64,000 nt of DNA, from positions 1,302,001 to 1,366,000 of the forward strand of contig JAMYGW020000011.1 of NCBI GenBank assembly GCA_025617375.2, in the 5' to 3' direction. Below the pieces are notes generated by a model. That model worked only from the letters and a program-made list of their open reading frames with translations, was not told where the DNA came from and made no database searches. Positions 1 through 64,000 of the stretch are shown one piece after another. The position numbers and the translations under genes were made by a program. Position 1 is the stretch's first letter; the number at the start of each line of letters is the position of its first letter. The DNA comes from Acarospora socialis (taxonomy: Eukaryota; Ascomycota; Lecanoromycetes; Acarosporales; Acarosporaceae).

Positions 1-1452
1 GGCACCAGTTAACATGCTGGTTCCTTTGTTGACACGCCTTTTTGGTACCTCATGATTTGATGGTTGTCTTCTTGGATCTTCTGTTATTTGTGGTGAGTTT
101 TGCATTTGCACGTTGTGGGACGTTGAAAACGAGTCACACGCGTTGTGCTTAGTGCTGCTAAGTGTTTTAGCCCGATTCCGTGGCCTTCCGTCAGGATTGC
201 GGTTGTGGTTTACGAGGGCTTCCTGCGCTCTACCACTCGATTTACCACCTTAATTGTGAGGTAGGGTTCCGGCAAGGCTCTTAGAGATGGCTTTGGAGCG
301 AATCTACTCTCGTGGTATCTGGAATACGGCTAGAACGATACGCCTTTAATTAGGCCTACGGCTACTATGTTACGGGTCTGGGGCGCCTAGCTAATAATTC
401 TGGGTCGTATATGATTGCCAACTGCCACACATCACTCATATGAGGAGCCTCACGATATTGCTTGTATAGATTTCAAAGACTTCAGTTTTCAGTTGATGTA
501 CTGTTCTGAAGCCCTCCAATGCTAAAGAGTTCAAAACTCATTGTCAATGCAATTAGTCTCTTTGAATTACTCGAGTGCTCCAGAGGAGGAATCATGACAT
601 TGACTTACGACCTAGGACTACACTGAGAAAAGAGTCGAGGCATTACCGTTCTTGTATTTGTGTGGATCCGGGTCATGGCGATCTTTCGGCCCTCGTTCCA
701 CTCAACGTTCTCTGTTCTTCACAATCCACGTATGTTTTGTTGCGGAATATGCATGACATCCGGCTACCTTTACAAACGTTAGCTAACTGGGTACATAGCC
801 ATATCATGTTTGAGCTTTGACCCGTCTTCTCTCTTCACCGTATATCGGTCCGACGTTCGGGAGAGCCAACTTCTTCGGAGCCTTGGAGGTGCTACACGTC
901 GACACAAGAAAGAGGATCACCCGCCAAGAATCCATCTTACCAAGTGAATAAGATGTCCAACGTCAGCGCCAACGGGAAGCCATCTTAGAGCCACAAGTCT
1001 TGCCGAAGTCGAATCCCAATGAATGGGAACGGAACCGCTCAGCATCGCCCACGTCAGCATTCATGAATTCACCTCTCCCTTCCCGAGACACGACAAGAGT
1101 CAAGACACGAAACACGTCGACCAGGTCACCGACCCGACAAGATGGCATTCACAGCATTTCATCCTGTGTAACCCTAACGATGCCTATATTACCGCCCCTT
1201 TTCGCGCCTGCTGCCTTCTCCATAATCCCCCTACATCCAAAATTCCATCTACAAGTTCCTCGGCATACAAACCATCAAGAACAACCCTCACAAGCAACAA
1301 AACAACCACCACCTCGACCACTTCTGCCCTCAACCGACCAGCCCACAAACTCATTCACCGCCGCCGTTCATCTTCCTCACCACACCATCCACCCCATCAT
1401 CTAACCCTCCTCCACCACACTCCACCAAACCCGCAACAGACTAACCGGCAAA
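1..1452. other. no gene recognised
   Basis: No reading frame here has a recognisable family, codon pattern or intron structure. The last 300 bases before 1453 are rich in C and A, with hardly any G, as is common in fungal promoters and 5' leaders, and probably belong to the small gene that follows. The first kilobase has no clear repeat or element. Confidence 0.5.
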
Positions 1453-1683
1453 ATGTGCAAATACACCTACACCCTCTTCACCTGCGGGCACGGCACGCAC
1501 ATCTGGGCCGAGGACATCGAGCTCTGCCCCACACACCGCCTGCTCTCGGCGCATGGCCCCTCGCCCTTTGATGGCCTCGAGTGTCCCTCTTCTGTTGGCA
1601 CGTGCGAGGGCGTGAATGACTGGTTGTGCGATGAGTGTACCGAGGTTTGGGATCTGGAGGTGGGGTGTGAGAGGGACGGGTAG
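1453..1683 (+). CDS. small cysteine-rich protein, unknown function
   Basis: This is an intronless gene for 76 residues. It starts MCKYTYTLFTCGH and has eight Cys (residues 2, 10, 25, 44, 51, 60, 63, 72), including a CDEC pair, and a few His, which suggests a small metal-binding or disulfide-bonded fold. There is no signal peptide, so a cytosolic or nuclear zinc-binding role is more likely than secretion. The ATG follows a long C/A-rich leader, as in many fungal genes, and GC is higher than in the DNA on either side. Similar short proteins with a Cys-rich start are frequent in Pezizomycotina and have no assigned role. I infer it is real from composition, leader and Cys spacing; no function can be given. 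Confidence 0.6.
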   Translation: MCKYTYTLFTCGHGTHIWAEDIELCPTHRLLSAHGPSPFDGLECPSSVGTCEGVNDWLCDECTEVWDLEVGCERDG

Positions 1684-3037
1684 GGTTGGTAGGGGAAGGA
1701 GGGGAGGAAAGTGGGGTAGGGGAGGATGGGTTGGGGGGTGAGGGGCGCGGAGGGGCGAGAGGAGAGATGGGGAGGGTGGTAAATTGAATTGATAGAGAGT
1801 GAACGAGATAGAGAGGAATCGAAATGGAGGCGGGTAATGAAAATAGGAACCGAGGTAGACTGGAAAGATTGGAAATGGTCTGAGGGGCGAAATGGGAACA
1901 GGACTAAATTGCAAGAAAGGAAAGAGGAGAATGGAAAGGGCAATTTGACTGAATCGGAAGAAACAGAAACGGGGTAGCATAGCAACTGCGCAGCTAGATA
2001 GGCAATCGTATAGATACTCAGCTAGAGCATAGACAACAATACCATAACAAACAAACCAAATTTACCATCACCTGACCGACACAGAATTGACACGACGTGC
2101 CCTACTCGCGCATCTATCTACCTCTATCCCCCCTTCTTCACCGACACCCCTACGTACTCAGACCTAGGTAGCTATAGTTCCAGGCCGTAAATGAAACTCC
2201 TATTGTGGAGCACTCCAGCGCATCAAGAGGTGTGATTGTAAGTACCAAACTAAACTTTCCAGGTCATATGTCGGAGTCCTCAGAACAGTATGCTGTATGA
2301 AGAGATAGAGGATTGCTTGCCACTGTTGTTGTTACCGGGTGGGTTGGGAGCTTCTTCTTCTCCGCTATTCATCTCATCGCGTCGTCCGTTTTAGACTCTC
2401 GTTGAAATTGCTCCGAGTCGGAGTCAAGGATGAGAGGGTGGTGGTAGGGGTTGCAGAGGGATCCTTCTTGATCAGGAAGGTGTCCATGATCCCTGATTTG
2501 CCCGCCACTCCGCCATCGCCAGAGAGATGACTGTAATATTTGTGGGGTTTGCAGCGTGGTGGTTCTGCCACTCTCGCACAAATGCTCCGGTCCGAGCGCT
2601 GAGTGGGAGAGCTTTGTCAGGCATGATCATTTCTCCTCCATAACACGTCTCAGAAAGAGTTGGGAGCGTCTTCGATAATGGAGGGTTCTATACAGTATTG
2701 GGGGTCTGAACTGTCAATGAGCTGCTTCAAACCACCCAGACTGTCGCCGACAGTCCTACAACCGGCCACAGAGTGTGGATATTACTTGGCGGATGGATGT
2801 CTGTCTGAGGCCGAGGAGGTCTGCGTACATACATTACGACCAGAAACCATACGGCCTTTAGTCAACGAAGGACGATCGGTATTCACTAACTTCCAAACCC
2901 ATAACGCTCTCATACCCTTCGCTTCTTTGCCATCCCTGCCATTCTTACAACATTAAATCAAATCATTCATTTGCGTGCTCAAAAAGCCCAACATACCCTT
3001 ACCCCCCAAACTCGCCTCCGACCACAGTCCCAACCGC
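1684..3037. other. intergenic, purine-rich then unremarkable
   Basis: From about 1685 to 1975 the plus strand is almost all G and A, with several runs of three or more G. It follows directly on the small Cys-rich gene and may include its 3' UTR. The rest (2000-3000) holds no supported gene; its short open frames have no family resemblance and no introns. Confidence 0.5.
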
Positions 3038-4807
3038 TCAGCGCCTCCCCTCCCCCTCCCCAATCTCATAAACACCCTCGCCATACCCTCCATATCCACC
3101 CTGCCCACCAGCTCCAGCTCCAGGAGCCGGCCGCCCGTACCCATCAACCTCATGCACTCCCTGTCCCAGCCCGTGACCCTGCCCATACCCTTGCCCTTGT
3201 CCCTGTGCATACCCAGTTCCCATGTTCTGCCCCGCCATCGACGTCCCTCCCGTCGCAAGCGGACTGATCGTCCCGCTACCCTGCGAATAACCGTGCCCCA
3301 GCCTCTGTCCCACTCCCTGCCCCTGTCCCTGTCCATGACCATACAAACTCGACCCCTCAACCTCCGTCAGCGTCGGCGACTGCGGCGGGTGCGGGTACTG
3401 AGTGTGATAATCGCCTGCGCCGGCGCCAGGTACGTCCGAGCTCGGAGCAAGGCCGCCGGCGCCTTGGGGATTGCCGTGGAGATGAGGCGGAGGGGTCTGG
3501 CCGCCGGCATTCGCGACGCTGTAGCGTGGTGGGCCGCCGGCGTTGGTGTCGTGTTTGCTGTCGTTGTAGGCTACGGTGGCGACGGTGGGGATGGTGGTGG
3601 TGGAGTCTGCTTCGGGGATGGGGAGGGTGGAGGTGTTGTTGTTGAAGGTCGGCTTGATGGGGTCGGAGGAGGAGCTGGGATTGAAGTAACTTTGTTGGGT
3701 GGGAGGGTATGTTGGCTGTTGGGGTGGGTAGGTAGGTTCTTGAGGAGGGTATGTCGGTGCTTGCGGATTATTTGGTTGTGGTTGAGTTTGATGTTGCTGC
3801 ATCTGTGCGACTGGGGCTGGGATTGGGTCTGTTCGCTGGCGGCGCCGTCGCATACAACACCACGTGATTAGGGCAGCGAGGATGGCGAGGATCACGATGA
3901 CGATGCCGACCACGATGCCGATCACGGCGGCGGTGCTGATGCCGGAGTGGGAGGTCGAGTTGGGGTCAGCTGTGGCGTCGGAAGTTGGTGAGTTGGTCTG
4001 GACGGGGACATTGCCGACTGGCGTTCCGCTCACGCTTCGTGTTGACGCGCTGGTGCGACGGGTATAGCTGCTGAGGACCTGGTCCGTTGCGGTGATGCTG
4101 ATCGGCCCGAAGGAGGAAGAGAGAATTTGGCTCCCGATAGCGGTGAGGTAGTAGTCAGCAAGGAACTCTACCGACCTCGCGGCTCCTTGGGTTGTATCGC
4201 AATTGTAAAGACGCGTTCCGGCGTCGAAGGCAAAGGTACCGCAGTAAGGTCTGGCGTTGGGGCTGGCAAGTCAACAAAGTCAGCCCGATTTGAACACAAA
4301 ACGCGAAAGCAAGAGCGGTGTTGAAGAATACCATTTCAAGATGTTGTAGTTTGCTTGACAGGCCGAATTGCAAGTGTCGCCATAATCGGCACAAGTGGTG
4401 AATAGATTCGTGCAGGTCCGGATCAAGCCCGCGTCACAACAACCCAGGACAGCTCCTGAGTAAACACAAGACTTTGTCGCTGAGCATGACAGTACGTCCG
4501 CTATTCATGAACCCCATCAGTACCTGAACAGCGATGAGCGATACAGCTGTGACTAACATGGATTCCCTCCGACGAAACCACACCAATTGACCGGAGGTGG
4601 ATAAGGCACTTCGTTTTGCTTTCGAAGCAGTTCCTTGGGTATTGAGCCAAGGCCGGGAGCTTCTGTGGGGAGAGGAGAGAAACCGACAGCCGCCATTAGC
4701 CCAACCGGAGTTTGGACTGGCTCTAGCCATGGCATTGCAGCACTGAGATTGGCAAAGAAGGCGGCCAGGACCGCGCTGGTAGGAAGGATAGAGCGCATCT
4801 TGAACAT
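3038..4807 (-). CDS. Cys-rich single-pass membrane protein with Gly/Gln-rich cytoplasmic tail
   Basis: There are three exons: 4558-4807, 4332-4479 and 3038-4262. Both introns are GT-AG and phases agree, giving 540 residues. The N-terminus (MFKMRSILPTSAVLAAFF) is a signal peptide; the first in-frame ATG at 4807 was chosen, with 4798 as an alternative. The ectodomain carries paired Cys motifs (GCCDAG, then C..L..TC....DTC) found in a fungal family of surface proteins. A Ser/Thr-rich stalk follows, then one transmembrane helix at about residues 244-267 (AAVIGIVVGIVIVILAIL) and a basic stop-transfer WCCMRRRRQR. The cytoplasmic tail is Pro/Gln-rich and then built of Gly-Gln, Gly-His and Gly-Tyr repeats. 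The layout resembles WSC/Mid2-type wall-stress sensors, but the ectodomain is not WSC. A plasma-membrane sensor or adaptor role is inferred. Confidence 0.75.
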
Positions 4808-6014
4808 GAGAGTCACCTGCGATCACGGCAAGAAAGTGAGGGCAAAACGGACAGGAGCAAAAAGGCAATGGGAGTAGTAGTTATTCTTGTGCGAAATTTA
4901 GTGGAACCTCAAAAGTCTGTGCCCAGCCTTGTCACTGCCGCTGCATCTTTGTCAGGAGCGAGAACGAGAGAAGTCGGTCAGTCACACCGAGAGAGAAGCA
5001 GGATGAAGTAGAAGAAGGAAAGTCAGCCTCGCGTATATGCTAGCAACGACGGGATCCGCCCGTGCTGGATGCCATTGTATACCCGAATCGGCTCCCCATG
5101 TGAGGGGAGCATATTGTGCTTCAGCCTCAGAGTCAGCCTCGCGACACACGAAATGTATGAAGCAGACTCTTATCACTAGCTTGAAGAAGTAAACAAAGTG
5201 CAATGCAGGTATCTCGGGTACGGAGAGCTGAACATCGAATACGGGAGGCTTGAGACCTATCAGGTTTAGGTTCAACCTCTTAGGCGATGCTATTCCCTCA
5301 GTCTAGTCCGCTGTTGGGGGAAAGCTTCATTGTTGTCTGACATGAGAAAGCTTGTGTGAGAAGCTACGATTGACGAACGAAGACTGAATTGACGCACGCA
5401 TATCACGAAAAGAAGTATCTTCGTACAACAGGAGGATGAAACCAATCGGCTTTCGCAGTAACCAGTAAGAAAGATGACAAGATTCCCCGTATCCAGAGAT
5501 GAGAAGGTGAGTGCCATTTTGGCTAATTTCATTGTGCAGTACCTCTGTATGCATGTGCAAGGGGGAGAGAAGGGACGTGAAGGTCGAGATCATTCAACCT
5601 CGAACTTGACTTTCGCCAAGCGTGAGCCGTCTCGCTTGATTGACAACCTGAGTGGTACGTCGAAAAAGCCACAGACAGGGACCCTCCGAACGCATTGGAA
5701 GGAAAAAACGTGTGGTTGTTACAATTATAAACGTGATGATGCCGTCTTACCGGACTTGAGGCAAGGACTAAGATAGTGTTTCAAAGGAAAGCCAGACACA
5801 CTGCTCCAAGATAAGTATTGGTAACACAAGCCTCAACCACGAGGCTGTTGTACTTATTTCAAAGGTAGTCGTCGTGCAAGCTCGTGTCGTGGGGAATGTC
5901 AGCTACCGGTATAGAGTCTGGCCGAACTCTTCACAACATTATCTGTACACTAGTATAGCACAGGGACCCCAGTAAAGGCGGGCGGCCCCCTCAGACTCCT
6001 GACCTATACTAGAA
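4808..6014. other. no gene recognised
   Basis: This is the promoter side of the membrane-protein gene (to its right) and the 3' side of the SDR gene. Several 60-100 codon open frames occur on both strands, but none has a domain, intron structure or coding-like composition. Confidence 0.5.
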
Positions 6015-7361
6015 TTATGCACGAAGAGCTCCCTCTTCCTCTCCGTCAATATCAACCGCCCCACTAACCTCGACAAAATCCTCCAACTCTTCACTCACCG
6101 TCTTCAATTTCTCCTTCACGCTCGCCACCCCCTCGAAGCCGACTATATGTCTCGCCGGAGGATTCTCGTGCCCGCCGATCGCCGTCAGCGCATGTAGTGT
6201 CTCTGCAAGGAGGGAAGACTTCATCGCCGGAGGTAAAGCAGGGTAAAGGCTAGCGATCTCCGGGGATGCGAAAGTACGCGGCTTGGATGTGCCGTTGACG
6301 ACAGGAGAGCCATTTCTACTGTCTTCCAGGCGGTCGAGGAGGCCTCCGAGGATTTCGCGAGATAGAGGCGCCGGGTTGCTATCTGGCGAGTATTGAGGCA
6401 GTGGTGGTGCGGATGTAATCTTGTTTGTGAGGACGTTGATCTCGAGGTTTGGTTGGACGATGGTCATTTTGATGTTGAAGGGTGCGATCTCGTATGCCAG
6501 ACTCTGCAACTCGTCAGGTAAGAATGTTGGTTGGACGGAGCCACAGACATCGCAGAAGCCTTCGATAGCCCACCCTGACGCGCAGTATAATCCTAGTCCT
6601 GGCGTACCTAGGTGACTTGCTATTCGAACTATTAGATTCGTATGTCATTAAGCTGGGGCGGTCATGGCCGCACTTATTCCCGTCAAGAGTATGATATGTC
6701 CATTCTTCCTTTCCCGAAAGGTCGGCAACACGGCTTTGATGATATTGACCGATCCGAAGAAATTCGTCTCGAACTGATCCCGTACCATCGTCAGGGTCCG
6801 CTGAGAAGCCGCCAGCTCTTCAACCGTGCCGATGATGGCTATAAACATCCATCAGTATTTGACCCCATGTACACCCGAAGGAAGGAACGCTTTAACATAC
6901 CTTCGCTCGTGCAGCAAAACAAGATATCTACCTTGCCAAACACCTCCACCGCCTCTGCCACAGCAGCCTGGCACTGTCCCATTGACCTGAGGTTCAATCA
7001 GCCTCCTTTCCCATGCCCACCCCACTGTCCAGCGCAAGCTTCTCTCGTAGACCCTTCACTACACTTCGAGGGACGCACACCTAACATCCAACATCACAGC
7101 CCTGAATCTATCCCTCCACTCGCCGCCAAGCCCACTCTTCTGACCCACATCCTGCAACAGCTCCCGAAACTCCGCCGATCGCTCTTCGTCTCTCTCCGAT
7201 TCTCCGGGCGGGATGCCGGCGACCACCGAGTCTCCGTGTGCGAGCACTTGCCTGGCCAATGCAATGGCGATGGGCGAGTTTCCAGAAGTCAAGAACCAGA
7301 CTCGAGCGCCGTTGTGCGTGGGGAAGCGGGGTGGCAGTGGGGAAGCGGTTGCGATTGTCAT
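6015..7361 (-). CDS. short-chain dehydrogenase/reductase (SDR)
   Basis: I model five exons: 7081-7361, 6901-6986, 6674-6838, 6549-6619 and 6015-6503, giving 363 residues. The N-terminus has the Rossmann start with a TSGNSPIAIALARQVL loop in place of the classical TGxxxGIG. It is followed by MLDVR, FGKVDILF and the FFG/VNIIKAVLP helix. The active-site region reads ITSHLGTPGLGLYCASGW, so the usual YxxxK signature appears as YCASGW without the Lys. The last intron is only 45 nt and in frame, with a weak GTCTGT donor, so those 15 codons could instead be coding. A C-terminal extension of about 110 residues is unusual for a classical SDR. NAD(P)-dependent oxidoreduction is the family role. The missing Lys makes catalysis doubtful, and the substrate is unknown. 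Confidence 0.75.
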
Positions 7362-7820
7362 TGTATCGCGCTGTTAATACTCTCTGCCGGCGTCATGATC
7401 ACTATGAGCTGCCGATAGTGGCCGCGTCCACAAAACACCCGGGCATTGTTAGGCAAGACTCCTTCTTGGTATGTATATCGTGAACATGGGGCGGTTATGG
7501 TGGATGTGCAAGCTTAGGGTAGCTCGTGATTAGAGCTACTTACCTAATTCAGATACATACATACGGCAATCCTAACATGGGGCAAAGATAAAGCCAGGAA
7601 AGCTTGTCCTGTATGCTTCCTTCATCAAGGCAAACTAGATATGATGAAAACGTAGCTGCCACAAAATAAGAGCAGCAAATGCCAATGTGGCAGAGACATG
7701 CCTCCTTGAAGGCATCAGAAAACCGGCTTAACATCCATGACCAGGGTATCATTTACACTCCAATCCCACGAGATCCTATAACCAAGGTAATAAACTCCCA
7801 TACGCCTGCTCCGGATATTC
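7362..7820. other. intergenic
   Basis: This lies between the start of the SDR gene and the 3' end of MED6. Nothing supported was seen. Confidence 0.5.
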
Positions 7821-8984
7821 TCATGTCGGCGTGGTGGTACCTACGCCCGCTCCTGCCACACCCACAGCCTTACTCTTCCTCCTCTTCGCCGACTTATCCT
7901 TCGTACCTGGCGTAGTCGGGCTTTTCTCTCCGCCTTTACTTCCCTTTCTCGCCGTGCTAGGAGGTACAGTTATCTTCGGCCGCGGAGTCGGAGGTGCTGA
8001 TGCTTTAGGCGTACGATTTTGCGGTTGAGCCTGGGGTTGTGTTTGCGATTGCTCGTGCGACTTGGAGAGAATGAAGGAGCCCGGCTCCCCGACGAGAGGG
8101 TTCTCGTCCATGTACTCGTTTCCATATCGGACGGAGAGCGCAAACGATTCGGCCATCAGTCGAGCCGCCTGGTAATCGCCGGCGGATAGGGGCTTTGACG
8201 TGGATTGGGCTTTGGTGCTTTTGGCCTGGCTTTGCGTGTCTGGCACTGGTGTGCCTTCCTTACTTTGTTGGGTAAGTTGGGTACTGGGAGCAGACGTCTG
8301 TGAGTTAGGAGCTGGTGGCATGTATGTGTAGCCAAGTGATGGTGAGAAGTTCGGTAGCGTCGAAGCCGTACTCAAGAACTTTGTTAGATATGTCACCGTT
8401 GATAGCTGCTCCCCACTTAGCTCTAGTTGTAGGGTACCGTGGTGTCCTTGACATACCGTTCTGCTACCAAGCACGTTCCCCACGGACGGTGCCATATACA
8501 CGTTCTCGCCGACTACGAAATAACAGCTCAGGATCGTGATCTCGTCCTCAGCACCTTGCGTTTTCCGCCTATTTTGCTTGCGGATGACCCACACACCAGT
8601 ATCCTCGCCACCGCTGCCTCCATTTGCGTGTTGCTGAGCATTCTGTGCCGGCCCATAAGCTACCATGAATTCGAGCCCTTGCATCGTCCTTAGGTGTCCT
8701 TCGAAACCTTCACGGGTCTGTATCAGGTGGAACATGGAAGGGTTGTATGTCGCCTGTGTAGTGAGGGTCGCATTGTTTGAGGTGGCATCGAAGAATGGTG
8801 AGTGCGAGAAGTAAGGCAAGACTATACAGCGTCAGCGATATAAGTAACCAACGCAGAGCCGCGAGTGTTGGGGGAGTGACAGCTTGCCTGTATTGGTATG
8901 TATGCCGCCCATGGACTGAGCTATGGGCGGTGATCGCCATTGGATCTCGTCAAGGGCTGGCTCTCGCTCTCTCGAACTTCCCAT
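7821..8984 (-). CDS. MED6: Mediator complex subunit 6
   Basis: There are two exons, 8888-8984 and 7821-8821, giving 365 residues. After a short N-terminus (MGSSREREPALDEIQW) comes the signature VLPYFSHSPFFDATSNN, which matches the conserved Med6 block around SPFFD..SNN. Next come the FMVAYGP and ISCYFVVGENVYMAPS-type blocks, here written ILSCYFVVGENVYMAPS. The C-terminus is a long Gln/Ser/Pro/Lys tail, as in other filamentous fungi. Med6 is a head-module subunit of Mediator in the nucleus, needed for RNA polymerase II activation. The intron begins with GC (AG|GCAAGC) rather than GT and ends TATAG; no GT donor restores the SPFFD frame. The start sits in a good context (CTACCATGG). Confidence 0.93.
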
Positions 8985-9412
8985 GGTAGGTGCCTCGAGT
9001 TAGGATTGATACTTGACTAAGGTACCAACCAGGAAAGTTGGTATAATAATCTACAGAAAATCAATAGAGGAAGCTAGTCCAGCCCTACCCGGCGTCGCTT
9101 GCGGGAAGATGATCATCAGCGTCTGCCTTGTTGCGCAAATGCTTTATCAACAATTAGCACTCAGAACACGAGTGATCAGAACACGAGTGACAAGCAAACG
9201 ATATGAGTCGCTTCGATCTTCGACAGTGTTGTCGATTGAGTTATTACGTGCGACGTCCGGCGTAGGTGCTCACTAAACTCAACAACATACCACAAGCTTT
9301 ATAAGCAAGCGTATCCTTCTCGGTCTCTGAGATGAATATCTAACTGCAGTCACCATTATCTACTACTTAGAATCTGTTTGACGATTGCCCGTGTGCATGC
9401 ATCGCTTGTACC
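8985..9412. other. intergenic
   Basis: This is promoter DNA of MED6 and the 3' flank of the ASXH gene. A short direct repeat (cagaacacgagtga, twice, near 9160-9190) is the only feature seen. Confidence 0.45.
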
Positions 9413-10388
9413 CTATCGTTTACTGCTTTGTTGCTTCTCGTAGTAATCCTGCCTTATCTCGAAAAGGCTGCCCATGTCCTGGTTATTCCGCTTACACCGG
9501 AAGTCCTTCCATGCATTGCCATTCGGAGGGTTCTGTATCCGACCATCGACCTCCAGTATTTTGGTCGACAGCCCTTGCGGCCCGATCATCAACTCCGTGA
9601 CCACGTCTTCCCCGTTGCTCGACGAAGAGAACTTAAACTGCGCCGGAGGGATCGCGAATGAAAGAGCTCCATTCTCCATCATGACAATCTGTGTGTCCAC
9701 GGTTAGCGGTCTCCAAATCTGATACTGAAAGTATGGTCCATTTACAGTAACGTCTTTCTCAACTAACACCCTATCTCCCTTGGCCTTCCCAAACACCCGC
9801 GCGTATGACCACACGTCTCCCACTCTGAAGAGGCCTGCCTTTACGAGGACATCGAGCTTCATCTTCGTGCTATTCCCTGCCAGCACGTCATACGAGAGTT
9901 TCTGCTTCTGCCCCCACCACTCCTCAAAGTGCTCTTCCTTATAGCTATCGAATTTCCCAGCGGCTCGTTCCTCCATGGCTTCGGCGGCCTGGCGTTGCCA
10001 TTCTGGGTCATAGCGGCCCGCCTCGAGGTCAGTCTGGAATTGACGAACACCATTTCGCCAGTCGTTGTCGTAGCGAAGGAAGCTCTGAGGTATCGAACCG
10101 TCGTCGTTGTAAGGAATGTGCTCGGGAAGTAGGGACTTAAGCTCGTCTTTTTCGTCGTCGTCTAGGACGTTCCATGCTTGTGGGTCGGCAAAAAGCGCCT
10201 GCAAAATTTCAGAAAAATTTTAAGTTTCAGAAGAGGTAAAAGTAGGTTGCGCATACGGCGAGATCAACATCAACAAGCTTTGACTTTGGATTCGTTGTCA
10301 GCTGCTCTACGCTCCACGGATCCTTCTTCGCGGCTCGCGGCGTGGCAGTTCGTGTAGCCTTGTTCGAGGTTCGCTTCGCCTTTCCCAT
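9413..10388 (-). CDS. ASX-homology (ASXH/DEUBAD-like) domain protein
   Basis: There are two exons, 10257-10388 and 9413-10198, giving 305 residues. The start MGKAKRTSNKATRTATP is an AAATGG-context ATG and replaces an apparent upstream frame that begins with GTG. A basic N-terminus leads into KSKLVDVDLAALFADPQ, then WNVLDDDEKDELKSLLP and a helical region ending FEEWWGQKQK. This pattern (an LL/LP helix pair and an acidic DDDE stretch) is that of the Asx homology domain found in chromatin proteins and deubiquitinase adaptors. The C-terminal half is not assigned. In animals the domain activates BAP1-type deubiquitinases; a chromatin role here is inference. It faces SEC22 head to head across 368 bp. 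Confidence 0.8.
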
Positions 10389-10756
10389 TTCGCATGGAGT
10401 TCGAAATTGTTGGAGGCGTGGTACGGCTGACGAAGAGTAATTCTGCACACATTTTGAGTTGAAGTTAAGTTGATGTTGAACAAGCAGATGTGGAGTTCAG
10501 TGCAAATATAGATTCTGCCAGATATGTTTTTCACCGCCTCACTCACCGTCTAGATGCTAGCGGAGCTCGGTACCCGATTTCCGCTGTCAGGGGGAGAGCT
10601 CCGAGCTTATGCGTACGGCAACAGAAATCTGGCCTCGTCAAAGGTTCAAGCCCTAATTGTACGTTTGTGTTGCGTACCTTCGGCGTTGTAAAGACCAGCA
10701 ATCAACTCTCCTGTTGTGAGTTCTTAGTGCTCGTCCGCGCGGGAAGAGAGTTCAAG
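10389..10756. promoter_or_regulatory. shared intergenic region of ASXH gene and SEC22
   Basis: These 368 bp separate two divergent start codons and must hold both promoters. No TATA box or clear operator was recognised. Confidence 0.5.
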
Positions 10757-11667
10757 ATGGTGAGATCTACTCAGATTGCTCGTCTTGATGGTTTGTACAC
10801 TCAACACCGTGGAGCAACAATGGAAGCAGCTGCTTACCAGTTCCACAGGCCTTATGCTGGCCGCATCTGTCGACGATGAACAGGTACTTGTCGTATTCTT
10901 CTACCCATAAACACGTCTAAAAGAAATTCATAGTCCGAAGCAGAGCTTGCAGAAATCAAATCACAAGCCAAAATGATCTTCCGACGCCTGAACAAGAACT
11001 CGGAGCAGCAAGCCAGCATCGAAAGCGGCGCCTACACATTACAGTACGTGATTATACTACAGCATCAACCAGACATAAATGCGAGTCATTGACAAACCGT
11101 CCGGCCAGCTACCTAATCCAAGACTCGATCTGCTTCCTCTGCATCTGCGACAAATCCTATCCGCGCAAACTCGCCTTCACCTACCTCTCCGACCTCTCCA
11201 CCGAATTCACAACCACCTACTCCGCCACCCAATACCTCTCGCCGACCCTGAGACCCTACGCCTTTGTCGAGTTCGACACCTTCATCCAGCGGACGAAGAA
11301 GACGTACCAGGACAGTCGCGCGTCGCAGAACCTGGATAAACTGAACGATGAGCTGAGGGACGTGACAAAGGTCATGACGAAGAATATCGAGGATCTCCTG
11401 TATCGGGGAGATAGCTTGGAGAGGATGGGGGAGATGTCGGGCAGGTTGCGGGAGGATAGTAGGAAGTACCGGAAGGCGGCAGTGAGGATAAACTGGGAGT
11501 TGTTGCTCAAACAAGTGAGTACGAGACTTCTCGTGTGACTTGGTTCGGGAATGATTTCGGGAGGGTATGGTGGAAAATTATGCTAATGTAGCGTGATTAT
11601 ACAGTATGGCCCCATAGCTGGTCTCGGGTTCATCATGCTTGTCTTCATATGGTGGCGGTTCTTCTAG
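10757..11667 (+). CDS. SEC22: vesicle SNARE Sec22
   Basis: There are five exons: 10757-10790, 10849-10883, 10934-11043, 11109-11514 and 11605-11667. They give 215 residues, the usual Sec22 length. The start MVRSTQIARLDGLMLAASVDD and the following IKSQAKMIFRRLN belong to the longin domain. The R-SNARE coiled coil covers about residues 130-190 (DKLNDELRDVTKVMTKNIED and LLYRGDSLERMGEMS, with the zero-layer Arg of the LLYRG segment). The C-terminal anchor is GLGFIMLVFIWW, ending the protein. Sec22 works in ER-Golgi transport in both directions with syntaxin-type partners. The last exon holds only the membrane anchor. Confidence 0.96.
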
Positions 11668-13740
11668 ACTCACATGGCTCTTCTCTGCTGGTGTGAAGCT
11701 ATCTATACCCATGTCTACATCCCGTGTCGTGATACTCAGTCAATCTCGGGCTACTCGTCCAGCCACTCAACAGTGGCTTATGGTTCCGAGGTTGTACACA
11801 ATGAAGGAGTCACCAGCACTTGAATCGAGAATATCCATGGAGACGTCCCAGAGACGAGATGGATGTCAACGACAGAAACCAACAATAGAACCTCATGAAC
11901 TTATCTCCAGATGACATCATCAACCGAAGGCCCTCTTAGGGTAAAATCATGCTTCTACATACACGTGCCTTGGAGCTCTCATCATTAAGAAAACCACATT
12001 AAGATACCACAACTCCCTTCCGCATCCTTATTGGACAGCCTCAACAACCAAACTCCAATCCCTGACTCGCACTCCCTTCCAAAACATCTAGCACCTCTCA
12101 GTCCTTGATCGCATCTTTCACGTTGAGACGGGCACTCGAGACGACCGTCGATCTGACACAGTCTGGACTTGCTTTATTGCGTCTTTTAGATTGAGATGCG
12201 CAAGATCACATTGGTCTTCGAACTTCTTTGCGCTGATGCTTTGATATCAGGTATTTTGCCGTATGACGCTGTCTTTGTCTCCACAGACTCACAGATGATT
12301 GCCTCCACTAGGCTCAACAGAGGCTTCCCTGTGTCATGCTGGCGATTTCTCCAGGCAACTCTCTTGTGTTACGGTTTTCCGCGATGTGGTTTAGGGATGT
12401 CTGTCTGTCTTTGTAGCCGAGATTTTCTTTTGCGAGAGTCTTCTTTGCACTGGCGGCTTTCTTCTTCGTGCCGTTGGTGTGATTGTATCTAGGATGAGTG
12501 ATAGAGAGTCGAGAAGAGTAGTCGATTTATAAGTTGGATGTATCGGAACCCGGGGCTGGACAGCCGAAGATACGTATAGTCTGCGGTTCAAACCATCCTC
12601 ACCCTCGTCGACACGGCCCATTACCGTTGGTGAGTTCTGGCCTCTCTCCCTCGCCAGACACTGAAAGGGTCGAGGAGGAAAGCACTCATTGTACTGAGAT
12701 CTCCAGCAACAGCCGCTCTTTATTCTTGGTTCATCGTCTTTATTCATCTCATTCTTCTCGAGAGCGATTGATCTGCATGTTCTTAAAAGCTCTTCATTGA
12801 TGAGATATTCATCCCCGGCAATGCCAAGATCCCTGTGTCCATCTTATGTCACTCAAGCCTTTATAAGCCGAAAGAGTCTGGGCCCTTGCCAAAGCAGGTT
12901 GACGGCTGATGAGGCCGTGATAGCGTTGAAGTTGACTGTTCAGTGTTCGTGGATTGACTGCATGATGGCAGCCCACGCAGATAAACAGATCAACTAAAGA
13001 AGGTATGAAGCGTCTTCAACAAATTCTTCAAAACCAACCCTGTGGTCCGGCTGTCTTGTTGTACATATACAGTCACTTTCGAAGAGCGCTTTCGCCTTCC
13101 CCATCTCGGGAACCTCTTAATCTCCCTTCACGGCGTTAAAGGGCGCTCCAAGAAGCGTTAAAGACTCAGTCAATCGCAGAGTCGGTCATGGGCTGAGCAC
13201 TGGTAGGGAAGGACACCAGGGAACTTCACAATCTATCTTCGCTGCCAGAAGAACCCGTTATTCTCAGGAAGTGGTCAAATGTAATCCATGCCTCTTCTGA
13301 AGAATTGGTGCCAGCTCGTGTAGATTGATAACATGTTGTTCAGTGGTTCCTGATCCGAGGGTCTTTCTAGCCCTGTCAACCGAGGAGTATCTTCGTTGTA
13401 GGGAGTCTTCCGAACGCTACTAAGGCCTGTGCTTTGTTCGAACTCATGGAACATACTTGTTCTTGTGGCCTTACATCATGGTGTGATGGTTTACCTCTCT
13501 GTAGACACAGGCAGATTTGAGCGACAGAGGATCTCCCAATTGCTCGTGCATCTTCACGATCATATGGTATTCACAGTTGCACAGTCTACATGAGCATACA
13601 TCAAAACACTGAACAACAATGTCATAACCCGGCGAACGCCAACGCACCACGAGAGAACACAACCACCGACACAACACCACCCACCCCGCCTCCGCCCCCC
13701 CTCACGCGGGTTCCTCCCCGGCTCCCTCCCCAGCCTCCTC
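11668..13740. other. gene-poor 2 kb, possible relic or noncoding transcript
   Basis: No intact gene was found. On the minus strand near 12060-12530 there is a TTATAAAT motif, then an ATG-less open stretch reading like protein (KKKAASAKKTLAKENLGY), and further down two related segments 68 bp apart that translate as LNLKDAIKQ and LNVKDAIKD in different frames. This could be a decayed gene or chance. The rest shows nothing. Confidence 0.35.
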
Positions 13741-13836
13741 TTACTCCTCTTCTTCCTCCTCCTCCTCCTCCTCCTCCTCCTCACTCTCCTCCTCACTCTC
13801 CTCCTCACTCTCCTCCTCACTCTCCTCCTCGCTACT
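13741..13836. repeat. TCC/TCACTC microsatellite coding for poly-Glu tail
   Basis: About 96 bp of CTC/TCC triplets and four 12-bp ctcctcactctc-type units form the 3' end of the gene at 13741-14439. Both units are multiples of three, so length changes would keep the reading frame. Confidence 0.85.
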
Positions 13837-14439
13837 CCCCCCACTACTCTCTCCCAGCTCCCGCCTCCTCCTGACTTCCTCCCCGCTCACCTCCCTCAAC
13901 CTCCTCCTCAAACTCCCACAAACCCTCCTCTGCACCTCCGCCCTCGCCGCCCTCCTCTCCCACCTCGCCTTCCTCCTCTCCAACTTCCCCTCCCACTCCT
14001 CCCCCCGCGCCGTCAACACCCTCTCCCTCCCGCGCAACCGCACCCACTCCCGCGCCGCACACTCCCACCGCCACGCCGCCATGTGCGCCACGAACGGCAG
14101 GCCCGGCAGGTCCGCCGCCCGCGCCGCCTGCAGTTCGCGCCACAGGCCCGCCGCGTAGTGCTGCTGGTCGTGCAGCGCGGTGCGAGCGGCGAGGAGGGAG
14201 GTGAGGATGCGGTTGTGGCGGCGGAGGGCGCGCTCGACGGCGGCTTCGAGGGCAGGGAGGGCGGTCACGTGCGCTTGGTAGGTGGCGAAGTGGCGCGCGT
14301 GCACGTCGCCGAGGGCCGTGACCGGGTCGGCGCCCGCGTCGACCGCGCCGAGCATCTCGCGGTATGCGCCGTTGATGGCGACTTGGATGGCGAGGCGGCG
14401 GGCGGTGGTGGTGGTGGGGGGTTGGGTGGAGGCACTCAT
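13741..14439 (-). CDS. alpha-helical protein with poly-Glu tail, unknown function
   Basis: This is a single exon of 232 residues starting MSASTQPPTTTTARRLA. Residues 10-130 are Ala-rich and helical, with evenly spaced charges. Residues 130-200 are strongly Arg/Glu-rich coiled coil. The last 35 residues are four SEEE-type units followed by about 14 Glu, encoded by a TCC-type microsatellite. GC is very high through the gene body, unlike the DNA on either side. The ATG at 14439 is the first in frame. I recognise no domain. The acidic C-terminus might bind basic proteins or be purely repeat-driven. It could be a lineage-specific gene; expression is not shown. Confidence 0.55.
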   Translation of the reverse strand: MSASTQPPTTTTARRLAIQVAINGAYREMLGAVDAGADPVTALGDVHARHFATYQAHVTALPALEAAVERALRRHNRILTSLLAARTALHDQQHYAAGLWRELQAARAADLPGLPFVAHMAAWRWECAAREWVRLRGRERVLTARGEEWEGKLERRKARWERRAARAEVQRRVCGSLRRRLREVSGEEVRRRRELGESSGGSSEEESEEESEEESEEESEEEEEEEEEEEEE

Positions 14440-15667
14440 GATGACGGCGTTGATGGTGAATATATGACGAGGGGCGTCTGTGCTTGTTTGGGGCGCTTGT
14501 TAGCGTACTGGAGTCCTCTTGCGGTTGAAATAACAGGAGTAAGACTGTGATTGGGCAGGGTTGTGATGTACTTAGGTTGATGAGTTAGGGCTGTGACGTG
14601 CTTTTGCTTCTGGAGAGCAGTCTGTGAACTGTATTGAGTGACTTACGTGAGGATTGCTTGGAAATGATATGAGGAGCTCCGAGTATACTTGAAAACAGGT
14701 GTTTAGAGGAATTGATCACAGAAGTTGAATAGTAACGTTTCCCTAGGAGAACTTCAATATGCTGGTATGGGTCGAGAGACGTTTGGTGATTCGGAGTAAG
14801 CTTTTGCGTGAATGTCTCCTTTAGAGCTTTGCAGATATGTAGAAGCTGTTGGTAAGAAAGCGAAGATCCAGATAAAAAGACCGTCACAGAAGTAGAGTAT
14901 AATGTCCGGAGAGGTCCTGTAGAGCAACGCTGGCGAAAAGGTGTCTAGCGTTCTGCTCTGTACGTTCGCGTGAAGAAGCTGTCTGAACTTAAAGTGTGCT
15001 TGAAACTGGAAATGTGTGTAGAACGCGTCGGTCAAAGAGGAGAGATCAGATTGAAAAGACCGGTCACAGAAGTGGACAAGTGGAGTAGTATATCCTGAGA
15101 AGTTCTGTATAGTAGCACTGGCGAAGGGACGTTTGGCGTTCTGATCTCGACCTTTGCGTGAATAAGTTCTCAATTTGAGCACGCGCGCAGCTGAGAAGTG
15201 TGCTTTAAGCTCAATCACAAAAGTAGGGTGTGGTGCTTTGAAGGTCCTGTAGAAAAATTCTTGGAGAAAATGGATGAAGATGTATGAGACCCGGTCTCAA
15301 ATGAGGACACTGATCCAAGTTGCGGTATGAGTAGAGGATTGTGCGCATGTCATGATGTGTCATGCGGTAGGATTGCAGTGTTATTGAAGCTTCGGAAGAA
15401 GCCTTTTGATCGAGCGCATTGTTGACTTGGAGATGATGAAGCCCGGTCGGAAGAAAGATCCTCCCTAATCAGGTTAGGAGAGAGAGGTAGCTCAGCTTGG
15501 AGATTCATTCCTGTAGGTCAAAGAAAGATAGCATATCACATCCAGCCGTAGAAGCGAGCGATCAGCATGTCATAGTCCTGAGAGTCCGTAATATCTTCAT
15601 TGATTTTGAGCCAATGTCCCCACGTCAATGTCTACATACTCGAAACGCAAAGGCCGCCAACACCTGG
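14440..15667. other. intergenic with diverged tandem repeat
   Basis: No gene is supported. The central part is filled by about four diverged units of a roughly 150-180 bp repeat (separate entry). The open frame on the minus strand at 14754-15218 reads through these units and is not considered a gene. Confidence 0.5.
14713..15275. repeat. diverged tandem repeat, unit about 150-180 bp, 3.5-4 copies
   Basis: Four spaced copies of a cacagaag-type core start at about 14717, 14885, 15065 and 15216. Each is followed after 20-30 bp by a gagGTCCTGTAGA-like block. The first three also have an ACGTTTGGCGTTCTG-like block, with spacing conserved apart from small indels. Copies differ by roughly a quarter to a third of positions by eye. 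There is no protein-level conservation of frame and no link to a known transposon. Confidence 0.65.
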
Positions 15668-17780
15668 TTACTTTCTTTTCTTTGCAGAACCCTTGTCAAC
15701 TCCGCTAACCTTACTGCTCGACCGAGTATCCGCATCTGGAGGTGATACCAACGGCTTGTTCGCCAACTTGTCCTCAAGCTCTTCCTCGTCCCCTCCCTGC
15801 CCGAATTCATTGATCCTGGTATAGTCGACCTTATACTTCCAGGACTGATACAGGTACACGAAGAATATAACATCGTCTCTCAGAGTGGCAAGACGGTGAA
15901 GCAACGGCATTTTGATGGTGAAAGCGAAGAGGTCGTCAATGAAAGTGTTCAAGAACTTATAAGTCATAGCTCTCGCAGGCATGTGCGCCACGCTCTAGAG
16001 TAGTCACCAGAATTAGCGTAGCTAACAAGTCTCAGGAGATCCCCGAGGAACAGATGTCAAAAACATACCTGAAGACGGTAGTTGATATATAAACTTGGTA
16101 CCATCATTAAGAAGCCATATGCGTAGACACTACCGACCAGGGTAGTTATGACAAAGCTATACCAACTCTTATGTGTGTCATACACTAGGCTATACACTGT
16201 GTATGCACCTAGTAGCGGTATTGCGATCAGGTACAAATACCGGAAGGCAATCTCATCGTACTCCTTAGTCTTCTTCTCGGTATCGGATAGTTTGTGTTTG
16301 TCCTCGAAGATTACATGATATGGAAGCCACGAACCAGCCGGCGCAGGTCGAATTCGAACATCGACAGTCTTGGTAATCTTCCAGGCTTCGAGTACAATAC
16401 CCATACCTTGGCCAAAGAGTATCATCCAAGATGTACCCTCTCTGTTGTCGACGAGGTAAAGCAAGATGACTGTCTGCATGAAGACGTTGGCAAGTATCGT
16501 GCGGACAGAGATACCAACGTTGTCCTTCTTGTTGCGCCAGTGAGACTGGGAGGCCGTCATTAGCATCAAGATCATTCAAGGGATGGACAGAGCCTTACAA
16601 TATCACTCTTGAAGGCCAGCATCTCGAAGACGGTATGGAGTAAACTAACAACCGCAGTAGTTGAAAGTAGATATATATTGGTATCCACCAATATCCTCTT
16701 GAACTCTTCGAACTCACTGCCGTCGCCACCTGCAGTTAGACCACCACTTGCGGCTTTGTTTTGGTTCTGTTTTATTCCTTCATCTAGACTGGCATATAAG
16801 CTGAATTTCCAGTTGTTGAGATTATTGAGGCTGATGTGGAGAGGTAGCCGCTTCACGGTCGAGTTCAGCTCCGTCATATGGTCCCGCAACTGCCAGAAAG
16901 TATTGACGAAGAAGATCGGATAATACCATCCGTTCTGACCCGAAGCATCTCTTGCGCCGCTGCTCTCGAGGACTAGGAACTGACGGATGGCAGGGTGCAG
17001 GCTAGGGTAGTTTAACGTTCCCGAATCAGGAATGACAGAGAGAGTGAAATTGGGATGATAGTATGACGTGAAGATAGGTCCTGACGGTGTATCCTGATCT
17101 ACCTCTTCGGTGTGGTTCGACCCGCCAAGAAGCTTCTTCGTTTTCACGACCTTCTTCTTCGGTAGGACCACGTTCAATGGGCGGAAAAAGTGATACGCCT
17201 TTGCAGGGTTGTACCCCTTAGCGGCCGGATCCAGTTCATGACCTGCCAGTGCGACATAGATGTGCGCCCAGAGCGTGCCATTCTGCTGGACTTCAACCGG
17301 CACCGGGAAATTGGTGTCAATCTCGCGCTTGTCATTCCAATCCCCAATCTTGAAGTCCTTCTCTTCTACAACCAAGGACTCTGCTGGCACAGATTCAAGA
17401 CGGGGCATCACCAGGGATGGAGATACATAGATGCTCAGATCGAGGGCACTGTCCATGGGCCATATGGGCGCCACATTCTGCGGAACTGGGCTGTAAGAAT
17501 CTACCGCAACAGCAGCCTCCGGTCTCGCGTCGAATGCAGGTATGGGAGAGCTGGCTCCCGGAGATGATGTGTTGATCTGGCTTTTCCCACCGCCAGTGAT
17601 CTGGTTCACCACGAACTGGGCGAGAAAGAAGATCCCAATGCCTTGGATTGCAGACTTGATGGTAGGCTAAATACATTGTCAGCGTTATCTTCAATTGGCG
17701 GGGCACCATGTGCTGCAGCAGGTCTTGTGGGAGTGCCTCACACTCCAACCGGACTCGGTTTCTCGCGCTGGCTCCGGCAT
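15668..17780 (-). CDS. CLPTM1 family multi-pass membrane protein
   Basis: There are four exons: 17742-17780, 16599-17666, 16069-16545 and 15668-15994. All junctions are GT-AG and phase 0, giving 636 residues. The first exon is only 13 codons (MPEPARETESGWS). A first TM helix follows (GIGIFFLAQFVVNQI), then a large lumenal domain with N-glycosylation sites (QNGTLW, PNFTLS) and the family block LWAHIYVALAG. Four further TM helices follow. The hallmark LQSVAHMPARAMTYKFLN and FIDDLFAFTIKMP near the C-terminus are diagnostic for CLPTM1/CLPTM1L. These ER/Golgi proteins act in receptor trafficking and lipid scrambling in animals; the fungal role is inferred as ER membrane homeostasis. The C-terminus is Lys-rich. 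It is divergent from the LOG gene. Confidence 0.93.
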
Positions 17781-18157
17781 GTCGAATTTCGAGGCCTGAC
17801 CTTGGATCTTGATGCTGATGGCAGGCTTATGTGACTGGTAGTACCCTGACCGGCAAATGCCGCCTCGGCAGCCTATGACGATGAGCTCACTCGTTGCATA
17901 GATATTGCTGGTATACCTTTTCTATAATATAAAACCAAGCGCTCACTCTGCTTTCTCTGATCATTTGTCGCATAGACTTGTTCCTTGATGTCATAGCAAT
18001 TCGCCTTCTTTGTAGCGGTGTGGAATCAAAGCCCTGTCACTTTATCTCGCTATACATAAACTCACTTGACAGCCATCTTAGAGCTCGATATCAGTTTGGG
18101 TCCAGGCGTCTTTGGAGGTTTTCACCGTCTGGGCTGCGTATCACGACCGAAATAGAC
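17781..18157. promoter_or_regulatory. shared intergenic region of CLPTM1 and LOG genes
   Basis: These are 377 bp between divergent starts. A tctataatataaaacc segment near 17920 could act as a TATA element for the plus-strand gene. Confidence 0.4.
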
Positions 18158-18908
18158 ATGACGTCCGGTGCCATTTCAGCAGAGGTATCACCGCCAGGGA
18201 CTAGCTCGTCCAAGAAGCCCGTAGTTTGTGTATTGTACAACTCCCTCCTCACTATTCTAGCCTGCCTCAAACTGACATTTGAATAGCTGTGGATCCTCAC
18301 CCGGCACATCACCCGCCCACCTCGCCGCCGCCCGCTCCCTAGCCCAGATCCTTCACAAGAACAACATCTCCCTCGTCTACGGCGGAGGCACGGTTGGCCT
18401 GATGGGCGAACTGGCAAGGACCCTCGTCTCTCTATCCGGACCACAAGCCGTGCACGGCATAATCCCCGAAGCCCTAATCCAATACGAGCAGGACGACGGG
18501 TCGAGCACGGACGCGCGAAACACCATCGACGAGAAGATCTATGGCAGGACAACGGTGGTGCCGGATATGCACACGAGGAAACAATTGATGGCGAAGTCGG
18601 TCATTGAGGGCGGTCCGGGGAGTGGCTTCGTCGCGCTGTCGGGTGGATACGGGACCTTAGAGGAGTTGATGGAGGTCATAACGTGGAATCAGCTGGGGAT
18701 CCACGACAAGGGCGTGGTGATGTTCAATGTCGAGGGCTATTACGACGGCTTGATACAGTGGGTGAAGACGGCGGTGACGGCTGGCTTTATCGCGCCGGGA
18801 AACGCGGGCATTCTGGTGGAAGCACTGGACGCGGAAGAAGTGGTCAGGCAGCTGAGGGAATATACGGTTGCAGAAGGGAGGTACAAGCTGGACTGGACCC
18901 AGAAATAG
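18158..18908 (+). CDS. LOG family cytokinin-nucleotide phosphoribohydrolase-like protein
   Basis: There are two exons, 18158-18234 and 18287-18908, giving 232 residues. The intron splits the conserved VVCVFCGSSPG start of the Rossmann fold. The nucleotide-binding YGGGTVGLMG lies at about residues 57-66, and MHTRKQLM (Arg at about 123) and SGGYGTLEE (about 144-152) carry the expected catalytic Arg and Glu. The usual P before GG is S here, a common fungal variant. LOG enzymes release cytokinin bases from nucleoside monophosphates, and some fungi use them to make cytokinin. Older databases call the family lysine decarboxylase, which is misleading. Cytosolic location is likely, as no targeting signal is seen. 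Confidence 0.92.
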
Positions 18909-19043
18909 TCAGCAATGTGTGATGAGAGGCGTTTGCGGCATAGAGCTAGATCGGTTAGCACATGGGGTCCTTGTTTTCGATAGACTTCGCTTGGATTCTC
19001 CAGTACGGCATTAGCAGGCGATCTATGAGGAGACAATACATAA

Positions 19044-19969
19044 TCACGAATCAACCTCCATCGACTCTCCACCCGGCTCACCACTCCTTGTCTCTGCTGT
19101 CCCTTGCAGACTCTCCTGTGTCGCTTCCAGCAGCGCACCAACCTCCTGGCCGTCATAAAGCTTGAACCCTTCCACCCTCCGTTTTCCTTCCCCGCCCATA
19201 CCAATGATGCCAATGCTCGTATTCTCCACCGTCAATTCCTTGTCTTGCGCCAAGCTCTCCCTTAGAGCTTTCAGTCCGTGCCTCACTAGATCTTCCCTCC
19301 CGCAACTCTCAAACTCATCTAAGTTTCTCTCAAGATATGTCCTCGCCATCTGACTTCTCGCACCGATTGCGCATGCAACCATTTCCTGTGTCATCCCCGA
19401 GGGCTGGAATTCGAAGAGATGCGGCCCTGTCTCGTCCACGCCTGCGACCAGTAACCCAACACCATAAGGTCGTTTCCCGTAATGCTGTGTGTTCGTCTGA
19501 GCTCGGTCACCTATCTGAGCGACGATCCGTTCGAGAGGGATGGGTCGGCCATATGTCATCTTCGAGGCGAGCGACTGCTGTTTCATGAAATTCGACAGTA
19601 CTCGGGCGTCGGACGCGAGACCGGCGAGGGCTATGCCGAAGTGATCATCTATACCGATGATTTTCTTTTGGTAGGAGGACAGTTCTTCAGCATTTCGCTG
19701 GGAAGAAACTCGTCAGCCATGGCTCCTTGGTCCAGATCTTCGGCATTTGGAAGATGACATAGGGGTACCTTTAGTGCTACTAGAACGGCGTGTGTTTTGC
19801 TGACAATCCCAACAACGACTGAGCCTTGTTTCACGGCTTCAGAGGCGTACTCGACTTGGAAGATCCGTCCCTGTGGTGAGCTGTACGGAGCTCAGCAACC
19901 ATGCCAAGATCTGAGAAGCACTGATACGTACAAGGTCACGGAATCGTTGTCATAGTTGTTGCGAAACAT
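19044..19969 (-). CDS. PRE5: 20S proteasome subunit alpha type 6
   Basis: There are three exons: 19932-19969, 19769-19880 and 19044-19697, giving 267 residues. The start [19 protein letters not shown] and [14 protein letters not shown] are the alpha-subunit N-terminal gate signature. [20 protein letters not shown] and GRPYGVGLL follow closely the pattern of alpha6 (yeast Pre5), and EFQPSG is present. Alpha subunits lack the catalytic Thr and form the outer rings of the core particle. The C-terminus is longer than in yeast, with an acidic and Ser-rich tail ending SMEVDS. It is convergent with the LOG gene (135 bp apart) and head to head with VPS55. Confidence 0.96.
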
Positions 19970-20390
19970 GGCGACACCTTTGTAAAGGATGGATTTGGTG
20001 GATAAGAGACCGAGTCAAGGCGAAGGACTGTAGCTATCGGTGTTGAGTATGTAGATGGTAGATGCTCTCAGGCAGTGACGGGACGACACGAACCTAAGCT
20101 TGATTACTATTCGGGTAAGGCTCGTTTCGGAGCTGTTGAGCCGCACTGACGTTACCTCTTACGAGTACCTACCAGGTCTAAGGTGCCGTAGCACATGCGT
20201 GTCTTGTGCAATCACACACGGTAGTTCGCAATCAAGCAAAAGATTATCAGCCTCAACTTTTCAGCGCGCAGTCCATTAGGAAGACAAGAAAACAACCCAA
20301 CCTCCTGTCTCCCTAGCCAAGCAGTCCGCCCTCTCACCCGGCAACAGCGCCCCAATCTCCCACCCCAATCCGCAACCCCCCACAACCGCC
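19970..20390. promoter_or_regulatory. shared intergenic region of PRE5 and VPS55
   Basis: These are 421 bp between divergent starts. The part nearest VPS55 is C-rich. No specific proteasome-control element was identified with confidence. Confidence 0.45.
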
Positions 20391-20955
20391 ATGACAGCCG
20401 GTCTAAAAACCATCATCGCCCTCTCCTTCGTGCGTCTCCTCTTCTCCTCCTTACTGTTCATACCCGCAACACTGACATCTACACAGGTCCTCGCCATCGG
20501 CTTCCTCCTCGTCATCCTCTCCTCCGCCCTATGGCACAACTACCTGCCTCTCCTCGTCGTCGCAACCTACGTCCTGGCGCCTCTCCCCAACTGGATCTGC
20601 AATCGCTGCGCAAACCCGGACGACTTCATGGAAAACAGCGGCAACGGGCTGATTGATTTCGGGAGGTTCATGACGGGGTTTTTGGTCGTGATGGGTGTTG
20701 GTATGTTTTGTGTCTCTTTGCCTCGTCGGGAGTGGTTGTGTTACTTGGGATTGTGTCCGGCACGGTGGGAGCGGTTTATGGTGGTCGAAAACTTGGGAGG
20801 CTGACGTTGTGGGGGTCGTAGCTTTGCCTGCGCTGCTGGCGCATTGCGGTCTCATCCAGTATCCGGCTATGGTCATGTCCATTGTGGGCGGGTTGTTGAT
20901 TTACGGCACCATCATCAGCTTCACGACGTTCTTCCATGAAGAGCAGGAGTTTTGA
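20391..20955 (+). CDS. VPS55: Vps55 / leptin receptor overlapping transcript-like protein
   Basis: There are three exons: 20391-20429, 20487-20700 and 20822-20955, giving 128 residues, typical for the family. Four hydrophobic helices are visible: KTIIALSFVLAIGFLLVI, LLVVATYVLAPLPNW, a TGFLVVMG segment, and VMSIVGGLLIYGTII. The conserved PLPNWIC and the C-terminal TIISFTTFFHEEQEF match Vps55. It forms an endosomal complex with Vps68 and is needed for late-endosome-to-vacuole transport. The start is the first ATG after a C-rich leader. Confidence 0.94.
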
Positions 20956-21305
20956 AGTTAGGTATATATATGGGTTGAGAAGCTGTTTGGTGGTCATGCT
21001 GGCGGCGTTGTCGTGGGTGAATAGCGATGGGATATTGTTGAATCTGGGACTGTACCTTGGAGCGATTCGAGGTTATATATTATAGGCCTACCTCGCTCAC
21101 GTACTTATTTTCCAATATCACGGAATTCATAGAGTTGAGCAGGACTTGTATACAGCAGCCAAGGCAAAGTGCAAGTCACGGGAAGTCGCATCGCGCTAAC
21201 GTCGCGCGGCGCGTATCCCGGACATCCCTCCAAAGCTTCCTCACTCTACAGTCCAAACTCCCTTGAGGATGATAGAACCAAAACCAAACCCCAAAAACGC
21301 CCTCA
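20956..21305. promoter_or_regulatory. intergenic, VPS55 3' flank and SLD7 promoter
   Basis: 350 bp. A short AT-rich patch (21070-21130) and an ordinary C-rich leader before the next ATG are the only features seen. Confidence 0.4.
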
Positions 21306-22891
21306 ATGCCAACCACCACCGCATCCATCCTCTTCCCCCGCACCAACAACACCTTCAAACCCCGCACTATCTCCAGTAAGCCCTCCGCCTCATCCCGCCT
21401 GCACTATCGCCAATTTCTAACATACCACACTCACCTCATTGTTTCACAGACATCCACCTCGAATCCCACGCACCAATCCTCCCCGCAACAATTACACTCC
21501 ACTTCCTCTCCTACGTCGACCCGGCCCTCCTACCGCTGCACCTCGCCGCGGGCCCGAGTCTCGACGTATATACTGATAATGACGATACGGAGCGGTGGTT
21601 TGAGGACGTGTTGTTATGGGACAGCAATTACAGGCACGAGGTGGAGGGGTTAAATGGTGGTGATGGTGATAAGGGCAAGGCGTGGTGGAGCGCGCGACAT
21701 GCGCAGTCGAGTGTGGGCATATTGGTGCAGGTGCAGGCGCAGGGTGATGGTGTAGGCCTTCACGAAAAGGGGGATGAGAGCTGCAGGGGTAGGCCGAGAA
21801 TTACGGAGCTACTTATCTACGGCTCTGTCACGGACGGGCATGGGAGAGGTGCGGGTCTGACACCGCCTACGGAGTCGGCGGCAGGGTGCGGGGTGCGGGA
21901 GATGCGGGTGCATGCGCTGCCGCTGTCTTCAGACTTGCTGTATCGGGGGGAAGAAAGGGGAGATTCTCACTGTGGCATCACGCCTCTTTCGCCGGCCTCG
22001 GATGGTTCGGAGTCGGGGTCGCCGGCGGCGTACTTCCTACCTCCATCTTTCGCGGAGTCGCAGGATACGTCGATGTCTGCGCGTAAGCGCCAAAGAGTAG
22101 TGAACCTGTTGGATGATGCCGCGCTCCGGCATAAGAAAGCAAGGAGGAAAGGTGGGGACGCGGTGGGTAAGGTTATGGGGAGCATTGATGGGCAAGCATC
22201 GCTCAATCAAGAACGCCCGCCATCGCACAGCTTAGTGCCAAGGACGGTGACGAAGATAGAGAAAGAAGATGATCCGTCACTCTTCAAGGAGGATTCGCAG
22301 TATAGACGTCCGTCGCTGGGACATCGACATTCGAGGTCATCAAGTGTCTCGTCTTTCCACAATACCGGACATGCACGACCACCAAGCAGGAAAGGGCTGC
22401 TGGTTGAGAGCAAACGGTCGTTACTACACCGAGTCGACAGTATAATGACCGCAAATGATGGCTCGCCTATTCCCGAGCAGGAGAAATCCATTGAGCAGCG
22501 GAACAAGGACGCTCTATCCCGGATCATCATGGCTGGAATGCGCCTCTACGGTCTTCAACAGAAGAGGAAAACAAGCAAATCGCGCGCTGCTTCGGAGCTG
22601 CCGAGCCAGACCGCTACACCCGATATCATCCCCAAAGGTTGCGCTGAAGAGGTAGATGAGTATAAATTGATCTATCATCAGACACTAAAAGGAGCTGCTT
22701 TGGCTTTGAGAAGGGATATCGCTATCACACTCGTACCACAGGCGGCTATGCGCGAGGTGGCGGACAGGCTTCTTGCTGTCTTTTGCTCGGATCCATTGTC
22801 AGAACTCAACGGTCCTTCGGTTCAAGGCTTTGGTCAAGATGCCACGAGGACGATAGTCTCTTCGCGGCGACCCGTAGTGGAGCCGGGATGA
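21306..22891 (+). CDS. SLD7: Sld7-like DNA replication initiation factor
   Basis: There are two exons, 21306-21375 and 21450-22891, giving 503 residues. The N-terminal part (LPATITLHFLSYVDP, LHLAAGPSLDVYT) fits the Sld7 N-terminal beta domain. The middle is disordered and Ser/Arg/Gly-rich. The C-terminal domain has NKDALSRIIMAGMRLYGLQQ and DEYKLIYHQTLKGAALALR, the conserved helical pair of Sld7. In yeast Sld7 binds Sld3 and supports Cdc45 loading at origins. The KKARRK and KRQR basic clusters suggest nuclear import. The family is fast-evolving, so assignment rests on the C-terminal block. Confidence 0.83.
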
Positions 22892-23104
22892 GCTTAGCCG
22901 ATGGCAGATTTGGCGTTCATAGCGAGGTGCCAGGCACTAGAAGGGATGCCAAAGAGGACCCGAATAGGTTTCAATGACCGCTCTGATCATCAAGTTTAGT
23001 CGTAATTATGCCGTAGATCCCGCAAGCCTTGAGACATACGGCGGCTATCGTGCCTTTACGACGGATTTGCCCCCCTCGTTCCTGGTTTTCATCCATACAT
23101 CGCC

Positions 23105-24226
23105 CTAGATCTCGTCCTCCTCTTCATCAAAGTCATCTTCCTCGCCCATATCATACAAGATCCTCCCTCCAACCCCTCCCTCCTCTTTCTGCGCATCAAA
23201 ATAAGGCAGCACAACCCCCTCCCTGTCCCTCCTCTGCTTCTCCGTAAGTCCCAGATCAAACGTACTCCCTACCCCGCCCACATCCCCGCCCGCTCCCTCA
23301 TGCTCAGCAGGCAACCGCCTATACAACGGATGGTCCTCAAGTAAGATAGCCCTCTCTTTCCCCGCCTTCAGCGTCTCCGAACCCAGCATCCCAGCCTTCG
23401 CGTCTGTCGGGAAGAAGAACCACTCTCCAACCGCGCGGCCACTCTTCCGTCGATAGTCCATTTCGACGACCACGCCTCGCCTGTCATTCCCGCCCAGACC
23501 CCTCAGAATCCCCTCGACCTCCTCGTCCAGGCCGAAAACTGGTTCCGCGACGCTCTTGTCGGCGGCCGCTTTGCGCGCCAGGGTTTGAGAGAGGGAGTGA
23601 ACGGTCAGGAGCGTCGTGCAGAGGTATTTGAGAAGGGTCAGTGGGTTGGGCGCGTATGTTGATGCTGGCTGGGGTAGCAGGGGGATGTCCAGGTGGTAGG
23701 TTGCTAGCAACGAGCTCGTGGGTGTAATTAGAGAGGAGAGAAAGATGGAGAAGTTGAGCGTGGGGTGGGAAACGAGCGTGTGGAGGGTGTCTATGATTAG
23801 CAAGGTCCCTGGGATTGAACCTCTTAGTATATTTTTGCTACGTCCCTCACGCGTCAATCGTCACATACTTTGGGATGCCGAAAGTGCAGCAGCGATCGCT
23901 TTCTGAAGCAATGCCGGTGCCTTGCCCCGCGCTTGAATGAAGACATCGACGTCGGCGGGTTGGCGCAACGTCTCGAACGAGACGTATACTATCCGGGATT
24001 TGGCTAACTAATATATCCCACCCGTCAGCGCGGATTCTCAATTGATTCTTCGGTGTGTTTAAGAGACCTTTGCGCGACCAATAAACTCCCGGACCAAAGG
24101 TATAGCAGATTGTTCTAAGGAGTCGAGTACTAATGTGAAAGGAGAAGCATTGTCCCGGAGACTGAGTAGTTTCGAAACGAGAAGGAGGTTGTGTGTACGA
24201 CGGTGCTGGAGACTGTTTGGAGGCAT
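23105..24226 (-). CDS. ELP5: Elongator complex protein 5
   Basis: There are three exons: 24068-24226, 23869-24007 and 23105-23808, giving 333 residues. The start MPPNSLQHRRTHNLLLVSK precedes a RecA-like fold with FTLVLDSLEQSAIPL, SRIVYVSFETL and TLLIIDTLHTLV. No Walker A motif is present, as expected for Elp5. The C-terminus has the family block STFDLGLTEKQRRDREGVV and an acidic end. Elp5 joins Elp4 and Elp6 in the Elongator subcomplex needed for wobble-uridine tRNA modification. In the second intron a good branch site (ATACTAAG) supports acceptor CCCAG over a nearer AG. Confidence 0.92.
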
Positions 24227-25102
24227 GTGGAGATGTTTGTTGTGTTGTGGTCAAATTAGAAGTAATTGGAAGGAGCAATAATATCGAATATAGAGTTCTA
24301 CGGGAGATCGACGACGCTAGTTGTAGGCATAACCGTCGCTCAGGTAGGGCTGTAACGTGGGAAATCGTTTTGTTTTGGGTGATTACGATTTTCCCCCACG
24401 GTATAATGGTTAATTACCGACCTTATACTGTCTTGGATTCAAACCATTGCTATGACAAGATCCTGATAGACACTTACATATGATACAGCGCACGCTATAT
24501 TCCAGAGGAGTATTCGCTATCCTGGAAATCGGATGCTTTGCTCTGTTAGCCATATATCACCGACTCGTCCTATATCTATAGACCTTCGTGGGAGAGGTGC
24601 TGGAACTGCCATTGATGTACGCTTGTATGCCGTTCAAACGCACAGGAACTACTCACCAACAGCTTCTCTTTTACATCGTTCAGATTCTAATGCTGAACCA
24701 AAGACTGAGTACAAATTTATAGAGCCTGAATATTAATGTTGGACACATCTGGACACATCTGGGCCCGTCCAAGTAGTTGTACTAAGCGTGCTCCACACTT
24801 CTTGTTACCACAACCATTGCGATCTCATTACACACAAATACCGCAGGCAGTAGTCTGGCAACTGATAGGAACAATCTTCACTGTGCTTGTCGGTGTGCTC
24901 AATTGACATATATTCATAAATATCCTACACTCATAGAACACCATTGAGCTGAAGCTTTCATCATGCCTTTGAACAACCAAATCGTCAGCCCTCTTGGAAG
25001 TCGGGTAATCTGGGTTGTCTCCGAGACTATCGAGAACTTCCTGCTTGAGAAGGATGTGGTGGAAATGCCCCGAAATCATAGCTAGATCGAATGAAGATCT
25101 CC
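24227..25102. other. no gene recognised
   Basis: This is AT-richer DNA between ELP5 and the 3' end of the repeat-tailed gene. A short segment at 24400-24465 looks superficially tRNA-like and was rejected. The rest holds nothing supported. Confidence 0.5.
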
Positions 25103-26198
25103 TCAGTGCTTACTGTTGGGATGCATTCCGTCGGGGTGCATGCTCTCTGGATGCATGCTTTCGGGGTGCATGCTATTGGGGTGCATAGTGTCGGGATGCA
25201 TACTCTCCGGGTGCATGTTGTCGGGGTGCATGCCCTCGGGGTGCATACTGTCCGGGTGCATACTGTCAGGGTGCATGCTGTCGGGATGCATACTCTCCGG
25301 GTGCATGCCCTTGGGGTGCATGCTATCGGGATGCATACTGTCGGGATGCATGCTATCGGGGTGCATGCTATCGGGATGCATACTCTCCGGGTGCATTCTG
25401 TCGGGGTGCATGACCTGAATTCAGTGTTAGTCTTGATTATAAAAAGAGACATATTTGCCTTACTGCGGAGTTCTCTGGATGCATGGGGTGCATCTTTCGA
25501 AGCATCTCCCAGTCGGCATCGAGTGTTACGGCGGACACCACAACGACGGCATCCAGTGGGTAGTGATTCCTGATCATAGCCTCGCAGTGCTTCACGTGTC
25601 CCTCGGTATCGGCACGGAGTTCAAGGGTGACACCTGTGAAAGGCGCCCGAACGGCTTTCCGCCAATTGTAAGTGCAGTGCGCGATATGCCACTCCTTGGT
25701 GTTGTAGTAGTAAATCGGTCTGTCGGCAAGAGCGGCGACCTCATCGATTGTGTATGTACCACTCTTGTCGAGGTCCGTGTAGTAGACCCAGGAGCCATCC
25801 GGTTCGGGTCCAGCTCGGTCAAACTCCGCCGTGAGCTCCTCATCTCGGCATGCGGGAGGAAGCCAGGCTGAGGCCAATGTGTCGTATTCGCAATTGAGAG
25901 ACTTGGCTTCCTCGATGGAATTTCCACACGAACAAGAGGTCCTCTTGCTCACATGGAAGGTTTTCCACAGGTGACAGGTGACGTCGAAAATACTCCAACT
26001 AATGAGTAGCATCATGATGAATCTTAATGCCCATTTCCTTGCTCTGGACCAACGCGATGGACGAGGTCTGACAAACTCCAGTTCCTCGCGTCTGACGCAA
26101 ACATCGGCGTCCTCGTGACTGAGAAGCTTCTCGTACTCGATTTTCCCTCCATCTGCTTTGCAAAACGCAGACCGCCAAGCCGCAGGAAGGGACAACAT
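25103..26198 (-). CDS. UstYa-like double HxxHC membrane protein with MHPxx repeat tail
   Basis: There are two exons, 25464-26198 and 25103-25414, giving 348 residues. The 49-nt intron has donor GTAAGG, branch ACTAAC and acceptor TTCAG. The start is the ATG at 26198; the longer frame begins with TTG. A basic N-terminal region is followed by one TM helix at about 56-75 (WALRFIMMLLISWSIF), which suggests a type II protein. The outer domain has SCSCGN, WLPPACRDEEL, and two HxxHC motifs at 171-175 (HIAHC) and 201-205 (HVKHC). Paired HxxHC motifs are the mark of UstYa-type oxidases of fungal peptide biosynthesis. Other parts of the DUF3328 pattern are weak, so it may be a sister family. Exon 1 ends with MHPMHPENSA, and exon 2 encodes twenty MHPDS-type pentapeptides and stops after KH. 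Confidence 0.8.
25112..25411. repeat. 15-bp minisatellite, 20 units, coding
   Basis: The unit on the plus strand is like GGGGTGCATGCTATC, repeated without gaps. Variation sits mainly in positions coding the 4th and 5th residues of the pentapeptide. The ATGCA core is nearly invariant. All six frames are open across much of the array, because the unit is a multiple of three and holds no stop in any frame. Confidence 0.95.
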
Positions 26199-27846
26199 GC
26201 TGCTGTTCGGAGGTAGTTGCAGGTTTGTAATGATCAAGACCGATAGCTATATTTTCAGGCACAGCAAATTTATGGAGAAGCAAGAGGAAGACAGGAGAGC
26301 AATGCTTTCCTCTGCAGGAAGGCCATCAGTTAAAGAGAGGTTGACGACGACACCATCAGTAGAGAGGGAAGACGATAGGACGCAGATAAGGTAGTACGAG
26401 TACATTCGAAGTTACCCAAGCTTGCATCCAGCCCTGTAGTCGTAACCATGTCTCGGAATCCATAGTGGCACAGTCTGATAAGAGTTGTCAGACCTGCAGG
26501 CATTTTATCTCCGAAGGATCAGCTACCCTACTTGTACGCGGAGTACAGGCATGAAGGTGTGAAAAGCCCCGGCAGTGTGCAGGCAAGGCTAACTGAGTTA
26601 GGAGATCCGACATCATTACTTGTAACGTTAAACAACTTCCCCACGCTTCTGATCCTTCACGTTGACAGCATGCCTAAACCACTCGATCAGGTGGTGAGTT
26701 GAAGGTGGCAGGTGGGGCCAGGCTGCAATTGAAGCACAGATAAGTACTTGATAAAGGGGTGTACGATTGCAACTACCCTGTACGAGTACTGTTACTGATG
26801 AAGGAACCGGCAGCAGTCGACAGCGTCTGCCAATTACTTGTATGGAAATGCAGTGTCGAAGAAGTTCCCACAAATGTCTCCATATCGTAACAAATGTCAT
26901 TGGGGCTCGTCACCAAGACATCAATATGGATGAAGTACTTCCCAAGTCTTTGCATCTCTTGTCAGATAAACTCCTTTCTTATTCGTCTCAGTCTGTCATG
27001 GAGACCTCATGTAACACCGCAGCTTCTCTCGAATTTCGGAATTGGTTGGTTTCTTGATGTATTGGAGTATGTACTCCATTGAACTATTGGCATTCGTCTA
27101 TGACCTAGAACTATATCTGCAGATTCTAGGTGTGAACATCAACATGGATGGATCGCGGTGATAACGGGTCCCCGGAGAGCGAAATGACCGATCCCAATCA
27201 ACTCACCTAGACTCCTCAGTCTGTCTTGAGGCACAGCAACTCGGAGTACTCCGTACATTCCTTACACAGATACCTGCGCCGATTAGCTGCTTCAAGATTG
27301 GCATGGGACCAAGATCACTGTTCGAATGCGCGCAGGCGGCACGACTGACTTTTTGGCATCTTCCACGCTTCAGAGCCAGGGCTCTTCTCTGGTCATTTGA
27401 AAGAGCAGACATGCCATGTTGGAGAGCCGATGCTAACGCGGTGACTATTCCATTGGTCCTTGAGGTCCTCCAGGTGCTACAAAAAGCGGGGTCAGTACAA
27501 ACCCTGGCAGCAGAAGAAAACTCCAGCTCCCACCTGCACCCCTAGGATCCTGATCCTTATCCTTATGGAGAGATGCCGCGCTCCCCGTCTGCATAACTGT
27601 TCTTCTGACATCCGTGCTGCGCCCGTGCCAAACCCCTTCGAGGCCAAGGAATGATGCTCTAACGATGAAGTGTTACGACTACTCCAAGACACTCTTGGAC
27701 CTCAGAAATGTCAGCTTTGAGAACTTCCTGACTTTCTCGCATATCGAGTGCTGCTCTGGCGTCACTATATCTTCTGAGGTTGAATTCTTGCCGATAACCC
27801 CAAGCGAAAGAAGATACAGCATAGGAGTAGTCGTAACATCTCCACA
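26199..27846. other. no gene recognised
   Basis: 1.65 kb between the start of the repeat-tailed gene and the start of the dioxygenase gene, so it holds two divergent promoters. Short overlapping open frames on both strands at 27300-27900 have no recognisable domain. Confidence 0.5.
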
Positions 27847-29204
27847 ATGGCAGTGACCGCCTCCAAGACAGAAGACGTCAAAAGTCGAGGTAACTTCAAG
27901 GAAATCTTCACCGGCCCCTCTGCCTATGACAAGAAGACGGAAGAGGAAGGGACAGAGGACCAACCCAGAGCTTCTGTGAGTATCTATAGCTGTCGTTGAT
28001 TCGCAAGGGACATCCGCTAATGCTTCTCAAGTATCCAAACTACCTTCCGACCTGGGATCACTCTGAGGTATATCCACCTCTAGAATCGTTCACCCATCAT
28101 GACCGCGGCCTCGACGCCGACCGCTCGCTCCCTGATCTGCTCCCTCCCGGTGTTGAAGTAGAAGAGCTGACTCCTTCGATCGGCTCTATAATCCGTGGCA
28201 TCCAACTCAGTCGCTTAAACGATCGCGGCAAAGACCAACTGGCCCTCCTGACTGCTCAGCGAAAGGTGCTCGTTTTTCGAGACCAGGACTTTGCCGACCT
28301 CCCCATTGACGAGGCTGTTGAGTTTGGCGCTTACTTTGGACGACTCCATATCATGAACATAAGCCCTTGTCCCAAGGGTCACCCCGAGGTCCATCTAGTA
28401 CACCGAGGTGCGGGTGATATGAGTGTACAAAAGGTGCTTGCAGGGCGAACGAACAGCGTTGTGTGGCACAGCGACGTGACGAACGAAGAGCAACCGCCAG
28501 GAACTACTATCATGTATATTCTCGATACCCCCAAGACAGGCGGCGATACTCTTTTCGTGAACATGGTGGAAGCCTACAATCGACTCAGTCCAGGCTTTCA
28601 ACAGAGGTTACACGGGCTAACGGCACTTCATTCGGGCATCGAACAGGCCGAATCTCAGAAAGCTCTGGGAGGCGTCTGTAGGAGAGAGCCGGTTGCCAAC
28701 GAGCACCCGATCGTCAGAACGCACCCCGCTACAGGAGAGAAGGCTTTATACGTCAATCCACAATGTAGGTCGAGTTTGCACTGCCAATTTCTTCAGGGAT
28801 CCGGCTAAGGACAGATTGACAGACACGAGGTATATTGTCGGATACAAAAAAGAAGAGAGCGATGCTTTGCTCAAGTTCTTGTACGACCATATAGCGTTTG
28901 GTGCCGATTTCCAGACTAGGGTGAAATGGGAGAAGGGGACTGTTGTCGTGTTCGACGTAAGCGCATTCCTCCTGACTATAGTCCCGAGAAGGGCTTGAAA
29001 CTAAGACGTACAGAACCGTGTGACCGGTCACTCTCCACTTGCCGATTTTCAGGTAGGTTACTGCAGATCATATAATGAGGGAAAGTTTCCCTGATGATCG
29101 AGTAGGGTCAACGCCGCCACTTGGCACGTCTCACCCCACAAGCCGAACGACCTTACGAGACTGCCTTCGCCGATGAGCCACGTGAAGTGATGAACGGCCA
29201 CTGA
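27847..29204 (+). CDS. TauD/TfdA-type 2-oxoglutarate dioxygenase
   Basis: There are five exons: 27847-27975, 28032-28764, 28823-28956, 29014-29052 and 29106-29204, giving 377 residues, the usual length of fungal taurine/sulfonate dioxygenases. The Fe(II) triad is visible: His189 and Asp191 in VVWHSDVTNEE, and His338 in RVTGHSPLAD. The 2-oxoglutarate-binding Arg lies in QRRHLARLTP. LVFRDQDF and GDTLFVNM are further family blocks. It probably oxidises a sulfonate or related small acid, releasing sulfite or an aldehyde, in sulfur scavenging; the exact substrate cannot be told. One exon is only 13 codons. It is followed in the same direction by an MFS transporter. Confidence 0.93.
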
Positions 29205-29719
29205 TTCCAGAGGGACAAGACTTCTTGCATTGTCGGGCGAAACGGTTTCCGGCAGAGGGGGATCGAGACCTTTAGCTGCTCCCGTTCACAGCATCGTTCT
29301 CCAGTCTTTAGCCTACCACAATCCACTCAATGTACGTAAAGGACATGACCTAGGAGTAGAAGTAGTCGGTTCTTGATAGCTTCAGAGGCGAGGAGCGCCG
29401 TTTCCACGAGGACTTGACTGGGGAACCCTAGGTGTTTGGATTGATGTGATGCTTTGTTACATGCCCTTGATCCCGTCCAAAGACTCCCAAAGTAACCCGA
29501 TCACTTCGTACATCCATGCCCACTCGGCTACACATCCCCGTATTGCGTTCTAAAGACGTCGTAGGAGGTTCTAAGCGATGCTGCGACGGTCCATTTCTAT
29601 CCAATCTCACAGTTGGGAGATTTTAGTCCGACTTCCAGTCAACGTCAGCGCTTCTTCGGACCCTCCACCTTTCTCTTGATTCTGATGCAACTTGCGTATT
29701 ACCCTGATGATCTTAAGGC
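29205..29719. other. intergenic between dioxygenase and transporter genes
   Basis: 515 bp with no supported gene. It holds the terminator of the first gene and the promoter of the second. Confidence 0.5.
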
Positions 29720-31144
29720 ATGGCTACCACGCAAAGCGCCTTGTGCGAGAAATTTTATCCGAAACTTGAATCAGCTTCTCCCGTATCCACTCCTGAGACA
29801 GGTGACAGCTCTGCCATTGAACCAAATGCTTCACGTTCCGGGAATCACTCGACCGGCCGGGGTTTGCTATCACAGATCTCGCAGCACGGGCTTCGAAGCG
29901 CGTTTGCCCGGATGAGGTCGTCAGATTCAGCCAACGATCCTGGGCCACCTCCTGACGGAGGGTTTCCCGCATGGAGCCAAGCCTTGCTCGGCCACCTCGC
30001 CATCTTCAACACTTGGGGCTTCATCAACAGCTTCGGCATCTTTCAGACATACTACACGCACGCTTTGAACGAACCGCCGGCCACCATCTCCTGGGTCGGC
30101 AGTGTTCAAATCTGGCTCCTCTTCTTCATCGGGACCTTTTCGGGCCGGGCCCTTGATGCGGGCTATTTCCGAGTCGTCTTCATCCTCGGCCAGCTGATGC
30201 AAGTCATCGGCGTCTTCATGACGTCGTTGGCGACGACTTACTGGCACGTTTTCCTCGCACAGGGTCTCTGCACCGGTATCGGGAACGGACTCGTCTTTTG
30301 CCCGTCGTTCGCCTTGCTCTCGGGCTACTTCTCTCGAAACCGAGCGTTGGCCATTGGCGTCGCGGCCTCGGGGTCCGCGACGGGCGGTGTCGTCTTCCCC
30401 GCCATTGCCGAGCGTCTCCTGCCGAGTATTGGGTTCCCGTGGACTGTCCGCGTGATTGGCTTCGTGATGCTCGGCACCATGTCTTTGACCGTCCCTTTCT
30501 TCAGGGCACGGACCCCACCGCGTAAAAGGGGGCCACTGGTCGAGTGGGCCGCATTCACCGAGATGCCGTATCTTCTCTTCTCAATCTCCATGTTCCTCAG
30601 TTTTTGGGGTCTCTACTTTGCCTTTTACTACATTGGCAGTTTCACCCGAGATGCGCTGGGTGCGTCACAACAAACGTCTATCAAAGTGCTGATGGTCATG
30701 AACGGCGTCGGTGCTCCGGGCCGCTTGATCCCGGGCTTCGTTGCGGACCGATATTTCGGCCCGTTGAACGCCTTCCTCCCGTTCGTGGTCATGGCAAGCG
30801 TGCTGTTATATTGTTGGGCTGCTGTTTCCAGCGTCGGAGCTAGCTACGCGTTTGCGGTTGTCTATGGCTTTTTCGCAGCGGGCATCCAATCGTTGTTTCT
30901 GGCTACGTTGAGCAGTCTTACCACGGACCCGTCCAAGACGGGAGTGAGGATGGGCATGGTTCTCACGGTCATCAGCTTGGCTACACTCACGGGCCAGCCT
31001 TTGGCCGGGGCGCTGATTCAGAGCAATGCGGGACATTATCTGAGGGCTCAGATGTTTGCAGCGTCTTCGATGGCCTTGGGTTTCGCCATTCTCGTAACGG
31101 CACGCTTTGCGAAAGTGGGAAGCGTGCTGAGGATCAAAGTCTGA
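29720..31144 (+). CDS. MFS transporter, monocarboxylate permease-like
   Basis: This is an intronless gene for 474 residues. A hydrophilic N-terminus of about 75 residues ends in PPDGGFPAWSQALLG, the DGG motif that opens fungal MCT-type permeases. About twelve TM helices follow. NTWGFINSFGIFQTYY in the first helix is the family signature, with GLCTGIGNGLVFCPS and the RNRALAIGVAASGSATGG loop after it, and GAPGRLIPGFVADRYFGP between helices 8 and 9. Substrates of such permeases range from monocarboxylates to secondary metabolites. Its neighbour suggests uptake of the dioxygenase substrate, or export, but this is inference. GC is noticeably higher than in the flanks, partly because it has no introns. 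Confidence 0.92.
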   Translation: MATTQSALCEKFYPKLESASPVSTPETGDSSAIEPNASRSGNHSTGRGLLSQISQHGLRSAFARMRSSDSANDPGPPPDGGFPAWSQALLGHLAIFNTWGFINSFGIFQTYYTHALNEPPATISWVGSVQIWLLFFIGTFSGRALDAGYFRVVFILGQLMQVIGVFMTSLATTYWHVFLAQGLCTGIGNGLVFCPSFALLSGYFSRNRALAIGVAASGSATGGVVFPAIAERLLPSIGFPWTVRVIGFVMLGTMSLTVPFFRARTPPRKRGPLVEWAAFTEMPYLLFSISMFLSFWGLYFAFYYIGSFTRDALGASQQTSIKVLMVMNGVGAPGRLIPGFVADRYFGPLNAFLPFVVMASVLLYCWAAVSSVGASYAFAVVYGFFAAGIQSLFLATLSSLTTDPSKTGVRMGMVLTVISLATLTGQPLAGALIQSNAGHYLRAQMFAASSMALGFAILVTARFAKVGSVLRIKV

Positions 31145-31927
31145 TGCCGCCTACACCTGCAACCTATTGCTCACTCGACGCCGGTGCATTCAGACTTCCC
31201 TCCACCAGCCTAAGATCGACAGATCAGAATCTAGCAAATAATAATGTGCTGATCTTCCAGCTTCTTGGCAGGCACCACAACATATCTTGGAGTGCATCGG
31301 TAGAGTAGTTCGAACCTTCTCTGCTGCCTGTATTTCCCACTAACGGGATTGAAAGACTCCTCGAGGTTCATCGCCCTTCTGGAAAGGAACAGATAGCGAC
31401 CTGGGTGCTATGCTCAAATGGGAAAGACAAGAACCAGATGGCTTTTTCTTCCGACCGTCAGGCATTTGTCCCGCGTTTACCTGCATTCTCTGGGATCTGC
31501 GTAAGGACGGCCTTCGAGTTCAGTATCTATTAACCAATGGTACCTCATGCTCCTAAGGTAATCACTCGGCACCACTCTCGCTCCTGGTGTGACAAAGCCG
31601 TGAAGATCGTAATCGCTTGTGATTGGAAATTCATACGGTGCTGCCCTTTCCCTTCGTTCTGCACTGAAATGAGAATGTCAGTAACGGAAGTCGCTGGCGG
31701 CAGATAGGCGGGTCATAGGGCTATATGTAAGAATGATTGTTGCCAAATCTTTTCTCTTTGTAACAACAGAAGAGTGAGCTTTGAAGCCTGATACTGGATC
31801 ACCCCAGTCACCCCAAAACGGCAGCCTCAAGAAAGTGTTACGTAACTGAGGCGGGCGCCGATTTCCGTCCTCTCACTCGCCAAGACAATTACACAGTTAG
31901 CTAAGACCAACCACCGTAGTCGCGAAC
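31145..31927. other. intergenic
   Basis: 783 bp, no supported gene. It contains the promoter of the splicing-factor gene. Confidence 0.5.
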
Positions 31928-33002
31928 ATGGCTCCATCGAGTCCAACCGTTTCGTCTGCAGCAGCTCCAGCATCACCTTTCCCAAAGCACTCACCAACCC
32001 TTTCGAAGCTAGTTCCTGACCTCGCCGCCAAAGTTCTCGACACTTCAGTAGCTGAAGGCAACCAATCCGCTCCAAAGAAGCGCGCCCGGCCTAGAAGCGC
32101 TTCACCAGACCTATCACCTCGTCCCAGCATGGCCGAACCGTCGGCCAAACGCTCTCGACGGACCGACAGTTCGGCGATGTGGGACAACGATCGTCGCGAC
32201 AGCAAAGGCCACGAAAGGGAGTCGAGGGACTACAAAGGGAGGGGAGCTGAGCGGGACCGAGATAGACGGCATGAGGATGTGAGGACGCACGGCCGAGATG
32301 ATCGGAGACGGCGATCGAGGTCACGAGATACAAATGATAGGCGGCGGGAGAGGACTAGGTCACGGGAGAGGGGGGAGCCACGGTCGAGAGCAAGCGGGAG
32401 GGATAGGGATAGGGACAGAGATAGAGACGGTCGTGAGGGGAGGGATAGGCGGGACCGGGAACGGACGGCGAGTAGGGAACGGCATCGGTCACGGAGAGGT
32501 ATGTGATCACCCACGCCTCCTTCACAAGTATGGCATGGACATGCACTAATCGTTTCTAGATGACCCTCCACCAAGGTCAGACAGACAACGCACGCGTTCC
32601 CGCTCACCCGCTCGCAACGGCACGAGTACAAGCACCCGCACTCGCTCTCCACCCCGTGGACCGCGCGGTGAGAGGCCGAAAGATACAGCGAAGCCTGCCA
32701 ACGGTCACAAAGACGTCAAGCCAACACCATCGCAGCCGTCCTCGAAACCACCCGCAGATCCAAAGGCGGGCAATGACGCGCAGAAAATGGAGGTGGATAC
32801 CGATGGCGCGAAGGCGGACGAAGATCCTGAAGACGCGATGATACGCAAGATGATGGGATTCGGAGGGTTTCGAACGACGAAGAATACGAAAGTGCCGGGG
32901 AATGATGTTTATGGGGTAAGGAAGGAGAAGAAGACGGAATATAGGCAGTATATGAACCGTGTTGGAGGGTTCAATAGGCCGCTGAGTCCGAGTCGGGAGT
33001 GA
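31928..33002 (+). CDS. SNRNP27: U4/U6.U5 tri-snRNP 27 kDa-like protein
   Basis: There are two exons, 31928-32498 and 32560-33002, giving 337 residues. A Ser/Ala/Pro N-terminus leads into a long RS/RD/RE-rich region, as in splicing factors. The C-terminal 60 residues carry the conserved block MIRKMMGFGGFRTTKN, VPGNDVYGVRKEKK and YRQYMNRVGGFNRPL, diagnostic of the 27 kDa tri-snRNP protein. The animal protein helps hold the 5' splice site in the spliceosome. A nuclear role is expected. The N-terminal extension is longer than in animals. Confidence 0.93.
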
Positions 33003-33326
33003 TGGGGGCTCCGAGTCGTGTATTTCTAGGCATCTGGTTAAGACAGATCGAAGCATTGGCTGGTTTTGCCGTACGACTTGCTATTGCTATGGTAGTGCGC
33101 AAATTTTTCTATGGACGGATGGCGACAGTATGATTACCGACTTCAGAAAGCTCTCTTCGCTCCAGATCAAGAAGGCCAGTTTGCAGTAAGTCAACCTCTG
33201 TTTTGACGCCCGAGTTGTACTCCGGTAGCCAAGTGTTGCTGCTGTGTCAAAACAAGCGGCTCAAACGCGCCTTCACATCAGTGGTGTATGCAGCAATGAC
33301 CAGGCAAGGGCCCGGATACTCTTGCC
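33003..33326. other. intergenic
   Basis: 324 bp between convergent genes; no feature seen. Confidence 0.45.
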
Positions 33327-35243
<1,917 letters not shown>

Positions 35244-36395
35244 TCATCGCCGCCGGTCGCGATTGCGATCACGCTCGCGACCATCGTGTTTCCGCCGCCT
35301 CTGGTCACGGTCTCTGTCCGGATCTCGGTCCCGGTGTCTGTGCGGCGATCTGCTGCGATAAGACGTCCGTCTCCTTTCCCCATCTCGATCCCAATCCCGA
35401 GCCCGGTCTCGGTCTTGATCTCGAGGCCGGGAACGCGACCGTGACGCCGACCTACGTCTGCCATGCCCTCTCCCACCGTGCCTATCCTCTCCATCCCCAC
35501 GATGACGTCGGTCCCGACTCCCACTGCTCCTCCTCCTCCTCCTCCTCCTCCTCCTCTCATGCCGTCTTTCTATGCTCCCATCACTGTCCCTAACCCTCTC
35601 CCTCTCCTTCTCCACCCCGCTCTTCCTCCCACCCTCCAACCCCCCCTCTTCCCCCACACCCCCAACCCCCCTCAACACCTCCCTCCCCTCCCCTTCCTTC
35701 CCGCCATACCCACCAAACCCCACCCCCTCCTCCCTGTCCTCATTCCCCTCTCCATTCTCCATCGCCGTCTCCCTCACCACCCTCTCGACCTCCCTCCTCT
35801 CCACCCCTCCCTGTCCCTGCCCCGCACCCAGCCTTGGCGCAACCGCAAACCCCAACGCCGCGCTCAGCGCATCGCGCTCCGCTTCCTTGATCAGGCGGAT
35901 CTCTTCGGCGCTCTGCTGGGCCGCGGTCTCGGCCGCAGAGGTGGGCGCGGCGGATGTGGAGGACGGGCCGGTGGAGCTCGATTTCGCGTACCAGGAGAGA
36001 TCGCGGTTTTTCTGCCACCGGCCGACGGCTGCGCGCATGCGTGCGTGCCATTAGTAGGGATACGTGCGTTGCAGGGTGGACGGTGGGGAAGGGAAGGGGA
36101 GGGAGTGTGTGCGTAGGGAGTGGATGGGAGTGGGAAGGGGAGGGAAGAAGAGGGTGGGGGAATGACAGAGGGAGAGGGGGAGACGAACGCGCCATGAGCG
36201 AGTGGCCGAGGTAGTTTTCGCGGTGCTGGTCGCTTTGCACGTCTTCCCATTTGAAGTCGGCGCGGCCGCCGCTGGCGGAGGGAAGGGGGGCGTTAGCTTC
36301 AGGTCTTTTCGTTTAAGAGTGAGGACAAGGGTAATGAAGTTGAGGGAACATGCGTACCGGCTGCCTTCTTTGCGGACACCGGCAACTAGGTCCAT
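35244..36395 (-). CDS. MMTAG2-like (kinase phosphorylation domain) protein
   Basis: There are three exons: 36358-36395, 36189-36271 and 35244-36028, giving 301 residues. Together they give the conserved N-terminus MDLVAGVRKEGSRGGRADFK, WEDVQSDQHRENYLGHSLMA and PVGRWQKNRDLSWYAKS of the multiple-myeloma-tumour-associated protein 2 family. The second intron (160 nt) is a very pyrimidine-rich tract with a CTACTAAT branch site and a GTTCGT donor. The C-terminal half is Gly/Glu-rich and then an Arg/Asp/Arg/Ser tail, including a run of nine Arg from a TCC repeat. The family is nuclear and RNA-associated in animals, with no defined enzymatic role. Confidence 0.88.
35527..35556. repeat. TCC trinucleotide repeat
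   Basis: About ten TCC triplets inside the last exon of the MMTAG2-like gene encode a poly-Arg run on the minus strand. Confidence 0.9.
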
Positions 36396-36631
36396 TGTTT
36401 GTTAAGAGTAATTATGTTGGGGTGGTTGTGGGATGGGTTTAGAGTGGACGAAGTTGAGGATTGTGGGATGAGGTGTTGCCCGAGTGTTTGATGCGGAACG
36501 TTTCGGTCCATGCCCAGATTGTGGAGCGAGTAGTTCGTATTTCACAGATATCAACAGAGAAGATTTTTTTGGCTACGGTGATGTCTATGACCTTTTGATA
36601 TTTTACATTCCGTGATTTATAGATATCTATA

Positions 36632-39504
36632 CTATAATTCATCATGTCCAACCCCTGATTCAATACCGCTCAAGTCCGGCATCACCATGATCTTTACCAC
36701 CAAACCAGTCCAGCCGGTAAAATGCTGCGTGCGCTGTCCCGCTCCCGTCTCAGGGTTATATTGTTCCCACGCGAACCCTGTTCGTTCCCACTCATTGAAG
36801 ACATTCTCGACAAGATTCTTCCGAAGCTGGGTGTAGATAGTTCGGGCTTGCTTCTGATGCGGGCCCGGGGTCTGAGCAATGTCCTGGAATTATGTCACGG
36901 TTGTTAGCATGGCATTGCGCGGAACGGAGTGAGGCAGGAATAAGATATTGCTTACCAGTAAACTCCGAACGGCGAGGTAGTTAATATTAATCCAGACGGG
37001 GCTTCTCCAATAGTTCTCGTCGGTTCCGTAAAACTCGTCCCGCTTGCTCAAGCTTCGGAGCCCATAATCGCTCCAGAGCTCTTCCGGATCGCTGATCAGA
37101 TCCAACACGGCGCCTAATTTGGGACTGTCCGCCGGCAGAAGTCCCGTCAGAAATGGAAAGATGGAAATGTATCCCTTATGACAAACGTGCACGCTCTCCT
37201 CGTAATCATCTATCGTTGCGTCACAGTACGTTTGTGCTTTCTTGTCCCAGTGAAGATCATCGATGTTTCGGATGATTGCTGTTTCGTACCCTTGAAACTC
37301 TGAAGCATCTTCTTCTTCGCCTAATGTTTCTGCAATACGTCGCATCGAGCGCGTCATCAATCCCATCCAGCTGATGAGGTCCACGTGAAGCTCGCCTGGA
37401 TGCGGTGGCTGTGGACGGGGGTAGTCGTCCAAGCCCGATGTCAAAATGTGCTGAGGGGTACGGCCACGCCAGCGGTAAGCTTCTTTGGTGGAGTAAGCGT
37501 CTCGATCGTAAGTTTTGACGTCCCCCCATTGTGTTTTGCGGAACCAGAAGTAATGACGTTTCAGCAGAGGATACAGCGCGCGGAGGTAAGTGAGAGCAAG
37601 CTCGGGATTGTTTAGATGGGTAGTGCGTACATCGTCGCTGAATTCCTGTTGGGTTAAGGCATCGGTTTGTGACGAAGCATTCAGCCGGAGTTTGTCGATG
37701 AATGTCTCGAGAACAAGGAAGAGAGTCGGTGGATTGGCGTAATGGGGATACTGTACTTGAAATTCTTGAGGCACTTTACTCCGAGCTTCTGGACCGAGAA
37801 TTTGTTCCCGGGCGATCCAGCCATCCTCATCCATGAGATCAAACCAACTTTTCACTATCTCAAGACTGGCATGTGTCAGCAGGACAAACCCAGATATGTG
37901 GACGTAGACCTTACGTAAGGTCAATGTCCCAGTCAACAATGGGCAGCAGGTGAAAACCTTCATCCCACAAGAACCCTCTAGGAAAGAATGGCCGCGAGGG
38001 GATACTGGTGTACAGGCTAGAGGGCCCCTCAATCTTTAACTCGGCGCGCAATCTGGCCTCTGCGGTTTCCTGCCAGAAGCCCTCGTTCTCTTCCTCGTAC
38101 TCGGGAGCATAAGATCTATCCACAATCGAGTCACCGTAGAAGTAGCCAATCCCGCCTACTAGGTTCGAAAGCATAGCCCGGGAAAATTCCTCGTATTTCG
38201 AGTGGCTAAAGGGCGTCTTTGGGGTAAGGAGCTTCGAGAAACGGTCTGAGAAGGATTCGGTCGCAGTCTTGATATTTTTGGTCAGATCGTCCGCTATTGT
38301 CCGTTAGTCTAAGCTCGAAGATGAAGTCCCAGTATAACTTTCCAATAATCGGTCGAGGAGCTGATCCTGACGAGTAGATGATATCAAACTAGCGCCGAAC
38401 CTTCAGCTCATTTCAAATGCCTCTCTTATGGCAACGTACCTCAAAGGGTCCCTGAAACACCTTCTGCACCAAATGCAGGTTACCTGCCTTCGGGTCGTTC
38501 GAGATGGTAAATAACTGCCATGGCGGAGGATGATTCTCGTTTCCGTACTTCTCAACATAGCCATCAATCTCGCCCTTCATATGGGTGAAGAGAAGAGCTT
38601 TGTTCAAGACAGCTCGTCAGCCGATGCCACTGATTTCATACGGCTGTTACTTGTGTGACACTTTAGGACGTACGTTTTGTCTGCCAGATTGCCTCCTCAA
38701 GTACCTGAAAACTCGCCACCAGCGTCCGATCTAACGGCTTGTCCTGCGAACTTTGATGTGTAGGTGGCGGATGCATGTTACTCTCTGGCCCTTCCGTAAT
38801 GTCTATAGTGAACTCCCCCAGTTCAGCAGTCTGTCCTTTAATGGTCACCGTTCCTTCTATTCCAAACGGGTCCTTTTCATTTGCAACCTCTAGACTACCC
38901 AAGCCCTCCATGGCTGTGTAGAATATCACCGTGCTCATGAGGTTTGTGGGCGCATCTTCGCGGGGTGTGCCCTTAATCCGAACTCCCCAACTGCCACCAT
39001 GGAGGCCGCCGGGAACTTTGACGAATTCCGTGGTGATGTCAATATTGTTGCCGGCATCGTGGATTGTTTGGCGACCACCGTCTCGCACATCGTACTCGTC
39101 CCAGCCGTAACCGGCCATACCCTCGTGTTGTTCGCATGTGTGGCGGAAGTCTGTAAGCATTATCGCATCAGCATCAATTGGGTTCTTGGAGGATAGAGGA
39201 CCAATTCAAGAATGCGCCAACATAAAGCTTCCATTCCGCGTTGATACGTACTATTTTGCACAGTCGCATAGTTATCCACTTTTGCCCATAGCAGTCCAGT
39301 AAGCAAGCTTTTAGGTATCCTTGGGCGGACGCCGAAGTAAAGGTTTGACCTATACGGTCCCCACAGTAACGACTGGTTTGATGACCTTGCAGTCTCCTGG
39401 TTCAACACCCATTCTGCATCTCCTGAAGGCTGGATGCTGTCGACTCCTGGAAGAATAAGTATGCACGCGACAAGACAAACGAATCGCCCCAAGCCAAACA
39501 TCAT
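36632..39504 (-). CDS. CWH41: mannosyl-oligosaccharide glucosidase (GH63, ER glucosidase I)
   Basis: My model has seven exons: 39252-39504, 38674-39150, 38440-38597, 38339-38388, 37915-38293, 36956-37865 and 36632-36883, about 825 residues, the normal length. The start MMFGLGRFVCLVACILIL is a signal anchor; the longer frame begins with TTG. LLWGPYRSNLYFGVRP and FRHTCEQHEGMAGYGWDEYD mark the N-terminal GH63 domain. FPRGFLWDEGFHLLPI and YWRSPVWININYLAVRSLL mark the catalytic (alpha/alpha)6 domain. GFAWEQYNPETGAGQ and HFTGWTGL close it. The enzyme removes the outer glucose from N-glycans in the ER. The junction between exons 4 and 5 is one base out of phase with any canonical splice pair I can find. 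Confidence 0.92.
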
Positions 39505-39988
39505 GAAGGCAAATCTGAGCTGGAGTTGGGGAAGCTCCAATGAGTGATAGGAGCTTCAAGACTTTGCTAGAGGCATTGAGAATGCTTCATGGACGTTTAA
39601 GCCCAGAGATGGAGTTTGGGGGTCCAAGCTTCAACGGCAAGGGCGCCCTGTAGAGTACGTATCACCCACGGTAGCGAAAGCCTCAAGGTACGCAGGGGCT
39701 GACAGTCTTACAGGTACTCCTTTCCCTGGTCAACCCTGCAGGACCCCTAACTCCTTGGGCCTATACTGAAAGATACTTCTGAGATGGGTATATTAGGCCC
39801 CAGAGGGTTGGGGGGGCACTGCCGGGGTTGAGAGGAGAAAACAGTGTGGGGGCATGTTTGTAAGCAGAATCATTATCACTACCTGCTTAGGTACTCTAGC
39901 TTCCTTCCTTCCTTCCGTATCATCATTACTATTACCTAGGTAGAATCCAAAGACTTAGGTCGTTGCCACAACGGGTACTGAATTTACC
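39505..39988. promoter_or_regulatory. intergenic between divergent GH63 and ankyrin genes
   Basis: 484 bp. A run of G (around 39810) and a CTTC tetranucleotide repeat near 39900-39915 precede the ankyrin gene. No defined motif was assigned. Confidence 0.4.
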
Positions 39989-41996
39989 ATGGAGCCAATT
40001 TCCGTCCTCGGGCTACTTTCAGCTTCGGCAAGCATTATCAATGCGTGCGGTAGTATCTTCGCCGGCCTTGACCAGATCAGGACCAAATATAAGGATATTC
40101 CTCGCAGCTTGGACAGTATCAAGACCGAATGTGAAACTATTCGCTACAGCATGACCCAGATCGAAAATTGGATAAATTCAAAGACAGACTTTATTCGCGG
40201 GAACGAGGATTTCCGTCTAGTAACCTACTCGGGTCTCAACTCTTGTTCGAGAATCATTGAGAAACTCGCCGACGAAATCCGTATTCTGAGCCAGTGCGAT
40301 AGTAATGTACGCCGTCGCTGGAAGAAACTCAAGTCATCGTTCGGCGAGAACGTAATCAAGACCTACCTTGAGGAGCTACGCTTCCAGTCGATGGCAGTTG
40401 ATCGCTTGCTTAATGTATTTCAGCTGTATGTCTAAGCTTATTCTTTGACAAACTCCTTCTATTGATATACTTATTCGTGATGTATTCGCTAATCAAGAAT
40501 ATAGTCCGACATCACAGCAATACCTCAGTCTCAATCAGATTAAGACAGACTACATGGTACACAGCTCCAGCTCCAGCTTTATTGAGTCTGCAACAGCGTC
40601 GATCTTCTCTGGCGATGCCGATTCCGACTCGGATTATGATATCCGACCACCATTGTCTACGCCTCAGTTGTGGTCAGCTAGATTATGGCAGTTTAAAAGT
40701 CCTACTAGCAATTCTAGGACTATACGGGCTCGCACAAACACCTCGAATTCTTCTACTCGGCAAGCGTCTGCGAGTCCTCAGGCCCCTCGCGCTTCCAAAG
40801 CCCCACGACTTACACAAACTGCCAATGCTAGTAAGAATCCACCGATATCTTATATCCTTGGAGGTTTTATCGTCCTATTACTTCTCTATCTCACTTCGCT
40901 TGCCTGGCCAGAACCCGTCTCAACCTGTGCAATAGAAGCTACGAGTTCGTGTGTGCTCTGCTGCCCGGCATCCAAGGGTGAATACTACGTTGTCCGTCAA
41001 CTACTAAAGAAGGGACACCGTGCAAGTGCCCGGGATAGCCACTCACAAACACCTTTGCACCATGCGGCCATTAATGGCGACGTTGCTACCATTGATCTTC
41101 TATTAGAACAGAAGGATCCGGACTGGTTTGCAGATAGAGTGACGCCATTACATCTCGCTGCTAAGCATGGTAATACAGCAGCGGTCAGAGCACTTACTAA
41201 TGTAGGAAACCACAAGTGGTGGCGTGAAAGAACAAGCGATCTTGAAGCAACAGCAATGCTGCGAAATACCTCTAATCTCCTCGCTGGTCCGACTTTTGAG
41301 CACTTTTTCAGACGAAAGACGTTTACCGCAAGGGAACTAGCGGTTATTTTTGGTCATGCCAAAACCGCTCTCGAGTTACCAGAGAGGAGTGATGACGATT
41401 TACATACTGCATTATCGTGTGCATGCATGATGGGGAATATGCATATGGTAGAAGATCTGTGGAGGAGTAACGAGGATAGGTATTATCCTTGGCGATATGG
41501 AAATTTACTTGGCCAAGCTCGATGGTTTCCGGCTCCTCCTCTACACCTTGCGATTCTGTCTACCAGTCGGTCGACAATGGATTTCCTTCTTGAAAGACGA
41601 GGCATCGACATCAGCGACCAGTCCAAAAAGTCTCAAAACGCGTTTCCTGCGTATAGTCCTCCAGCTCACTATGCAGCTATGATTGGCAACGTTAAAGACA
41701 TACGGATGTTGCATGGCAAAGGTGCTAAAGTACATGTCGAAGACGCAGGTCGAAGGACTTCTCTTTCCTATGCTATCGAGTTTCAACGAGAGGATATGGT
41801 TGATTATCTGCTACACTGCTACACTACCCCAATCGAGTCCCGGTGGTCGCAGTCGTGGAAACAACCAGCAGATTGGTATCTAGGAAGCGGACATCCTTGG
41901 CAGAAGGATCCAAACACTGGAGAACTTGTGCTGAATACCACCAGTCGCATTATGGCCAGCGTGAAGCCACTTGGTATTCTACAGATCCGGCTGTGA
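39989..41996 (+). CDS. fungal N-terminal helical domain / TM / ankyrin-repeat protein
   Basis: There are two exons, 39989-40425 and 40505-41996, giving 642 residues. The N-terminus (MEPISVLGLLSASASIINAC, SLDSIKTECETIRYSM) is the helical domain that opens many fungal STAND/NLR-like and ankyrin proteins. A Ser-rich linker leads to one TM helix at about 261-280 (YILGGFIVLLLLYLTSLAW). After a Cys cluster (SSCVLCCP), ankyrin units follow: SQTPLHHAAINGDVATIDLL, VTPLHLAAKHGNTAAVRAL, and later PPLHLAILSTSRSTMDFLL and TSLSYAIEFQREDMVDYLL. There is no NB-ARC or NACHT. A role in self/non-self recognition or membrane scaffolding is possible but only inferred from the domain company. Confidence 0.78.
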
Positions 41997-43229
41997 TTTC
42001 AAAATATTCACAATTTAGGTCCTCGAGTAAAAAGAGGATCAATCTCGGTCGTCACTGCTGCTATCGTCTTGTCTCCTCTCTAACAAGATCAACTGGACAA
42101 TGCTTACCTAGCAATCTGTTCAAGGAAGACAAGGAAATTGTGAGTGCGCTCAGGTATGACACAGTATGCCACCCAACTATCCTATATTCTTGCCGTCTTT
42201 ATCGCGAAACTCACCTGCCCAAAGTTCTTCCTCTGTCTTACCCACTCTGATGTGAGAAGAAATATCGTAAATGCGCTGATGGCCTTGATCCTTCTCTGGA
42301 TTATAATATAATAGCCATCTTGATAATAATCTTCCAATGTCGGTTGCCCCAACCTTGGATAGTTTTATCGGGAAGATGCTTCAACCAAGTACATGATTCC
42401 CATGTCTTTTACCAGCATTTGCACTGATACTGATAACTGGCATTTTGAACCTTTAACAGTGTGGCCAATATCGTGACACAATGGCAGCGGCCTTCTTACT
42501 CTGACTGGCAGTCAATGGTCTCGAGGAAATATTCGGCAATGCTATGGTTCGCGCCGACGATATGATATAGCCTTCAGACCTGTAGTAATTAATTGTCACT
42601 CGTCTCAGAACCCTTCCATTAAATCGTCCAATATCTGATCCATATTTTCAACGTCTCTTCTTCCTCTGGCCCCACCTGGAACTCTCTCAACCTCTCTCTG
42701 GTGACAGATCTCGAAGCAAATCTTGCCGTCATCGCCGCCTTGGTCCCCATTCTCCAAGCTCGTCACGAATAGCCTTGCGCTTAGCATCATTTTCAGTGAT
42801 GTGTGTGGTGTCATCGTAGGACTACACAGCACTTCCCACAACACACAACCAACAAGAACAGCCATGCATAGCCTAGCCAGATCGCCGTTACATGCACAGT
42901 GCTTCATTGAGGAGATGAGGGGTATTTCTTGCTGTGGCTCGTGAACCAAATAATGTCTACGGGCAGTATGTGGGATAGCCTTACTTGACACGCTCAGCCT
43001 CAGCAGGGTTGGAAGCCCGATTCTTATTGTGAACAACATGGGAAGACAGTACGATGAGAACAATGTTCTCCACTCTTCTTCTGCTGACGAACCCAGCCAG
43101 CTCTGGAACCTGAATTTCCCAAGTCTCTCTAAGTCAACAGAGCGAACATATATGTGCCAGCTAATTAACTTCGTCGTTCAACAGCGCCAGCTTGATGTCC
43201 AGGTGCTGCTGTAGCTTTGCTCATTCAAC
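41997..43229. other. no gene recognised, AT-rich in part
   Basis: A minus-strand frame at 42605-43060 ends in a plausible-looking acidic sequence (ENMDQILDDLMEGF) but opens with TTG, lacks introns and matches no family I know. Otherwise AT-rich DNA, perhaps including decayed continuation of neighbouring genes. Confidence 0.4.
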
Positions 43230-44793
43230 AGCATGACCTCCCCTCTCTCGCAAACCGGTTCGCTTTCTCATCTTCTTCCGCTTTATCTTTCTCTTGTTCA
43301 GGTACAGTCTTGCCGCATGTGACCCCTCATGCACTATCTTCCCCTTCGCTGTTCCGCTCGGCAACTGCACTTTCAACTCCGGCACGGCGTGGGGTGTGGT
43401 CGTGGACGTTGGTACTCCTCCTCAACGGCTCTGCCTCTCGCCATTCACAGTTACAAACACGAGCTTTCTATCCCTAGAGGAACTATGCTCCAAATCAGAC
43501 CCCAACATGACATGGCGTCAATGTGAAAATCTCCGCGGGAGTTTGTTCCAGGCGAATCGCTCCGAAACCTGGAAGTCTGTCAGTCTGCAGGACTACAATA
43601 GCAGCAGGAGTGATCCAGCATGGGAGCACTTCAACCCGGAAGGCATTAGGAAGTTTGGATATGATATACTCGATCTTCCTGAAGGTGCCACGCTCTATGG
43701 CTTCCCATTGGGATTGAATGACAATCAAACAAATCCAATGCTGGTATGATCGTACTAGGTATCAATTCTACGTTCCTGCAGACCGCGGAAAGTCAAAAGA
43801 AAGCGGCCGGCATGTTGTGGTTGATTGACGCAGGCAGCCAGAGCTAAGATGGTCCACGCAAAGGCGAGCCCGTGGTTGGCGGCTACAACAAGAAGCGTGT
43901 CGCCGGAGATTTCACATGGAGCAGACATCAGTCCTATGTCACGGGACTGTCCCTGTCCCCTCCACACCACAATCAAAGCTTTAAAGATCACCTTCCCCAA
44001 TGGTACTGCACTGGACCTTATGCCCTCCGCCGAAGCGGCGAAGGCTTGCATCGAGCCATATGACAACTTATTCCGACTCACGCCGAGTGTGCTAGTCCAC
44101 AGTAAACAGTATCGGAAGGGTGTGACCAGTTTTCAACAGACCGACATGGATAGGTACCTGCAGGTTTACCGGCAGAACTTGAGCTTCACAGAACTTGGAC
44201 TGCTGTATGACCAGGAAGAAGCAGTGGACTGGACTTTGAAGATCACGCTTGAAGGGAATGAAGGAAAGGAGTACACCACAACTCTACCGCAGTATGAGCT
44301 GCTGCAGCCACTGAGAGGATGGGGTCGAACTGGGCAGAGACAGATTGTGCCCGGGATTGTCAACATGGCAGTCTTTAATGAACCGACCGGTGAGGGTGAA
44401 ATACCAACTGAAGGCATTTTTGTCAGTGGTCAGCAGTCTTTGCACAGTACTCATTTGTACACTTATACTAAAGTTATACCGGAATTACCTCACAGTTGAT
44501 TACCCAGGCAAGAGATATGGTCTCACCAGATCCACATCCAGTTCCGGAAGCGATCTCATGACCTTGAGAGACTGTTCAGGCCCCAACGTTGTGCTATAAC
44601 TGGTGGTGTCATTGGTGGCGTCGCCGAGCTTGTTGTTGCTATCATACTCTGCTATTCCAAGCGTATCATTCGCTGGTTTTGCAGGCGCAGGCAGTGCCAG
44701 CAGCCGAATGAGCGCCAGCGGGTTTTTACCATCAAGTCCGAAGTTACGCCGGAGAAGTGTACACAGCCTAATGAGCTCTCAGGGTTCAGATGA
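43230..44793 (+). pseudogene. decayed aspartic-protease-like (peptidase A1) membrane protein gene
   Basis: Pieces of one protein appear in order but in changing frames. The N-terminal part of the pepsin fold is ACDPSCTIFPFAVPLGNC and VVDVGTPPQRLCLSPF; the family's catalytic DTG/DSG is not seen at its place. The flap region has LGINSTFLQTAESQKK. Then come PVVGGYNKKRVAGDFTW, KITFPNGTALDLMPSAEAA with KACIEP, and the C-terminal VDYPGKRYGLTRS. Finally there is a TM anchor, ITGGVIGGVAELVVAIILCY, with a basic tail to a stop at 44791-44793. Several frame changes are not explained by introns, so the gene looks inactive. Membrane-anchored A1-like proteins of this layout are common in Pezizomycotina. 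Confidence 0.6.
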
Positions 44794-46828
44794 GCAAGCT
44801 GAGAGAGAAGAAGAGAGAGGGTCATAGTGCTCACAGATGAGCTGATCAAGTCTGTACTATATACAAAATCAGTTTCCCTATGAAGCAAGTGTATGCAATT
44901 CTATTATTGATCAAAAATAATAGAACATCCAATGATGTGAAAAGAAGTAATAATCAACTTATTCTGATGAGAACTTAGGAATTCTTTGCCCTCATCTGGA
45001 TTCGACGTAGTGGCTGTACATACATAGCTGAAATTTGGTACATAGCACATCTAATATAATAATCTAAATCGACAATACTTCACTTGACTTCATATGTGTG
45101 CAGAACCTGTCACGTATCAGGGCAGGGTAGGGCCAGGTCCTGCAAAGACCAACCCTACTATACCTACCTGTAGCGTGCGGCTGCACAGAAGTATATCTAA
45201 AAGATGTCTGCCACTCTGCAAGTTTCGCAGAAGTTTGCCATATTCTGCAAATCTAACATGCATTTCTCATAATTTCACAGTCAGTTTGCTGGGTACGACC
45301 CTGGGGATACCCACGGGGTTTTTGCAGGTAACGTTGGGTAACCTTGACTCTACTCGTGACTCAAGAACATCGACCCGGACCGACATGACCTGCCCCGCTA
45401 CCTGCGCACCACCTGCCTCCAAATATTTGGGGGCAAATCATCCTCACTTAAAATCCGCATGTTGTTTCGCAAAGCACTTTACCTTCACACAATGCATACA
45501 AGATTAGTAAGATGTAGGTCCAGTGCATCTATCTTAACCAAGCCAGGGCGCCTCTTGATGATTGATATCTGTCGACACATTGATGAGCCGAGGTAAGCAG
45601 CCTCTTGATTTGTCGGTTCTGTGTCAGGTGGGTATAAAAGAATGTGCAAGACTGAGAAACAGACATTCATTGCACTTTGAACTTTGATCGAGATGCTACT
45701 GCAAAAATAAATCTTGCAATGCATTGACTGCAACGAGGTCATGGAGGGGGATGTGGCAAGCTCAAAGAAGATACTACTGTACCTGAGCGCCAAGCCGATG
45801 ACCCCACCCCACTGCTCTCTCAGGAAGGGAAGGCCAAGGTCTAGGCCGTCCTCCACCCTGCTTTCGAAGCATGGTAAAGGCGGCAGGTCGGAACCTATTT
45901 TCGCACTCTACATAGTCCATGTCAATCGGCCGGGTGGCGGTACCATCAAGGTACTCTACTGTAGCACGCGTGCTCGTACCCGTGGGGTCAGAATCTCAGA
46001 TCTCGGCAAGCGGAAGGCCTCACTCGCTGACTCCTCAGTGTGCATATCTGTACCTGACTCAGGTACCGTTGTTTGACTGGACATGCTTTCCATCTCTGGA
46101 ACGGCTTAGGACCCACACAGTCACGCAGTACCCTGCACTATATCTTGGCTTCGTCCAAGAGAATCGAATATTCGAAGGTTGTTGTGGACATCGACCCGCC
46201 AGCCAAGCGAACAGATAATACCCAATCACAAAAGATGAGCTCCTGGCATGCTGCATAGCTTGAGCCGTCAATGACGTTTGACAGTTCCTCAGGAATCCGT
46301 TGTGTGGGGTCTGAGTATATGAGTTTGGATGCATCCAAGAATGCGGTGAAACGTCTGGCTGCATTTGTATACGAGTTTGAAGTACACAGCAGGAAAGCTC
46401 CAAGGGAGGTGTGATCTAGATCTCGTTTCTCATCTCCCCCTCCTCTCTCTCTCTGCGAAGAACAAGTCGGCAAAGCGTCAATGCTGCTGTCATGCGAATT
46501 CCTTATGCTTCTTGGCCCTCGTCCTCCGGCCATAGGCGGCTTGAGTTATAGGCGAAATAATCATATCAAGCCTCGACCATGCTCATCGGAGGGGCCGAGA
46601 GTCTGGAACTTATGGTATCGGGAAGTGTGGAAGACACGACAGCAGCTGAACCAGGGTCACACTCACCATCTTGGCCTTGGAATCTGCCTATATAAAGCTG
46701 CTTCTTCTCCGTGATCCTTTCCCTTCTTCATCACACTCATCACTCCAGTACCGTCTCCTCAGACCAACAACCTCAATCACAAAGGCTCGCCCTCCAACAT
46801 CAAACAGCATCCCATCAACCGATCCACC
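44794..46828. other. gene-poor 2 kb
   Basis: The left part (44840-45080) is very AT-rich. No transposon ends, tRNA or coding segment could be assigned. The last 140 bp belong to the promoter and leader of the secreted-protein gene. Confidence 0.5.
46689..46697 (+). promoter_or_regulatory. TATA box of secreted-protein gene
   Basis: TATATAAAG lies 132 bp before the ATG at 46829, followed by a C/T/A-rich leader. This is a strong TATA match; most genes in the window lack one. It suggests inducible, high-level expression. Confidence 0.6.
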
Positions 46829-47080
46829 ATGAAGATCACCAGCATCCTCTTCCTCACCTTCGTGGCCACCGTCGCCGCAACCCCGACCCCCGACGCCAGC
46901 CCCGACGCCACCCCGGACACACTGGTCAAGCGCACCTCGTGCAAGCACGTGCGCAGATTCCTGCGAGATCAATATGGCATCTGTGTCGACACCACCACGG
47001 CCAACCCGTGCGAACACGGCACCCTCTATACCGGATTGTGCCCCACTCTCCCCAACAAATACCTCTGTTGCATCAATTAG
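46829..47080 (+). CDS. small secreted cysteine-rich protein (effector-like)
   Basis: This is an intronless gene for 83 residues. A clear signal peptide (MKITSILFLTFVATVAATP) is followed by an Asp/Pro propeptide that ends in LVKR, a Kex2-type cleavage site. The predicted mature peptide is 48 residues starting TSCKHVRRFL and has six Cys, in pattern C-x13-C-x7-C-x9-C-x8-CC, enough for three disulfides. The size, pro-region and Cys spacing fit the broad group of small secreted fungal proteins, which includes effectors and antimicrobial peptides. No named family was recognised. It starts a region with a P450 and a CFEM receptor. Confidence 0.82.
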   Translation: MKITSILFLTFVATVAATPTPDASPDATPDTLVKRTSCKHVRRFLRDQYGICVDTTTANPCEHGTLYTGLCPTLPNKYLCCIN

Positions 47081-47702
47081 TGGGCTTGTGTGCGTCTTCA
47101 CTTCTCTCCACATGTCAGTTTTTTTCGGTTCTCCTGAGGGACCCTGGTCTTGTGCAAGGCGCTTTGACAGACTGACCGTGCCCGCTAGATTGCCGCATAC
47201 AGTTTTCATTTGCCTGACCATGTTCGCGGGCGGAGGGGGGGAGGTTGGAGATGTGGAGGAGAGTGTGAAGTGAGGGTCAGCTTGCAAAGTGGTGTTGTGT
47301 GGGGGGAGGGGGCTGGGGTGCAGGGAAGACACATCACAGATCGGAATGGTGGTGGTGGCACTGCTGAGAACAAGTTCAATGAGTGTAGAAATTGCTCACT
47401 TCAGAGTCTCTGAACTCTCTTTTGTGACGTTTGTGTGTTGTATGAATTGGGACCTAAGTCCGTCGTGCGAATAGGTTCATCGGAAGTCTTGATCAATACT
47501 GACGCAATGATTAATCTCGACCAGGCATGTTTGAAGTTAACCCCAAGTCTTCTCCCACCTTCAGTAAAGTACCTACTGAGCTTAATTCTTCGCCACGTTC
47601 ACCAGCGACAACACCATCGAGGAAAGTAAATCTCCGCTTCCTAGTCTTTCTATTCTCGTCTTGTGCTATAACAGCTACGTACCACCACCGCAGGATCCAT
47701 AC
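47081..47702. other. intergenic
   Basis: 622 bp between convergent genes. A G-rich stretch near 47220-47370 on the plus strand is the only notable composition. Confidence 0.5.
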
Positions 47703-49635
47703 CTACCACTTGATATTCCCCAACTCCTTCGCATCACTCTCTTCCCATGGATACTCCTGCTCAGCCGCCTTGATCAACTCCTCATGCACCTTCGATCTCG
47801 GCTTGATCGACGTCCGATACGGAACAGGGTGGCTAACCATGCCGGGCTCAAACTTAACCTCCGGCTCCACCACCTTACCGTTCTCAACGAGCTTCTCAAT
47901 GTTGAACACTGCGAGGGATTGAGCGATGGTGATAAAGAGTGCGTTATCAGCGACGTAACGGCCAGGGCAGATGCGGCGGCCGTAGCCGAAGATGAAGTTG
48001 CGTGGGTCAGGTTCGGGTTTGTGGGTTGCGGTTTCGAGAAAGCGTTCGGGCCGGAAGGTCATGGGCTCAGGGTAAACGGCGGGGTCGTGGGTGAACCACC
48101 TAGTTTCTTGTCAGCGACCGGATGGATTCGAACATTTCATCGCACGTACCAAGTGTTGGGCATTAGCATGGCGCCCTTAGGAATTCTGTATCCTTGGCAG
48201 ACATCTTCTGCGGTGCTGGTGTGGGGTAGGCCCATGGGCGCAACGGGGTGCCAGCGGTGTGTCTCCTTCATAACTGCCATGATGTATGGTAAATTGTCAC
48301 GGTCTGCGCTAACAGGCAGTCGGCCGCTTCCAATGACGCGGTCGAGCTCCTCTTGGGCTTTCTTCTGTACTTCTGGGAACACATTCATGGCTAAGAAGAA
48401 GGTCATCAGTGAGGAAACAGTCTACGAGATGGTCAGCGATACACTTACAAGGTTGGGTGTAGGTAACTCACTGTGTCAGCGCCGCCCGTAAATAAGGAGA
48501 GCGCCGACCACTTGTGTATGAACTCCATCTCTGCATCAGAGCCGATATTCTCAATAGCCTGAGACAGGAAAGACGTCTTATGTCTCTTCTCGCGCATTTG
48601 TTGCTTGACGAATTCGTACGGCTGATCGACACATTGCCTCAAAGTACCGGCCATGCGACGACCAGTGTCCTTGAATCCGGTACCGGGACATCCATCTGGG
48701 AGATATCTCACTTATTTCTGTTAGACGTGTTGTGCGGGTCTGCTTGTAAGCACTTACAGAAAGGCAGGATATCCACAATCCACTTGCCAGGCACTGTAGC
48801 TTCAGCGAATGTCTGCATGGTCTTGCCCGCCAACTCAACAAAGGGGTCTCTGCCGTGGGCTTCAGCTGTGTAGCCGTATGTAATCTTCAAAATCACGCTG
48901 CCAGCCTCTCTATGCATGCATTGGTCAGATTTGATGCTTGATGGCAAAGGTCATGCGTAGTGAGAACTCACTTTCGGATGTGATCAAACAGGTCATTCGG
49001 GGAATCCAAAACATTGAGCAGAAAGTGCGCAGATTCAGCCTCCTGAACCTGATCGAACATCGAGACCGAAACATTGGTGCTGGTGACCTTCGTAATATTC
49101 TTGCGATGAATCTTCCAGGTGTCGTTGTATGGGTTCATTGCAGTTGCATTTTTCCATCCGACACTGGGTGCTTCGTTAGCGTTCCATGTGGTCGCGTTCT
49201 GGCGAGGAGCTGTGGCTGGCTTTAAACATACATTTCACCACTGAAGATCTGACTCGGTCGCGAGGAGTGAATAGCTGACCGGTCTCTCATGAGCTCAAAG
49301 GCAATTTGTGGGTCATTGATGATGACGATGGTCTGTCCCAGGACTGTGACAGAGCTGATTGGGCCTGTAGGTCGCACATAGCGTGTCTTTAGTTACTGTC
49401 GTGGCTAGACATGGTAAGGAGTATACGCACCATAGAGTTCCTTGTGCTGTAGCCAGTGATGGCACTCGAGCGTACCGGGCTTGGGCATATCATTGATGTT
49501 ACCGAGGATTGGAATGCCCTTGGGCCCAGGAGGCAGTGGTCGGCCATTACCTTGCCCTCGTAACAGTCGACTGATCACGTACAGAGCGACGATACCAAAG
49601 AAGATAGTGAGAGTGGTAGGCAATGCAATAGCCAT
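47703..49635 (-). CDS. cytochrome P450, O-methylsterigmatocystin oxidoreductase-like
   Basis: There are seven exons: 49431-49635, 49232-49364, 48972-49163, 48758-48909, 48472-48710, 48150-48421 and 47703-48099. All introns are GT-AG and phases agree; 529 residues. An N-terminal TM anchor (MAIALPTTLTIFFGIVALYV) is followed by the Pro hinge PLPPGPKGIPILGN. The I-helix is LFTGGADTTVSSL, the ExxR motif is KETHR in MAVMKETHRWHP, and the heme loop is FIFGYGRRICPG with Cys442 as heme ligand. The subfamily resembles fungal OrdA-like P450s common in secondary-metabolite clusters, but no PKS or NRPS is in the window. It acts in the ER membrane with NADPH-P450 reductase. Substrate unknown. Confidence 0.93.
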
Positions 49636-51059
49636 AGAGAATAAGCAAAGAAGCTTGGATGATCCAGAGCACCGGGAAGTGGCGATGACACAGAATTGAA
49701 GCCGAAACGCGTGGCTTCTGAGGCAGGAAACCAAGAGAACAATGTGTGACAAAAGTGAAGTTGTTGAATTGCAAAGGCTTTTGTCGATAAAGACATCACG
49801 AGGGGGTCAAGAGGATCTAAGACCAGGCAGCATGGTTGGCCGGTGGGTGCCTGCAGAATCGCAGGCCCACTTTTACTTGCTCAACATGAAACTAACATAA
49901 GGAGACAAGATCCTTCACCAATCAGCTGTAGTTGAGATATTGAGTGGCGTGGACGGACTGGATGGCAGTTCTGTGTTGGGGTAGGATCATGGCTACAACT
50001 ACTCCGTAACTTACCTAAGGTATGTGTAAGGTACTCTACCCCATATAAACGTCCCTACCCGCTTCCCCACCTTTGGTGACACCTCCTTGGACGACCAACC
50101 ACAACACGATAGTTAAGCTTTTGAAAGGTGGAACGGAACAGCATCCCGAAGACTAATGGTAACTAGGTAGTTATTCCGGTCCGTACCTCACCGGCGTACC
50201 TCGCCGAACGCTTAGTTGAATATAAGGTACAGTACCTACTATACTCACAATATATTAGAGTTAGAGGTTAGTGTTAGGGAGGTTAGGGGATTAGATTAGA
50301 TGAAGGTGTTGGGGTGTTACTGGTAACTTAGGGTCAGCGAGATGTATATATTTTGAGAGTGATTTTGATATAGTCTCAGAGCACTCCGTATTCTAGTACT
50401 AATCTTACAAAATATTCTGAGAATAAGTTATAATAAAAACAGCATGCCGTTTTTGAGGTACGCCGAGTAAGATACGGAGCATAGTTACTCGTTTCTTCAT
50501 TGCTTTTTTCACGCAGATGGAGCACCAAGAGCCTGTTCGCTGCCGATCTTTAACGGCCATGGTTCATCCGGCTTGACAGCTAATGACTGGGTCTCTCGAC
50601 ATTTGTACCGAGTACAGTTTAAGCCCTGGTACGAGCTTCAAGCAGCATCTTCCCTGCTGCATCTCCTTGTAAAGAGCTCGAAAATGTCTGACATCTCATC
50701 CGGTTGAATTGCCGATATAAATCTTACCTATTTTCCATGTTAGCGAAGCCGTCGCGGCAGCGGATGCGATGCAATGAAAACTGAATGGAGAATGGTGCTC
50801 TGTCCCCAAGATCGAGTCTACCGTTCGTATGATCAACCCTGGGACATCTGTTTCCGGGCAAGCTCCGGATTCCCTTCATCATACCTTCAGATCCAAGGCA
50901 TGTTCCTGCGCACGTTGTTCCCCTGTTGATGCTTGCTTCATGTCACAAAGTCCCCTTAATAATGCACAGTCCAAACAGACCCCATATATCACCTTTGGCT
51001 TTGGCACATAGTCTTAGTAACATGTCTCGCGACTTTGTCGTCCTACCATCACTGACAAA
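49636..51059. other. 1.4 kb intergenic with telomere-like tract
   Basis: It separates divergent P450 and CFEM-receptor genes and holds both promoters. Between 50220 and 50460 it is AT-rich and includes a degenerate TTAGGG tract (separate entry) and a short palindrome aaaaacagcatgccgttttt near 50435-50455. No gene is supported. Confidence 0.5.
50254..50333 (+). repeat. degenerate interstitial telomere-like repeat
   Basis: Three exact TTAGGG hexamers (50274, 50283, 50328) sit among variants TTAGAG, TTAGTG and TTAGAT. The G-rich strand is the plus strand. TTAGGG is the usual telomere unit of filamentous ascomycetes. Confidence 0.5.
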
Positions 51060-52774
51060 ATGATGCTGCTCAGTGCCATCGTACCATGGATGATCCTCTT
51101 GAGGTCTTGCCTTGCCCAGCGGGACCTCATGAGTCGACTACCTGACTGCGCGGTATGTCTGCCTTCACATTTTCACAGACATGGACGAGGACTGACCTCA
51201 CTGTTTAGGTGCCATGCTTTAAGTCTGCTTTACTGATAACAACCTGCGCATCCAATGACATCAGCTGTCTCTGTTCCGATGCACACTTCTTCACGGCTGT
51301 CACTGCTTGCAATGCCGGCAACTGTACTGTTGTTGAGACTCTGAGTAATCATACTGCCCTCGTTTTCACCGACCACAAGCACATCAAACTTGATCTAACA
51401 TTGCTGCATAGAGAGCACGAACGAAACCTATGCGGCATGTGGCGTTCCAGTCCGCGATCAGACCGACGTGTTGACTGGAACCACCGTATCTTTTGGTGCC
51501 ATAGCTTTGCTGATGGTCATCCTGCGGCTGCTTGATCGAGGCATTTCTGCACAGGCAAAGCTTGGCTGGGACGATCTATTGATCGGCCTGGCAGGGGTAC
51601 GAAACGTCACCTGCTCTCCGTCTTCGTAGTCATGCTGACTCTTTTCGATTTGCAGTTATCGTCTGTCGTCCAGAATGTTCCTGTCATCGTTGGTATGTCA
51701 CCCAAAGCATGAGGCCAATGAAAAACTGGCTGATCATTCGTCCAGCTGCCAATTATGGTTTTGGAAGAGATATGTGGGGGATGACGCCCGAAGAGATCAC
51801 CGGTAGCCTCCGTGTAAGCCACAGTAACAATCTGTCCTCTAATCAGGATTAACGGACTGGCTAGTGGCTCTATGTCGCCTACCCCATGTACATGACCACT
51901 GAGGCCTTCTGCCAGCTCTCTATCCTCGCCTTTTACCTCCGCATCATGACTGACCGCAAGATCTGGGTATCTATCTGGAGTTTAATGGTACTCGTCGCTG
52001 CCTTCGGAGTCGCAAACCTATTCGCCATGATTTTCCAATGCTGGCCCATAAACTACTTTTGGGACGGCTGGAAAGGCCAGATGATTGCTTCCAGCGTCAT
52101 CAACATGAATCTATTCAGCTTCATTCGCGGTGGCATTGAGATTGCTCTCGACTTGATTATCCTGTGCCTTCCTCTGCCTACGCTTGTCAAACTGCAGATG
52201 TCGTCCAGGAAGAAGCTCCAGATCATGTCCATGTTCTGCGTCGGTTTTGTGTAAGCCCACCTCATTACCGATCCGTTAACATCGTGTCCCATGCTAACGG
52301 GTTTTGCTTAGCATCACCGGTGTTAGTTGCGCCCGACTGCATGCCTTGGTCCAGTTCGCCCAGACTTCAAACCCAACCTGTATGTCCCAACTGCCATCTC
52401 CCTGAAGGAGTGCTTACCTTTGACCCGCAGACGATAATACCTCTACCATCTATTGGTGCCTGATCGAATCCAACCTCTTCATCGTCGTCGCCTGCATGCC
52501 GGCTATACACGCAATCCTGCATAAGACGTGGTCCACCCGCCTCGGCCGCAACACGAGCGGATACGCCACCAGCGGCAAAACCTCACACTTCAGTACTTCC
52601 GAGCACCGCCAGAAGTCTGGTGGCAGCCTACGTTCCGGCGGGATTTGGAAGTCTACCGACGTTAACATTTACCGCACTGATCGGTCTGATCGGTCGGCGT
52701 CGGATGTGGAGTTGGTGGACCGCCCGCCTTACATTCGAGATTGCTACGGAGAGTCACACGTCGCGGCTGCATAG
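51060..52774 (+). CDS. CFEM-domain GPCR-like (Pth11-type) membrane protein
   Basis: There are eight exons: 51060-51152, 51209-51344, 51412-51596, 51656-51692, 51746-51813, 51865-52250, 52312-52379 and 52431-52774. They give 438 residues in consistent phase. A signal peptide (MMLLSAIVPWMILLRSCLAQ) precedes a CFEM domain with seven of its Cys visible (LPDCAVPCF, ITTCASNDISCLC, TAVTACNAGNCT), the eighth perhaps in YAACGVP. Seven TM helices follow: VSFGAIALLMVILRLL, GLAGLSSVVQNVPVIVAANY, YPMYMTTEAFCQLSILAFY, IWSLMVLVAAFGVANLF and others, with a Ser/Arg-rich cytoplasmic tail. In Magnaporthe, Pth11 senses surfaces before infection; the class is expanded in plant-associated ascomycetes. Ligand unknown. 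Confidence 0.88.
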
Positions 52775-53823
52775 ATACTGGGTGCTTCGATTGTGGAAGT
52801 TTCATGGCGTCTGCGTGTATGTACGTAGTAATAAATCCAAAAGTAAAGAAGTTGACTGCATTAAGGTGATCCTTGGCGGCAGTGACTGAGTTATTTTTAA
52901 TTTACGGTGTTAGCAGCAAGCCCTACTCGTACTGAGCGGGTAACTCTCTGGCGCTTCCGAAGCCAATCACACATATCAGTCGCATGAGCTGCATATACTT
53001 TAAGTCACACATTGATAGGGGATTCTTACCTACCGTACCAATGACGCTGATTAAGTTCGTTCCCCCTACGCTCTGTGCGGCTCTATGATAAGATGAGGCT
53101 CTGCGGGAGTGGCGCTGAGGCTGGCAACGGTTATGTGGCTCTGCACCAAGATCTTCGAGAGGTTGAGGCTTGGGGTGAGAAATCATCGCCACGCAAAAGC
53201 CTAATCTGCTGATCTGCAATTTATGTACTTTTGTACAGTGAAGTTGTTGAGATGCTTAGTTCTCTATCATTGCATGATCACACTTTATAGATTTATCCCA
53301 ATGAATCCTTCTAGAGATTTGAGAGTTGAGAGTGCTTGGCGCAAAGATTGGAATGTCTGAAAGTAGTTGTACTTCAAGGCTAGTTCTTCGCTTTTCGCTG
53401 CCACCACAGCCTTGTGAACATTGTTCCCTAAACAGACATCGGTTTTCTGTAAAGGTAAGGTGAGTAAGTGAAACAAGGGTATAATGGATGTGAAGTTGAT
53501 GGAAGAGATGAAAAGGTTCAGGACAGATATGAACTGGGCAAAACTCTGTCACAAGATGTGCCACACATCTGATTTGATTGTTTCTAGTCCAACAAAAGTG
53601 CTGCGAAGGCTCTGGTGGTGCGAAATTCAAAAAGGATCGCAATGAGCTGGCCCGACTTTGTGGATGCCGTCGCCGTCATGAAGTATTATTGTCAACGATG
53701 TCAGAATGAAAACTGATGCAATTGAGTCCAAATGCACATGAAGCCGGCTCAGCTCATGAATATCCTTCGACGAAACCTGCCTTTGAAATTAACATCCGTC
53801 TCGACAAAGTCGTTCAGCCATCC
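52775..53823. other. no gene recognised
   Basis: 1.05 kb between convergent genes. Overlapping short frames near 53256-53642 lack any domain. Confidence 0.5.
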
Positions 53824-55326
53824 TCAAAGAAAGGTTGCATATATGGTGACGGCCCAGGGTGGTGGCGTCGAATAGCTGCTCCCACCGCTGAGATGAGATA
53901 CCATGCGAGAAACAAATAACTCTTCATCCACAACGACATTATCCGTCTCCCCGACAAGCCTCCTGAGAACAGCATGAGCTGCACGTGCAGCAAGTTGTAC
54001 TCTGACGTCAGATATGCGGACCCTACATCTATCGAAGACGAGGTTCATTGCCTTGAAATAGTGGCGACAAGGTGTTGCTGCCCCTGAGAAGAATTGGGTC
54101 TTGATGTCGCCAACCTGGCCTAGGCCCATGGCCTGCTCGTGGATGTCAGTCCAGCCAGCGATAGGCTTGCATCCTGGCTTGTTCAGTAATCGTTGCTGCA
54201 GAGCGCCGATGCTCTCCGAATGCGTCCCGACAAAAGGTTGAAGGACTGGTCGAAACGCCTTCACGAAGTGCTGCTGCAGCACGGGAAAAGGACCCCAAGG
54301 TCTCAGAGCTGTAAGTGCATGGCCAACGAGCAGCGCTTCGTGGCGCCCTGGACAATGCGAACTAAGCTCTGGGGCTATCTCCGCCATGGTATGATCTTCG
54401 AAATCCCTATCCTCTATGGTTTCAACGGAATACTTCAACAGATCTGCACCGCTGATACCAACGAGTAGTTCATAGGAATATCGAATTGCGTTGAGCTGCC
54501 CTGTCTGTGGTAAGGCTTTCCAGTAGCTGAATTCAGAATCAGAGAACCCTTCTAATTCTCGCGGGAATATGATACAGTCCCGTTGGCCGCGTTTCGTGGT
54601 TCGTAGGAGACCTAAGGCATAATCGATGGATGTCGCAACGGGTATCAGGTTGTTGTAACGATGCAGGTCTTGAGAAATCTTCCGACAGCCAGAATGCGGA
54701 TCAAATCGAGCAACCTGCGAGAATGGCCCATGCGCTGCAAGGTACATGGTACCCATGTACTTGGTTGAGCAACTCGTACCCGAGGGTGCCAAGTCAACAG
54801 GTGAGAAGCCACAGATGATCAAGAGTACCGCAAACTCTCCAGCAGAAAATCCATAGAGAATTCTTCCTTCCTCCATAATCACATCCGTGAGCTCAGGAGC
54901 TTGAGCCTCCACATGGCCGGTTGTGGCCGGGAATACTTGCGCAGAGGGTCCTCCGAAGGCGATCAACTCTTCAGCGGTAATCCGACATTGAGCAAAGAGC
55001 TTGCTCCAACCGCTCGTTCCACCCGTACCCCGGTCATCCTGTGTTATGCATATGCTGGAATTGTGCATATATGCATGCTGGATCCATCCGGATAGGGCAG
55101 GCGCAACGCCCTCCATTAACCCCTTCTCTCCAGCGTTCTTATGAAATAAAATTGCCCAATTCCCGGCAACCCTAGTCATCGTGCGTTCTTGTGTACTTCT
55201 CAACTTTCCCAGTATGATTTGCAGTTGTGAAAGAACAGCTATCAAACCGATGCCGGTGAACAGGGCTCCCAGCCAGGCGGCTACCATCGCTGAGATGTTT
55301 AACTGATCTGTGAAACTGAAAGGCAT
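53824..55326 (-). CDS. large single-exon protein with N-terminal membrane helix, unknown function
   Basis: This is an intronless gene for 500 residues. The start is the ATG at 55326 (MPFSFTDQLNISAMVAAW); the longer frame begins with TTG. One hydrophobic segment at about residues 14-40 (VAAWLGALFTGIGLIAVLSQ) is followed by a basic region. A second, weaker one lies in the middle (AGEFAVLLIICGFSPVDL). The rest is a soluble-looking mixed alpha/beta region with a SMGLGQVGDIKTQFF-type motif (written AMGLGQVGDIKTQFF) near the C-terminus. No catalytic motif is evident. Proteins with this N-terminal signature occur in several copies in Dothideomycete-like genomes and are unannotated, as far as I recall. 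Confidence 0.7.
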   Translation of the reverse strand: MPFSFTDQLNISAMVAAWLGALFTGIGLIAVLSQLQIILGKLRSTQERTMTRVAGNWAILFHKNAGEKGLMEGVAPALSGWIQHAYMHNSSICITQDDRGTGGTSGWSKLFAQCRITAEELIAFGGPSAQVFPATTGHVEAQAPELTDVIMEEGRILYGFSAGEFAVLLIICGFSPVDLAPSGTSCSTKYMGTMYLAAHGPFSQVARFDPHSGCRKISQDLHRYNNLIPVATSIDYALGLLRTTKRGQRDCIIFPRELEGFSDSEFSYWKALPQTGQLNAIRYSYELLVGISGADLLKYSVETIEDRDFEDHTMAEIAPELSSHCPGRHEALLVGHALTALRPWGPFPVLQQHFVKAFRPVLQPFVGTHSESIGALQQRLLNKPGCKPIAGWTDIHEQAMGLGQVGDIKTQFFSGAATPCRHYFKAMNLVFDRCRVRISDVRVQLAARAAHAVLRRLVGETDNVVVDEELFVSRMVSHLSGGSSYSTPPPWAVTIYATFL

Positions 55327-56926
55327 GGCGATAAGGTACAGGTACAAGCAGCATAAAACTAGACTTGTCAGATCTCTCTGATCTACCGGACAGTATTAGC
55401 ATTTGAGCAGTCAGATCAAAGGAAAGCAGTATCAGTATTCCTCCTTTTCTGTGCGTAAGTGAGTCGAGAAGTATGTGAGGGCAAGTCAGCTATGAAATCC
55501 GCGAAAAGAAGAACAGAGATGAAATCAGGCACCCACCAAAGCTCATTCTGTGCTGCATTGTCACACCCATAAGACTACGATGCTGTCGCTATCCGAAAGG
55601 CACCTTGGGCAGCCATACAGTAACGGCGCAGACCACTTCCAGTTAGTCATCAGAATGTGTGTGTAGCACAAACACATGTGAAAAGCACAAGATTCAAACA
55701 TCAAAAGGAGCAGTCAGGGCTTCTGAGGGTAAACATATAGTCTAGCACTATCTATCTCACACATATAAAGTTCTTTGACCTGACATCAAGTGTAATCAAT
55801 AAAGCACAAGAGCGCTTTACACCTATGATATTGTTGAGTGTATTAGTATATGGCAGTGTTGAATATTCCATTCCTCCATGCAAACATCAAACTATGTTGT
55901 CAAGCACAATATATTGTTGAGAACAATTTGTGGTTTCTGTCTTCTGTGATTGAACTGTGCTTTAACTGCAAGATTCACTGGTTCTAACTATGTGGTGCTG
56001 TCATAAACTCAATCACATCTTAATTGAGAACCTGACCTCGCGGTCAGGCAGGCCTTTCGCCTAAGTGGTCGAAAAGATCCTAATAATATCATCACAGAGA
56101 AATACAGATTATAGAGTTGTTCTTCAGTGTCTAGATGAACTATTTCAATGTCATCAATAATGTTCTTGTATTAGGATCCTTTGACCAAAAGGCCCGCCTA
56201 ACCGCGAGGTCAGGTTCTAAGTGGCTTTTTTCGAGAGGGGCAAGATTGATATGGATAGGATTAGCCTCGCTGTTTCGGCCTTCGGCCGTGGCCCACCTCA
56301 CTGACGTTCTAGACGTCACAGACTTAGAAGCTAGATAGCTGAATGAGGAAGGCACCCCATAGGAACATATGTGCAGAGTTTTCACTCAGATAGCTTTTAG
56401 TTCTTTAGCAATTCATACATACAGACACTTGTTCAATAGATTCTAATACTTTCTCAATGACAGTTAAGATTACTCCTTAAATCTGACTACAGAACTATCA
56501 CAGCTGCTATTAAAGATGATTGAATTTGATTGTTTCTATCATCTGCAGTTTAAAGATGATAATTCTTGAACTTAAATTTTTGCAGAAAACAGCCGACAAC
56601 TTTTGCTGTCATGTAGATTGCAAGACTTTATCATTCTCAGCATCATCTGCATTGAAGACATCAAAGATACAATCACCTTCTGACTCATTGAAAACATTTG
56701 CAGCCACAGATGAAGTTACAGTCAGATAAGTCGCCTTATTTGCTATGTAGATCTAAGATACAATATGGAGTTGTGCCGGAGACATCACACAAACGATATC
56801 CCATGCAGGAGCGGTAGCAAGGATTCTGTCTTGTGCAGATGGTAACCAACTCCGTCGCTATATGCAATTGAAAATTTCTCAGGGGAATCGTCAATCGGAG
56901 GATTCGTGACGGGTGACCGCCGACTG
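55327..56926. other. 1.6 kb AT-rich, gene-free
   Basis: One of the most AT-rich stretches of the window, with many TpA steps and simple open frames without families. It contains a foldback element at 56027-56218 (separate entry) and a short perfect palindrome tgacgttctagacgtca near 56295-56315. A RIP-mutated repeat is a possible origin; this was not measured. Confidence 0.5.
56027..56218. mobile_element. MITE-like foldback element
   Basis: The left arm begins agaacctgacctcgcgg at 56027. The right arm ends with its exact reverse complement at 56218. Beyond these 17 bp the arms stay similar (GGCAGGCC against GGCGGGCC, and both end in GATCCTAATA) over about 50-60 bp, with an 8-10 bp insertion in the left arm. 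The loop is about 80 bp and AT-rich with no coding capacity. No clear target-site duplication was seen, so it may be old. Superfamily not determined. Confidence 0.6.
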
Positions 56927-58944
56927 CTAACGGATTGGAATATCCCAATTCCCTCCCGCGCCAGGGTCGTCAGCATCATCCAACTCATCGCTATCCCATT
57001 CGTCCTCTTCGTCGTTCTCGACCATCTCCAAAAACCTCTGTAATCCCTGCCGAGCAGGGCCACGCCCTTCAGCACCTCGTCCGCCACCGCCGCCACCACC
57101 ACCTCCTGCTGCAGGCACATTCCCCACACCGGCTGGTCGTCGACGACGATTCCCTGCGTCCGGGTTGACGCGACGTGGTACTCCACGCCCTCGCTGTGGT
57201 CGTGGTTCAGCTGCAGGAGGCTCTGCTCGTCGTTGCGGGTTGGCCACCGGCGGCAAAACAACGCGAGGTATCGGCCCGGCTCTTGGCGCTGCAGGCGCTG
57301 GTGGCGGCATCCGCGGTGGCGGCTCGTCGTCGCTCTCAGACTCGGTTGATTCGTCCTCTTCCCAGGCCAACAGGATATCATGCACTTGTTCGCCCTCTTG
57401 CGGCCCTCCGCCGAAACCAAGACCGACGCCCTCACCTCCGTCACCGCCTTCCAACTCCCACAATCTCATGTAGCACGATGATTTAGGTGTGTTAAAGTGA
57501 GTGTAAGGGTTCCCCGCGTCCAACCACGCACTGCAGAGGTAGCAGAAATGCGTGTTGCACTTGAAACAAATCATATGGTTGCACCCCATCGTCTTCTGCG
57601 CCGGTGCCATGCATGTAGGGCACGGAGTGGTGTGCAATCGCATGTACTCTTCAGATGCCTTTTCCTCGGCGGTAAGCTCATACTTCTTCCGCGGGAAACA
57701 ACGTGCGAACTCGCCATGCCAACCCGATTTGCAGACTTTGCAGAACGCGAAGGCACAATCTTCGCAAACGGCAAGACGCTCGCCGGGTGGCGGTAGCGTG
57801 TCTTCATTCGCATTCGGGTCGTAGTGCTGTTGCTCTTCCTCATTTTCCGATGCAGATTCGACATCCTCGATATCATCCGACTTCGGATATTTGTTTGAAC
57901 GGGCGGCACCCTGACACCATTGCCGTGGACAATAGACCGTGGTTCGGTCAGATTCAAGTTTCTTCTTTCGCTTAAGTTTCACGTATCGTTGCACGGTCTC
58001 CTGTTCGAGAGGAATCTGTAGCAACTCGCTAGGACTGAGCGTTCTATCGTCTTTTCTCTTCTTCTTTCTCCGGCTTGTTGGAGTCATCTCTTGCGCGACA
58101 TCCGCCGAGTTGGAGTCTTTCCCACAGTCCGGAGTGAGACACCTCACTTGGACTATATCACCTTCGGTGATACAGGAGTTGTAGAAGTCTTGAAGACACG
58201 ACACACAGAAAACATGTCCGCATAGCATCATACGATGACACAGCGACCCTTTTTTGGGTTCTGTGCGGGCAAATTAGCCAGATTCCAAGGACATGAAGCG
58301 CATTAGGGAGGGAGCCTACCCAAACAGACGCCGCAGTCGAACGTCTCTTGCTCGAACTTCTGCCGTGTTATCTTACTATCGAAGTCTAGCAGAGCGATCT
58401 TGAGATCTTGAGGTACTCTCAGTGGGTCTGTGAGACCGAAGCCAGACTCAGCAGCTTGTTGCAAGTGATCGATGTAGGCAAAAACCACCTGATCTCTCCC
58501 CAAGTCCTCCCATAATGTAGCTCCCTCTTCTCTGAGATGCCCTAACACATCTCTCGGAAGCCATGACGGGCTTGTTGCAACATAGAACACGGGAGGCTTC
58601 TCCGCAGGATATCCGTTTTGAAGTTCGATGTGTAATGAGAGGGGTGGTAGATGTGAGAGCTGATGTATGTCGTGTACTGCTTCCACTATCGGAGCAGTCT
58701 CCGTTCTAACGTCATCTCTCGTTTCCTCGCCACCAGTGATTGGATCGGAGTTTGGAGGTGTTGGCACCGTGGGTGGCGCACCATCGGCGAGTGGAGGAAA
58801 CACAACGGTAAGAGGCTTCGCAGGTGAGACTGGGATGTCGATGGAGGCACGAAAGGAATTTGCGGGATCAACTACGAGTTCAGGGAAAATAGCCGCGATG
58901 GAGGACAGCTCGATTGCACGTTCATCTTCGAGGTCATCGGCCAT
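56927..58944 (-). CDS. ITT1: RWD-RBR E3 ubiquitin ligase, ITT1/RNF14-like
   Basis: There are two exons, 58320-58944 and 56927-58260, giving 652 residues. The start is the ATG at 58944 (MADDLEDERAIELSSIAAIF), which opens an RWD domain; the longer frame begins with TTG. RING1 begins CGVCLEPKKGSLCHRMM, so the intron lies inside it, and continues MLCGHVFCVSC. IBR has TVYCPRQWCQG and LAVCEDCAFAFCKVCKSGWH. RING2 has CPTCMAPAQKTMGCNHMICF with the catalytic Cys candidate in CPTC. An acidic and Pro/Arg/Gly-rich tail with a run of Gly follows, probably disordered. Yeast Itt1 affects translation termination, and human RNF14 clears stalled ribosome factors. Ubiquitin is passed through a RING2 thioester. 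Confidence 0.93.
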
Positions 58945-59242
58945 AGGGTCGCGGTAAGGTAAGACAGATATGAGGACAGACTTGCTCAACTAAGAGCAGT
59001 CACAGAGAGTATAGACCCAGTGGGCGCAAAGATGCCGGATGAGTAAAAGCAAAGTTGACAGAGGGTTCTCAAAAGCTACTCTAGAGTGGATGGTAGGAGA
59101 AATCATGACTATGGTCCGCGCACCGTAAAGTTCTGGAGAGCTGCTTTTGACCTCGGGAGCGGCCGAAAAGCGGCATTGCATATTGATGGTTGTCACGCTT
59201 CCCCGGGTTCTACGACGACCCCATTCTTGAAGCCAACATAAT

Positions 59243-60062
59243 ATGGCGCTCATGGATGAGGCTCCCCTGGCGTCCCTGTCGCTCACACATGTGCACTACG
59301 TACGAAATACTTTCCAGGTCTTCAAGTTCCTATGCTAACAACACAACGTCTACCGCCAACAGAACCCTGCCGATCCCATCTCCTACCTCTGCGCATGGCT
59401 TGCCCTCGTACCCCAAGGTCTCTGTGTGGTTTACATTACACTGATATGGGCGACCCGCGAGGTCGAGATTTTACTGCTATTTGCTGGCCAGATGGGCTGT
59501 GAAGCGCTCAATTTCGTCTTGAAGCGGTGGATCAAGGAGGAAAGGCCCAAACGTGTGTCCGATCTGAGTCTTACGGAGCGAGCGCTGAATTGATGCAGAA
59601 ATGTACGGCAAAGGCTATGGTATGCCTTCCTCGCACGCTCAATTCGTAGCCTACTTCTCCATATCCTTGGCGCTCTTCCTCCTCATTCGACACGTCCCTC
59701 ATCCGTCTGCGACTCATACGCCTAGCTCCTTTTCAGAGAGGATACTTCTTTCCATAATCGCCTTGAATGGTGCTGCAGTCGTTGCAGCAAGCCGGGTATA
59801 TTTAAACTACCATACACCAAAACAGGTCCTTGTAGGATGCGCCGCCGGAGTTGTGTCTGCTGTGGCATGGTTTTGCATTACAGCATGTCTGAGAAGGTTC
59901 GGTTGGATTGAATGGCTGCTAGATAGTAGAGTTGCACGAATGTTGAGGGTGAGAGATCTGGTTATCGGTGAGGATCTGGTCGATGCTGGCTGGGCAAGAT
60001 GGGAAGCTCGAAGGAAGATTAGACAGAGTATCGCAAATGGTGTTAGAGAGAAGACCCAATGA
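59243..60062 (+). CDS. CAX4: dolichyl-diphosphatase
   Basis: There are three exons: 59243-59299, 59363-59552 and 59599-60062, giving 236 residues; the in-frame ATG at 59252 would give 233. The PAP2 phosphatase motifs are all visible: KRWIKEERPK (K-x6-RP), GMPSSHAQF (PSxH) and SRVYLNYHTPKQ (SR-x5-H). At least three TM helices are seen (VVYITLIWATREVEILLLF, FSISLALFLLIRH, GVVSAVAWFCITACL). In yeast Cax4 dephosphorylates dolichyl pyrophosphate in the ER lumen, recycling the carrier for N-glycosylation. It shares this pathway with the GH63 glucosidase gene 20 kb away. Confidence 0.94.
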
Positions 60063-60555
60063 GTCCATTCAAAATCACGAACGAATCAGAAAAGGTATGT
60101 AGGAGTCTGATGTGGTGAGATATCATACTGCGAAGCTGCCCTCAACGACGTGTCAACTAGAATCGGGCAAATTGGACGTGTCGACAGCTCCTCTCCCGTG
60201 AACCAACCGCGTGAAGCTGGCTTTATCTACCACTTCGCTGACTCAAGAGTCTTTCAGCGTCAACGACGGTGTGAGCAGCGTACGTCGGCGGTGACCTTTG
60301 GTCTTACATCCTTCAGCTGCGCTTGTACGCAAGCTTATACACTTTCATTAGCTGATTCTTATCTTAGCAACACTAGCAAGTTTGTTCCTCCGCAACAGTC
60401 AGCGTAAGATGGCTGGGATGTGCTGAGGTGGAAACTAACTGTTTCCTTGCTTTTGACCTAAAAGTGCGTTCCCGCAACAGATGCCTCTGCCGTAGTGTCG
60501 TCCACAGGATAGCTATCTGTGTACCCTACAGGTCGCATGGACGTCACTGCGCCAT
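60063..60555. other. intergenic between convergent genes
   Basis: 493 bp of 3' flanks; no supported gene or RNA. Confidence 0.5.
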
Positions 60556-62738
60556 TCAAAGTGCTAGTAGTGAATCCGGGGTGCTATTCGTAGCCTTGTT
60601 GGGTTGCTCCAGTTCGTAGCTGAGGACCGTGTGGTCATAATATGTCAACATCAAACGATACCGCCGTGATGATTCGACACTGCGCCACGACTCGTCTCGA
60701 GCGTTACCATCTTGGCTGCCACTTTCTCCACCTCCTAGCACAAGTTCGCGACCCTGAATTGGTCCAACCGCCATGCCGAGCAAAGGCACATCTGGACGGT
60801 ATCCAAGAACCTCTTGCGAGTGGAAGGGAAGAATTGCGTCCAGCCGGAAAGCCAAGTGTTTGGTAGGAAAGGCCATTCGCGTCAGAGTCAGCAACGCTAC
60901 CCTTCCAGCTTGTGTCGCAACAGCTACAATACCAAGCTCTGGTATCTGCGCAAGCATGTTGAGCCGGCTGTATCGATTCAGCCACTGAAGGCTAAGTGGA
61001 AGATTTTGCAGAAGAGGTTTCTCAAGTACTACACTAGGATCTTCGATAGGGTTCCGAAGTAACCGGATATCGATCTGGGAGGTGTGAATGACAGGGTAGC
61101 GCGGCCAATTGAGGTTTGACACCTTATCAGGGGTAGCCGTAGAGACTTCCTTTCGGTTTGGAGAGACTGTGACCCGACGCCGAGGTGTTGAAGTTTCAAG
61201 TTGAGTAGGAACGTTAAGATTGAGCGATTCTGAAGGCACATGTTCTTGACTTGTACTCGTAGGTTGCTCTGTCGCCAACAAAGCACTCGTATCATAGGCG
61301 TTCTGAACCAGAGAAGAGTGGGAATCCTCTTCCACCCCATATGCCTCGCCCAGAGGTGATTGGTCGAGAAAATCATCTATACCTTCGGAGTCGTACATCC
61401 CCTCGTCATCCTCATCGTCGGAAATGCCAGCAAGTGGTAAGGCCTCCGCAGCCGACTCCGAATAGGTTGCATGCCAGATAGAAGCATCTTCTACATCTCC
61501 GCGGCTTGCTGAAATATTCCAAACGTCACGCTGGCGATCGGGATCACATCCAAATCCCTCTCGAAGGTTGTACGTAAGCCGGAAAGCATGAGTATCGAGA
61601 CACATTATGCCCCAGCCGTAGTTCCTGACAGTCTCGGCATCAATCGAAGGTTACCTCAAGATACAGGAGATGGTACCTACCTATAGTGATCGACCCAAAT
61701 GTCTCTGGACCCAGGGGACATGGTCGAGGGTGAAAACCGGTGCCGACGAATTTCCTTCCGAGACCAGATATCCCATACGATCATCCAGCCGTCAATGCCG
61801 GTGCTGATCAACCAGCGCCCTTCTTTGTCGTCATGTGTGTTGCAGAAAGCAATGTTTGGGATATTGGCCTTATGCCCTTCCAGTACGATTCGTATGTTTT
61901 GGCTACGTTGAGTGGAAGAAAGAGGCTCATGCCTTCCTGCTACGGTTCTCCAGGTTGTGTGCTTGGACAAGTGTTTGAAGGCCGGAGTAGCATCGTCATC
62001 TTCTGAGTCGACGCTTCCAACCGAGAGGGCAAAAGCAAATACTGTGATCTCAGCCGTATTGGCACTAACGGCAATCATTCTGCTCGCCCTGTGCACTGCA
62101 AGACCCCAGGCACTCATGCCAACGTTCTCGTTGAAGAATGGTCTGAGATTCTCGTCATCGGTACAGCCGCTTGCCGTGTGAACGTTCCGCCGCTCGAGCG
62201 CGTTGAACACAGCGCTTGTGTGATACGCCAAGACGTCTCCATCGTCGCAGACACAAGCAAGGATTTCCTCCTCCCCCAATTCGTCCACTAAGATACTGTT
62301 CACGGCATGGGGATGTCTCGGATCTATGTAGCCTGCAAGACTAGGTTCCGAAGCGGGAAGTGTCAGGATCAGTTCCGGTCGTTTTGGGAGCGCTTGCGTT
62401 GGGAATCGAGGTTTGTAGACGTAGACTTCATCGCGGTACACAACGAAATAGAGGTTGTAACGCTGAGACAGAGCGGTCTAATAGACGTAAGTCTTAGTAA
62501 ACATCCCACTTGTTTGGGTGCAACAGAAGTTTTACCAAGTTGTTCCTCCAGCGGCAAATCTTCGGGACTTCCTTATCCTCTGCACTGGTTAGTTCTGTCA
62601 GATCTCAGCCGCACATCGGTGGTTATGGCTTGAGTCCTACTCTGGGAACTGGCAAGATTGTCAGCACGCGGGGTTGATGGACGGCTTTTCTGGCTCTGTA
62701 ATCTACTTACCCTCTCTTGTCCACTCTGCACACCACAT
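60556..62738 (-). CDS. CRT10: CRT10-like WD-repeat protein
   Basis: There are four exons: 62711-62738, 62536-62594, 61681-62477 and 60556-61624, giving 650 residues. The first exon is nine codons (MWCAEWTRE); it was found by frame matching, as the next exon continues WRNNLTALSQRYNLYFVVYR. A larger ATG frame at 62782 does not join in phase. WD-like segments include EEEILACVCDDGDVLAYHT, GLAVHRASRMIAVSANTAEI and EGHKANIPNIAFCN with WLISTGIDGWMIVWDI. NYGWGIMCLDTHAFRLTY follows. An acidic loop of about 150 residues precedes the last repeat. In yeast CRT10 affects expression of ribonucleotide reductase genes; the molecular role is unclear. It is head to head with the TDA3-like gene (370 bp). Confidence 0.88.
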
Positions 62739-63108
62739 GGAGAGATGGAGATCTCTGTGAAGCCCCTCCCCTCACCCTCCATTGAACGTGAGAAGCTCCA
62801 AGCTGCTGTTTACTCATGCATTGAACTGGGATACTTTAAGCTTCAGATGACGTCCGAGCTATCGATAACTTCGTACACAGTAGGCTGAACCTTCGCTTTG
62901 GGAACATTTCGGCCCGGCGGGGTGTCGATCTCCCAGAGATAACGAACGATAAGTACGGAGTACGAGACCATATGAAGCGCATCCCACTTCCAATTCATAA
63001 CTACCCTACCTCTCGTAAAGAAACAGCAACATCGTTTTAGTACGGAGGTCATAGCTATCAAAGAGCACCATATTCAATCTGTTGTCCAGAAGTTTTGAGG
63101 GCATTACA
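62739..63108. promoter_or_regulatory. shared intergenic region of CRT10 and TDA3-like genes
   Basis: 370 bp between divergent starts; no specific motif assigned. Confidence 0.45.
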
Positions 63109-64000
63109 ATGGAAAACACCGGGGACAAGAAGAACATTGTCATTATCGGTTCGCCACCTCTCCCTATTCTACGACCATTCGGCAGCGACTTGATCGATAC
63201 TGAAGTCTGACGATATATCATCAAAGGAGGTGGCATAATTGGATGTACATCCGCATACTTTCTGACACGGCATCCTTCATACGACCCTGCCCGTCACACC
63301 ATCACCCTCCTCGAAGCCAGCAAAATCGCAGGTGGCGCCTCCGGCAAAGCCGGCGGTCTGCTGGCCCTGTGGGCGTATCCCAGCAACATTGTGCCCTTGA
63401 GCTATCGACTGCACGCCGAGCTCGCAAAAGAGCATGGCGGAGATCAAAGATGGGGATATAGGCGCATACATTGCGGCCAACTGACGGCGAAGGGACGAGC
63501 CCTCGGCGCAGTGAATGGCAAGAATGGTAATAAACAGAACGGGGATTCGAATTCGGTCTCACTGCAAAAGAGGAGCAAAGAGGCCATTGGCACTCTGCGA
63601 GCGGCAGGTATACCCAAAGACCTCGACTGGTTCGCCACGGATAGTGTAAAAGACTACGACGAGATGGGCGGTCCGGACACGACGGCGCAGGTGCACCCCT
63701 ACCAGTTCACGACGTCCATGGCCCAGCTGGCAGAAGAGAAAGGCGCCAAAGTCCTTCTCGGCTCCGTCACAAGCATCAACCAGTCCTCCAACGCCGTCCA
63801 ATCCGTCACATACCAAGACAAAGACACCCGCGAAACACACACCATCCCCGCAACCGACGTCATCATCTCCGCCGGCCCCTGGACGCAATCCATCTACCCA
63901 CCCGCCCCCATCTCCGCCCTGCGCGCCCACAGCGTCACCATCCGCCCCTCGCGACCCGTCTCCGCCTACGCCCTGTTCACCGACATCACGCTGCCCTCGT
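63109..64000 (+). CDS. FAD-dependent oxidoreductase, TDA3-like (partial)
   Basis: Exon 1 (63109-63148) and exon 2 (from 63227, running off the window's right edge) join to MENTGDKKNIVIIGGGIIGC, splitting the FAD-binding GxGxxG motif, as in many DAO-family genes. The first 280 or so residues are seen. TITLLEASKIAGGASGKAGG is the second nucleotide-binding strand with the family's ASGKAGG loop, and DVIISAGPWTQSIYP is the later FAD-contact strand. The family (DAO) includes amino-acid and sarcosine oxidases; the ASGKAGG form is closest to yeast Tda3, a putative oxidoreductase linked to endosome-Golgi traffic. The C-terminus and its substrate residues are outside the window. Confidence 0.85.

Follow-up and report, generated by a model that had tools for sequence, protein, structure and literature searches.

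On the minus strand of the window, a 64,000-nucleotide stretch of the Acarospora socialis genome, a two-exon gene could be distinguished which starts with an ATG at position 26198 and encodes a predicted product of 348 residues. Exon 1 (25464..26198, minus strand) codes for a basic N-terminus, a transmembrane (TM) helix, a cysteine-containing segment, two HxxHC motifs and the first two MHP triplets, and exon 2 (25103..25414, minus strand) codes for twenty uninterrupted MHPxx units followed by KH and the stop codon. The exons are separated by a phase 0 intron of 49 nt (25415..25463, minus strand; GTAAGG ... GACTAAC ... CAG). As its length is not divisible by three, this intron has to be spliced out for the tail to be read in frame.

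The tail incorporates 22 MHP triplets in total, two at the end of exon 1 (MHPMHPENSA) and 20 in exon 2, the latter forming consecutive units of exactly 15 nt each, which were also detected independently by Tandem Repeats Finder (25113-25412; 20.0 copies of 15 nt). The twenty uninterrupted MHP pentapeptides given in a preliminary description of this DNA were thus recovered in full, with two further MHP ahead of the intron. Met, His and Pro show zero replacements across the twenty units, with His encoded by CAC (13 units) or CAT (seven units) and Pro by four different codons. Of the 42 minority bases among the units, 34 fall on the third base of a codon in the MHPxx frame, a bias for which column permutation gives P = 0.004 in this frame and P = 0.012 for the best of the three frames. 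The array is beyond chance, and the differences between its units are mostly silent. The fourth position of the unit is acidic in 17/20 cases, with DS and ES as the unit flanks, and the 113-residue tail comprises 22 Met, 23 His, 18 acidic and three basic residues, a composition which makes it plausible that, as first suggested, a Met/His-rich tail supplies extra metal ligands. The MHPxx pattern searched for gave 18 matches over the entire 31.1-Mb genome, every one of them within this array, and the reversed control gave none. The window tail is free of any dibasic pair, in keeping with the initial statement that no KR occurs between the units; the last such pair is an RK at residue 234, ahead of the first MHP.

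A search with residues 1-240 of the window protein yielded 75 relatives, and a search with an alignment of seven relatives yielded 32, partly overlapping with the former. Alignment A1 holds 73 rows (the window protein and 72/75 relatives, with P0036, P0046 and P0058 left out), and alignment A6 draws on 67/93 relatives. The ascomycete family so gathered (P0001-P0095 without P0076 and P0077) is sizeable, shares a conserved CxCG, an AWLPPxC and the paired HxxHC, and nearly all of its members are without a precomputed Pfam domain. Two members have unusual arrangements: in P0058 (Hirsutella minnesotensis, 570 aa) a PF11807 UstYa part is followed by a family member, either as a fusion or as two genes joined by annotation, and in P0008 (Aspergillus alliaceus, 425 aa) the domain occurs twice in one protein, with four HxxHC.

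The TM helix proposed earlier corresponds to the most hydrophobic 19-residue stretch of the window protein (residues 57-75; 25974..26030, minus strand), which has basic residues upstream and lies within a predicted helix (residues 49-81) that would form a single TM anchor. Both HxxHC motifs were found where they had been placed and are conserved among the relatives. In the first (HIAHC, residues 171-175; 25674..25688, minus strand) H171, H174 and C175 are invariant in the 73-row alignment, and in the second (HVKHC, residues 201-205; 25584..25598, minus strand) H201, H204 and C205 are conserved in at least 90 % of the rows. Four extra cysteines upstream of the motifs (C89, C91, C103 and C117) are also conserved, and no cysteine occurs downstream of C205 in the window protein. 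The AlphaFold2 model of the domain has a pLDDT of 95 and a pTM of 0.88, and in this domain-only model and another model alike each motif is confidently predicted on a separate helix, the first on helix 168-188 and the second on helix 199-210. A KR pair lies directly behind the TM helix (residues 85-86; 25941-25946, minus strand), where a Kex2-type protease could release the domain; this position varies in the relatives, with KR, QR, ER, RR and TR among P0001-P0006. Furthermore, an EF-hand-like loop (DLDKSGTYTIDE, residues 142-153; 25740..25775, minus strand), which matches no Pfam family and whose pattern recurs in 8/93 relatives, may represent a calcium site. One relative, P0012, is labelled as EF-hand domain-containing in UniRef.

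The preliminary description had linked the protein to the UstYa-type oxidases. The DUF3328/UstYa family shares with it the arrangement HxxHC(x)nHxxHC and the location of one motif per helix on two helices of the monomer, and has a single N-terminal TM anchor of the kind predicted here. The window protein differs in its Met-His tail and in the place of its conserved extra cysteines, which lie upstream of the motifs. The paired motif and the predicted anchor support the link. A Pfam scan of the window protein returned no family at E ≤ 1, and hence no PF11807, BURP or Ctr domain. UstYa matches at E ≤ 1 were obtained for 22/73 rows of alignment A1 (best E-value 7.1e-4), and six of ten relatives scanned singly match UstYa, with the best score (18.4 bits) below the PF11807 gathering cut-off of 25 bits. 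A precomputed Pfam domain is absent in 74/75 relatives, the exception being P0058 with its second, separate UstYa part. The genome contains 28 UstYa matches, which are exons rather than genes, with none at the place of this gene, and a genome search with the window protein found a single match, namely itself.

Profile-profile comparison using hhalign gave a probability of 18.1 (E-value 0.0013) against a four-row UstYa alignment, and 57.1 (1.1e-4) against 36 UstYa fragment rows from the same genome, some of which represent the same stretch. With a trimmed family alignment, the latter comparison reached a probability of 70.6 (3.9e-5) and a score of 36.8. This score may be set against maxima of 14.8 for 16 column shuffles and 28.7 for block shuffles (23/24 scored), and against 13.5 for the reversed profile. 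Masking of one motif lowered it to 20.8 or 24.0, and masking of both to 15.1, which suggests that the likeness to UstYa at the profile level rests on the two HxxHC motifs and their surroundings. Judged from its sequence the domain is UstYa-like, and formal membership of PF11807 is not established, because the PF11807 match is absent and the score collapses when the motifs are masked. Surveys built on PF11807 would probably miss this sizeable family of ascomycete proteins with paired HxxHC.

Copper use by UstYa-type oxidases, assumed in the preliminary description, is reported for CctR, a DUF3328 hydroxylase described in 2025 as a binuclear copper enzyme with two Cu per monomer (PMC12435403). 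Changes of its HxxHC residues abolish activity, which needs Cu(I) and O2, and in its model each HxxHC likewise occupies its own helix (PMC12435403, extract). CctR possesses C-terminal inter-chain disulfides, which the window protein, having no cysteine after C205, would not form; this trait may not define the family.

Six relatives were found to carry a tail of the same kind. These include P0001 (20 MHP), P0003 of Acarospora aff. strigata (8 MHP), P0009 of Zasmidium cellare (8 MHP), P0013 of Fulvia fulva (22 MHP) and P0082 (25 MHP), as well as P0079 of Glarea lozoyensis, which has seven MH and no MHP; the comparison of tail length proposed at the outset thus spans 8 to 25 MHP in five carriers. 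The carriers belong to the Lecanoromycetes, Dothideomycetes and Leotiomycetes. The Met-His-tail architecture is real and common to relatives in several fungal classes. The fusion had been presented as undescribed, and among the matches listed in the open-access literature (titles and abstract starts) none concerns a Met-His tail on a protein of the DUF3328 or UstYa-like kind; as a gene arrangement it is not unique, since the relatives of several classes carry it. In P0010 of Pyrenula (Eurotiomycetes; outside the tree) three MHP sit between the TM helix and the domain, and thus on the same side of the membrane as the domain.

For the domain tree and the tail counts P0010, P0028, P0074, P0093 and P0094, with fewer than two HxxHC, were dropped, so that 88 relatives remained. 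An MH-tail label was given to proteins with at least five MH in the last 200 residues, that of the window protein being assigned by hand. In the resulting tree (89 rows, 148 columns, many open forks) the window protein and the six carriers all fall within one 16-row clade (support 100/99); the chance that all six would occur among the 15 of 88 relatives in this clade is 9e-6 with relatedness ignored. The label changes six times on the tree (five changes are forced by starred branches), a number equalled by 56/500 shuffles. It is this high because 9/16 clade rows are without the label. Seven of these nine rows keep one or two MH at the start of the tail, P0081 ends inside the domain and the tail of P0007 is devoid of MH. 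The unlabelled rows probably represent gene models truncated where the intron begins. P0003 has the identical splice junction (ENSA/VMHP), and P0001, P0002 and P0004 read through with VRQ from the same junction point, as would be expected of an unspliced GTAAGR donor; in P0001 the read-through keeps the frame over 18 residues before it reaches the MHP array.

The carriers have the MH core in common, while flanks, spacing and copy number vary. The flanks are SE, SD and AD in Fulvia and DS and ES in the window, the units of P0009 and P0082 are irregularly spaced, and MH occurs without a following Pro in P0079. Such variation would suit a tail that arose by repeat expansion and has nothing to do with metals, serving for instance as a spacer or as a wall-contacting segment, and tandem arrays are known to grow by slippage. 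However, Met, His and Pro are never replaced in twenty units whose silent positions vary, and the MH core is retained in species with other flanks. A tail of this type, with no metal function, appears distinctly unlikely.

The suggestion in the preliminary description that the tail is a tethered, repeat-type substrate would make it a substrate in cis, with the domain modifying its own repeats. Repeat proteins do serve as fungal RiPP precursors (PMC12048977, extract), and an enzyme-like domain and a repeat array in one chain recall the fused burpitide cyclases (BURP) of plants, which combine a copper-type enzyme and a peptide stretch (PMC12186524, extract). A fused BURP cyclase was rejected as the identity of the window protein, for which Pfam finds no BURP domain and no family at all at E ≤ 1, and whose tail lacks aromatic core residues. 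The order of parts in BURP proteins also differs, the array of the window protein lying behind the domain. Similarly, a dikaritin-type fungal RiPP precursor, in which cores are split by Kex2-type dibasic sites, was rejected, as dibasic pairs are absent from the window tail. Across this tail and those of the six relatives such pairs occur outside the arrays only, with an RK directly ahead of the first MHP in the window protein, P0001 and P0003, and, in P0079, a single RR beyond the MH run. Aromatic residues number zero in the tails of the window protein, P0001, P0003, P0013 and P0082, one in P0009 and six in P0079, the last part of whose tail lies beyond the MH run. The irregular units of P0009 and P0082 and the missing Pro of P0079 also argue against a set of processed cores, and no RiPP gene was recognised among the 20 other window ORFs scanned. 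A role as substrate is deemed very improbable.

For the tail counts the domain was taken to end at a fixed distance of 32 residues, measured from where the second HxxHC begins. In 50/88 relatives fewer than eight residues follow this boundary, so that the domain generally manages without a tail. Outside the clade, with fusions excluded, 22/69 relatives have a tail of at least eight residues; His makes up 16.9 % of these tails as opposed to 3.8 % elsewhere in the proteins that bear them, and Met, at 4.2 % against 2.7 % (P = 0.045), is hardly enriched. Within the same set, 13/69 relatives have at least three His behind the domain. When members of the MH clade are included, 30 tails contain 14.2 % His. 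In 19/88 relatives the final 25 residues after the domain contain at least three His, as compared with 8.9 % of 17,600 stretches drawn at random from these proteins.

The balance tips slightly towards a copper oxidoreductase-like protein, anchored in the membrane, in which a disordered tail of Met, His and acidic residues would collect copper on behalf of the paired-HxxHC site. The protein would cross the membrane once, with its domain probably facing the lumen or the outside. The UstYa-like site, spread over two adjacent helices, probably takes up copper (a pair of ions, by analogy with CctR) and would catalyse an oxidation that depends on O2. As an intramolecular copper collector, the disordered Met-His-Pro-Asp/Glu tail at the C-terminus would capture Cu(II) by way of His and the carboxylates, with Met promoting and retaining Cu(I), and would maintain a local copper pool for the adjacent site, as distinct from handling copper in general. 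This reading is favoured because the tail repeats the residue types of the human CTR1 clusters. The His-Met-Asp clusters of CTR1 bind copper in its Cu(II) as well as its Cu(I) form and maintain it in the reduced state, and its N-terminus resembles the tail in being a disordered stretch of a membrane protein with many Met, His and acidic residues (PMC8867124, extract). CTR1 is a transporter with short clusters, whereas the window protein has a long regular array on an oxidase-like domain. A Ctr copper transporter was rejected as its identity in the absence of a Ctr domain or any Pfam family at E ≤ 1. The bacterial CopI also has a disordered His/Met-rich region, whose affinity is higher for Cu(II) than for Zn(II); however, that stretch is short, forms no tandem array and is borne by a cupredoxin-like protein (PMC13308877, extract). 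Further points in favour of the copper-collector reading are the conserved motif residues and their place on separate helices as in CctR, the persistence of the MH core, the grouping of all carriers in one clade, the three MHP of P0010 on the domain side of the membrane and the His-rich tails outside the clade. Confidence in it is lowered by the label count on the tree and by the weak enrichment of Met outside the clade, and the weak relation to UstYa, the many relatives with hardly any tail and the lack of a recognised biosynthetic core gene nearby also count against it.

A more specific proposal, offered tentatively and doubted rather than held, is that of a self-supplying copper enzyme, a UstYa-like oxidase with its own Cu(I) donor in the form of a Met-His-Pro-acidic repeat array. 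The authors of CctR propose an accessory partner supplying Cu(I) or electrons, and leave the source of either in the oxidising compartment open in the extracts available (PMC12435403). If true, self-supply would explain within one protein how such an enzyme obtains reduced copper in an oxidising lumen, and the naturally tailed relative makes the question testable.

Of the 45 ORFs of at least 180 residues in the window, a count which includes overlapping frames and this gene, 20 others were scanned. Among those recognised are Iki1, Sld7, TauD, MFS, GH63, CLPTM1, Med6 and a proteasome subunit, and none of these 20 ORFs was identified as the core gene of a polyketide, peptide or RiPP pathway. Ordinary recognised neighbours such as Elongator Iki1, the proteasome subunit, CLPTM1 and Med6 in place of a biosynthetic core, the single match of the window protein in its genome and the recurrence of the tail in several classes would all be compatible with a copper-handling factor at the membrane (a buffer, scavenger or sensor), in which domain and tail both just bind copper and no oxidase is present. 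Against this, the identical motif pair forms the oxidase site in CctR, and W112 is invariant in the 73-row alignment and W108 matters for the activity of CctR, the two positions not being mutually aligned (PMC12435403, extract). We regard such a factor as unlikely, and retain the copper oxidoreductase-like protein with a copper-gathering tail as the preferred reading.

Two other features of the window were observed. Genes for the TauD-type dioxygenase and the MFS transporter adjoin (27990-28808 and 29717-31144, plus strand), are divergent from the tailed gene and possibly form a small pathway of their own. A CCT-rich repeat at 13734-13872 represents the long Glu-rich C-terminus of a minus-strand ORF (13741-14499).
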